Origin: Bacillota bacterium
GTDB taxonomy: Bacteria; Bacillota; Sulfobacillia; JAJYWN01; JAJZPE01
DNA length: 35,190 bases
Assembly: GCA_036504675.1 (NCBI GenBank)
Contig: DASXUT010000143.1
Location: 1 to 35,190 of the forward strand
Direction of reading: 5' to 3'
Positions 1-35,190 of the stretch are shown here, in pieces (the first letter of the stretch is position 1; each line of letters opens with the position of its first letter). The position numbers were made by a program, and so were the translations under genes. Under the pieces are notes generated by a model, which saw only the letters and a list, made by a program, of their open reading frames with translations, was not told where the DNA came from and made no database searches.

Positions 1-1210
1 CCGAGAAGAACAAGTCGAAGTAGCGAGTCAGGACGTGGACGACGAAGACCGACAGGCCGATATTGACCAGCCAACCGAGGCGTTGACGGATGCCGAGGAC
101 GATGACCCCGACCGTTCCGCCGAGGAGGAGGAGGTTGAAGAGGATGACCCGGGCCGCCGCTCCCGGAACGTCGGCCAAGATAGCGGCGACGCCGAGGACC
201 CCTAGGGCCGGCAGAAGGAAGACCCGCTCCGATCGCCCCGTCCGCCAGTAGGTCCAAGCGGCGATGGCCAGCCCGACGACCAGGATGACCTCCCCGGCGA
301 TCAGGTCGGGCGGGCCGACCAGGAACGGCGGTAGTGGCGGGCCGGGGGAGTACCCGACCCGTCCGAAGGCCAGGCAGTAGATCCCGCCCAGCCCGGCGAG
401 GGCTCCCGTCGAAAGGTAGGCCCGTGGGTCCCCCAGCCCGGCCAGACCAATCGGGGTCACCGCCAGACCGTACAGGAGGATCAGCCGACCGGCCGTCGGC
501 AGAGGGTTGAAGGATCCGGCCCCGTAGAGGTGAGCGGATACACCGATAAGGAACCAGAGGAGGAGTCCGGCCAGTACGGCCCATTCGACCATCCATGCCC
601 TCAAGCGACGGGCGGCGGGCAGCACCAGCAACAGGAGCATGGCCGGGTAAAGGACAGGATACGTGCCGGCCGCAGTCTGCGCGGAAATGGTCCAGATGGT
701 CAGGGTCGCGGCACTCAGGTAAAGGATGGGCTGGGAACTGGTCACCCAGGCGACCGGGAGCACCCCCGCGCCCCACACCAGGAAGCCGGTGGGCCACTGG
801 CTGTCGAAGTGGAAGACCTGAGCGATGAGCCAGATGCCGGCCCCGTAGAACAGCGCCCCCAGGAAGATCAGGGCCTGCCCCAGCCGGGGGTGGTCCTTCC
901 TCCGATAGGCCAGATGAAATCCCAGGCCGTAGGTGGCGGCGATGACGGCGAGGACAGAGGCCACCTTCACCCACGCCGCGATCTTCGGCCAGTTGGCGGA
1001 GAAGAAGAGGATCGTCCCGGCGGCCACCAGGGTGCGTCCCAGGAGACTGAGGATGAGGACCAGACGGTCTCGGCCGGCGGCGACCGGTTCCGGGTAGAGA
1101 CCAAGGATCGAACCACGTTGATCCTCGCTGATCAGTCCGCGGCCGACCCAGCCGGATGATTCATCACGGAGGGCCGAACTGAAGTCGCGGGGAAGACCGC
1201 CACTTGCCAT
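1..1210 (-). CDS. DUF2157 domain membrane protein (3' end outside window)
   Basis: Reading the minus strand from the ATG at 1210 gives an open frame of 403 codons to the window edge, so the C-terminus is missing. The first 40 residues are a soluble helical segment containing 'GWVGRGLISEDQ', followed by 'LFFSANWPKIAAWVKV' and a long series of hydrophobic helices. This order, a short cytoplasmic helix pair with a 'G.IS..Q' turn and then an 'ANW..I..W.K' membrane segment, is the signature of DUF2157 predicted membrane proteins. No enzymatic role is known for the family. An AAAGGA motif lies about 12 bases upstream of the ATG. The gene follows the ABC fusion gene on the same strand after about 110 bases and may be cotranscribed with it. 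Plus-strand open frames here are shadows. The family call is by motif memory, not by search. Confidence 0.8.
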   Translation of the reverse strand, partial: MASGGLPRDFSSALRDESSGWVGRGLISEDQRGSILGLYPEPVAAGRDRLVLILSLLGRTLVAAGTILFFSANWPKIAAWVKVASVLAVIAATYGLGFHLAYRRKDHPRLGQALIFLGALFYGAGIWLIAQVFHFDSQWPTGFLVWGAGVLPVAWVTSSQPILYLSAATLTIWTISAQTAAGTYPVLYPAMLLLLVLPAARRLRAWMVEWAVLAGLLLWFLIGVSAHLYGAGSFNPLPTAGRLILLYGLAVTPIGLAGLGDPRAYLSTGALAGLGGIYCLAFGRVGYSPGPPLPPFLVGPPDLIAGEVILVVGLAIAAWTYWRTGRSERVFLLPALGVLGVAAILADVPGAAARVILFNLLLLGGTVGVIVLGIRQRLGWLVNIGLSVFVVHVLTRYFDLFFS

Positions 1211-1321
1211 TCCCGGACACGTCCTTTCTCGCTTGAACCTGACGGATGGTCGCCCAGCAAGCCTACTGGTAGGAGGTTGGCGCTTTCCTCTTTCAGCGGG
1301 CGAGGTGGCAGGCCCTGGGGA

Positions 1322-2923
1322 TCAGCGGCCGCCCGAGGCCGCCCCCTTGCCCATTTGCCTCCTCTGGAAGAGGGAGACCCCGGCGGCGAAGTAGGCCGCC
1401 GACAGAAGGGCCAGGGCTCCCAATTCGTAGCTCACCCCGCCCAGCCCGGAGCCGTAGGTCAGGACCTTGTTGAGGGCGGCCACGGCGTGGGTCGGCGGGA
1501 GGAGGTCGAAAAGGCCGACGGTCCGGCCGGCCACGGTGAATACGGCGACCTTCGAGATGGGGAAGATCGAACCGGAAAAAAACATCAGCAGCATCAGCGG
1601 GAAGTTGGCGATGACGAAGGCCTCATTGCTCGTCCGCGAGAAGGCGGCGACGATCAGGCCGACACCGACCACCGAGATGGCGGTGACGGCACCTATGGCC
1701 ACGGCTACCCAGAGCGGGCCTTGGCTATGGAAGCCCACCGCCTTGGCGGCCGCCAGGGAGAGGACCACCGAGACGAGGCCGATCAGCACCTGAGCGCCGC
1801 TGATGCCGGCCAGGTACTGGAGGGAGGTCAGGCGGCTGAGGCGGAGGCGGTCGAGGGTTCCCGCCTCGCTCTCCCGGGCGATGCTCATGGACGCCGGGAA
1901 GATCAGCATGATCACGGAGAAGATGATCAGCCCCGGGGTGTAGGAATCGAGGTCGGTGGCCACACCGGAGGTGCCCAGGGCCTCTTCGGCGACCTGGACC
2001 GGCCGGAGCCAGCCGGTCGCCCCCTGGCAATAGGCATCGATGACCGCGTCGGCCAGGGGGGCGGCGATCAGGTACTGAGGGTTGGTCAGGTCACCGACCA
2101 GGGCCCTGACGACGAGGACCCCATCGGCCACGGTGACGTCCGAGCCGGGACCGAGGGCCCGCACGGCGGCCGCGGCCCGCTCGCCGGCCGAGCCGTCGCT
2201 CTGGAGGTCGACCTCGAGAACGTCGCCCTCGCCGGCCCGACGCTTGAGCTCCTCCGGCCGGTCGAGGACGAGGAGGCGACCGTGGTCGATGATCGCCACT
2301 CGGTCGGCCAGTCGGTCCGCTTCGTCCATGTTGTGGGTGGTGAGGATGATGGTCTTGCGGCGGCGCAGGGACCTGATGTAGTCGCGGACCATGACCCGAC
2401 TCTGTGGATCGAGCCCCGCCTCCGGTTCGTCGAGGACGACGAGAGGCGGGTCGTGGACGAGGGCCATGGCCAGGTTGAGCCGCCGCTGCATACCGCCGGA
2501 GAGGGTCCGCGCCAACCGGTCCCGCTTGTCGGCCAGGCCGAGGGCGTCCAAGAGGGTGGACGCCCTTCCGCGGCCCACCCGGGGCGGGACGTCGTACATC
2601 TCCGCGATCAAAATCAGCTGCTCGAGGCAGGTCAGCTTGCCCCACAGGACGACCTTCTGCGGACAGACCCCGACGAGTGACCGGACCTCCCGGGGAGCGG
2701 CGCCCGGGGCCGATCCGATGACCACCCGGCCCGCGTCTGGCCTGAGCATGCCGGCGATCAGGTTGATCGCCGTCGTCTTGCCGGCTCCGTTCGGGCCCAG
2801 GAGGCCGAAGACTTCTCCCGGCTGGACCTCGAAGGACAGGCCATCGACGGCGACGACGTCGCCAAAGCGCTTGGCCAACCCGTCGATGATCAGTTCGGGG
2901 GGAGGCGAGGCGAACCCGTCCAT
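1322..2923 (-). CDS. ABC-2 type exporter: ATPase fused to a truncated permease
   Basis: This 533-residue protein begins as a complete ABC ATPase: Walker A GPNGAGKTT at 43-51, signature LSGGMQ at 141-146, Walker B LVVLDEP at 161-167 and H-loop His197. Around residue 275 it passes directly into the second half of an ABC-2/DrrB-type permease: the end of the extracytoplasmic domain ('GDLTNPQYLIAA'), then about five membrane helices from residue 329 onward, ending in RRQMGKG. Normally these are two genes of about 310 and 370 residues. Here the ATPase's C-terminal tail and the permease's first helix with part of its external domain are both absent. Without that first helix, a cytoplasmic ATPase would lead straight into a segment that is normally outside the cell, so function is doubtful. 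The family suggests drug, lipid or peptide export. An in-frame deletion or a misassembly fits best (see findings). The start has only a modest upstream purine run. Confidence 0.8.
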   Translation of the reverse strand: MDGFASPPPELIIDGLAKRFGDVVAVDGLSFEVQPGEVFGLLGPNGAGKTTAINLIAGMLRPDAGRVVIGSAPGAAPREVRSLVGVCPQKVVLWGKLTCLEQLILIAEMYDVPPRVGRGRASTLLDALGLADKRDRLARTLSGGMQRRLNLAMALVHDPPLVVLDEPEAGLDPQSRVMVRDYIRSLRRRKTIILTTHNMDEADRLADRVAIIDHGRLLVLDRPEELKRRAGEGDVLEVDLQSDGSAGERAAAAVRALGPGSDVTVADGVLVVRALVGDLTNPQYLIAAPLADAVIDAYCQGATGWLRPVQVAEEALGTSGVATDLDSYTPGLIIFSVIMLIFPASMSIARESEAGTLDRLRLSRLTSLQYLAGISGAQVLIGLVSVVLSLAAAKAVGFHSQGPLWVAVAIGAVTAISVVGVGLIVAAFSRTSNEAFVIANFPLMLLMFFSGSIFPISKVAVFTVAGRTVGLFDLLPPTHAVAALNKVLTYGSGLGGVSYELGALALLSAAYFAAGVSLFQRRQMGKGAASGGR

Positions 2924-2982
2924 GGTCGACTCCTTTCCATTCCGGGGTGCCGGGGTTTCGGGAGGAATAGCCTTTCGGCCGG

Positions 2983-3075
2983 TGAACTGAGGCTGTCGGT
3001 GACCGGGGCAAGGTGTCCACAGGGACCTTCGACGCCCGAGGCCAGCATATCCTGCCGGGACTGATCGACCAGAAG
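2983..3075 (+). pseudogene. Possible remnant of an amidohydrolase N-terminus
   Basis: Between the divergent ABC gene and the GNAT gene, the frame opened after the stop at 2983-2985 reads 'GKVSTGTFDARGQHILPGLID'-like text, with residues DARGQHILPGLID at about 3031-3069. Metal-dependent amidohydrolases (dihydropyrimidinase, imidazolonepropionase and relatives) carry an 'iDA.G..vlPGlID.H.H' strand at this point. The expected HxH metal pair right after 'LID' is absent: the frame continues QKKLTEHQ and then runs into the GNAT gene in another frame. No start codon or other conserved block is visible. It could be a fossil of a deleted gene or a chance match in GC-rich DNA. I favour a fossil only weakly. 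Confidence 0.3.
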
Positions 3076-3139
3076 AAGCTGACCGAGCACCAGTGGGCGG
3101 TGCGGCCGGGGTCCATGCCCATCAGGGGGTACTCTCCGA

Positions 3140-3988
3140 ATGGTGACCGCGCTCAAGCCGTTCGAGTACGGCCGGGTCCTTGGTCTGTTCGAGCCGCTGG
3201 CCTACAACCTGGCCGTCCAGGCCATCGTCGGAGGGCGCGCGCCGGGGTCGGTCTACGCCGATTTCACCGACCGGCCATCGGTCGGCCTGATCTGGGATGG
3301 GAAGGCGATCCTCTTCCTGTCCGGAGAGCCCGAGGCCGGCGTGGAAAGCGGCTTTGGCGAGGTGCTCAGTGAGTCCGTCCTCCCCGAGGTGGCCGACCGC
3401 GGCCTGCTCCCCTGGCTCCGGGTGGTCTGCCCACCGGCCTGGGAAGGCCGTCTCGCCGAGGCGCTAGGGGCCGAGTCCATCGACCGGCGGATCCGCTACC
3501 ACTACTCCCTGCGCGAACTGCGGGTCGATCGGAGGAAGCTCCTCCCCGCGGACTGCCGGCCGATCGCGGTCGACCCCGACCTCTTCGCCGGCGCCGGCCC
3601 GCTCGGCCTGGACCGGTTGACGGCCGAGATCCTCGGCACCTGGGGGTCGCTCGAGACCTTCTTCGAATGGGGGTTCGGTCAGGCCCTCGTGGCTGAAAAC
3701 CGCCTGGTCAGCTGGTGCCTATCGGAGTACAATGCCCCGGACGAGTGCGAGCTGGGCGTCGAGACCGTCCGCGACCGGCGGCGGGTCGGCCTGGCCACCA
3801 TCGCCACGGCGGCCTGCGTCGATTACGCCCTGGAGCGAGGGGTCAGCCCGAAGTGGCACTGCTGGCCGGAGAACGCCGGGTCGGTCGGGGTGGCCCGGGC
3901 GGTCGGCTTCATTGAGGACCTGACCTATCAAGTCTACTTGCCGAAATGGGCCGAATTCGACTCGCGATTGGCCGCCCGCGGCTTCTGA
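3140..3988 (+). CDS. GNAT-family N-acetyltransferase (282 aa)
   Basis: A probable cytoplasmic acyl-CoA-dependent acetyltransferase of unknown substrate. The C-terminal third carries the GNAT fold: 'CELGVETVRDRRRVGLATIATAACVDYALERG' matches the strand-4 and acetyl-CoA pyrophosphate-loop region ('RRxGLA'), and 'WHCWPENAGSVGVARAVGF' matches the final strand and helix, where Asn and the aliphatic run contact CoA. The roughly 170-residue N-terminal part is divergent, as in the long GNAT_acetyltran type of Bacillota rather than the short single-domain type. The ATG at 3140 follows an AGGGGGT site by nine bases. The gene diverges from the ABC fusion gene and precedes the selenoprotein gene by 180 bases, with no terminator seen between, so cotranscription is possible. 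The substrate cannot be inferred from context. Confidence 0.8.
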   Translation: MVTALKPFEYGRVLGLFEPLAYNLAVQAIVGGRAPGSVYADFTDRPSVGLIWDGKAILFLSGEPEAGVESGFGEVLSESVLPEVADRGLLPWLRVVCPPAWEGRLAEALGAESIDRRIRYHYSLRELRVDRRKLLPADCRPIAVDPDLFAGAGPLGLDRLTAEILGTWGSLETFFEWGFGQALVAENRLVSWCLSEYNAPDECELGVETVRDRRRVGLATIATAACVDYALERGVSPKWHCWPENAGSVGVARAVGFIEDLTYQVYLPKWAEFDSRLAARGF

Positions 3989-4170
3989 CGGGTGATCAAG
4001 ACTCTCCGAAGGTCTGGCCGTCAGATTGGGAAGAATAGTACAGAGCTTCGATTTCAGCCTTTCCGTTCGACAGCGGGAGGAGGCTGGGGTCGGGCGGTAG
4101 AATCCTGCCGCATACCAAGAACGGTCGGACCCGGGAGGACGGGTCGGGCCGACGAAGAGAGGGCGAGGGC

Positions 4171-4407
4171 ATGCCGACCGACAAGAAGGTCACCGTCTAC
4201 ACCACCCCGACGTGAGGGTCGTGCGTCAAGGCGAAAGAGTTTCTTTCGCACAAGGGAATCGCCTACGTTGAGAAGGACGTGGCCAGTGACATGGCCGCGG
4301 CCAAGGAACTGATGTCCAAGGGCTTCCGTTACGTTCCCGTCATCTACGTCGATGACGAGGTCGTCGCCGGCTTTGACCGGGCTAAGCTGGACAAGCTGCT
4401 GGGCTGA
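4171..4407 (+). CDS. Selenocysteine-containing glutaredoxin/NrdH-like protein (in-frame TGA at codon 15)
   Basis: Starting at ATG 4171, the frame meets TGA at 4213-4215 and then stays open to a second TGA at 4405-4407. Read through with selenocysteine (U), it is a 78-residue thioredoxin-fold protein: strand 'KVTVYTTPT', active site U15-G16-S17-C18, the cis-proline segment 'YVPVIYVDDEVVAGFD' (Pro56), and the C-terminal helix 'RAKLDKLLG'. That is the complete small glutaredoxin/NrdH layout and normal length, with U exactly where the first catalytic Cys of CxxC belongs. Such proteins reduce disulfides or serve peroxidases and reductases in the cytoplasm. A SECIS-like hairpin lies 3' of the UGA, and a strong terminator follows the stop codon. 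The start is preceded by GAGAGGGCGAGGGC. Conventional ORF calling would miss it. The alternative, a nonsense mutation of a Cys codon, is much less likely given the hairpin. Confidence 0.88.
4231..4249 (+). promoter_or_regulatory. Bacterial SECIS-like hairpin
   Basis: GCGAAAG (4231-4237) and CTTTCGC (4243-4249) form a perfect seven-pair stem around the five-base loop AGTTT. The loop lies 22 bases after the UGA codon and has G as its second base. Bacterial SECIS elements are stem-loops inside the coding region, with the apical loop roughly 16-37 bases after the UGA and a G among the first two loop bases, bound by SelB. All these conditions are met. A competing GTGCG/CGCAC pairing exists around it. 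Confidence 0.75.
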
Positions 4408-4433
4408 GGACCGGCCCGAAGTCAGGGGAATCT

Positions 4434-4464
4434 CCGATAGCAGGCCGTCAAGGCCTGCTATCGG
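4434..4464 (+). terminator. Hairpin terminator after the selenoprotein gene
   Basis: A perfect 13-pair stem (CCGATAGCAGGCC and its complement) closes on the loop GTCAA, 27 bases after the stop codon. The following bases, CATCTATTCC, are only modestly T-rich, so it is either a weak intrinsic terminator or a 3' stability hairpin. Confidence 0.7.
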
Positions 4465-4568
4465 CATCTATTCCCCAATCTTAACCGGGCGGCCGGGAAC
4501 AAAAACCACTCCGCCGACGCCAAAAGAGGTGAGAAGAGTGGGTCATCACCACACGGAGGTGCGGAGCA

Positions 4569-5294
4569 ATGAAAGAGCCTATCTATCAATGGCTGACCAT
4601 CGGCCTCTTGGCCGTCCTGCTGATCCTGGTCGGCCTCGGCGGGAGAATCGCGCCGGCCACACCCAAGCCTGAACATCCGTTGTCCGTGGCCGGGCAGGCC
4701 ATCCTCGACGCCGTCCCCGACCAGGCCGAGATCCAACTCGGGCTCAACCTGAGGGCGGCCACGGCCCAGGAGGCGCAGAAACAAGGGGCGGACAAGATGG
4801 ACGCGGTGGTCAAGGCCCTCAAGACCGCCGGGATCAAGACCGAGGACATCCAGACCAAGTACGTCTCGTTGAACCCGGCCTACGATTACACCCAGAACGG
4901 TCAGAAGTTCCTCGGCTATGATCTGAACAACGTCGTCAGCTTCAAGACCGGAGACTTCGCCGGCATGGGCGGGATCATCGACAAGGCCGTCGCCGCCGGG
5001 GCCAATCGCGTCGACAGCCTTCAGTTCAAGGTCAAAGACAAGAGCAAGTTCAACGCTCAGGCCATCGACCAGGCTATCGCCGACGCCAGGGCCAAGGCCG
5101 AGGCGGCCGCGAAGACCCTGGGAACGAAGATCGTCGGGGTCAAGTCGGTCAGCATCCAGGATCAGAACTACGTCCCCGGTCCGGTCTACCGCGACATGGC
5201 CATGAAGCAGGCCGGCGCCGCCGCCAGCACGCCGATTGAGCCGGGACAGGTGCAACTCCAGGTGACGGTGGCGGTCGAATTTATCGTCAAGTGA
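4569..5294 (+). CDS. SIMPL-domain (DUF541) envelope protein
   Basis: A 241-residue protein with one N-terminal hydrophobic segment (about residues 8-25), acting as an uncleaved anchor or signal, followed by a SIMPL/DUF541 domain. Typical features are the opening 'LSVAGQAILDAVPDQAEIQLGL', the 'ALKTAGIKTEDIQTKYVSLNPAYDY' block and the 'AIADARAKAEAAAKTLGTKIVGVKSVSI' helix-strand near the end. Family members are periplasmic or surface proteins linked to oxidative-stress protection and protein interaction, with no proven enzymatic activity. The ATG at 4569 has a clear GGAGGT nine bases upstream. It stands alone between the terminator at 4434-4464 and the riboswitch promoter at 5324. Proximity to a thiol-redox selenoprotein could hint at a shared stress role, but that is only inference. 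Confidence 0.85.
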   Translation: MKEPIYQWLTIGLLAVLLILVGLGGRIAPATPKPEHPLSVAGQAILDAVPDQAEIQLGLNLRAATAQEAQKQGADKMDAVVKALKTAGIKTEDIQTKYVSLNPAYDYTQNGQKFLGYDLNNVVSFKTGDFAGMGGIIDKAVAAGANRVDSLQFKVKDKSKFNAQAIDQAIADARAKAEAAAKTLGTKIVGVKSVSIQDQNYVPGPVYRDMAMKQAGAAASTPIEPGQVQLQVTVAVEFIVK

Positions 5295-5323
5295 ATCATG
5301 CTGGGCAGTGAATCGTACGGCAA

Positions 5324-5353
5324 TTGACCATCGCCCGCGAACCGTGGTACAAT
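5324..5353 (+). promoter_or_regulatory. Sigma-A-type promoter for the FMN riboswitch transcript
   Basis: TTGACC (5324-5329) and TACAAT (5348-5353) are separated by 18 bases. Transcription would start around 5360, just before the first conserved riboswitch helix at about 5371. Both boxes are one base from consensus. Confidence 0.8.
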
Positions 5354-5370
5354 TTGATCAAACCACATAG

Positions 5371-5562
5371 CGGGACCTTCGGGGCAAGGTGAGAGCGCCC
5401 CGGCCGCGCGCGGCAATCGCCGCGACGGTCAAAGCGCTCAATTCCTGATCGGCGGTAAGGCCTGAAGAAGGCCGAGCCCGCGAGCCGCCCACTGGGGCGG
5501 CAGATCCGGTGAAAAGCCGGGGCCGACGGTAAAGTCCGGATGGAAGAGGGTCAGCGGTCCTT
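5371..5562 (+). ncRNA. FMN riboswitch (RFN element)
   Basis: The hallmark RFN blocks appear in order: CTTCGGGGCAAGGTGAG (about 5378-5394), GATCGGCGGTAAGGCC (about 5448-5463), GCCCGCGAGCC (about 5475-5485), CAGATCCGGTGAAAAGCC (about 5502-5519) and GGGGCCGACGGTAAAGTCC (about 5519-5537), followed by GGATGGAAGAGG. The closing P1 helix can form between GGACC near 5373-5377 and GGTCC at 5556-5560. FMN binding turns off riboflavin synthesis or uptake genes in Bacillota. The gene directly downstream is a RibU-like transporter, and a strong intrinsic terminator between them indicates control by transcription attenuation. The P2/P3 region, about 5395-5445, is longer than the minimum, as is common. Confidence 0.95.
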
Positions 5563-5573
5563 GACTGGCGAGT

Positions 5574-5593
5574 CGCGGGATGATCATCCCGCG
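5574..5593 (+). promoter_or_regulatory. Perfect 20-base palindrome in the riboswitch expression platform
   Basis: Ten bases (CGCGGGATGA) are followed immediately by their exact complement, between the RFN core and the terminator. As RNA it can make only a tight hairpin with a tetraloop-sized turn. It may be part of the antiterminator/terminator switch or a pause hairpin. Confidence 0.5.
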
Positions 5594-5617
5594 GTCGCGC
5601 GCAAGCACGTTGACGGA

Positions 5618-5651
5618 AAAGCCCCGGGGGAATCTCCCCGGGGCTTTGTTC
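5618..5651 (+). terminator. Riboswitch-controlled intrinsic terminator
   Basis: AAAGCCCCGGGG (5618-5629) and CCCCGGGGCTTT (5636-5647) form a perfect 12-pair stem with a six-base loop, followed by GTTCGTTC. It lies between the FMN aptamer and the ribU-like start, the position expected of the off-state terminator. Confidence 0.9.
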
Positions 5652-5696
5652 GTTCAGGCGTCCGCGGGTCCCGTGAGAAAACGGAGGGTCAATGGA

Positions 5697-6242
5697 ATGG
5701 CTGGGACGACCAACAGGACTCGTTTCTTCGTCAGGATCGGCATTCTCATCGCGATGGGTCTCGTTCTGCGCTACCACCTACTGCAAGTGTCGATCTTCCC
5801 GCCGGCTGACTTCCTCAAGTACGACCCGGCCGACATCCCGGCCCTGCTGGCCGGCTTCGCCATGGGACCCCTGGCCGGCTTCATCGTCGAGATCGGCAAG
5901 AACCTCTTGGCCATGGCCGTGGGGATGGCCCCCGGCGGGATCGTCGGGGAAGCCGCCAATACCCTGGCCGGCGGGGTCTACGTGATCGTCGCTTCAATCA
6001 TCTACTGGCGGCGAAAGACCCGGGCGCAGGCGGTCGGCTCGATGGTCGTGGCGACGGCGGCCGCCGCGCTGATCATGGCCATCGCCAACTACTACATCTT
6101 CCTGCCCCTCTGGGGCATTCCCATGAGCCAACTCAAGCACTACGCGATCAGCTTCATCCTGCCCTTCAACCTTCTGAAGTTCGCCATCTCCTCGGTCCTG
6201 ACGTTCCTCCTCTACAAGCGGGTGAGACACTACTTGGGGTGA
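5697..6242 (+). CDS. ribU: ECF transporter substrate-binding protein, riboflavin-type (RibU-like)
   Basis: A 181-residue integral membrane protein with about six hydrophobic helices. The segment 'PADFLKYDPADIPALLAGFAMGPLAGFIVEIGKNLL' is very close to the conserved 'FLKLDFSDIPALI..F.LGPLAG..IE..KN' stretch of RibU/YpaA proteins, which capture riboflavin outside the cell and work with the shared ECF module (EcfA, EcfA', EcfT). The FMN riboswitch and attenuator directly upstream independently support riboflavin or FMN-precursor as the substrate. Two ATGs lie close together, at 5692 and 5697. Only 5697 is in the right frame, with ACGGAGGG about seven bases before it. A terminator follows. The window does carry an ECF ATPase and T component, but these sit in a nickel operon, so the general ECF module for this protein is probably encoded elsewhere. 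Confidence 0.92.
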   Translation: MAGTTNRTRFFVRIGILIAMGLVLRYHLLQVSIFPPADFLKYDPADIPALLAGFAMGPLAGFIVEIGKNLLAMAVGMAPGGIVGEAANTLAGGVYVIVASIIYWRRKTRAQAVGSMVVATAAAALIMAIANYYIFLPLWGIPMSQLKHYAISFILPFNLLKFAISSVLTFLLYKRVRHYLG

Positions 6243-6299
6243 GACCTCGAATTCCGGACCAGGCTTCGAACGACCCCACCGATCAGCGTCAGCCAACGG

Positions 6300-6326
6300 G
6301 CGCCGGCCATGACAGGCCGGCGCTTT
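6300..6326 (+). terminator. Intrinsic terminator after ribU
   Basis: GCGCCGGCC (6300-6308) pairs perfectly with GGCCGGCGC (6315-6323) around a six-base loop and is followed by TTTGCC. It closes the riboflavin transport unit. Confidence 0.75.
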
Positions 6327-6447
6327 GCCGTACCCTCTTCGCGCCTGGCCCTTCGTGCCGCCCCGGGGAGGATTCCGACGCCGCCAGAACGAATGCGTAA
6401 TTCTGGAAACGCGCCTTAGCCGGCCGACCTTGGGGGAGGAAGCAGCG

Positions 6448-7383
6448 GTGTCAGCATTACTCGAGGCCCTCGAAAAACTTGGAATCCCATCTCGAGACCG
6501 AAACGAGCTTCCCGACTCCGGCCGGACCTTTCCGGACGGGGCCCATTACCGGATCGAGATCGCCGGAGTGGAGGGGGTCCCGGCCCTCGAAGCCCTCATC
6601 GATGAAAGCCTCAAACGGAACACGCCGGTCCACCGGGTCATCGCCACCGTCGGAGGGGCCACCCTCCTTACCCAGAGCGAGCTCAGGGATTTCGCCCAGC
6701 TGGCCCACGAGGCCAAGATCCAGGTCGTCATGGGACCCGCGCCGGTGCGCGGTTGGGACCTCGGTCGGCAGGTGGTAACCTCCGAGGGCTTGGTCTCCGG
6801 TTATCGCCTGCGGGGCTCCGACGGCCTGGCCACCTGGCTCAGGGACGTCGAGCGCTGCCTGGAGGCGGGGATCCGGGGCTTTTTGGTCGTCGACGAGGGG
6901 ATGATCTGGGTCCTCAACGAGATGAAGAAGGCCGGCGCGTTGCCCGAAGAAGTCGTCCTCAAGTGCTCGGTCTTTGCCGGCCACGGCAACGCCGCTGGGG
7001 CCAAGGTCATCGAGCACCTAGGGGCCGACTCCTTCAACCCCCTGGCCGACCTGCCCCTGGCGATGCTGGCCTCGATCCGCTCGGCCATCACCATCCCGAT
7101 GGACGTCTACCTCTACATCGTCGACGCCATGGGCGGGTTCAACCGTTTCTGGGAGGGGGCCGAGATCGCCCGCGTCTGCGCCCCAGTCTACTTCAAGATC
7201 GAACCGGGCCTGTCCGAGGCCGGCCTCTACAAGCCCTGGGTAGCGCCGGATTTCCACAGCTTCTGGTGCCGGGAGAAGGTCAAGCACGCGGCGATCATCA
7301 ACGAACTGGTGCAAAGGGTCAATCCGGCCATCATGGGTTCCGGATCGGGGCCGGCCGATCTCACCCTGCCCAAGCCCCAGTAG
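6448..7383 (+). CDS. Conserved protein, probable U32-peptidase-like TIM barrel
   Basis: A 311-residue soluble protein whose exact function I do not recognise. The alternating strand-helix pattern with barrel-like blocks ('HRVIATVGGATLLTQSELRDFAQLAHEAKIQVVMGP', 'GIRGFLVVDEGMIWVLNEMKKAG', 'IPMDVYLYIVDAMGGFNRFWEGAEIARVCAPVYFKIEPG') resembles the large Bacillota group loosely annotated as U32 family peptidase or hypothetical. No protease nucleophile can be pointed to. The GTG at 6448 has GGGGGAGGA directly upstream at ideal spacing, and the conserved text begins right after it, so longer upstream starts are unlikely. It sits 48 bases before the amino-acid dehydrogenase gene, probably in one operon, which hints at a role in amino-acid or peptide catabolism. 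That role is inference from context only. Confidence 0.6.
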   Translation: MSALLEALEKLGIPSRDRNELPDSGRTFPDGAHYRIEIAGVEGVPALEALIDESLKRNTPVHRVIATVGGATLLTQSELRDFAQLAHEAKIQVVMGPAPVRGWDLGRQVVTSEGLVSGYRLRGSDGLATWLRDVERCLEAGIRGFLVVDEGMIWVLNEMKKAGALPEEVVLKCSVFAGHGNAAGAKVIEHLGADSFNPLADLPLAMLASIRSAITIPMDVYLYIVDAMGGFNRFWEGAEIARVCAPVYFKIEPGLSEAGLYKPWVAPDFHSFWCREKVKHAAIINELVQRVNPAIMGSGSGPADLTLPKPQ

Positions 7384-7431
7384 GTCGGTCACTCAATTCA
7401 CCGGCACAACCACCGGGAAGGAGGGGCGACC

Positions 7432-8667
7432 GTGGAAGAGATGCTGTCCGGCGCCCTCGAGCACCTCGAGCGCGCGGTAAGGATCATCGGACTGCGGCCC
7501 GAGGTCCAAGAACTGCTCCGAAGGCCCATGCGGGTGTTGGAATTCCAGATTCCGCTGCGGATGGACGACGGGACCGCGAGGATCTTCACCGCCTACCGAG
7601 TCCACCATAATGACGCCATCGGACCGACCAGGGACGGCACCAGGATCCGTCCGGACCTCAGCCTCGACGAGGTCAAGGCCCTGGCCCTGATCATGACCGT
7701 CAAACACGCCCTGGTGGGCATCCCGGCCGGCGGTGGCAAGGGTGGCATCGTCGCCGACCCGTCGAAGCTGAGTCCTTGGGAGCTGGAGCGTCTGGTGAGG
7801 GCCTTCATTCGGCGCCTTCAGCCCAAGGGAAGCTGGGTCGACGTACCGGGGGCCGACATCGGCACCGACCCGCGGACGATGGCCTGGATGCTAGATGAGT
7901 ATGAGCAGGTGATGGGCGTCCACCAGCCGACGGCGATCAACGACAAGCCGCCGGAAGTCGGCGGCTCCATCGGCGGCGAGGAGGCCACCGGACGCGGCGT
8001 CCATTACCTGACGGTCGAGGAGGCCGAGCGGGCCGGCCTGATCCCGGCCGAGACCCGGGTGGTCATCCAGGGCTTCGGCCAGGTCGGCAGCCACGCCGCG
8101 AAGTTCCTCCAGGCCGACGGCTATCGGGTCATCGCCGTCAGCGACGTCAAAGGTGGCGTGAAGAACCCGAGCGGGCTGGACATCCCGGCCCTCCTGGCCC
8201 ACGTCAAGAAGACTGGCTACGTGGCCGGTTTTCCGTGGGGCGCCCCGGTCTCCAACGAGGAACTCCTGGAGACGGAGTGCGAAATCCTCATCCCGGCCGC
8301 CGTTCAAGACGTCATCAACGACAGGAACGCCGCTCGAGTGGAGGCCAAGGTGGTCATCGAGGCGGCCAACGCCCCGGTCACTCCGGACGGGGAGCGGATC
8401 CTCCTGGCCCGCGGGGTCGGCGTCGTCCCCGACGTCCTGGCCAACTCGGGTGGGGTCATCGTCTGCCACTTCGAGCGGCAGCAGGGCTTGACCGACTCCT
8501 ACTGGGACCTGTCGACCGTCCGCGAGCGGCTGAGGACGACCATCACCCGGGCCTACCGAGAGGTCCAAGGACGCAGCCGGGAGGCTGGAATCACGATGCG
8601 CGAGGCGGCCTGGTCCATCGCCCTGGGCCGGGTGGCCAAGGCCGTCGAGCTGCGGGGATGGGTGTGA
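7432..8667 (+). CDS. gdhA: Glu/Leu/Phe/Val-type dehydrogenase (probable glutamate dehydrogenase)
   Basis: A 411-residue cytoplasmic oxidoreductase that interconverts an L-amino acid (probably glutamate) and its 2-oxo acid plus ammonia with NAD(P). The N-terminal substrate domain has 'TVKHALVGIPAGGGKGGIVADP', the family's Lys-containing GGGKGG substrate loop, and 'DVPGADIGTDPRTMAWMLDEY' with the catalytic Asp. The C-terminal domain opens with the dinucleotide loop 'GFGQVGSHAA'. Length is normal for the bacterial 410-430-residue class. The GTG at 7432 follows AAGGAGGGG by eight bases. It lies between the U32-like gene and a leader/terminator region ahead of the aminotransferase operon. Regenerating 2-oxoglutarate for that aminotransferase is a sensible role. 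Leucine or another amino acid as substrate cannot be excluded from sequence alone. Confidence 0.9.
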   Translation: MEEMLSGALEHLERAVRIIGLRPEVQELLRRPMRVLEFQIPLRMDDGTARIFTAYRVHHNDAIGPTRDGTRIRPDLSLDEVKALALIMTVKHALVGIPAGGGKGGIVADPSKLSPWELERLVRAFIRRLQPKGSWVDVPGADIGTDPRTMAWMLDEYEQVMGVHQPTAINDKPPEVGGSIGGEEATGRGVHYLTVEEAERAGLIPAETRVVIQGFGQVGSHAAKFLQADGYRVIAVSDVKGGVKNPSGLDIPALLAHVKKTGYVAGFPWGAPVSNEELLETECEILIPAAVQDVINDRNAARVEAKVVIEAANAPVTPDGERILLARGVGVVPDVLANSGGVIVCHFERQQGLTDSYWDLSTVRERLRTTITRAYREVQGRSREAGITMREAAWSIALGRVAKAVELRGWV

Positions 8668-8682
8668 GCAGGGCGGCCGCAC

Positions 8683-8710
8683 CACCGGCGCCGGCCCGGT
8701 CCACCGGCCG
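8683..8710 (+). other. GC-rich hairpin after the dehydrogenase gene
   Basis: The run GCCGGCCCGGT and ACCGGCCGGC can fold back with one bulged C, 15-40 bases after the gdhA stop. No T-run follows. It may protect the 3' end of the gdhA message or slow polymerase before the UAG-rich leader. Confidence 0.4.
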
Positions 8711-8763
8711 GCGGCCAGAGAAGGAAAAGGGGCCCCGATGAAGAATGGGTCCGAAGGCGAAAA

Positions 8764-8783
8764 TAGAGTTAGCAGTAGGATAG
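8764..8783 (+). promoter_or_regulatory. Cluster of four UAG triplets, candidate HutP-like binding site
   Basis: TAG occurs at 8764, 8770, 8776 and 8781, giving spacings of six, six and five bases in an otherwise very GC-rich sequence where TAG is rare. HutP binds RNA through UAG/NAG triplets separated by a few bases in the hut leader of Bacillus. The cluster lies 37 bases before a strong intrinsic terminator, upstream of an operon that itself encodes a HutP-like protein. In B. subtilis the spacing between triplets is four bases, against two to three here, so a match in detail is not claimed. Confidence 0.5.
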
Positions 8784-8786
8784 GGA

Positions 8787-8803
8787 CCGGGGCAGCCCCC
8801 CGG
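8787..8803 (+). other. GC hairpin between the UAG cluster and the terminator
   Basis: CCGGGG (8787-8792) and CCCCGG (8798-8803) pair perfectly around a five-base loop. It starts four bases after the last UAG and may hold the UAG triplets in a single-stranded exposed position or take part in terminator switching. Confidence 0.45.
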
Positions 8804-8819
8804 AGTGCCTGAGTGAACG

Positions 8820-8855
8820 AGTGGACCCTAGACCGAGGGTCCACTTTGTGTTTTT
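8820..8855 (+). terminator. Strong intrinsic terminator, likely attenuator of the downstream operon
   Basis: AGTGGACCCT (8820-8829) pairs perfectly with AGGGTCCACT (8836-8845) around AGACCG, followed by TTGTGTTTTT. An alternative partner exists upstream: GGGTCC at 8747-8752 can pair with GGACCC at 8823-8828, which would destroy the terminator stem and enclose the UAG cluster. No separate strong promoter was recognised between it and the next gene, so read-through would have to be controlled. Confidence 0.85.
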
Positions 8856-8938
8856 CCGGCCCAGGCCTTTCGGGCCGGCCGTTTGACTGGATGACTATCC
8901 GCGGGCGGGGGAGGTGAATCGAAACGAGTCCAGAGTCT

Positions 8939-9675
8939 GTGGTTTCCGCGTTGATCCAAGCCTCAGCGGGTCCCGACAAACCGGCCAACCCGGCCAAGCA
9001 CGTCGACCTGATCAGGGAGGCGGCGGCCCGGGGCGCTCAGATCATCTGCCTCCAAGAGCTCTTCTCCAGCTACTATTCTGGGGCGGTGCGCGATCCTGGC
9101 TGGTTCTTGGCGGCCGAACCGATCCCCGGCCCGACCAGCGAGGTCATGGGGAAGCTGGCCAAGGAGCTGGGCGTGGCCCTCATCGTGCCGATGGCCGAGG
9201 CCGGTTCTGGGAGGGGTTCTACTTCCGGCCCGGCGACCTGGGATACCCGGTCTTCCAGACCGCCTTCGCCAAGGTCGGGGTGTTCATCGACTTTGACCGG
9301 CATTTCCCGGAAGTCCCGCGGATCCTGGCCCTCAAAGGGGCGGAGATCCTCTACAACCCCTGCACTACGGTGATGGACCTGTCCCGGTACATCTGGTTCA
9401 TCGAGCAGCGGGGTCACGCCGTGGTCAACGGGGTCTTCGTCGGGACGATCAACCGGGTCGGCCTCGAACCCCTGAACCCCGGGACCTATTACGGGACCAG
9501 CTACTTCTGCGATCCCTGCGGCGAGATCCTGGCCCAGGGCAGCCAGGAAAGTGACGAGATCGTCCTGGCGACCCTCGACCTGACCCGGGTGGCCCAGGAG
9601 AAGGAACGCTGGAACTTCGTCCGGAACCGTCGCCCCGATACATATGGCGGATTGATCGAGCCCGGCCGCGAGTGA
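8939..9675 (+). pseudogene. Decayed carbon-nitrogen hydrolase (beta-ureidopropionase / N-carbamoylputrescine amidase type)
   Basis: From GTG 8939 the frame reads a normal nitrilase-superfamily start, 'ALIQASAGPDKP..AKHVDLIREAAARGAQIICLQELF', with the catalytic Glu of LQELF. At about 9200, right after 'LGVALIVPMAE', the frame breaks. Homology resumes in another frame with 'GFWEGFYFRPGDLGYPVFQTAFAKVGVF' and runs to 'RRPDTYGGLIEPGRE' at 9675. Roughly 35-45 residues are missing at the break, including the segment that carries the catalytic Lys. The catalytic Cys site also reads VGVFIDFDRHFPE, with Asp where family members have Cys. Two of the three triad residues are therefore lost. Intact relatives hydrolyse N-carbamoyl amides such as N-carbamoyl-beta-alanine. 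It lies 43 bases before the aminotransferase gene, matching a pyrimidine or beta-alanine catabolic order. Confidence 0.85.
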
Positions 9676-9718
9676 GTTACTGCCAGTGACTTTCGGAGGA
9701 AGACAAGGAGGCGTCAGC

Positions 9719-10996
9719 ATGAACCCGACTGTTGAGAAGTTCAAGAAGTACATGTTCCCGGCCATCGGCGTGTACTACAAGGAACCGATCGTGGCCAAGA
9801 AGGGCGAGGGGATGTACCTCTACGATGATTGCGGCCGCAAGTACCTCGACTTCTTCGGCGGGATCCTGACCACCAGCGTCGGGCACTGCCACCCGGCGGT
9901 GACCAAGGCCTTGACCGAGCAGGTCCAGACCCTCGTCCACACCTCGACCGTCTACGTCATCCCCCAGATGGTCGCCCTGGCCGAGAAGCTGGCCGAGATC
10001 ACCCCGGGCGACCTTCAGAAGTCCTTCTTCAGCAACAGTGGGACGGAGGCCAACGAGACCGCCATCCTCCTGTCGAAGCTCTTCACCGGGCGGCAGGAGG
10101 TCATCGCCCTGCGGCACGCCTACAGCGGCCGGTCGATGCTGGCCATGTCGGTCACCGCCCACGCCCCCTGGCGGGCCGGCGGCACCCACGTCCTCGGGAT
10201 CAAGCACGCCCATGCCGCCTACTGCTACCGCTGCGCCTTCGGCCAGACCTATCCCAATTGCGAGCTGCGCTGCGCCAAGGACATCGAAGAACTGATCCAG
10301 ACCGAGACCTCGGGCCAGGTGGCGGCCTTTATGGCCGAGCCGATCCAGGGCGTCGGTGGTTTCATCACCCCGCCCAAGGAGTACTTCAAGGAAGCCGTCG
10401 GGATCGTCCGCAAGTACGGCGGTCTGTTCATCTGCGACGAGGTCCAAACGGGCTTCGGCCGTACCGGCGGGAAGATGTTCGGGATCGAACACTACGGGGT
10501 CGTGCCGGACATCATGACCTTCGCCAAGGGTCTGGCCAACGGGACCCCTATCGGGACGACCATCACCCGGGCCGAAGTGGCCGACTGCTGGAAGGGGCCG
10601 ACCATCTCGACCTTCGGCGGCAACCCGGTGTCAAGCGCCGCCGCCCTGGCCACCCTGGAGGTCATCGAGAAGGAGAATGTGGTCAAGAACGCTGAAGTCA
10701 TCGGCAACCACCTCCGCCAGGGGTTGCTGGCCATGCAGGAGAAGTACCCGTGCATCGGTGAGGTTCGCGGGATGGGCCTGATGATCGGGGTCGAGGTGGT
10801 CAAGGCCAACAAGGAACCGGCGGCAGACCTCGTCGTTCAGATCTTCGAGAAGACTCGCGAACTCGGGTTGCTCATCGGCAAGGGTGGCCTGTACAACAAC
10901 GTCATCCGGATCACCCCGCCGATGACCGTCGGCCAGGCCGACGCCGATGAGGCCCTGCGCGTTCTGGACCAGGCTTTCGCTTCCCTGCCGAAGTGA
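9719..10996 (+). CDS. Class-III PLP aminotransferase (AGXT2 / beta-alanine aminotransferase type)
   Basis: A 425-residue cytoplasmic transaminase. The fold landmarks are present: 'YLDFFGGILTTSVGHCHPAV' near the N-terminus, 'FSNSGTEANETAI' binding the PLP phosphate, 'GGLFICDEVQTGFGRTG' with the Asp that contacts the pyridine nitrogen, and Lys270 in 'MTFAKGLANGTPIG' as the Schiff-base lysine. The overall pattern is closest to the alanine-glyoxylate 2 and beta-alanine/pyruvate group. A Cys-rich insert ('YCYRCAFGQTYPNCELRC', near residue 165) is seen in many bacterial members. The ATG at 9719 has AAGGAGG eight bases upstream. It sits between the broken C-N hydrolase and the HutP-like and semialdehyde dehydrogenase genes. 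Beta-alanine to malonate semialdehyde is a natural reading, with 3-aminoisobutyrate or GABA as alternatives. Confidence 0.9.
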   Translation: MNPTVEKFKKYMFPAIGVYYKEPIVAKKGEGMYLYDDCGRKYLDFFGGILTTSVGHCHPAVTKALTEQVQTLVHTSTVYVIPQMVALAEKLAEITPGDLQKSFFSNSGTEANETAILLSKLFTGRQEVIALRHAYSGRSMLAMSVTAHAPWRAGGTHVLGIKHAHAAYCYRCAFGQTYPNCELRCAKDIEELIQTETSGQVAAFMAEPIQGVGGFITPPKEYFKEAVGIVRKYGGLFICDEVQTGFGRTGGKMFGIEHYGVVPDIMTFAKGLANGTPIGTTITRAEVADCWKGPTISTFGGNPVSSAAALATLEVIEKENVVKNAEVIGNHLRQGLLAMQEKYPCIGEVRGMGLMIGVEVVKANKEPAADLVVQIFEKTRELGLLIGKGGLYNNVIRITPPMTVGQADADEALRVLDQAFASLPK

Positions 10997-11061
10997 GCTG
11001 ACCCCAGGCTGACCCCGGTCGTCCCGATCAGGCCATGTCTGCCCCACCCAGGAGGGCTGAG

Positions 11062-11501
11062 ATGGACCCGGCAATCACTTCAACGTCCATGGGCTGGGCC
11101 CGGAAAAGGCCGCCTTGTGCCTTCTCCTGGCCAGCTCCCGCGAGGAAGAAGCCCGGCTCAAGCAGACCCTCGAGCGGACGGGCCTGTACAAGTGCGCCGT
11201 TACCGAGGTCGGGGCGAAGCTGGCCGGGTTCAAGCAGAAGGTGGTCGGGTCGGTGGTCGCCGCCGCCCTCGACTGCGGGGTCGTCTCACGCACTCCCCAT
11301 CACGTCCATGCCCTCATCCACGCGGCCCATGAGGCCTGCCAGCCGTTCCTCGACAGTGCGCTGGTCGAAGACCTCGGGGTCAAGGTGGCGATCGTCCGCG
11401 ACAGCCGATGGGTGGTCGTGGCCATGTTCGGCGAGTGCGCCGCCCACCACCTGACCGACCACAAGCAGGTCGGGTTGGGTGTCATGCACATGGCCTATTG
11501 A
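11062..11501 (+). CDS. HutP-family RNA-binding antiterminator-like protein (start frameshifted or alternative start at 11115)
   Basis: From TTG 11115 the frame gives 128 residues of HutP fold: helix 'LLLASSREEEARLKQTLERTG', strand 'KCAVTEVGAKLAGF', helix 'VVGSVVAAALDCGVV', then 'HALIHAAHEA', 'VKVAIVRDSRWVVVAMFGE' and 'VGLGVMHM'. His65, His69 and His125 (numbered from 11115) line up with the HutP metal and ligand histidines His73, His77 and His138. In Bacillus, HutP with Mg2+ and L-histidine binds UAG-rich RNA and blocks a terminator. Homology continues upstream of 11115 ('HGLGPEKAA'), but that frame has no start codon. An ATG at 11062 with AGGAGGG before it is one frame off. One extra G in the CCGGC at 11068-11072 would join them. 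It lies in a non-histidine operon, 65 bases after the aminotransferase and 40 before mmsA. Confidence 0.75.
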
Positions 11502-11541
11502 GTTTTCGCCGCAACCTTCGAAAAGAGGAGTCGTTGCCAAG

Positions 11542-13056
11542 ATGGCCATCAAGAGGCTGCGCTACTTTGTCGACGGCGAATGGCGGGAGACGAAGTCCGG
11601 CAAGTACATGCCGGTGACCAACTCGAGCACCGGCGAGGTCATGGCCGAGGCCCCGTGCTGCACGGCGGACGAGGTCAACGCGGCCGTCGCCGCCGCCGCC
11701 AAGGCCTTCCCGGACTGGTCGGACACGCCAATCACGGCCCGCGTCCAGTATATGTTCAAGTTCAAGGCCATTCTCGATCAGCACCTCGACGAGCTGGCCA
11801 CCCTGACCTCGATGGAGCTCGGCAAGAACATGGACGAGGCCCGGGGGGACATCCTTAAGGCCATTGAGGTGGTCGAGCTGGCCTGCGCCCTCCCGGTGAC
11901 GATGCAGGGCGATTCGCTGATGAACGTGTCCAACGGCATCGACACGGTGATGTACCGCGAGCCTGTCGGGGTCTTCGCCGGCATCGTCCCGTTCAACTTC
12001 CCGGCGATGATCCCTTACGGCTGGATGATCCCCCTCTGCATCACCACCGGCAACACCTTCGTCCTGAAGGCCGCCAGCCAGACCCCGCAGACCGCCCTCC
12101 GCATCGCCGAGCTCCTCCAGGAGATCGGCCTGCCGAAGGGGGTCGTCAACATCGTCACCTGCAGCCGCAACGAGGCCGAGTTGCTCCTCAAGCACCCAGA
12201 CGTCAGGGGTATCTCCTACGTCGGCTCGACCAGCGTCGGCCGGCACATCTACGCCACCGCCGCCGCCAACGGCAAGCGGGTCCAGGTCCTCGGTGAAGCC
12301 AAGAACCACGCCCTGGTCCTCCGCGACGCCCACCTGGAGCAGGCCGCCCACGTCATCATCAACTCCACCTTCGGCTGCGCCGGGATGCGCTGCATGGCCC
12401 TGCCGGTCGTCTGCGTCGAGGATGAGGTGGCCGACGAGTTCGTCTCCTACCTGGCCAGGTTCGCCAAGGAACGGAAGATCGGCTGCGCCTATGATCCCAA
12501 GACCGAGCTGGGCCCGGTGGTCTCGGCCGAGCACAGGCAGTCGATCATCAACTGGATCAGCAAGGGCCTCGAGGAAGGGGCCAAGCTGGTCCTGGACGGA
12601 CGCAATGTGGTCGTCCCCGGCTTCGAGGGCGGCTTCTTTGTCGGGCCGACCATTCTCGACCAGGTCAAGCCGGGAATGAGCGTCGGCGATACCGAGATCT
12701 TCGGGCCGGTCACCTGCATCAAGAGGGTCAAGGACTTCGAGGAAGGCCTGGCCATCATGAACGCCAGCCCGTACGCCAACGGGTCCTGCATCTTCACCGA
12801 GAGCGGCCATGCCGCCCGCGAGTTCGCCAAACGGACCCACGGCGGGATGGTCGGGGTCAACGTCGGCATCCCCGTGCCCATCTCGGTCTTCCCCTTCTCC
12901 GGCCACAAGAACTCGTTCCTCGGCGACCTCCACGTGATGGGTCGCGACGGGATGATCTTCTACACCGAGTCGAAGTCGGTCACCCAGCGTTGGTTCGGCC
13001 GGGCCAAGCGGGCGGAGAAGGTGTCGACCTGGGAGGGGACGATCACTCGGAAGTAG
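11542..13056 (+). CDS. mmsA: CoA-acylating (methyl)malonate-semialdehyde dehydrogenase
   Basis: A 504-residue aldehyde dehydrogenase of the MmsA/IolA branch, which oxidises malonate or methylmalonate semialdehyde with NAD and CoA to acetyl- or propionyl-CoA plus CO2. Diagnostic blocks are 'GIVPFNFPAMIPYGWMIPLCITTGNTFVLKAA', the 'SYVGSTSVGRHIYATAAANGKRVQ' nucleotide region, and the catalytic Cys284 in 'GCAGMRCMALPVVCV'. Relatives read GERCMA there, so Glu is replaced by Met next to the nucleophile. The tail 'FFTESKSVTQRWF'-like ending is typical. The ATG at 11542 is preceded by AAAGAGGAG. Its place after the aminotransferase completes a route from a beta-amino acid to an acyl-CoA. A terminator follows at 13136. 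Length and order match the family with no sign of damage. Confidence 0.92.
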   Translation: MAIKRLRYFVDGEWRETKSGKYMPVTNSSTGEVMAEAPCCTADEVNAAVAAAAKAFPDWSDTPITARVQYMFKFKAILDQHLDELATLTSMELGKNMDEARGDILKAIEVVELACALPVTMQGDSLMNVSNGIDTVMYREPVGVFAGIVPFNFPAMIPYGWMIPLCITTGNTFVLKAASQTPQTALRIAELLQEIGLPKGVVNIVTCSRNEAELLLKHPDVRGISYVGSTSVGRHIYATAAANGKRVQVLGEAKNHALVLRDAHLEQAAHVIINSTFGCAGMRCMALPVVCVEDEVADEFVSYLARFAKERKIGCAYDPKTELGPVVSAEHRQSIINWISKGLEEGAKLVLDGRNVVVPGFEGGFFVGPTILDQVKPGMSVGDTEIFGPVTCIKRVKDFEEGLAIMNASPYANGSCIFTESGHAAREFAKRTHGGMVGVNVGIPVPISVFPFSGHKNSFLGDLHVMGRDGMIFYTESKSVTQRWFGRAKRAEKVSTWEGTITRK

Positions 13057-13135
13057 GGAAGGGTCATCCGATCACTCGATTGCCCGATTGCCCTCAAGAG
13101 CAGTTCCTATCGATCCCCAGGCCCAAAAGGCAAGA

Positions 13136-13164
13136 CCCGCCCGGCGACGCCGGACGGGCCTTTT
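13136..13164 (+). terminator. Intrinsic terminator after mmsA
   Basis: CCCG-C-CCGGC pairs with GCCGG-A-CGGG around the loop GAC, with one C/A mismatch, followed by CCTTTT. It separates the catabolic operon from the convergent DUF3006/metallo-hydrolase pair and may act in both directions. Confidence 0.75.
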
Positions 13165-13205
13165 CCTTTCTGGTGGCTTTCGGGACGGTTTCGCGGTCCC
13201 GCGGC

Positions 13206-13409
13206 TCATTCACCCCGGAGCCGCTTGATGGTCGCCTCGGCTTCCCGCCGTCGCCGGGCCGTCTCATCCTCGTCGAGCTCCAGACGGACAGTGAGGACGC
13301 TGCCCTCCCGAGCGCCGGCCGGCAATTCGGCCGCGGGCAACTCGACCGTCGAGTCGCCCCACTCGAGGACGGCCAGTTCTCCTTCAATTCGGTCGACGAT
13401 AACCTTCAT
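13206..13409 (-). CDS. DUF3006 small protein
   Basis: A 67-residue acidic protein beginning 'MKVIVDRIEGELAVLEWGDSTVELPAAELPAGAREGSVLTV' and ending in a charged helix 'DETARRRREAEATIKRLRGE'. This strand-rich start ('VDRIEG..AVLE') followed by a Lys/Arg/Glu helix is the DUF3006 pattern common in Bacillota, a family of unknown function. The ATG at 13409 has GAGGAGGTG upstream at good spacing. It starts 12 bases after the stop of the ComEC-like metallo-hydrolase on the same strand. The pairing of these two families recurs in Bacillota, so they probably act together. It has no membrane segment or signal peptide and is complete. Confidence 0.85.
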   Translation of the reverse strand: MKVIVDRIEGELAVLEWGDSTVELPAAELPAGAREGSVLTVRLELDEDETARRRREAEATIKRLRGE

Positions 13410-13421
13410 CGGCTCACCTCC

Positions 13422-14342
13422 TCATCGCTCCGCCTTGACCCTGACCGACTCCCCGTCGGTGGAGATGACGATCGTCCCTTCCAGATCGGTCCGGTGAACG
13501 ATCACCGCCCTTGCCTTCAGCCGGTCCAGGGTGACCTTGGCGGGATGGCCGTAGCTGTTCCCGGCTCCCACCGAGATGACCGCGGTGCTCGGCTTGACCT
13601 TGGCCAGCAAGGCCTCGGTGGTCCCGCTGTCGCTGCCGTGGTGACCGACCTTGATCACGTCGCTCTGGATCGCGACCGCCGAGGCCAGGAGGTCCTTCTC
13701 CTCGGCGGCCTCGGCGTCGCCCATCAGGATGGCGGCGAAGCGGCCATAGGTCAGACGGACCACGGCCGAACTGTTGTTGGCGTCATCGGTCGGGGCCTTC
13801 GGGGCGAGGAAAGCGAAGCCCAGCCCAGCCTCGAGGTCCACGGCCACCCCGGCCCTCGCTTCGTGATAGGGTATCTTCAAGGACTCGATCAGTCTGAGCA
13901 GGTCGGCGTAGGTCTCCGTGGTCGCCGGGTAGCCCGGGTCATAGATCGCCTTGACTGGGAAGGCCTTGAGGACCTTGGCCATCCCGCCGATGTGGTCGGT
14001 GTGCGGGTGGGTGATGACCATCGCATCGAGCTCCTTGATCCCGGCGGCCTTGAGGTAGCCGACCACGACGTCGCCGCCGGCCGACTCACCCGCGTCGATG
14101 AGGACCGCGCGGCCGCCCGGCGTCCGGATGAGGATCGCGTCGGCCTGCCCGACGTCGATGAAGTGGAGTTCGAGCGGGTCGCCGTGGCCCGTCACCGTGG
14201 AGGGCGCGGGGGGCGGCGGGGCGGGGGCCTGCGCCCGGAGGCAACCGGCCGCGTTCCAGACGAAGCCGGCGACCAGCAACCCGACCAGACAACCGAGGAA
14301 AAACCGGCGGAGGGAGAGGTTCCTGTGGATGAGCGGACGCAC
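13422..14342 (-). CDS. ComEC-like metallo-beta-lactamase-fold hydrolase, exported or lipoprotein
   Basis: A 306-residue protein with an N-terminal hydrophobic segment (about 14-33) ending in AAGC with Cys34, a plausible lipobox, then a proline-rich spacer and a metallo-hydrolase domain. The metal motif is THPHTDHIGG (His112, His114, Asp116, His117), preceded by 'HFIDVGQADAILIRTPGGRAVLIDAG' and followed by 'IKVGHHGSDSGT' and 'SVGAGNSYGHP'. These are the marks of the ComEC/Rec2 C-terminal hydrolase group (COG2333), thought to cut nucleic acid or phosphodiesters outside the membrane. There is no ComEC channel domain. The GTG at 14342 follows AGGAGG by seven bases, and the longer open frame upstream has no such site. 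It is the first gene of a pair with DUF3006. Confidence 0.88.
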   Translation of the reverse strand: MRPLIHRNLSLRRFFLGCLVGLLVAGFVWNAAGCLRAQAPAPPPPAPSTVTGHGDPLELHFIDVGQADAILIRTPGGRAVLIDAGESAGGDVVVGYLKAAGIKELDAMVITHPHTDHIGGMAKVLKAFPVKAIYDPGYPATTETYADLLRLIESLKIPYHEARAGVAVDLEAGLGFAFLAPKAPTDDANNSSAVVRLTYGRFAAILMGDAEAAEEKDLLASAVAIQSDVIKVGHHGSDSGTTEALLAKVKPSTAVISVGAGNSYGHPAKVTLDRLKARAVIVHRTDLEGTIVISTDGESVRVKAER

Positions 14343-14456
14343 GTTGCTTCCTCCTGATCGGGCCGCCTTGCCCGCCGACCCCAGGGCTGGCCAAGCAAGG
14401 CGAAGGGGCCTGCCCTCTCCTATTCGCCATTTGGCTCCGGAGCTCCCCCCGAGCAC

Positions 14457-14495
14457 CGGGACAAGAAGAGACCGTGGTCATGGGTGGCCACGGTC
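14457..14495 (-). terminator. Terminator of the nickel operon (minus strand)
   Basis: GACCGTGG (14470-14477) and CCACGGTC (14488-14495) form an eight-pair stem with a ten-base loop. Read on the minus strand, it is followed by CTCTTCTTGTCC, a pyrimidine run rich in T. It lies about 40 bases after the end of nikO. Confidence 0.65.
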
Positions 14496-14533
14496 GTCGG
14501 CCTTGGTCAAGCGAGCCGGCTGGCTGGCTCCGA

Positions 14534-15286
14534 TCACGGCGCCCCCGGCGGCTCGATCAGGTTGGCCTGAACCAGCAGGGCGGCGTCATTCAGGATGGTG
14601 GCCACCGGACCCTCCGCCCGGACCCGATGATCCTCTCCCAGGACCAGGGCCGTATCGCCGACCCGGGCGGCCAGATCGAGGTCGTGAGTGGCGGTGACGA
14701 TGGTCTTGCCGGCCCGGTGCAAAGCTCGCAGGAACCGCACCAGCCAGGCCCGGGAACGCGGGTCGAGCCCGGCCGTCGGCTCGTCCAACAAAAGGACTTC
14801 CGGCCCCAGCGAAAGGACGGACGCCAGGGCGACCTTGCGTTTCTCGCCGCCGCTCAGGTGGAAGGGGGCCCGCTCGGCGAGGGGCTCGAGGCCCAGGAGG
14901 GCCAGGCTCTCCAGGACCCGCCGCCGCAGGGCGACTTGGTCCAGGCCCAGTTGGCGGGGGCCGAAGGCGACCTCGTCGGTGACGGTCGGCGAGAACAGCT
15001 GGGCGTCGGCATTTTGGAAGACGAGGCCCACGCGGCGGCGGAAGGCGTGGGCGAAGTCCCGATCGCGCAAGGCGTCGGTGGTCAACGGTTGATCGAAGGC
15101 GGTGAGCTCGCCGGCGGTCGGCGAGGCCAGCCCGGCCAGCAGTCGAAGCAGGGTGGTCTTACCCGAAGCGTTGGCCCCGAGAAGGACCAGGCTCTCGCCG
15201 GGGGCGATGGTCAGGGTGACCCCGTCGAGGGCCGTCGCGCCCGGTCCGTAGCTGAAGGACACGTCATCCAGGCGGTAGATGGGCAA
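14534..15286 (-). CDS. nikO: ECF nickel transporter ATPase (CbiO/NikO)
   Basis: A 250-residue ABC ATPase powering metal uptake with the membrane partners encoded just upstream. Motifs are Walker A GANASGKTT (residues 37-45), the Q-loop 'VGLVFQNADAQLF' typical of CbiO/EcfA proteins, signature LSGGEKRKVALA and Walker B 'EVLLLDEPTAGLD', with H-loop 'TATHDLD'. It is a single ATPase of normal length, so it probably forms a homodimer. The ATG at 15286 lies three bases after the stop of the CbiQ gene, giving tight coupling. NikR at the head of the operon and the M component point to nickel rather than cobalt. No cobalamin riboswitch is seen nearby, which further disfavours cobalt. Confidence 0.9.
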   Translation of the reverse strand: MPIYRLDDVSFSYGPGATALDGVTLTIAPGESLVLLGANASGKTTLLRLLAGLASPTAGELTAFDQPLTTDALRDRDFAHAFRRRVGLVFQNADAQLFSPTVTDEVAFGPRQLGLDQVALRRRVLESLALLGLEPLAERAPFHLSGGEKRKVALASVLSLGPEVLLLDEPTAGLDPRSRAWLVRFLRALHRAGKTIVTATHDLDLAARVGDTALVLGEDHRVRAEGPVATILNDAALLVQANLIEPPGAP

Positions 15287-15289
15287 GGT

Positions 15290-16297
15290 TCAACCCCCCA
15301 GGAGGCCGAGGATCCGATCGAAGATGAAGAGCAGGTAAGCCAAGGCGACGCCGGCGGCCAGGCGGAGGACTGACCGGCTGGTGAGGACCGGCGGTCGGTC
15401 GAGCTTAATCGTCCCGTCGTAGCCCCTGGCGACCATGGCCTCCTGGACTTCGTCGCTCATGGCCCGGGCGCGGGTCAGGGCCGAGCCGATCACCCCGGCC
15501 GCGAAGCCGCGGTCGGCGGCGAGGCTCAGCCGGCCGACCGTGCGGGCCCGGCGGGCCTCGAAGGTCTCGAGGGCCGCTCCCATGGCCACGAACAAGTAGC
15601 GGTAGGCCAGATCGAAGACGGAAACGAAGGCCGCCGGCAGACCCAGCCCCTGAAGGGAGGCGAGGAGCCGGTCCCAGCGGGTAGTGAGGGTGAGGACGGC
15701 CGCCAGGGTCGCCGACCCGGCCGCCCGCAGGACGAGGAGGACGGCGCCGCGGAGGCCGGTCCAGGTAACAGCCAGGTCGGACGGGAGGGCCAATGGCCCG
15801 ACGTGGACCGGGCCGACCACGTGATAGGCGTAAAAGGCCACCGGCCCCGGCCTGACCCAATCGAACGCCGAGGGCAGGGCCATGACCGCCGTGAAGGCGG
15901 CCACCAACAGCCAGACCCGGCCGAGCAGGAAGGAGGCCGGGACTCGCGAGCGGGCGGCCGCGAAGACCACGGCCCCCGTCGCCAGGGCCAGGGTCAGCGG
16001 GCTGCGGACGACGGCCACGGCCAGGATGAGGGCCAGGAACGAACCGAGCTTGACTCTGGCGTCGAGACCTTGGAGGAAGCCGGGGCGGCGGGCGATCTCC
16101 TCGGCGAAGACGGCGTGCCGGGTGGTGTGGGCCATCTCGGCCAGCGTGTGATCGATGAAGGACTCGGCCCCCCGGCCGCGGCCGCGCCTCCCCGGCCGGA
16201 CCGCCTGGGCGTCGCCTTCCGGCCGGCCAGCGTCCTGCTCCAGCAGCCACGCCGGCAGACCGGGCAGGCCGCTCTGGGCCTCAGGATGGGCCGGCAT
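15290..16297 (-). CDS. nikQ: ECF nickel transporter T component (CbiQ/NikQ)
   Basis: A 335-residue membrane coupling protein. A charged N-terminal tail of about 60 residues precedes 'DHTLAEMAHTTRHAVFAEEIARRPGFLQGLDARVKLGSFLALILAVAVV', the CbiQ entry segment ending in the conserved 'L..DaR.Kl' helix. After five or so membrane helices come two Ala-Arg-type coupling motifs, 'RARTVGRLS' and 'EEVQEAMVARGYDG'-like text ('DEVQEAMVARGYDG'), which dock on the ATPase. The ATG at 16297 has GGGAGGAGG seven bases before it and overlaps the end of the NikM gene by 17 bases. The extra N-terminal tail is longer than in most CbiQ proteins. Its early part is Gly/Arg-rich and may be dispensable. Overlap implies translational coupling with NikM. 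Confidence 0.9.
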   Translation of the reverse strand: MPAHPEAQSGLPGLPAWLLEQDAGRPEGDAQAVRPGRRGRGRGAESFIDHTLAEMAHTTRHAVFAEEIARRPGFLQGLDARVKLGSFLALILAVAVVRSPLTLALATGAVVFAAARSRVPASFLLGRVWLLVAAFTAVMALPSAFDWVRPGPVAFYAYHVVGPVHVGPLALPSDLAVTWTGLRGAVLLVLRAAGSATLAAVLTLTTRWDRLLASLQGLGLPAAFVSVFDLAYRYLFVAMGAALETFEARRARTVGRLSLAADRGFAAGVIGSALTRARAMSDEVQEAMVARGYDGTIKLDRPPVLTSRSVLRLAAGVALAYLLFIFDRILGLLGG

Positions 16298-17342
16298 GGG
16301 TTCGCCTCCTCCCGGCGATGATTAGCCCGCCGGCGATGATCCCGATCACCGCCAGGCCGACCAGCCCCGACACCAGGTACCCGAGGATGGCACCAGACTT
16401 GCTGCCCGTAGCCTCCAGAGCGCCCAGGGTGTAGTCGGGGAGAAGGGAATGCCACCAGGCGGACAGCCGTACCAGGCCGCTCGGCGCGTATCCAAGGCGG
16501 TCGCCCAGTTCCCCAAGGCCCCATTCGCCCCAGGCCGTCCCCTTGGCCAGCAGGCCGATGGGGGTCAGGACGACGAGGATGCCCAGAGGGACGAGGAGGG
16601 CTCGATAGGCCGGCCGAGCCCGACCGTCCATCGCCGCCGCCCCGGTCGTCGTCGCTTCCGCGACCCCCGGCTCACCGGCGAGCATGTTCGGCTGGGTCCG
16701 GAAGATGTAGGCCAGGGCCAAGCCGGTCACGGCGGCCTCGACCGGGCCGGCGACCAGGAAATGGGCGATGGCCATCGCCCCGAGGGCCACCTTGAGACCA
16801 TAGGGGCTATATAGCGGAACCCCGGCGGCGGTGTGGAAGAGGGCCGGCTGGATGCCAAGCTCGAAACCGGTGGCCAGGCCGGCCAGGACGATTCCGACAT
16901 AGGCGCCGACCGAGGCGGCCGCGTAGTAGCGCCACGAGCCCGGGGCGGAGCGCCCGCGGATCAGCCTGAAGATGTAGTACCCGGCGAAGGGCAGGATGAC
17001 CGCCATGTTCAGGGCGTTGGCCCCGTAGGCCAGGATTCCCCCGTCCCCGAAGAAGAGGGCCTGGATCAAGGTGGCGACCGAGAGGGCCAGGGTGGCCGCC
17101 CACGGCCCGAGGGTGATGGCCAGCAACGTCCCGCCGACGGCGTGAGCGGTCGTCCCGTCGGGGACCGGGATGTTGATCATCATGATGACGAAGGAGAAGG
17201 CCGCTCCGATGGCGATGAGGGGCACCCGCCCGACGTCGAAGCGGGCCGAGACCTTGCGGGCCGCCCGGTTCCAGATGGGAAGCATCATCCCGGTCAGGAC
17301 GACCGACGTCGATGGGCTCAGATAGCCGTCGGGAATGTGCAT
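16281..17342 (-). CDS. nikM: Nickel ECF substrate-binding protein with fused CbiN/PDGLE-type domain (NikMN)
   Basis: A 353-residue membrane protein. It begins MHIPDGYLSPSTS, the near-invariant CbiM/NikM terminus in which the N-terminal Met and His2 bind the metal. This fixes the ATG at 17342, which has GGGAGG nine bases upstream. Seven or so helices follow, with the second His site in 'DGTTAHAVGGTLLAITLGPWAATLALS'. After about residue 240 comes an added domain with 'ALLVPLGILVVLTPIGLLAKGTAWGEWG' and a final helix 'LVGLAVIGIIAGGLIIAGRR', replacing a separate CbiN or NikN subunit. The operon order NikR-NikMN-NikQ-NikO is complete for high-affinity nickel uptake. Cobalt remains possible biochemically, but the nearby NikR favours nickel. 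Confidence 0.92.
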   Translation of the reverse strand: MHIPDGYLSPSTSVVLTGMMLPIWNRAARKVSARFDVGRVPLIAIGAAFSFVIMMINIPVPDGTTAHAVGGTLLAITLGPWAATLALSVATLIQALFFGDGGILAYGANALNMAVILPFAGYYIFRLIRGRSAPGSWRYYAAASVGAYVGIVLAGLATGFELGIQPALFHTAAGVPLYSPYGLKVALGAMAIAHFLVAGPVEAAVTGLALAYIFRTQPNMLAGEPGVAEATTTGAAAMDGRARPAYRALLVPLGILVVLTPIGLLAKGTAWGEWGLGELGDRLGYAPSGLVRLSAWWHSLLPDYTLGALEATGSKSGAILGYLVSGLVGLAVIGIIAGGLIIAGRRRTHAGPS

Positions 17343-17429
17343 TGAGCGGGCCTCCCATGAAGACAGATTTCCGGCGTTCGCGACGGATGTCCGGCACGTC
17401 CGGCAACGTCGTGGCAATGTCCGGCAACG

Positions 17430-17846
17430 TCAGGGCAGGTTCTCCCCGGTCGTTCCCAGGACCAGCCGGCCGAACTTGACCCCCTTGACCCCGGTGACGC
17501 TGTCGGCCAGGGCCCTCAGGTCGCCCGCTCGTCCCTTGACGACCAGGATCTCCAGGCAGTTGTCGTGGGACAGGTGGACGTGCGCCGTCGAGACGATGTT
17601 CTTGAAGGCCTGATGCTGGATGTCGCCGACCGTCTTGCCGGCGTTGCTATGGTGGTCGTAGACGAGACAGATGGCCCCGGCCACCTCGGTGTCCTCGTCC
17701 TCCCAACGGCTCTCGGCGATGGCCGCCCGGATCAGGTCGCGAATGGCTTCCGAGCGGTTGGCATAGCCCTTCTTATCGGCCAACCGGTCAAACTGCTCGA
17801 GCAGCGCCGGCGGCATCGAGACGCCGAATCTCATCAACTGTTCCAC
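17430..17846 (-). CDS. nikR: Nickel-responsive regulator NikR
   Basis: A 138-residue ribbon-helix-helix repressor. The N-terminal DNA-binding part 'MRFGVSMPPALLEQFDRLADKKGYANRSEAIRDLIR' is followed by the ACT-like metal domain, where His78, His89, His91 and Cys97 ('HVHLSHDNC') match the four high-affinity nickel ligands of E. coli NikR (His76, His87, His89, Cys95). With nickel bound, NikR represses nickel import genes. I chose GTG 17846 (VEQLMRFGVS), preceded by GAGGGA. ATG 17834 with AAGGTGG before it is a second option. The longer frame from 17885 adds residues not seen in the family. The gene leads the nickel transporter operon, 87 bases before nikM, so it is probably self-regulated. All key residues are intact. 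Confidence 0.93.
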   Translation of the reverse strand: MEQLMRFGVSMPPALLEQFDRLADKKGYANRSEAIRDLIRAAIAESRWEDEDTEVAGAICLVYDHHSNAGKTVGDIQHQAFKNIVSTAHVHLSHDNCLEILVVKGRAGDLRALADSVTGVKGVKFGRLVLGTTGENLP

Positions 17847-17880
17847 CTTGGTCCCTCGCAATCGTGGTCCATCTACGCCC

Positions 17881-17922
17881 ATCATAGCATTGGTGGCACA
17901 TTTTGGCCATATCGTGTTACCA
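17881..17922 (-). promoter_or_regulatory. nikR promoter overlapping a 9-base inverted repeat (candidate NikR operator)
   Basis: On the minus strand, TGGCCA (17909-17904) and an extended -10, TGC-TATGAT (TATGAT at 17886-17881), are 17 bases apart. TGGTGGCAC (17891-17899) and GTGTTACCA (17914-17922) form an imperfect dyad, seven of nine pairs matching, with a 14-base spacer that overlaps this promoter. Known NikR operators are spaced dyads with 13-16-base gaps, some built from GTGTTAC-type half-sites. The half-sites here face the opposite way to the version I recall, so the assignment is tentative. Confidence 0.5.
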
Positions 17923-18014
17923 GGAAAGGAGTGACAAGTCCCGTAGCCAGCCGTCTAGACCGGCGAAATCTGGTCTTTCGGCCGGCCGCCGCCGGGGCGC
18001 GGTCGGCAGGGATT

Positions 18015-18041
18015 CTTGCCCAGTGCAAGGAATTAGGCAAG
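18015..18041. repeat. Inverted repeat CTTGCC-N15-GGCAAG in the nikR/thiolase intergenic region
   Basis: Six-base perfect arms at 18015-18020 and 18036-18041, about 120 bases before the thiolase-like start. It may be an operator for the acyl-CoA operon. Apart from this and the nikR promoter dyad, I see nothing specific in the 316-base gap 17847-18162. Confidence 0.35.
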
Positions 18042-18162
18042 TGTCTCGATTCCGACTTCCAAGGACGACCGGCCGATCCGGCTTTTGGGAAAGGGGGCGA
18101 CGTCGGGCGCCAAGGACCCCCGTCGTGACGCGAGAGAATTTTTGGTGAGGAGGTATTGACGA

Positions 18163-19416
18163 GTGCGGGACGTTTACGTGGTCTCCGGGGGGATCACCAA
18201 GTTCTCCAAGGCCTCCCCGAACAAGGACTTCCGCTACATGGTCAAGGAAGCCTTCGACTACGCCATGAACGACGTGCCCAACCTGACGTTGGATATGATC
18301 GACGGCAGCGTGGCTTCCTACTTCTCCGACCACTTCACCCGACAACTGATGGCCGGCATCATGGCCCAGGACTACCTGGGCCTCTGCCCGAAACCCAGCC
18401 GGCGGATCGAATCCGGCGGGGCCACCGGGGGGATGTGCTTCCAGTCGGCCTGGGAGGCCATCGCCTCGGGCCGGCTGGACGTCTGCCTGGCCTACGGCTT
18501 CGAGACCATGTCCCGGGTCAACACTTGGAAAGGCAATGAGTTCATCGCCCTCGCTTCGGACACCAACTTCGACTACCCGGTGGGCGGGTTCTACACCGGC
18601 TACTACGCGATGATGGTCCAGCGGCACATGCATGAGTTCGGGACCACCGTCGAGCAGATGGCCTCGGTCTCGGTGAAGAACCACGGGAACGCCATGCACA
18701 ACCCGTACGCCCAGTATCCGATGGAGCTGACGATCCAGGACGTCCGCAACTCCGAGATGGTCGCCACGCCCCTGACCCGGCTCGACGTCTGCGTCATGTC
18801 CGACGGCGCCGCCTGCGTCATCCTGGCCTCCGAGGAAATGGCCCGGAAGCTGACGGACAAGTTGGTCAAGGTCATCGGGGTCGGGACGGGCACCGATTCG
18901 ATGCGCCTGGCCGACCGGCCCCACGGCGACGTCATTCTGCTGCCCCACGAGAAGAAGGAGGACTACGCTCACCTCAAGTATCCAGGGGTCCACTCCTTCC
19001 GGGGCGGCCGCATGGCGGCCAAGCTGGCCTATGAGATGGCCGGGATCACCAATCCGCCGAAGGAGATCGACTTCGTCGAACTCCATGATGCCTTTACCTC
19101 CTCTGAGATCCAGACCTACGAGGACCTCGGGTTCTGCAAGTACGGCGAGGGCGGCCGCTTCGCCGAATCCGGCGCCGCCGGCCTCGACGGCGAAGTGCCG
19201 GTGAACCCCTCCGGTGGCCTCCTGGCCTGCGGACACCCGGTCGGGGCCACCGGTCTGATGCAGGCGGTCTTCGCCCTCTGGCAGCTCCAGGGGACGATTG
19301 AGAAGCACTTCGGCAACGACCGCCTGCAGGTCAAGGACGCGCGCCGCGGGCTGATTCACAGCCACGCCGGGACGGGGACCTACATCACCGTCAGCGTCCT
19401 CGAGAGGGGGTTTTAG
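18163..19416 (+). CDS. Thiolase-fold (SCP2/Ltp-type) protein lacking the nucleophilic Cys
   Basis: A 417-residue thiolase-superfamily protein acting on acyl-CoA. It keeps the C-terminal active-site parts, His308 in 'VELHDAF' and Cys356/His358 in 'NPSGGLLACGHPVGATG'. At the N-terminal nucleophile site it reads E83-S-G-G86-A-T-G-G, where related thiolases read E-A-A-C-A-S-G-G, so Gly86 replaces the acyl-accepting Cys. Cys92 is six residues further on and is not in the same helix position. Non-thiolytic family members such as the Ltp2 steroid side-chain aldolases also lack this Cys and pair with DUF35 proteins. The next gene here is a DUF35 protein. GTG 18163 follows GAGGAGGT. It is the first gene of a five-gene acyl-CoA operon. 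Thiolase activity is doubtful, and an aldolase-like role is inference. Confidence 0.82.
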   Translation: MRDVYVVSGGITKFSKASPNKDFRYMVKEAFDYAMNDVPNLTLDMIDGSVASYFSDHFTRQLMAGIMAQDYLGLCPKPSRRIESGGATGGMCFQSAWEAIASGRLDVCLAYGFETMSRVNTWKGNEFIALASDTNFDYPVGGFYTGYYAMMVQRHMHEFGTTVEQMASVSVKNHGNAMHNPYAQYPMELTIQDVRNSEMVATPLTRLDVCVMSDGAACVILASEEMARKLTDKLVKVIGVGTGTDSMRLADRPHGDVILLPHEKKEDYAHLKYPGVHSFRGGRMAAKLAYEMAGITNPPKEIDFVELHDAFTSSEIQTYEDLGFCKYGEGGRFAESGAAGLDGEVPVNPSGGLLACGHPVGATGLMQAVFALWQLQGTIEKHFGNDRLQVKDARRGLIHSHAGTGTYITVSVLERGF

Positions 19417-19419
19417 GCC

Positions 19420-19905
19420 GTGGCCGACGTCAAGAAGATCAAAGTCCCCGAAACCCAGGAGGGGACCGTGGTCTACAACCTCGATCCCCTGATCGTCAAG
19501 TCCCACTACGAGATCGACTACATCCACAGTTACGCCCAGGATTCGCCGTTCTTCGCCGGGCTGTCGGCCGGCCGGCTGATGGGTTCGCACTGCCCCAAGT
19601 GCGGCTACACCTACGCCACCCCGCGCAGCCACTGCATGCAGTGCGGGGCCAAGACCGACTGGGTCGAACTGCCCAAGGAAGGCCGTGTCCACACCTGGAC
19701 GACCTGCCACTTCGGTTCGGAGGTGTTCCTCCCGGAGACCCCCTTCACTCTGATCCTGGTCGAGTTCGAAGGGGTGAACACCCTCTTCCTGTCGCGGCTC
19801 ATCGGGGTCGAACCGGGCAGGGCCGAGATCGGGATGAAGGTCAGGGCCCAGTTCCTCCGGAACTCCAAGTTCCTGCCGACCGACGTCTACTTCGTTCCAG
19901 CATAG
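19420..19905 (+). CDS. DUF35 OB-fold protein with rubredoxin-like zinc ribbon
   Basis: A 161-residue partner-type protein. A helical N-terminal segment with 'HYEIDYIHSYAQDSPFFAGLSAGRLMGSHC' leads into a zinc ribbon (CPKC-x13-CMQC, near residues 60-80). An OB-fold 'GRVHTWTTCHFGSEVFLPETPFTLILVEFEGV' then runs to the C-terminus. DUF35 proteins form complexes with thiolase-fold enzymes: BbsA with BbsB, ChsH2's DUF35 domain with Ltp2, and archaeal thiolase/HMG-CoA synthase channels. They help acyl-CoA binding and stability. GTG 19420 begins three bases after the stop of the thiolase-like gene and has GAGAGGGGG upstream, so translation is coupled. All four zinc Cys are present. Its pairing with a Cys-less thiolase fold resembles the aldolase complexes most. 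Confidence 0.9.
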   Translation: MADVKKIKVPETQEGTVVYNLDPLIVKSHYEIDYIHSYAQDSPFFAGLSAGRLMGSHCPKCGYTYATPRSHCMQCGAKTDWVELPKEGRVHTWTTCHFGSEVFLPETPFTLILVEFEGVNTLFLSRLIGVEPGRAEIGMKVRAQFLRNSKFLPTDVYFVPA

Positions 19906-19917
19906 GGGGAAGGGCAC

Positions 19918-21057
19918 GTGGACTTCCACCTCACCGAGACGCAGGAGATGATCAGGCGGACGGTCCGCGAGTTCGCGCTCCAGGAGGTCGCCCCGGGGGC
20001 GGCCGAGCGCGACGAGAAGAGCGAGTTCCCGGCCGAACTGGTCAAGCAGATGGGCGCCCTCGACCTCTTCGCCCTGCCCTTCAGCGAGGAGTACGGCGGG
20101 GCCGGGGGTGACTACCTCAGCTACGCCGTGGCCGTGGAAGAGATCTCGCGGGTCGACGCGGCCCTAGGGATCACCTTTGCCGCCCATGTCTCGATCGGCA
20201 CCTCGCCGATCTACCTCTTTGGGACCGAAGCCCAGAAACGCGAGTGGATTCCCCGCTGCGCCCGCGGCGAGATTCTGGCCTCCTTCGGCCTGACCGAACC
20301 GAACGCCGGGTCGGACGCCGCCGGCACCCAGACGACGGCCGCCCTCGTCGATGACCAGTGGGTCCTCAACGGCTCGAAGTGCTTCATCACCAACGCCTCC
20401 CACTGCGGGGTGGCGGTGGTCACGGCGGTCACCGAGAAGGGCAAGGGGACCCGGGGGATCACCTCGTTCATCGTCCCCAGAAGCGCACCCGGCTTCAAGA
20501 CCGGCAAGAAGTACGATAAGCTCGGCCTGAGGTCGTCGGACACGGCCGAGATCGTCCTGGAGGACTGCCGCGTCCCGCAGGAGAACCTCCTCGGGCGACC
20601 GGGCGAGGGGTTCAAGCAGTTCATGATGGCCCTCGACGGCGGCCGGATCAGCATCGGGGCGATGGCCCTCGGGATCGCCCAGGGCTGCCTCGACGCGGCC
20701 GTCAAGTACGCCCGGGAGCGGGTCCAGTTCGGGCAGGCCATCGGGAAGTTCCAGGCCATCCAGTTCAAGCTGGCCGACATGGCCACCCAGGTCGAGCTGG
20801 CCCGCCTGGCCGTCTACCGGGCGGCCTGGCTCAAAGACAATCACCTCCCGTACACCAAAGAGGCGGCCATGGCCAAGCTCTACGCCTCGGAGATCGCCAC
20901 CCGGGCGGCCCTCGAGGCCATCCAGATCCACGGCGGCTACGGTTACATGAAGGAATACCCGGTCGAACGCTACCTCCGCGACGCCAAGCTATGCGAGATC
21001 GGCGAAGGGACCTCGGAGATCCAGCGATTGGTCATCGCCAGACAGTTGGGGTTGTGA
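19918..21057 (+). CDS. Acyl-CoA dehydrogenase
   Basis: A 379-residue FAD enzyme that introduces a trans-2,3 double bond in an acyl-CoA thioester, passing electrons to ETF. Motifs are '[22 protein letters not shown]' (FAD and substrate contact), '[13 protein letters not shown]', '[18 protein letters not shown]', the helix '[26 protein letters not shown]', and the C-terminal '[42 protein letters not shown]'. The catalytic base Glu is in 'IGEGTSEIQ' (the Glu before GTS), as in short- and medium-chain enzymes. GTG 19918 comes 12 bases after the DUF35 gene, with GGGGGAAGGG before it. Length and motifs are normal. The chain length and branching of the substrate cannot be read from this. ETF genes are not in the window. 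Confidence 0.95.
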
Positions 21058-21090
21058 ACTGACCGGAGCCGGATGAAGGGACGGGACGAT

Positions 21091-21130
21091 CGCCGGGGGC
21101 CGAAGGCCGCTGCCGCGGCGGCCCCCGGCG
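21091..21130 (+). other. Long GC hairpin between acyl-CoA dehydrogenase and CoA-transferase genes
   Basis: CGCCGGGGGCC (21091-21101) pairs perfectly with GGCCCCCGGCG (21120-21130), and an inner GCCGC/GCGGC stem fills most of the loop. No T-run follows, so it is more likely an mRNA processing or stability element, or a partial attenuator tuning CoA-transferase levels, than a terminator. Confidence 0.5.
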
Positions 21131-21154
21131 TTGCCAATGAGGGAGGGGTCAGCG

Positions 21155-22150
21155 TTGGAAGTCAAGCAGCAGGGCGAAGGGCGGCTGTTCACCGACCCGG
21201 ATGCCAACCGCGCCAGGGAGTACTTTCGCACCAAACCTCGGGCCCTGAAGAGCAAGCTGACCACGGTCAGCGAGGCCGTGGCCAATCTGATCCACGATGG
21301 GGACTACGTCGCCGTCGGCGGGTTCGGGACCAACCGTATCCCGACGGCCCTCCTCCACGAGATCGTCCGGCAAAAGAAGAAGAACCTCGGACTGTCTGGG
21401 CACACGGCCACCCACGACTTCCAGATCCTCGCCGCCGGCGGCTGCATCGACCGTTGCGACGTGGCCTACGTGGTCGGGCTGGAGGCCCGCGGGCTGTCCC
21501 GGAACTCCCGCCGGCTCTTCGAGAGCGGCCAACTCGAGGTGACCGAATGGACCAACGCCGCCCTGGCCTGGCGTTACCGTGCGGCGGCGATGGGCGTGCC
21601 GTTCATCCCCGCCCGCAGCATGTTGGGCACCGACACCTTCAAGAAGAGCGCGGCCAAGGAGATCGAGTGCCCCTTCACCGGCGAGACCCTGGTGGCCCTG
21701 CCGGCCCTCTACCCCGACGTCGCCCTGGTCCACGTTCACCGGGCCGATGCCTACGGCAACTGCCAGGTCGACGGGATCATGGTCGCCGACCAGGAGCTCA
21801 CCCGAGCGGCCAAGAAGGTCATCGTCACCTGCGAACGGCTCATCCCCAATGAAGAGATCAGGCGTCAGCCGGAGAAGACGGCGATCACCTACTTCACCGT
21901 CGACGCCGTCATCGAGGTGCCCTTCGGGAGCTACCCAGGGAACATGGCCGGCGAGTACTTCTCCGACGAGGAGCACATCCGCGAGTGGCTGTCCGCCGAG
22001 GAGGACCCCCAGACCTTCCGGGCCTTCCTCGACAAATACATCTACGGCACCAAGGACTTTCAGGAGTACCTGGGACTGTGCGGCGGTCTGGCGAGGATGC
22101 AGAAACTGCGGGCCCTCGAGCTGCTCAGCATCCCGAAGGGGGGCGAGTGA
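21155..22150 (+). CDS. CoA-transferase alpha subunit (glutaconate CoA-transferase-like)
   Basis: A 331-residue subunit of a two-part family I CoA-transferase that moves CoA between a carboxylic acid and an acyl-CoA. 'LIHDGDYVAVGGFGTNRIPTALLHEIVRQKKKNLGL' is the family's N-terminal GGFG-type CoA loop. 'LAAGGCIDRCDVAYVVGLEARGLSRNSRRLFESGQLEVTEWTNAALAWRYRAAAMGVPFIPARSMLGTDTF' follows the glutaconate CoA-transferase A pattern rather than the shorter acetoacetate type. The tail is long, up to residue 331. I set the start at TTG 21155, which has GGGAGGGG six bases upstream. An in-frame ATG at 21137 lacks a good site. The B subunit follows with a one-base gap. In this operon it probably activates the acid that the dehydrogenase and thiolase-fold enzyme then process. 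Confidence 0.88.
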   Translation: MEVKQQGEGRLFTDPDANRAREYFRTKPRALKSKLTTVSEAVANLIHDGDYVAVGGFGTNRIPTALLHEIVRQKKKNLGLSGHTATHDFQILAAGGCIDRCDVAYVVGLEARGLSRNSRRLFESGQLEVTEWTNAALAWRYRAAAMGVPFIPARSMLGTDTFKKSAAKEIECPFTGETLVALPALYPDVALVHVHRADAYGNCQVDGIMVADQELTRAAKKVIVTCERLIPNEEIRRQPEKTAITYFTVDAVIEVPFGSYPGNMAGEYFSDEEHIREWLSAEEDPQTFRAFLDKYIYGTKDFQEYLGLCGGLARMQKLRALELLSIPKGGE

Positions 22151-22151
22151 A

Positions 22152-22979
22152 TTGGCCGTGGTCAATCCGGGGGCCGAAGCCGGCAAGGCCGCAGAAGCCG
22201 CCAAGGCCGCCGTTCGCTACAACTCGATGGAGCTGATGATCTGCCTGGCCGCCCGCTGCCTCGAGGACGGCAGCACGGTCGTGGTCGGGACCGGCGCCCC
22301 CTGTGCCGCCGCCATGCTGGCCCAGAAGACTTGCTCGCCGAACCTGATGATCATGTTCGAGGCCGGCGGGGCGGGGCCGCTCCTCCCCTCGATGCCCATC
22401 TCGGTCGGCGATTCCCGGACCTTCTATCACGGCCTCTTTGCCGGCAGCATGGGTGAGATCATGGACGCCTGCCAGCGCGGGATGGTCGACTGCACCTTCC
22501 TCGGCGGGGCTCAGATCGACCCTTACGGCAACATCAACTCGACGGTCATCGGCCCGCATGCCAAGCCGAAGGTTCGCTTTCCCGGCAGCGGCGGGGCCAA
22601 CGACCTGGCCTCCCTGTGCTGGCGGACGATGATGATCACCCCGCAGGACGCCAAGCGCTTCGTCCCCAAGTGCGACTTCGTCACCTCGCCGGGATACCTG
22701 ACCGGTCCGGGAGCCCGCGAGGCGGCCGGCCTGCCTCCCGGGACCGGGCCCTACAAGGTCATCACCCAGCTGGCCGTGATCGGCTTCGACGAGGCGACCA
22801 AGCGGATGAAGGTCGAGGGGCTCCACCCCGGGGTGACCCGCGAGGACGTCATCAAGAACACCGGCTTCGAGCTGCTCTGGGCCGAAGAGGTGTCCACCAG
22901 CGAGCCGCCGCGGGAGGAGGAGCTGAGGATATTGAGGGAGCAGGTGGATCCGTACAGGTACATCATTGGGAGAGGGTAA
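22152..22979 (+). CDS. CoA-transferase beta subunit (glutaconate CoA-transferase-like)
   Basis: A 275-residue partner of the preceding subunit. It carries the catalytic subunit signature: 'CLEDGSTVVVGTGAPCAAAMLAQKTCSPNLMIMFEAGGAGPLLPSMPISVGDSR', in which the Glu of FEAG matches the glutamate that forms the covalent acyl/CoA ester in this family. 'CTFLGGAQIDPYGNINSTVIG' is the conserved oxyanion and CoA region. The first codon is TTG 22152, one base after the alpha stop; GTG 22158 is an alternative. Overlapping purines (GGGGGCGAG) precede it. The operon ends here with a hairpin terminator. Substrate is unknown, with dicarboxylic or branched-chain acids as reasonable guesses from the GctAB resemblance. 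All expected residues are present, and the two subunits are probably made in equal amounts. Confidence 0.88.
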   Translation: MAVVNPGAEAGKAAEAAKAAVRYNSMELMICLAARCLEDGSTVVVGTGAPCAAAMLAQKTCSPNLMIMFEAGGAGPLLPSMPISVGDSRTFYHGLFAGSMGEIMDACQRGMVDCTFLGGAQIDPYGNINSTVIGPHAKPKVRFPGSGGANDLASLCWRTMMITPQDAKRFVPKCDFVTSPGYLTGPGAREAAGLPPGTGPYKVITQLAVIGFDEATKRMKVEGLHPGVTREDVIKNTGFELLWAEEVSTSEPPREEELRILREQVDPYRYIIGRG

Positions 22980-23010
22980 CCCGGGTTCAGACACCTTCTC
23001 TGTAAGAACG

Positions 23011-23045
23011 AGAAGCCGCTCCGGATCTTGGCCGGAGCGGCTTCT
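23011..23045. terminator. Bidirectional hairpin between convergent CoA-transferase and chemoreceptor genes
   Basis: AGAAGCCGCTCCGG (23011-23024) and CCGGAGCGGCTTCT (23032-23045) form a perfect 14-pair stem with a seven-base loop. The stem ends in AGAA/TTCT rather than a long T-run. Its position between convergent gene ends supports termination from both sides. Confidence 0.75.
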
Positions 23046-23074
23046 ACCGTCATTGGGCGCCGGGTGGCGGCTAA

Positions 23075-24673
23075 TCAGACTTCCGTCCCGATCCGGTGGC
23101 TGAGGTCGCGCAGGCTCTGGCCCAGTCTGGCCAATTCCTGAGCGGCGGCCGCCGCCTGTTGGACCGAGGCGCTGGTCTGCTCGGTCGAGGCGGCCGCCTG
23201 GGTCATCGCCGAAGCGATGCTGTGCATGCCCTCCTTCGAGGCCTCCGACGACCGGACGATCTCCTCGAGGACGGCCCTGGCCCGGTCGGTCTTCTCGACC
23301 GTCACTGTCACCTGGCCCTGGACCTTATCCAGCGACTTATCGAGGTTGTCGGTCTTGGCGTTGATCCCCTGGACCAGTTCGAGGATTTGCTTGGTCGAAC
23401 TCTGGGCCCGCGAGGCCAGCTTCCTGACCTCCTCAGCGACGACGGCGAATCCTCGTCCCTGGTCACCGGCCCGGGCGGCCTCGATGGCCGCGTTGAGGGC
23501 CAGGAGGTTGGTCTGTTCGGCGATGTCCCTGATGACGTCGAGAATCTCGGTGATCCGCCGGCTGTGGTCCTTGAGTTCCAACATGTCGCGCTTGGACTCG
23601 GCGGCCGCCTGGGCGATCGCCCGGCTGGCCTCGGCGGTCTCGCTGACCGTCCGGGCCCCGTTGCCGGCGGCGTCGGTGGACTGTTGGACGGTTTTCAGGA
23701 CCTCCTGGGTGTTCTCATTGACCTTGCCGACGGTGGCCGCCATCTCCTCACTGACCGAGGAGACCTCTTCGATGCTGGCGGCGAACTCCTCGCTGGTGGC
23801 GCTGGTCTCCTCGGCGTTCTTCTGGAGCTCGGTCTCCGCGGCGACCAGGTTGGAGATATCGCGGCACAGCTCGAACCCCCCGATGACCTGGCCCCGACTG
23901 TCCTTGATGCCGCCCGCGCTGGCCAGGATGTTCTTCTTGGCCCCGGTCTTGTCGGTGATGACCACCCGAGCCCCGCTGACCGTCTTGCCCGTCGACATGC
24001 ACTGCTTCAAGGCACAGCCGGAATCACCGATGTTGCTCTTGAAGACCTCGCGGCACTTCAGCTTGTTGACGGTCTCGGCCGGAGAGTATCCGGTCAGGGT
24101 GGCGCAGGCATCATTCATGTAGGTGATGGTCAGCTGGGCGTTGGCGACGAAGAAGGGGTCGGAGATCCCCTGGACGATGCTGGTGCTGTACTCTTCCTTG
24201 TTCTTGACCTCGACCTCGGCGGCGACTTGGTCGCTGATGTCCCGGATGACCTCGAGGCCTCCGACCACCTGGCCGGTGGGATCGGTGATCACTCCGGCGC
24301 TGGCGCTGACCGGGATCTGGCGGCCCGATCGGTGGGTGATGAACACCCGAGCCCCGACCACCGAGTGACCCGAGGCCATGCAGCCCTTGATGGCGCACCC
24401 ATTATTGCAGATGTCGCTGCGGAAGACATCCTGGCACTTCATCCGGTTGACCGTCTCCGCGGCGCTGTACCCGATCAGTTGCTCGCAGGCCTCGTTCATG
24501 TAGACTACGGTTAGCTCAGAGTCGGTTATGAAGAGCGGGTCGGGAAGGCTCTTGACCACGGATTGATAGATGCTGAAGGCGGTGGCCGGCGCCTCCCGGA
24601 CGGGAGATCCGGCGGTACCCACGGATGATGAACGGACCAGGGCGAAGGCGGCCTCTTGTTTGGCGGCGGCCAT
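23075..24673 (-). CDS. Soluble methyl-accepting chemotaxis protein with two Cys-rich PAS domains
   Basis: A 532-residue chemoreceptor without membrane helices. Two tandem PAS domains (about 35-150 and 160-280) share the pattern 'DP.F......T..YMN.AC..L.GYS.AETVN...C'. The first carries Cys80, Cys89, Cys93 and Cys98; the second carries Cys207, Cys220 and Cys225, missing the one equivalent to Cys89. Each domain also has a Cys in MNEAC/MNDAC. The rest is a long coiled-coil signalling domain with the kinase-contact hairpin '[40 protein letters not shown]'. Such receptors sense cytoplasmic redox or metal state and control CheA. The Cys clusters could hold iron-sulfur, heme or zinc. ATG 24673 has only a weak CGGCAGG site. 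The Ala-rich first 30 residues are poorly conserved. No che genes are nearby. Confidence 0.93.
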
Positions 24674-24810
24674 GCCTGCCGCTGCGGTGTCAGATGCCGA
24701 GGAACAGAGCGATGCGAAGACTGCTCGGTGTCCAGGGTGCGACTCGAAGGTCTTGAAGGAGGTCTGGGCCCCTCTGTAGGGCGGGGGCGATAGAGCGGAG
24801 CTGCCTAAGG

Positions 24811-24837
24811 CATGTTGGCGGCCTTCCTACCAACATG
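24811..24837. repeat. Inverted repeat CATGTTGG-N11-CCAACATG (operator-like)
   Basis: Perfect eight-base arms lie in the 389-base gap 24674-25062 between the divergent chemoreceptor and rpiR-type genes. The AT content is higher here than around it. It may be an operator, possibly for the adjacent RpiR protein. The rest of this gap shows a candidate promoter at 24871-24899 and nothing else I can name. Confidence 0.45.
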
Positions 24838-24870
24838 TATCGACATATTCCGACTTTAGTTCAGTTCCAG

Positions 24871-24899
24871 TTTACATCGCGATGGACTTGCGGTATACC
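24871..24899 (+). promoter_or_regulatory. Candidate promoter of the RpiR/BMP transporter region
   Basis: TTTACA (24871-24876) and TATACC (24894-24899) are 17 bases apart, 34 bases downstream of the CATGTTGG dyad. The implied leader to the ATG at 25063 is about 155 bases and contains no recognised riboswitch. Confidence 0.45.
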
Positions 24900-25062
24900 C
24901 GGTCTAGGTCCCGGGGACGACGCGCAAGGCGTCTCCAGGAGCAAGCTGGGCGGCAAGAAATATTTGCGCTCCACGCACTTTCGCAAGAAGATTTGCGGCA
25001 GGAACCAGACCGTCCACGTTGAATTTCGTTTCGTTCAGGTCTGCTCAGGAGGTGATTGTTCC

Positions 25063-25998
25063 ATGGGCCGTCCGTCGAAGAAGCCGCACAAGCCAGGTTC
25101 GGTCCCGCCCGCGGCCTCGCCCGCGGCTTCGCCCGCGCGCTCCGAACTCGAGGCCCGCATCCGCACCGCCTACCCAAGACTCAGCCCGGCCAAGCAGAAG
25201 ATCGCCCAGTGGATCCTCAGGAACACCGAGGAGGCGGCCTTCTTTTCGGCGGTGATGATCGCCAAGGCCGTCGGCATCAGTGAGTCGGTGGTCACCCGCT
25301 TCGCCCTCGACCTTGGCTTCTCAGGCTTTCGCGGCCTCCAGGAGGCTAGTCAGCTGATCCTCCGCGACCGCCTGAAGGTGACCGACCGGCTGCGGCGCGC
25401 CTTGGCCGACGAGCACTCGGCGATGAGCCACAGTGTCCGGATCTTCGAACGGGACATGGAGAACATCCGCGAGACCATGGCCGGCGTGTCCGAAGCCGAC
25501 CTCGAGAAGGCCGCCGACCTCATCGTCAAGGCCGACAAGGTCGGGGTCGTCGGCCTGCGCAGCGCCCTCGCCCCCGGCCTCGTCCTTCACACCTTCTTGA
25601 ACGAGGTCCTGGGCAACGCCCGCCTGATCATCCCGGGGCTCGGGGATTTCTTCGATTACCTGCGTTTCTGGGGACCCAAGGACGTCGTCATCGGCGCCAG
25701 CTTCCTGATGAGCCGTAACTTCACCCTGGACGTCATGCGCTTCGCCAAGGAGCGGAAGTGCCGGGTGATCGTCATCACCGACAGCGCCGTGGCCCCCGTC
25801 ACCGAGGTCGCCGACCTCATCTTCGTCGTCCGGACGTCCGGCGAGTTCATCTCCTACGCGGCTTCCATGGCCCTCATCGACGCCCTGCTCTATCAGGTGG
25901 CGGCGAGGGTCAAAGACAAGTCCGTGGCCCTGGCCAGCGAGACCGAGGGCCTGGTGCGGACCTACTTCGGAAGCCGCGACGAGGAGCGGAACAGATAA
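25063..25998 (+). CDS. RpiR-family transcriptional regulator (HTH plus SIS domain)
   Basis: A 311-residue regulator. After a Pro/Ala-rich 25-residue tail, the N-terminal HTH_6 domain reads 'RIRTAYPRLSPAKQKIAQWILRNTEEAAFFSAVMIAKAVGISESVVTRFALDLGFSGFRGLQ', the RpiR pattern. The C-terminal SIS sugar-phosphate-binding domain follows ('EKAADLIVKADKVGVVGLRSALAPGLVLHTFLNEVLGN', 'PKDVVIGASFLMSRNFTLDVMRFAKERKCRVIVITDSAVAPVTEVADLIFVV'). ATG 25063 sits after a full AGGAGGTGAT site, whereas the longer open frame from 24835 runs through the promoter region. It is the first gene before the BMP lipoprotein, permeases and ATPase, so it probably senses a phosphosugar, for example ribose phosphate from nucleoside breakdown, and controls that transporter. 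The ligand is inferred only from context. Confidence 0.92.
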   Translation: MGRPSKKPHKPGSVPPAASPAASPARSELEARIRTAYPRLSPAKQKIAQWILRNTEEAAFFSAVMIAKAVGISESVVTRFALDLGFSGFRGLQEASQLILRDRLKVTDRLRRALADEHSAMSHSVRIFERDMENIRETMAGVSEADLEKAADLIVKADKVGVVGLRSALAPGLVLHTFLNEVLGNARLIIPGLGDFFDYLRFWGPKDVVIGASFLMSRNFTLDVMRFAKERKCRVIVITDSAVAPVTEVADLIFVVRTSGEFISYAASMALIDALLYQVAARVKDKSVALASETEGLVRTYFGSRDEERNR

Positions 25999-26115
25999 TC
26001 CCGGCCAGTTGAATGAGCCCATAGGAGGGCGTCTTCCGACCTCCGCGCTCGGAACCAGGTCGTCCAATGGTGCCAGGTTTGAGTCAGCAAGACCCAAGTC
26101 AAGGAGGCAGAGCAG

Positions 26116-27114
26116 ATGAAGAAGAGATGGTCGCTCCTGGTTTGGCTCGTCGTCTTCGCCATGATCGTCGGGATTTCCGCCGGCTGCAGCGGCGCCAAGA
26201 CCAAGGAACCAGAGAAGCTCAAGGTGGCCCTCCTCGTCCCCGGCTCGATCACCGACGGCGGCTGGAGCGAGTCGGCCTACAAGGGTCTCAAGAAGGTCGA
26301 GTCCGATTTCGGTGCCGAAGTCAGCTACATGCAGATCAAGTCACCCTCCGACGTCGTCGAGGGCTTCCGGGATTACGCCCAGAAGGGCTACAAGATCGTC
26401 TTCGGCCACAGCTACGACTATCAGGACGCGGCCAAGCGGGTCGGTCCCGACTTCAAGAACACCATCTTCATCACCAGCGGCGGCACGACCGTCATGGACA
26501 ATGTCTCGCCGATCTATACCGAGTTTGAACAGGCCACCTACCTCATGGGCGTGGTGGCGGCCAAGATGACCAAGACCGGTACCGTCGGGATGATCGGCAG
26601 CCAGGACATGCCGGCCATCTCCAAGACCCTGATCAGCTTCGAGCAGGGCGTCAAGGACACCGATTCCAAGGTGAAGGTCCTGAAGACCTACATCGGCAGC
26701 CAGGACGACGTGGGCAAGGCCAAGGAAGCGACGATCACGATGATCAACTCGGGCGCCGACATCTTCTGGGTCAGCGCCAACGCCGCCGGCCAGGGCGCTC
26801 TCCAGGCCGTCCGCGAGAACGCCAAGAAGGGCGTCAAGATCTTCGGTTCCTACTCCCGGTGGTCGGACAAGGATCCTGACGTGGTCATCGCCGACGGCGT
26901 CATCGACTTCTCCAACGCCTTCAGCGTCATCGTCAAGCAGGTCAAGGACGGCACCTGGAAGTCCGGCACGATCCGGGTCGGGACCAAGGACAACGTCGTC
27001 CAGTTCCTCTGGAACGCCAAGATGACCATCCCGCAGCCGGCCAAGGACGCCTACGACAAGGCCCTGAAAGACATCCAGGACGGCAAGATCAAGATCAACA
27101 TCGGGGCCTATTGA
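26116..27114 (+). CDS. BMP-family substrate-binding lipoprotein (nucleoside-type ABC importer)
   Basis: A 332-residue exported lipoprotein: signal peptide 1-23 with lipobox ISAGC (Cys24), then a periplasmic-binding fold of the Bmp/Med/PnrA type. Family marks are 'KVALLVPGSITDGGWSESAYKGLKKVE' at the start, 'FGHSYDYQDAAKRVGPDFKNTIFITSGG' and 'ATYLMGVVAAKMTKTGTVGMIGSQDMPAI' in the middle, and 'ADIFWVSANAAGQGALQAVRENAKKGVKIFGSY' in the second lobe. PnrA proteins bind purine nucleosides, while other members bind autoinducer-type or basic molecules. ATG 26116 has AAGGAGGCAGAGCAG before it. The gene starts 117 bases after rpiR and 38 before the ATPase. Context, with two BMP-type permeases and an RpiR regulator, supports nucleoside or related sugar-containing substrates. 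Confidence 0.92.
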   Translation: MKKRWSLLVWLVVFAMIVGISAGCSGAKTKEPEKLKVALLVPGSITDGGWSESAYKGLKKVESDFGAEVSYMQIKSPSDVVEGFRDYAQKGYKIVFGHSYDYQDAAKRVGPDFKNTIFITSGGTTVMDNVSPIYTEFEQATYLMGVVAAKMTKTGTVGMIGSQDMPAISKTLISFEQGVKDTDSKVKVLKTYIGSQDDVGKAKEATITMINSGADIFWVSANAAGQGALQAVRENAKKGVKIFGSYSRWSDKDPDVVIADGVIDFSNAFSVIVKQVKDGTWKSGTIRVGTKDNVVQFLWNAKMTIPQPAKDAYDKALKDIQDGKIKINIGAY

Positions 27115-27152
27115 TCCAGGGCTCACCGGTTAGCGCCGTTCAAGACTGAGAG

Positions 27153-28703
27153 GTGAGCCCCCTGTACGCTCTCGAGACCAGGGGCGTCACAAAGCGATTC
27201 GGTGCCCTGGTGGCCAATGATCACATCGACATCGGGGTCCGGCCCGGAGAGGTCCTGGCCCTTCTCGGCGAGAACGGCGCGGGCAAGACCACATTGATGA
27301 ACGTCCTCTATGGTCTCCTGCGACCGGACGAGGGTGAGATCCTGGTGGGCGGGCGACCGGCCGAGCTCCGGTCGCCCCGCCAGGCCATCGACCTCGGGAT
27401 CGGCATGGTCCACCAGCATTTCATGCTGGTCCCGGCCTTTTCCGTGGCCGAGAATGTCGTCCTCGGGATGCACAAGAAGACCGGCGCGGTGATCTCCAAA
27501 GCCCGCCTGAATTCGTCCGTCCGCGAATTCGCCCATCGCTACAATTTCGACCTCGACCCGGAAAGACGGGTCGGCGACCTTCCAGTCGGTCTCCAGCAAC
27601 GGGTGGAGATCTTGAAGAGTCTCTATCGTGGGGCCCAGGTGCTGATCCTCGACGAACCGACGGCGGTCCTCACCCCCCAGGAGATCGCCGAGCTGTTCAA
27701 GGTCGTCCGGCATCTGCAGTCCGAAGGCAAGTCGGTTATCTTCATCAGCCACAAGCTTAACGAGGTGATGGAGATCAGCCAGCGGATCGCCGTCCTCCGC
27801 CTGGGCAAGGTGCAAGGGAGCGTCGAGACGGCCAAGACATCCTCGGCCGAGCTGGCCAGGATGATGATCGGCCGGGATCTGGCGGCCCCTTCCCGCTCCC
27901 CAGGGCATACCGGTGAGCAGCCGGTACTCTCCATCAAGGGGCTGACTGTGAAGCGGGGCGAGAAGGCCGCCTGCGCCGATCTCTCGCTCGACGTCTGGGG
28001 CGGCGAGATCGTCGGCCTCGCCGGCGTCGACGGCAACGGCCAGAAGGAACTGGTCGAAGGCATCCTCGGCGTGGCGCCGGTGGCGGCCGGCCGGGTCACC
28101 CTCGACGGTCGTGACATCACCGGCAAGAGCCCGGCCCGGGTGATCGACGCCGGGCTGGCCCTGGTTCCCGAAGACAGGCAGGTCCGTGGCCTGGTGATGG
28201 ACTTCTCCATCGCCGAGAACCTGATCCTCGAAGGGCACCGGGTGGCCCCCTTCCGTCGCGGCGCCTTCATCGATGATGGGCGGGTCAACCGATACGCCCA
28301 GGGACTGGTCAAGGACTTCGACATCCGGACCGGCGGCGGGCCGTCGGCCCCGGTGTCCTCGCTGTCCGGCGGCAATCAGCAGAAGGTCGTTCTGGCCCGG
28401 GAAATCTCGCGCGATCCCAAAGCCCTTGTGGTCATGAAACCGACCCGGGGCCTCGACGTTGGAGCGACCGAGTACGTCCACAAGCGCCTCCTCGAGGAGC
28501 GGGCCAAAGGAAAGGCCATCCTTTTGGTCTCGACGGAGCTCGAGGAGATCATGGACCTCAGCGACCGGATCGCCGTCATGCACCGTGGGGAACTCACCGG
28601 TCTGGTCTGGCCCGACGTCAACCAAGAGGACCTCGGCCAGATGATGACCGGAGCCAAGACCATCTTCACGGCCCTGGCGCCCAAAGGGGGCGGCAGTCGA
28701 TGA
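27153..28703 (+). CDS. ABC transporter ATPase with two nucleotide-binding domains (BMP system)
   Basis: A 516-residue double ATPase. Domain 1 has Walker A GENGAGKTT (residues 39-47), Q-loop 'IGMVHQHFMLVPAFSVAENVVLG', signature 'LPVGLQQRVEILK' and Walker B 'VLILDEPTAVLTPQE'. Domain 2 (from about residue 255) has a degenerate Walker A 'GVDGNGQKELVEGI', signature 'LSGGNQQKVVLAREI' and 'ALVVMKPTRGLDVGA', typical of sugar and nucleoside importers (RbsA, YufO, NupA). Here one site is catalytic and the other only binds. Domain 2's Walker B carries Lys where the catalytic Glu would be. GTG 27153 follows ACTGAGAGGTGA purines. The stop overlaps the start of the next gene by four bases, giving tight coupling to the permeases. 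The gene is complete and of usual length for this class. Confidence 0.95.
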   Translation: MSPLYALETRGVTKRFGALVANDHIDIGVRPGEVLALLGENGAGKTTLMNVLYGLLRPDEGEILVGGRPAELRSPRQAIDLGIGMVHQHFMLVPAFSVAENVVLGMHKKTGAVISKARLNSSVREFAHRYNFDLDPERRVGDLPVGLQQRVEILKSLYRGAQVLILDEPTAVLTPQEIAELFKVVRHLQSEGKSVIFISHKLNEVMEISQRIAVLRLGKVQGSVETAKTSSAELARMMIGRDLAAPSRSPGHTGEQPVLSIKGLTVKRGEKAACADLSLDVWGGEIVGLAGVDGNGQKELVEGILGVAPVAAGRVTLDGRDITGKSPARVIDAGLALVPEDRQVRGLVMDFSIAENLILEGHRVAPFRRGAFIDDGRVNRYAQGLVKDFDIRTGGGPSAPVSSLSGGNQQKVVLAREISRDPKALVVMKPTRGLDVGATEYVHKRLLEERAKGKAILLVSTELEEIMDLSDRIAVMHRGELTGLVWPDVNQEDLGQMMTGAKTIFTALAPKGGGSR

Positions 28704-29851
28704 ACGGGCGGCAATCGATCAACACCAATTTGCGCCTCAAGATTGTCCTCGGGGCGGCGCGTCAGCTGGCCATCCCTCTCCTGGCCGTCCTGTCGGCCTT
28801 CATCGTCGGCATGGTCATGGTCGCCCTGGCCGGATTCGATCCGATCAAGTCCTTCATCGCCCTCCTCGACGGGGCCTTCGGGAGCGGGATCAACTTCACC
28901 GAGACCCTGGTCAAGAGCGGGCCATTCCTGTTCACCGGGCTGGGCGTGGCCATCGCCTTCCGCAGCAAGTCGTTTAACATCGGGGCCGAAGGCCAGTTCT
29001 ACATGGGGGCCTTGGCCGTCAGCTGGCTGGGAGTGGCCCTCGGCGGGCTGCCCGCGGTGGTCCTGATCCCGATCCTGATGGTCGCGGCCTTCGTGTCGGG
29101 GGGCATCTACGGGGCCATTCCCGGGTACCTCAAGGCCCGGGTGGGCGCGTCCGAAATCGTCACCACGGTGATGATGAACTCCATCGCCGTCCAGTTCGTC
29201 AACTGGATCATCCGCGGTCCCTTGCAGGAGCCGCGGCACTTCTACCCGGAGACGGCCGAGATCGCCGCCTCGGCCAAGCTGCCGGTCCTCATCCATGGGA
29301 CCAGGCTTCACCTGGGCCTCTTCATCGGCCTGGCGATCGCGGTGCTGGCCTACTACTTCATCACCAAGACCGTCCTCGGCTACCAGATCAGGGCGGTCGG
29401 CTCGGGCCCGCTGGCGGCCGAATACGCCGGCATCGATATCAAGCGCAACATCATCCTGGCCATGGCCATCAGCGGCGGCCTGGCCGGCCTCGGCGGGGCG
29501 GTCGAGCTGACCGGGGTGACCTGGAAACTCTACAGCAATTTCTCACCGGGCTATGGCTACAGCGCCATCGCCGTGGCCCTCCTGGCCAGGCGGAACCCGC
29601 TGGCCGTCATCCTGACGTCGCTGCTCTTCGGGGCCCTGGCCACCGGGGCCAACAACCTACAGCGGGCGGCCGAGGTCCCGGCCATGCTCTCCTCGGTCAT
29701 GCAGGCCCTGGTCATCTTCTTCGTCCTCGGTTACGCCGTCTATGAACAGTGGCCACGGAAGGGGCGGGGACGCCCCGTGCCTGGGCCGAAGGCCGGGACA
29801 CTCGCCGCGGCTGGGTCGGGCGAGTCGAAGGGGGCCGGCGCCGATGACTGA
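28700..29851 (+). CDS. ABC transporter permease 1 (BMP/nucleoside type, NupB/YufP-like)
   Basis: A 383-residue membrane protein with about ten helices. The BPD_transp_2 family marks are 'GVAIAFRSKSFNIGAEGQFYMGALAVSWLG', 'VGASEIVTTVMMNSIAVQFVNWIIRGPLQEP' and 'AVGSGPLAAEYAGIDIKRNIILAMAISGGLAGLGGAVELTG', the last including the ATPase-contact loop. Such proteins form half of the channel for ribose, nucleosides or related solutes. ATG 28700 overlaps the end of the ATPase gene, and the C-terminus is a charged Gly/Arg-rich tail with 'KGRGRPVPGPKAGTLAAAGSGESKG' that is not membrane-bound. This tail is probably cytoplasmic and may be specific to the lineage. The next permease begins eight bases before its stop. 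The pair makes the heterodimeric channel. Confidence 0.93.
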   Translation: MNGRQSINTNLRLKIVLGAARQLAIPLLAVLSAFIVGMVMVALAGFDPIKSFIALLDGAFGSGINFTETLVKSGPFLFTGLGVAIAFRSKSFNIGAEGQFYMGALAVSWLGVALGGLPAVVLIPILMVAAFVSGGIYGAIPGYLKARVGASEIVTTVMMNSIAVQFVNWIIRGPLQEPRHFYPETAEIAASAKLPVLIHGTRLHLGLFIGLAIAVLAYYFITKTVLGYQIRAVGSGPLAAEYAGIDIKRNIILAMAISGGLAGLGGAVELTGVTWKLYSNFSPGYGYSAIAVALLARRNPLAVILTSLLFGALATGANNLQRAAEVPAMLSSVMQALVIFFVLGYAVYEQWPRKGRGRPVPGPKAGTLAAAGSGESKGAGADD

Positions 29852-30779
29852 ACCACTCTTCAGCCTGAACGCCATCGTCCTTCTCTTGGCCTCGACGATG
29901 CGGACGACCGCGCCGGTCCTTCTGGCGGCCATCGGCGGCCTCTACTCGGATCGCTCGGGGGTCCTCAGCATCGGTATGGAGGGCTTCATGCTCACCGGGG
30001 CCTTCGCCGGTTTCGTCGGCGCCTTCTACAGCGGTAACCTGTGGGTGGGCCTGCTCACGGCCATCGTCGCCGGAGCCGCGCTGGCCTTTCTGTACGCCTA
30101 CTTCTCTATTTCCGTGGGCTCCAGTCAGGCCGTCACCGGGACCGGCATCGTCATGCTGGCTGCCGGGGCCACCGGCTTCCTGAACCGCGTGCTCTTCCGG
30201 TCGAGCGGGGACTTCGTCCGGATCACCCCCTTCCAGCCGGTGGCCATTCCCGGGCTCAGCCATATCCCGGTCCTCGGTCCCATCCTGTTCAACCAGAACA
30301 TCCTGGTTTACCTGGCCTTGTTGTTGGTCCCGGTGACCTGGTTCATCCTCTACCGGACCGCCCTCGGCCTGGACATCCGCTCCGTCGGCGAGCACGCCAA
30401 GGCCGCCGACACCGTCGGCCTGAACGTCAAGTTCATCCGTTACGGTTGTGTGGTGCTGAGCGGGGCCCTCGGCGGCCTGGGCGGAGCCTACCTGTCGCTG
30501 GCCCACGCCAACACGTTCATCGAGATGATGACCGCCGAGCGCGGCTACGTGGCCTTCGCCATCATCATCTTCGGCAAGTACAACCCGTTCGGCGCCCTGG
30601 GCGCCGCCCTGCTCTTCGGGTTGGCCGACGCCCTCCAGCTGAAACTGCAGGTAGGCGGCCTACCCATCCCCTACGAGTTCCTGCTGATGTTGCCCTATGT
30701 CCTGACCCTGGTGGCGATGGTCCTGGCCGGGCGGACGACTTCGCCGGCCAACCTGGGGACGGCCTACAAAGAGGAGTGA
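29844..30779 (+). CDS. ABC transporter permease 2 (BMP/nucleoside type, NupC/YufQ-like)
   Basis: A 311-residue membrane protein with about eight helices, partner of the preceding permease. Family marks are 'APVLLAAIGGLYSDRSGVLSIGMEGFMLTGAFAGFVG', 'GSSQAVTGTGIVMLAAGATGFLNRVLF', and the coupling region 'RSVGEHAKAADTVGLNVKFIRYGCVVLSGALGGLGGAYLSLAH' that docks on the ATPase. The ATG at 29844 lies inside the end of the upstream gene, an eight-base overlap (ATGACTGA), so it is translationally coupled. A longer open frame begins at 29742, but it has no such match and lies within the upstream gene. It is the last gene of the RpiR-BMP-ATPase-permease set. Nothing in the sequence narrows the solute further than the BMP family as a whole. 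Confidence 0.94.
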   Translation: MTEPLFSLNAIVLLLASTMRTTAPVLLAAIGGLYSDRSGVLSIGMEGFMLTGAFAGFVGAFYSGNLWVGLLTAIVAGAALAFLYAYFSISVGSSQAVTGTGIVMLAAGATGFLNRVLFRSSGDFVRITPFQPVAIPGLSHIPVLGPILFNQNILVYLALLLVPVTWFILYRTALGLDIRSVGEHAKAADTVGLNVKFIRYGCVVLSGALGGLGGAYLSLAHANTFIEMMTAERGYVAFAIIIFGKYNPFGALGAALLFGLADALQLKLQVGGLPIPYEFLLMLPYVLTLVAMVLAGRTTSPANLGTAYKEE

Positions 30780-30834
30780 GCGTCCGGGGGAGCCGAGCCA
30801 AGGCCAGACGACTGAGATCGCCGAGAGGAGCCTG

Positions 30835-31152
30835 ATGATGGGCCAATCATACAACCATCCGAAGAAGATAAAGATAGTCGTGCACAAGCTGACGAGCCCC
30901 CCCGACGGCGGGGCGTGCCACATCCACACCGAGGGGCAGGAGTTCGAGTTCGACTTCGAGCGCTGCCCCAAGGACTTCTGCGCGGCCGCCTTCCACAGCC
31001 TCTGGCCCCACCTGCGAGTCATGGAGCTGGGCGGCCGGCACCCCTGGGACAAGGAGTCCGGAGTGACCTACGTGGCCTGCCCCGACCCCAACAAGACGAC
31101 GGTCTTCAAGATCATCGCCGACGACGGGAGACAGGCGCCAAAGGGGAACTGA
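30835..31152 (+). CDS. TIGR04076 family small protein
   Basis: A 105-residue protein of unknown function. The text 'KKIKIVVHKLTSPPDGGACHIHTEGQEFEFDFERCPKDFCAAAFHSLWPHLRVMELGGRHPWDKESGVTYVACPDPNKTTVFKI' follows TIGR04076: an N-terminal 'KI.V' strand, the 'C..H.EGQEF' block, 'P.. FC..A...L.P...V...GG..PW', and a final 'ACPDP...VVFK' strand. Four Cys and three His are conserved-looking and could bind metal, but no site is established. Two ATGs overlap (30835 and 30838), following GAGAGGAG, and I cannot choose between them. It sits between the transporter and a DUF362 gene, 55 bases after the permease and about the same before the next gene, probably in one transcript with the latter. Confidence 0.82.
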   Translation: MMGQSYNHPKKIKIVVHKLTSPPDGGACHIHTEGQEFEFDFERCPKDFCAAAFHSLWPHLRVMELGGRHPWDKESGVTYVACPDPNKTTVFKIIADDGRQAPKGN

Positions 31153-31206
31153 CGCCGGCGGCCAGGGCCGCGGCCGGGGAGCTGATCGGGCGGGGAGGTA
31201 CCGACG

Positions 31207-32199
31207 ATGACAGGACGACTTTCAGACCCGGTGCGGTGGAAGACCATTGAAGGCCCCGAGGACCTGCGCGCCCTCCTGGTCGAGGTTGGCGGGTTGGGTG
31301 ACTTCTTCATCGTCAAACCCAACTGGTTTGACCCGCGCCCGGGCAGCTATACCGACCCCTACGTCCTGGACCTTGTGCTGACTGCCCTTCCCGGCAAGAA
31401 GCTGGTCATCGAAGGGCATTCCCACTCCCGCAACGACCTCTCCCAGCGAATCACCCCGGAGAACATGGACGACCAGCGGGAGTGGATCCGCCGGCAGGAG
31501 CAACTCTACCTCGACCGCACCGGCCTGGCCGAGGTCCTGAGCCGCCACGCCGTCGAGTATCTGAACATCACCGAGGAGTACTGGGCCGGCCGGGTGGCCG
31601 CCGCCTCGACCGTCCGGGACCTGGTCGAAAGCAGGTATGGGCCCCTGACTCACCAGGAGTTCTACGGCTACGTGCCCAAGCGGCTGTTCGACCTCCGCGG
31701 GGCGACCCTCATCGACCTGGCCCGGATGAAGATCAGTTCGCCGACCTCCCGCGACTACAGCCTGACCATGAAGAACCTCTTCGGCCTCATCCCCCACGTC
31801 TCCCGGTACAGCTATCACGACAGCCTCTCCGAAAGCATCATCGACATCAACCTGGTCTACCGGACCCTCTTCGACGTGGTCGGGGTGGGCGAGGGGATCC
31901 GGCAGGCCGTCTTCTTTTGGGACAAGGGGCGGTTCGTCACCCCCTGGAGCCGCTTCGACGTCGTCAAGGACCTCGGCATGGCGGTCGCCGGACGCGATCT
32001 GGCCGCCGTCGACACCGTGGTCGGCATGATGTTCGGCCAGAACCTGACCATGCGAACGGCAATCAAGCTGGCCGAGGAGAAGTTCGGGGAGCTGGATCCG
32101 GAGGCCCTCGGAGAGCCGCCCCTGTTGGTCGATGTGAGAGATGAGGACTGGATCGGCCCCCTCGAGGCCCAGGGTCGGATCGTCAGCGAGCCGGCCTGA
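31207..32199 (+). CDS. DUF362 domain protein
   Basis: A 330-residue soluble protein of the DUF362 family (COG2006). Recognisable parts are 'DFFIVKPNWFDPRPGSYTDPYVLDLVLTAL' near the N-terminus, 'LVIEGHSHSRND', the central 'LIDLARMKISSPTSRDYSLTMKNLFGLIPHVSRYSYHD', and 'INLVYRTLFDVVGVGEGIRQAV'. The 'KNLFG..P...R..YH' block is the best family marker. Other members carry an added 4Fe-4S ferredoxin part, but this one has none. The function is unknown; proposals include redox or metal-related roles. ATG 31207 has GGGGAGGTACCGACG before it, and the gap from the TIGR04076 gene is 54 bases. A hairpin terminator follows. Large minus-strand frames across it are shadows. Confidence 0.85.
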   Translation: MTGRLSDPVRWKTIEGPEDLRALLVEVGGLGDFFIVKPNWFDPRPGSYTDPYVLDLVLTALPGKKLVIEGHSHSRNDLSQRITPENMDDQREWIRRQEQLYLDRTGLAEVLSRHAVEYLNITEEYWAGRVAAASTVRDLVESRYGPLTHQEFYGYVPKRLFDLRGATLIDLARMKISSPTSRDYSLTMKNLFGLIPHVSRYSYHDSLSESIIDINLVYRTLFDVVGVGEGIRQAVFFWDKGRFVTPWSRFDVVKDLGMAVAGRDLAAVDTVVGMMFGQNLTMRTAIKLAEEKFGELDPEALGEPPLLVDVRDEDWIGPLEAQGRIVSEPA

Positions 32200-32208
32200 A
32201 CTGAATGA

Positions 32209-32250
32209 CAGGCCGGCGGGCCCGGGCGGGCAAATCCGCCGGGGCCTGTT
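32209..32250 (+). terminator. Hairpin after the DUF362 gene
   Basis: CAGGCC plus GGCGG (32209-32219) can pair with CCGCC plus GGCCTG (32236-32248) with a small GG bulge, followed by TTCCTGTTG. A second hairpin, GGGG-T-CACCGG with CCGGTGCCCC, lies at 32294-32319 further on, in the 240-base gap before the next gene. Confidence 0.55.
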
Positions 32251-32439
32251 CCTGTTGAAGGTGCACCCTGCCTGTCCCCAGAATAGTGTTAGTGGGGTCA
32301 CCGGATCGACCGGTGCCCCTGTATGGGAGCGGTACGGGCCGAGGCAGAGTATTAGCCGAACGATGATCGAGGAGAAGCCGGTGGCGCTGGGAACCACTTG
32401 GCCGGCTCCCGAGATGTCTGACGAGGAGGTCGACGATGG

Positions 32440-32991
32440 TTGGGCCGATCGCGCGCGGATAAGACCCCGGTTGGTAGCGGGATCACTCTCCGTCCAGTCA
32501 CGCTGGCGGATCTGGACTGTTTCAAGACTTGGTGGGCCGAACCGGAAGCCAACCGGCTGGACTCGGGAGTCGCCCGGGAGGCCCCCGGCGGGCACTTCCT
32601 GGATGAGATCGGCCGGCTGATCATTGGCGGCGGGCTCCCCACATGGCGGATGGTTGAAGCCGAGGGAGCCGGTCCGGTCGGATACGCCCTCTATCGCGGC
32701 TACGACCGGGTCGGCAAGAGCGCCGAGATGGCCATCCGGATTGGTCTCGAGCATTGGGGAAAGGGCTACGGAACGGCGGCTACCCGTCTGCTCCTTGATT
32801 ATTTGTTCGAGACCCTGAGGGTCAGACGGGTCTGGTTGGAAGTCGTCGACTTCAACGAGCGGGCCATCAGGATGTACCGCAAGGTCGGTTTTCGCGAGAC
32901 GTCCAGAATCCCGGCCCAGGGCGATCGGCCAGGCATCGTGACCATGGAGGTCAGGCGATCGTCGCCATCGGACCGGCGCAGGATCGTCTAG
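32440..32991 (+). CDS. GNAT N-acetyltransferase (RimJ/RimL type)
   Basis: A 183-residue acetyltransferase. 'GITLRPVTLADLDCFKTWWAEPEANRL' is the typical N-terminal strand and helix of RimJ/RimL-type enzymes, 'AEMAIRIGLEHWGKGYGTAATRLLLDYLFETLRVRRVWLEVVDFNERAIRMYRKVGFRET' includes the acetyl-CoA loop (HWGKGYGT) and the C-terminal strand with Asn and 'A.RMYRKVGF'. Substrates range from ribosomal protein ends to antibiotics, and none can be assigned. The start is uncertain: the frame opens with TTG 32440, ten bases after AGGAGG, while an ATG at 32436 in another frame would yield only eight codons. The gene stands alone, 240 bases after DUF362, with a charged C-terminal tail. It differs clearly from the longer GNAT at 3140. 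Confidence 0.85.
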   Translation: MGRSRADKTPVGSGITLRPVTLADLDCFKTWWAEPEANRLDSGVAREAPGGHFLDEIGRLIIGGGLPTWRMVEAEGAGPVGYALYRGYDRVGKSAEMAIRIGLEHWGKGYGTAATRLLLDYLFETLRVRRVWLEVVDFNERAIRMYRKVGFRETSRIPAQGDRPGIVTMEVRRSSPSDRRRIV

Positions 32992-33109
32992 GCCTTCCGC
33001 CGGGCGCCGAGACGGGCCGTTGGATGGCCTCGCCCGCATAACCCCTCGCGACCGCGGGCATACCAAGCCCGGAAAGAAATGGGCAGTCTGCCCGCGGGGG
33101 GGGAGCTTC

Positions 33110-33439
33110 ATGGACCGAGGCCGGCAAGAGAAAGGCCGCGAAGAGAAGCCCGAGGAGAAGAGGGCCTTCGAGGCCAAGGAGCGCCGCGTCGCCAGGGAGA
33201 CCAAGGACGAGACCGGCCGCGAGAAGAACGAGTCCAACGAAGAAGTCGAAATGCGCAACATCGCCGCCGAGTGCGCCGAATACACGCCGATCTACCACGA
33301 TCAGCCGGTGTCTCTGTCGGCCACGGAGGCCCTCGAGCGCAGCTGCGGCACATGCGAGCACTTCAACGGCGGGGAATGCGACATCTATCAGCGGGAGAGC
33401 GGGACGGACCAATCCGGCAACCGGCGCGGCCGGCAGTAA
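33110..33439 (+). CDS. Small charged protein with a C-terminal CxxC-x9-C motif
   Basis: A 109-residue protein I do not recognise by name. Its first 55 residues are almost entirely Lys, Arg and Glu with helical spacing ('GREEKPEEKRAFEAKERRVARETKDE'), likely a coiled coil or disordered tail. The C-terminal part has 'EYTPIYHDQPVSLSATEALERSCGTCEHFNGGECDIYQRES', where Cys-x2-Cys and a third Cys, next to a His and a 'CDIY' turn, could form a small metal site. Similar short Cys motifs with 'CxHF..G.C.IY' occur in hypothetical Bacillota proteins. ATG 33110 follows an eight-G/A purine run. A strong hairpin terminator follows, and no operon partner is obvious. Function unknown; the codon usage looks like its neighbours. 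Confidence 0.7.
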   Translation: MDRGRQEKGREEKPEEKRAFEAKERRVARETKDETGREKNESNEEVEMRNIAAECAEYTPIYHDQPVSLSATEALERSCGTCEHFNGGECDIYQRESGTDQSGNRRGRQ

Positions 33440-33481
33440 CCTTTCCGGCCGCCGACGGTCACAATCGAGAGCACCAACGAC

Positions 33482-33513
33482 AGATGCCTTCCGACAATCG
33501 ACGGAAGGCATCT
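33482..33513 (+). terminator. Intrinsic terminator after the small Cys-motif gene
   Basis: AGATGCCTTCCG (33482-33493) pairs perfectly with CGGAAGGCATCT (33502-33513), an eight-base loop between, followed by TATCTTGTGT. A second perfect eight-pair hairpin, GTCTGCCC/GGGCAGAC (33522-33542), comes directly after and may reinforce it. Confidence 0.8.
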
Positions 33514-33633
33514 TATCTTGTGTCTGCCCACAACGGGCAGACCTCGCGCCGCCATTCTTCGTGGGCCGTTTTCCCGGCCCGGTCGGCCGCTGGTAACAGA
33601 AGGGAAAAGGCCGGCGCAGGTCGAAAGGCATAA

Positions 33634-33678
33634 GGGTAGAATTACCCAGCGCCAAAATGCACCGCCCCGTGCTATGAT
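33634..33678 (+). promoter_or_regulatory. Candidate cdaA promoter with extended -10
   Basis: TGC-TATGAT (TATGAT at 33673-33678) is a good extended -10, 45 bases before the cdaA start codon. The -35 position is poor, which is usual for extended -10 promoters. A short GGGTA/TACCC dyad at 33634-33647 lies just upstream. Confidence 0.45.
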
Positions 33679-33722
33679 TGAATGTCAGCGGTGTCTGAAT
33701 TCAAGCGGCCTTCCGAAGCGGG

Positions 33723-34553
33723 GTGACGAGCCTGTTTCCTCAACTCAAGAACCTCACGCCTCTGGACCTGGCGACTTCGATCATCGACATCGCCATCGTC
33801 GCCTACGTGCTTTATCGGCTCTTCGTCCTCATTCGCGGGACCCGGGCCGTACAGCTGATCAAGGGAATCATCGTCCTCCTGATCGCCACCACCGTCAGCG
33901 GTTGGTTCCATCTCTATACAATCAACTGGTTGATGCGCCAGGCGCAGGTCATGCTGATCGTCGCCCTGCCCATCGTCTTTCAGCCTGAACTCAGGCGGGC
34001 CCTCGAGCACCTCGGCCGGGGTCGCCTCTTCGCCCGATCCCTCCGGTTCATGGGCGAGGAAGAGGTCAAGAAGGTCATCAAGGAGATTACCCGGGCGGTC
34101 GAGCTCATGGCCAAGAATAAGACCGGGGCGCTCATCGTCATCGAGCGCGAGACCGGTCTCAAGGAAGTCGCCGAGACCGGGACCAAGATCGACGGCGTGG
34201 TCTCGGCCGAGTTCCTGGTGAACATCTTCGTGCCCAAGACCCCCCTGCATGACGGGGCGGTGATCATCCGCGGTGACCGGATCGTCGCCGCCGGCTGCTT
34301 CCTGCCGATGACCGAGAACCAGGAAGTCGAGCGGGAGTTGGGGGCCAGACACCGGTCGGCGATGGGAATCACCGAGCATTCCGATGCCTTGGCGGTGGTC
34401 GTGTCGGAGCAGACCGGAGGCATCTCCCTGGGCAACGCCGGCAAGCTGATCCGCCACCTCGACCCGAAGACCCTGGCCGAGCTGCTCCAAAGCAACCTGG
34501 TGCCGCGCTCGACCATTGGCGCTTCGCCGAACGGAGGCGAAGACCGTGGATAG
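33723..34553 (+). CDS. cdaA: Membrane diadenylate cyclase CdaA (c-di-AMP synthase)
   Basis: A 276-residue enzyme that makes cyclic di-AMP from two ATP molecules, controlling potassium uptake and cell-wall homeostasis in Bacillota. Three N-terminal helices (about 13-38, 42-60 and 70-87) are followed by the DAC domain: 'TGALIVIERETGLKEVAETGTKIDGVVSAEFLVNIFVPKTPLHDGAVII' with DGA at 177-179, and 'ELGARHRSAMGITEHSDALAVVVSEQTGGISLG' with the RHR motif at 209-211. Both catalytic motifs are intact. GTG 33723 is the start, with only a weak GAAGCGGG before it. It overlaps the ybbR start by eight bases, the conserved cdaA-ybbR arrangement in which YbbR (CdaR) regulates the cyclase. GlmM would be expected next, outside the window. 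Confidence 0.96.
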   Translation: MTSLFPQLKNLTPLDLATSIIDIAIVAYVLYRLFVLIRGTRAVQLIKGIIVLLIATTVSGWFHLYTINWLMRQAQVMLIVALPIVFQPELRRALEHLGRGRLFARSLRFMGEEEVKKVIKEITRAVELMAKNKTGALIVIERETGLKEVAETGTKIDGVVSAEFLVNIFVPKTPLHDGAVIIRGDRIVAAGCFLPMTENQEVERELGARHRSAMGITEHSDALAVVVSEQTGGISLGNAGKLIRHLDPKTLAELLQSNLVPRSTIGASPNGGEDRG

Positions 34554-35190
34554 GCTCCTCGAACGAGACGTCTTCCTGAAGGTCCTGGCGGTCTTCTTGG
34601 CCGTCATCCTATGGTTCCAGGTGACCGGCGAGCTGAACCCCGAGATCCAGCGGGTCATTTCCGGCATCCCGGTGGTGTACACTAATCCGGAGCAGGGCCT
34701 GATGATCATGGAGAAGAAACCTGAGACCGTCAGCGTCAAGGTCCAGGGCCTCCGGGCCGACCTCGGCAAGCTGTCGAAGGATGATTTCAGCGCCACCGCC
34801 GACCTTAAGGGCGGGGCCGTCGGCTGGGGGCAATTCCCCCTGATCGTCAAGGCCAAGAACGACGGGGTCCAGCTGATCGAATATCCCACCGAAGTCTCGG
34901 TCCGCCTCGACACTAATACCAACCGGCAGATGGATGTCCAGATCCACTTGATCGGGGTCCTCGGCGACGACTTCGCCAACAAGCAGCCGGTGGTCCGGCC
35001 AAGCCAGGTCGCCATCCAGGGGCCGAAGAGCCGCCTCGACCTGGTCGCCCAGGTCAGCGGCGACCTCGACATGACCGGCGCGACCGGTGAGATCAAGCGC
35101 TCGGTCCCGATCAAGGCCGTCGACGCCCAGGGCCTCGAGGTGGGCGGCGTGACGGTCAAACCGAACGTCGTCGACGTCACCGTCTCCGTG
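34546..35190 (+). CDS. cdaR: YbbR/CdaR domain protein (3' end outside window)
   Basis: From GTG 34546 the frame is open for 215 codons to the window end. The start 'MDRLLERDVFLKVLAVFLAVILWFQVTG' is a short cytoplasmic leader plus a single membrane anchor, followed by extracytoplasmic YbbR repeats: 'ISGIPVVYTNPEQGLMIMEKKPETVSVKVQGLRADLGKL' and 'VQIHLIGVLGDDFANKQPVVRPSQVAIQGPKSRLDLVAQVSGDLDMTG', each with the typical 'P..V.V.G....l..l' strand set. YbbR proteins sit on the outer membrane face and modulate CdaA. The ATG/GTG start overlaps the end of cdaA by eight bases, so it is translationally coupled, with GGAGGCGAAGACC as the site. The full family protein has three or four repeats, so at least one lies outside this window. 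Confidence 0.93.
   Translation, partial: MDRLLERDVFLKVLAVFLAVILWFQVTGELNPEIQRVISGIPVVYTNPEQGLMIMEKKPETVSVKVQGLRADLGKLSKDDFSATADLKGGAVGWGQFPLIVKAKNDGVQLIEYPTEVSVRLDTNTNRQMDVQIHLIGVLGDDFANKQPVVRPSQVAIQGPKSRLDLVAQVSGDLDMTGATGEIKRSVPIKAVDAQGLEVGGVTVKPNVVDVTVSV

Follow-up and report, generated by a model that had tools for sequence, protein, structure and literature searches.

Does the TGA at codon 15 of a small reading frame in this Bacillota bacterium end a protein, or is it read as selenocysteine (Sec)? The frame occupies positions 4171 to 4407 of the window, by which we mean the whole 35,190-nt stretch of DNA that was analyzed, and the ORFs that a six-frame list gives for this place overlap it and all lie in other frames. 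Our preferred reading, to which we assign a probability of about 96%, is that the locus codes for a small YruB- or clostridial Grx1-type glutaredoxin, in which Sec would stand in for the nucleophilic Cys of the CxxC motif and the UGA would be decoded with the help of SelB and a SECIS element. The features discussed below are as follows.

4171 to 4407, + strand: predicted Sec-containing glutaredoxin gene, 78 amino acids plus stop (PF00462, TIGR02196, same-family orthologues)
4213 to 4215, + strand: in-frame TGA, codon 15, predicted Sec (codon state of homologues, Sec machinery of the genome)
4222 to 4224, + strand: codon for the resolving Cys18 of the UxxC motif (Cys in 19/19 hairpin-bearing TGA relatives)
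4231 to 4249, + strand: predicted SECIS stem-loop GCGAAAGA-GUU-UCUUUCGC, 8 perfect pairs, loop at 4239 to 4241 (folding, comparison)
4434 to 4464, + strand: perfect 13-bp inverted repeat CCGATAGCAGGCC-GTCAA-GGCCTGCTATCGG, 3′ of the glutaredoxin gene (read from the sequence)
4569 to 5294, + strand: SIMPL (DUF541) gene, downstream of the glutaredoxin gene (PF04402, 183.8 bits)

Starting with an ATG at 4171, the frame extends to a final TGA stop at 4405 to 4407, with the internal TGA as its sole interruption. The initial annotation had proposed that TGA replaces the first Cys codon of a CxxC active site and that the gene is otherwise intact up to a second stop; both parts are borne out, the TGA lying exactly where homologues carry either TGC/TGT or TGA. 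With TGA translated as U, the protein reads MPTDKKVTVYTTPTUGSCVKAKEFLSHKGIAYVEKDVASDMAAAKELMSKGFRYVPVIYVDDEVVAGFDRAKLDKLLG, placing the active site TPT-U-GSC close to the N terminus, where U corresponds to the first Cys of the CxxC motif of relatives. This 78-residue protein matches the Pfam Glutaredoxin family PF00462 with 64.5 bits (gathering cut-off, 22.9). With Sec scored as Cys, it also gives a full-length match to TIGR02196 (GlrX_YruB) at 87.4 bits, under the curated cut-off of 88.55; the Uxx-star model NF041212 scores 51.6 bits, under its curated cut-off of 66. Among solved structures, the glutaredoxin entries 7c10 (E = 1.6e-21) and 7c12/7c13 (E = 4.5e-20) match best, the alignments to 7c10 and 7c12 spanning residues 5 to 78 without a gap.

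The initial annotation had staked its reading on a genome that carries selA, selB, selC and selD, and all four are present. That is, selA (566 bits) adjoins selB (358 bits; cut-off, 242) on contig 65, and a tRNA-Sec with anticodon UCA lies on the same contig, ∼7 kb from the two genes. Contig 62 carries selD (383 bits), which is itself interrupted by an in-frame TGA, within the motif AGUGCK, followed by an 8-pair hairpin. The same genome further encodes, on contig 52, a Prx-like lipoprotein as a candidate selenoprotein, with a UxxC motif (NFWRPTUGAC) and a hairpin (L133, on the reverse strand, with its TGA at position 1609 of the reverse complement).

The hairpin behind the TGA has its stem arms (GCGAAAGA and TCTTTCGC) at 4231 to 4238 and 4242 to 4249, with the stem beginning 15 nt past the UGA. 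In the fully paired form, the GUU loop lies 23 nt from the TGA; opening of the last A-U pair turns the loop into AGUUU with G in second position, 22 nt from the TGA, and it is in this opened form that the stem-loop originally described, with G as the second loop base 22 bases downstream, is recovered. Published constraints on bacterial SECIS elements comprise a loop of 3 to 9 nt, a stem of 4 to 16 bp, a G within the first two loop bases, a distance of 16 to 37 nt from the UGA and an MFE of ≤ -7.5 (PMC13188914). The hairpin lies within these limits (8 bp, loop GUU, 22 to 23 nt), and the 47 nt after the TGA fold with -10.9 kcal/mol. Taken alone, a hairpin in one sequence is weak evidence. The 60-nt fold is no more stable than that of shuffled sequences (z = -0.52), and an equally long hairpin within the SECIS range follows 36 of the 1035 TGA triplets in the window (3.5%). 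Under synonymous codon choice, the exact placement of the hairpin has a p value of 0.0005; the codons AAA, TTT and CTT each make up 7 to 13% of the use of their own residue in the window. An Rfam scan reported no SECIS family at the locus, where three weak matches were judged to be chance, and a genome search for the SECIS core returned only the single copy at this locus. Since the folding energy of the single sequence is not significant, the SECIS call rests on comparison.

The comparative evidence argues strongly for a SECIS hairpin. The core GAAAGAGTTTCTTTC occurs in 21 of 154 genomes of the class, in one copy each, and every one of the 21 copies follows, at a distance of exactly 17 nt, a TGA that belongs to a glutaredoxin-like UxxC motif, as opposed to one match for a reversed control pattern. 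These loci span several protein groups with the codons fixed, and the linkage owes part of its strength to shared descent and to the common peptide KEFLS. Among 19 TGA homologues, 94.7% of cells in the stem are paired, a percentage inflated by the choice of these homologues for intact inner six pairs, with the outer two pairs free of this selection. At two stem pairs, both partners have changed (C-G/U-A/A-U and A-U/C-G/G-C). The covariation score of the 19 is higher than in any of 500 shuffles and in any slid register; one pair near the base of the stem is open in 8 of the 19. Close TGA homologues keep the hairpin and paired changes preserve its stem, which lends weight to the proposed likeness to bacterial SECIS elements on a point where that proposal had been exposed. 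In 27 of the 46 TGA homologues, distant paralogues mostly from the UPHC and HSPGU groups, the hairpin is missing from this register. Same-family genomes also hold a second TGA glutaredoxin paralogue (L073, L088 and the UPHC group), which likewise lacks a hairpin in this register.

Selection on the frame is visible beyond the TGA. Orthologues in two same-family genomes (84% and 76% identity) have the TGA at the same codon and retain the hairpin, and pairwise comparisons among the three genes give dN/dS values of 0.13, 0.20 and 0.24 behind the TGA. Across 97 homologues, codon 15 is always Cys or TGA, as anticipated (TGA in 46, TGC/TGT in 51). The inner six stem pairs are complete in 19/46 TGA versus 3/51 Cys homologues (Fisher p = 5e-5, uncorrected for relatedness), and selA is present in 38/40 genomes with TGA versus 19/40 Cys-only genomes, meaning those with only Cys copies among the copies read (p = 3e-6, again uncorrected for relatedness). 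The two TGA genomes in which selA was not found are probably incomplete assemblies. Three Cys copies (L094, L098 and L102; TGC/TGT) with the hairpin at its exact place are nested among TGA relatives and probably represent Sec-to-Cys conversions with a relic SECIS, a phenomenon described in other families (PMC1794560). The homologue tree, which is poorly resolved at 71 columns, needs 13 state changes, of which well-supported branches force no fewer than 7. With one small gene, many TGA/TGC switches and some SECIS relics, the related set is a natural experiment in which Sec/Cys exchange can be followed cleanly.

Could the TGA be something other than a Sec codon? If it were a disabling mutation in a pseudogene, or a Cys codon misread in the assembly, the commonness of TGC/TGT at this position among homologues would be readily understood, but the TGA is kept in two further same-family assemblies and in dozens more genomes, dN/dS is well below 1 behind it, and all 21 copies of the SECIS core are linked to a TGA; we hold this explanation to be highly improbable. 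Genome-wide reassignment of TGA, for example to Trp or Gly and without Sec insertion, would also open the frame by turning the codon into a residue. Yet TGA also works as a stop in these genomes, because the terminal codon at the same place is TGA here, TAA in G038 and TGA in G039 while the internal TGA is retained; with a full Sec system in the genome, and with Cys rather than Trp or Gly as the residue replaced, the probability of reassignment is negligible. Stop-codon readthrough can in general be raised by a hairpin located 3′ of the stop, and the one seen here might act as such an enhancer of leaky or programmed readthrough that inserts a near-cognate residue. We give this scenario very little credence, as Sec, unlike readthrough, explains why a catalytic Cys is replaced, why TGA copies track selA and why the hairpin conforms to the bacterial SECIS model. 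Sec is very probably what the internal TGA specifies.

Sec insertion at this codon and its efficiency, as well as redox activity and partners of the protein, are inferred. In the mechanism that we propose, SelB with Sec-tRNA(UCA) would bind the hairpin and deliver Sec at codon 15, with the final UGA terminating translation normally. The Sec15 selenolate would then attack a disulfide or sulfenate of the substrate and Cys18 would resolve the selenenylsulfide, a division of labor that is established glutaredoxin chemistry. Re-reduction of the oxidized protein would more likely involve thioredoxin reductase/thioredoxin, or some other thiol, than glutathione. Genes for thioredoxin and thioredoxin reductase lie side by side, next to selC. 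In the genome assembly (G000; estimated 96% complete), we found no PF01625 match for MsrA, a profile matched in 12 of 14 control genomes, and no PF02955 match for GshB, which leaves room for GshF-type fusions or imported GSH. Since the thioredoxin pair sits beside selC, recycling by the thioredoxin system is the better guess, and a guess only.

The protein might contain Sec and still serve a specialized role, like the UXX-star selenoproteins of unknown function, instead of being a general disulfide reductase. Points in favor are its Uxx-star score, the missing MsrA and GshB matches and neighbors that, judged by profile matches in the window, offer no redox clue; given that the score falls below the Uxx-star cut-off while the YruB model scores 87.4 bits, and that the resolving Cys is present (UGSC), we consider a specialized role unlikely. 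For the glutaredoxin reading that we prefer, the question becomes which substrate a Sec glutaredoxin acts on, and which reductant recycles it, in a cell with no MsrA or recognizable GshB. The SIMPL gene next door, which is outside the Sec system, shows 71 to 74% identity to the copies beside the orthologues in both same-family genomes, and the same order of SIMPL gene and a further reading frame follows all three orthologues. The inverted repeat at 4434 to 4464 is possibly a terminator without a T run; it was not called in a terminator scan, which needs such a run. Further downstream, an FMN riboswitch (84 bits; 5371 to 5555, + strand) precedes a frame at 5580 to 6242 and is the sole Rfam match at gathering score within the window. 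In plasmid records, every match was below 60% identity.

A tentative idea, which we think somewhat less probable than its opposite, is that the near-invariant 15-nt SECIS core GAAAGAGUUUCUUUC, which encodes KEFLS, is a module retained by or handed on between several glutaredoxin-like selenoprotein groups and remote lineages, including a pseudouridine-synthase-like/glutaredoxin fusion whose glutaredoxin part has no NCBIfam match, and survives as a relic in Cys-converted copies. The fusion is a 281-aa protein (L120:839-1684, + strand) with a weak pseudouridine-synthase-like match in its N-terminal part and a C-terminal Sec glutaredoxin domain (PTUSVCNGTKEFLS) that has the same 15-nt core; no NCBIfam model matched this domain at 1e-5. 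Its motif is also present in L119 and L121 to L132, and proteins of this type may be an uncatalogued selenoprotein. A TGA copy with an identical 19-nt SECIS was also seen on a contig labelled as a Burkholderiales MAG (L053:2445-2663), reflecting either horizontal transfer or a misbinned contig.

How does the predicted protein compare with known systems? Like the Uxx-star proteins (NF041212 and others), it is glutaredoxin-like with Sec at the first redox position; unlike them, it retains the second Cys and stays under their cut-off. It resembles TIGR02196 GlrX_YruB over its full length yet falls 1.2 bits short of the curated cut-off. The closest characterized relative is cGrx1, a native selenoprotein glutaredoxin from Clostridium (Alkaliphilus) oremlandii. 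The structure entries 7c10 and 7c12/7c13 presumably are cGrx1, as a Cys-to-Ser exchange at the resolving position sets their two sequences apart, in agreement with PMC7642778. cGrx1 is a small single-domain Grx with a native Sec first in a UPxC motif and a resolving Cys (PMC7642778), and the protein studied here shares this layout, with U-G-S-C in place of U-P-x-C. The substrate of the C. oremlandii Sec glutaredoxin is a Sec-containing MsrA, and GSH recycles the glutaredoxin (PMC4479559, PMC7642778); MsrA, the known partner of cGrx1, was not found in the present genome, nor was GshB. Sec-containing glutaredoxins with UxxC (PF00462) are a listed prokaryotic selenoprotein family (PMC13188914, PMC9312934), ten sequences of which were already known from the Sargasso Sea set (PMC1088965), and the protein described here shows no essential difference from the reviewed family. 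The gene is well supported and not surprising; it adds a new lineage and an active-site variant to that family, as a selenoprotein discoverable by plain reading of the raw sequence.
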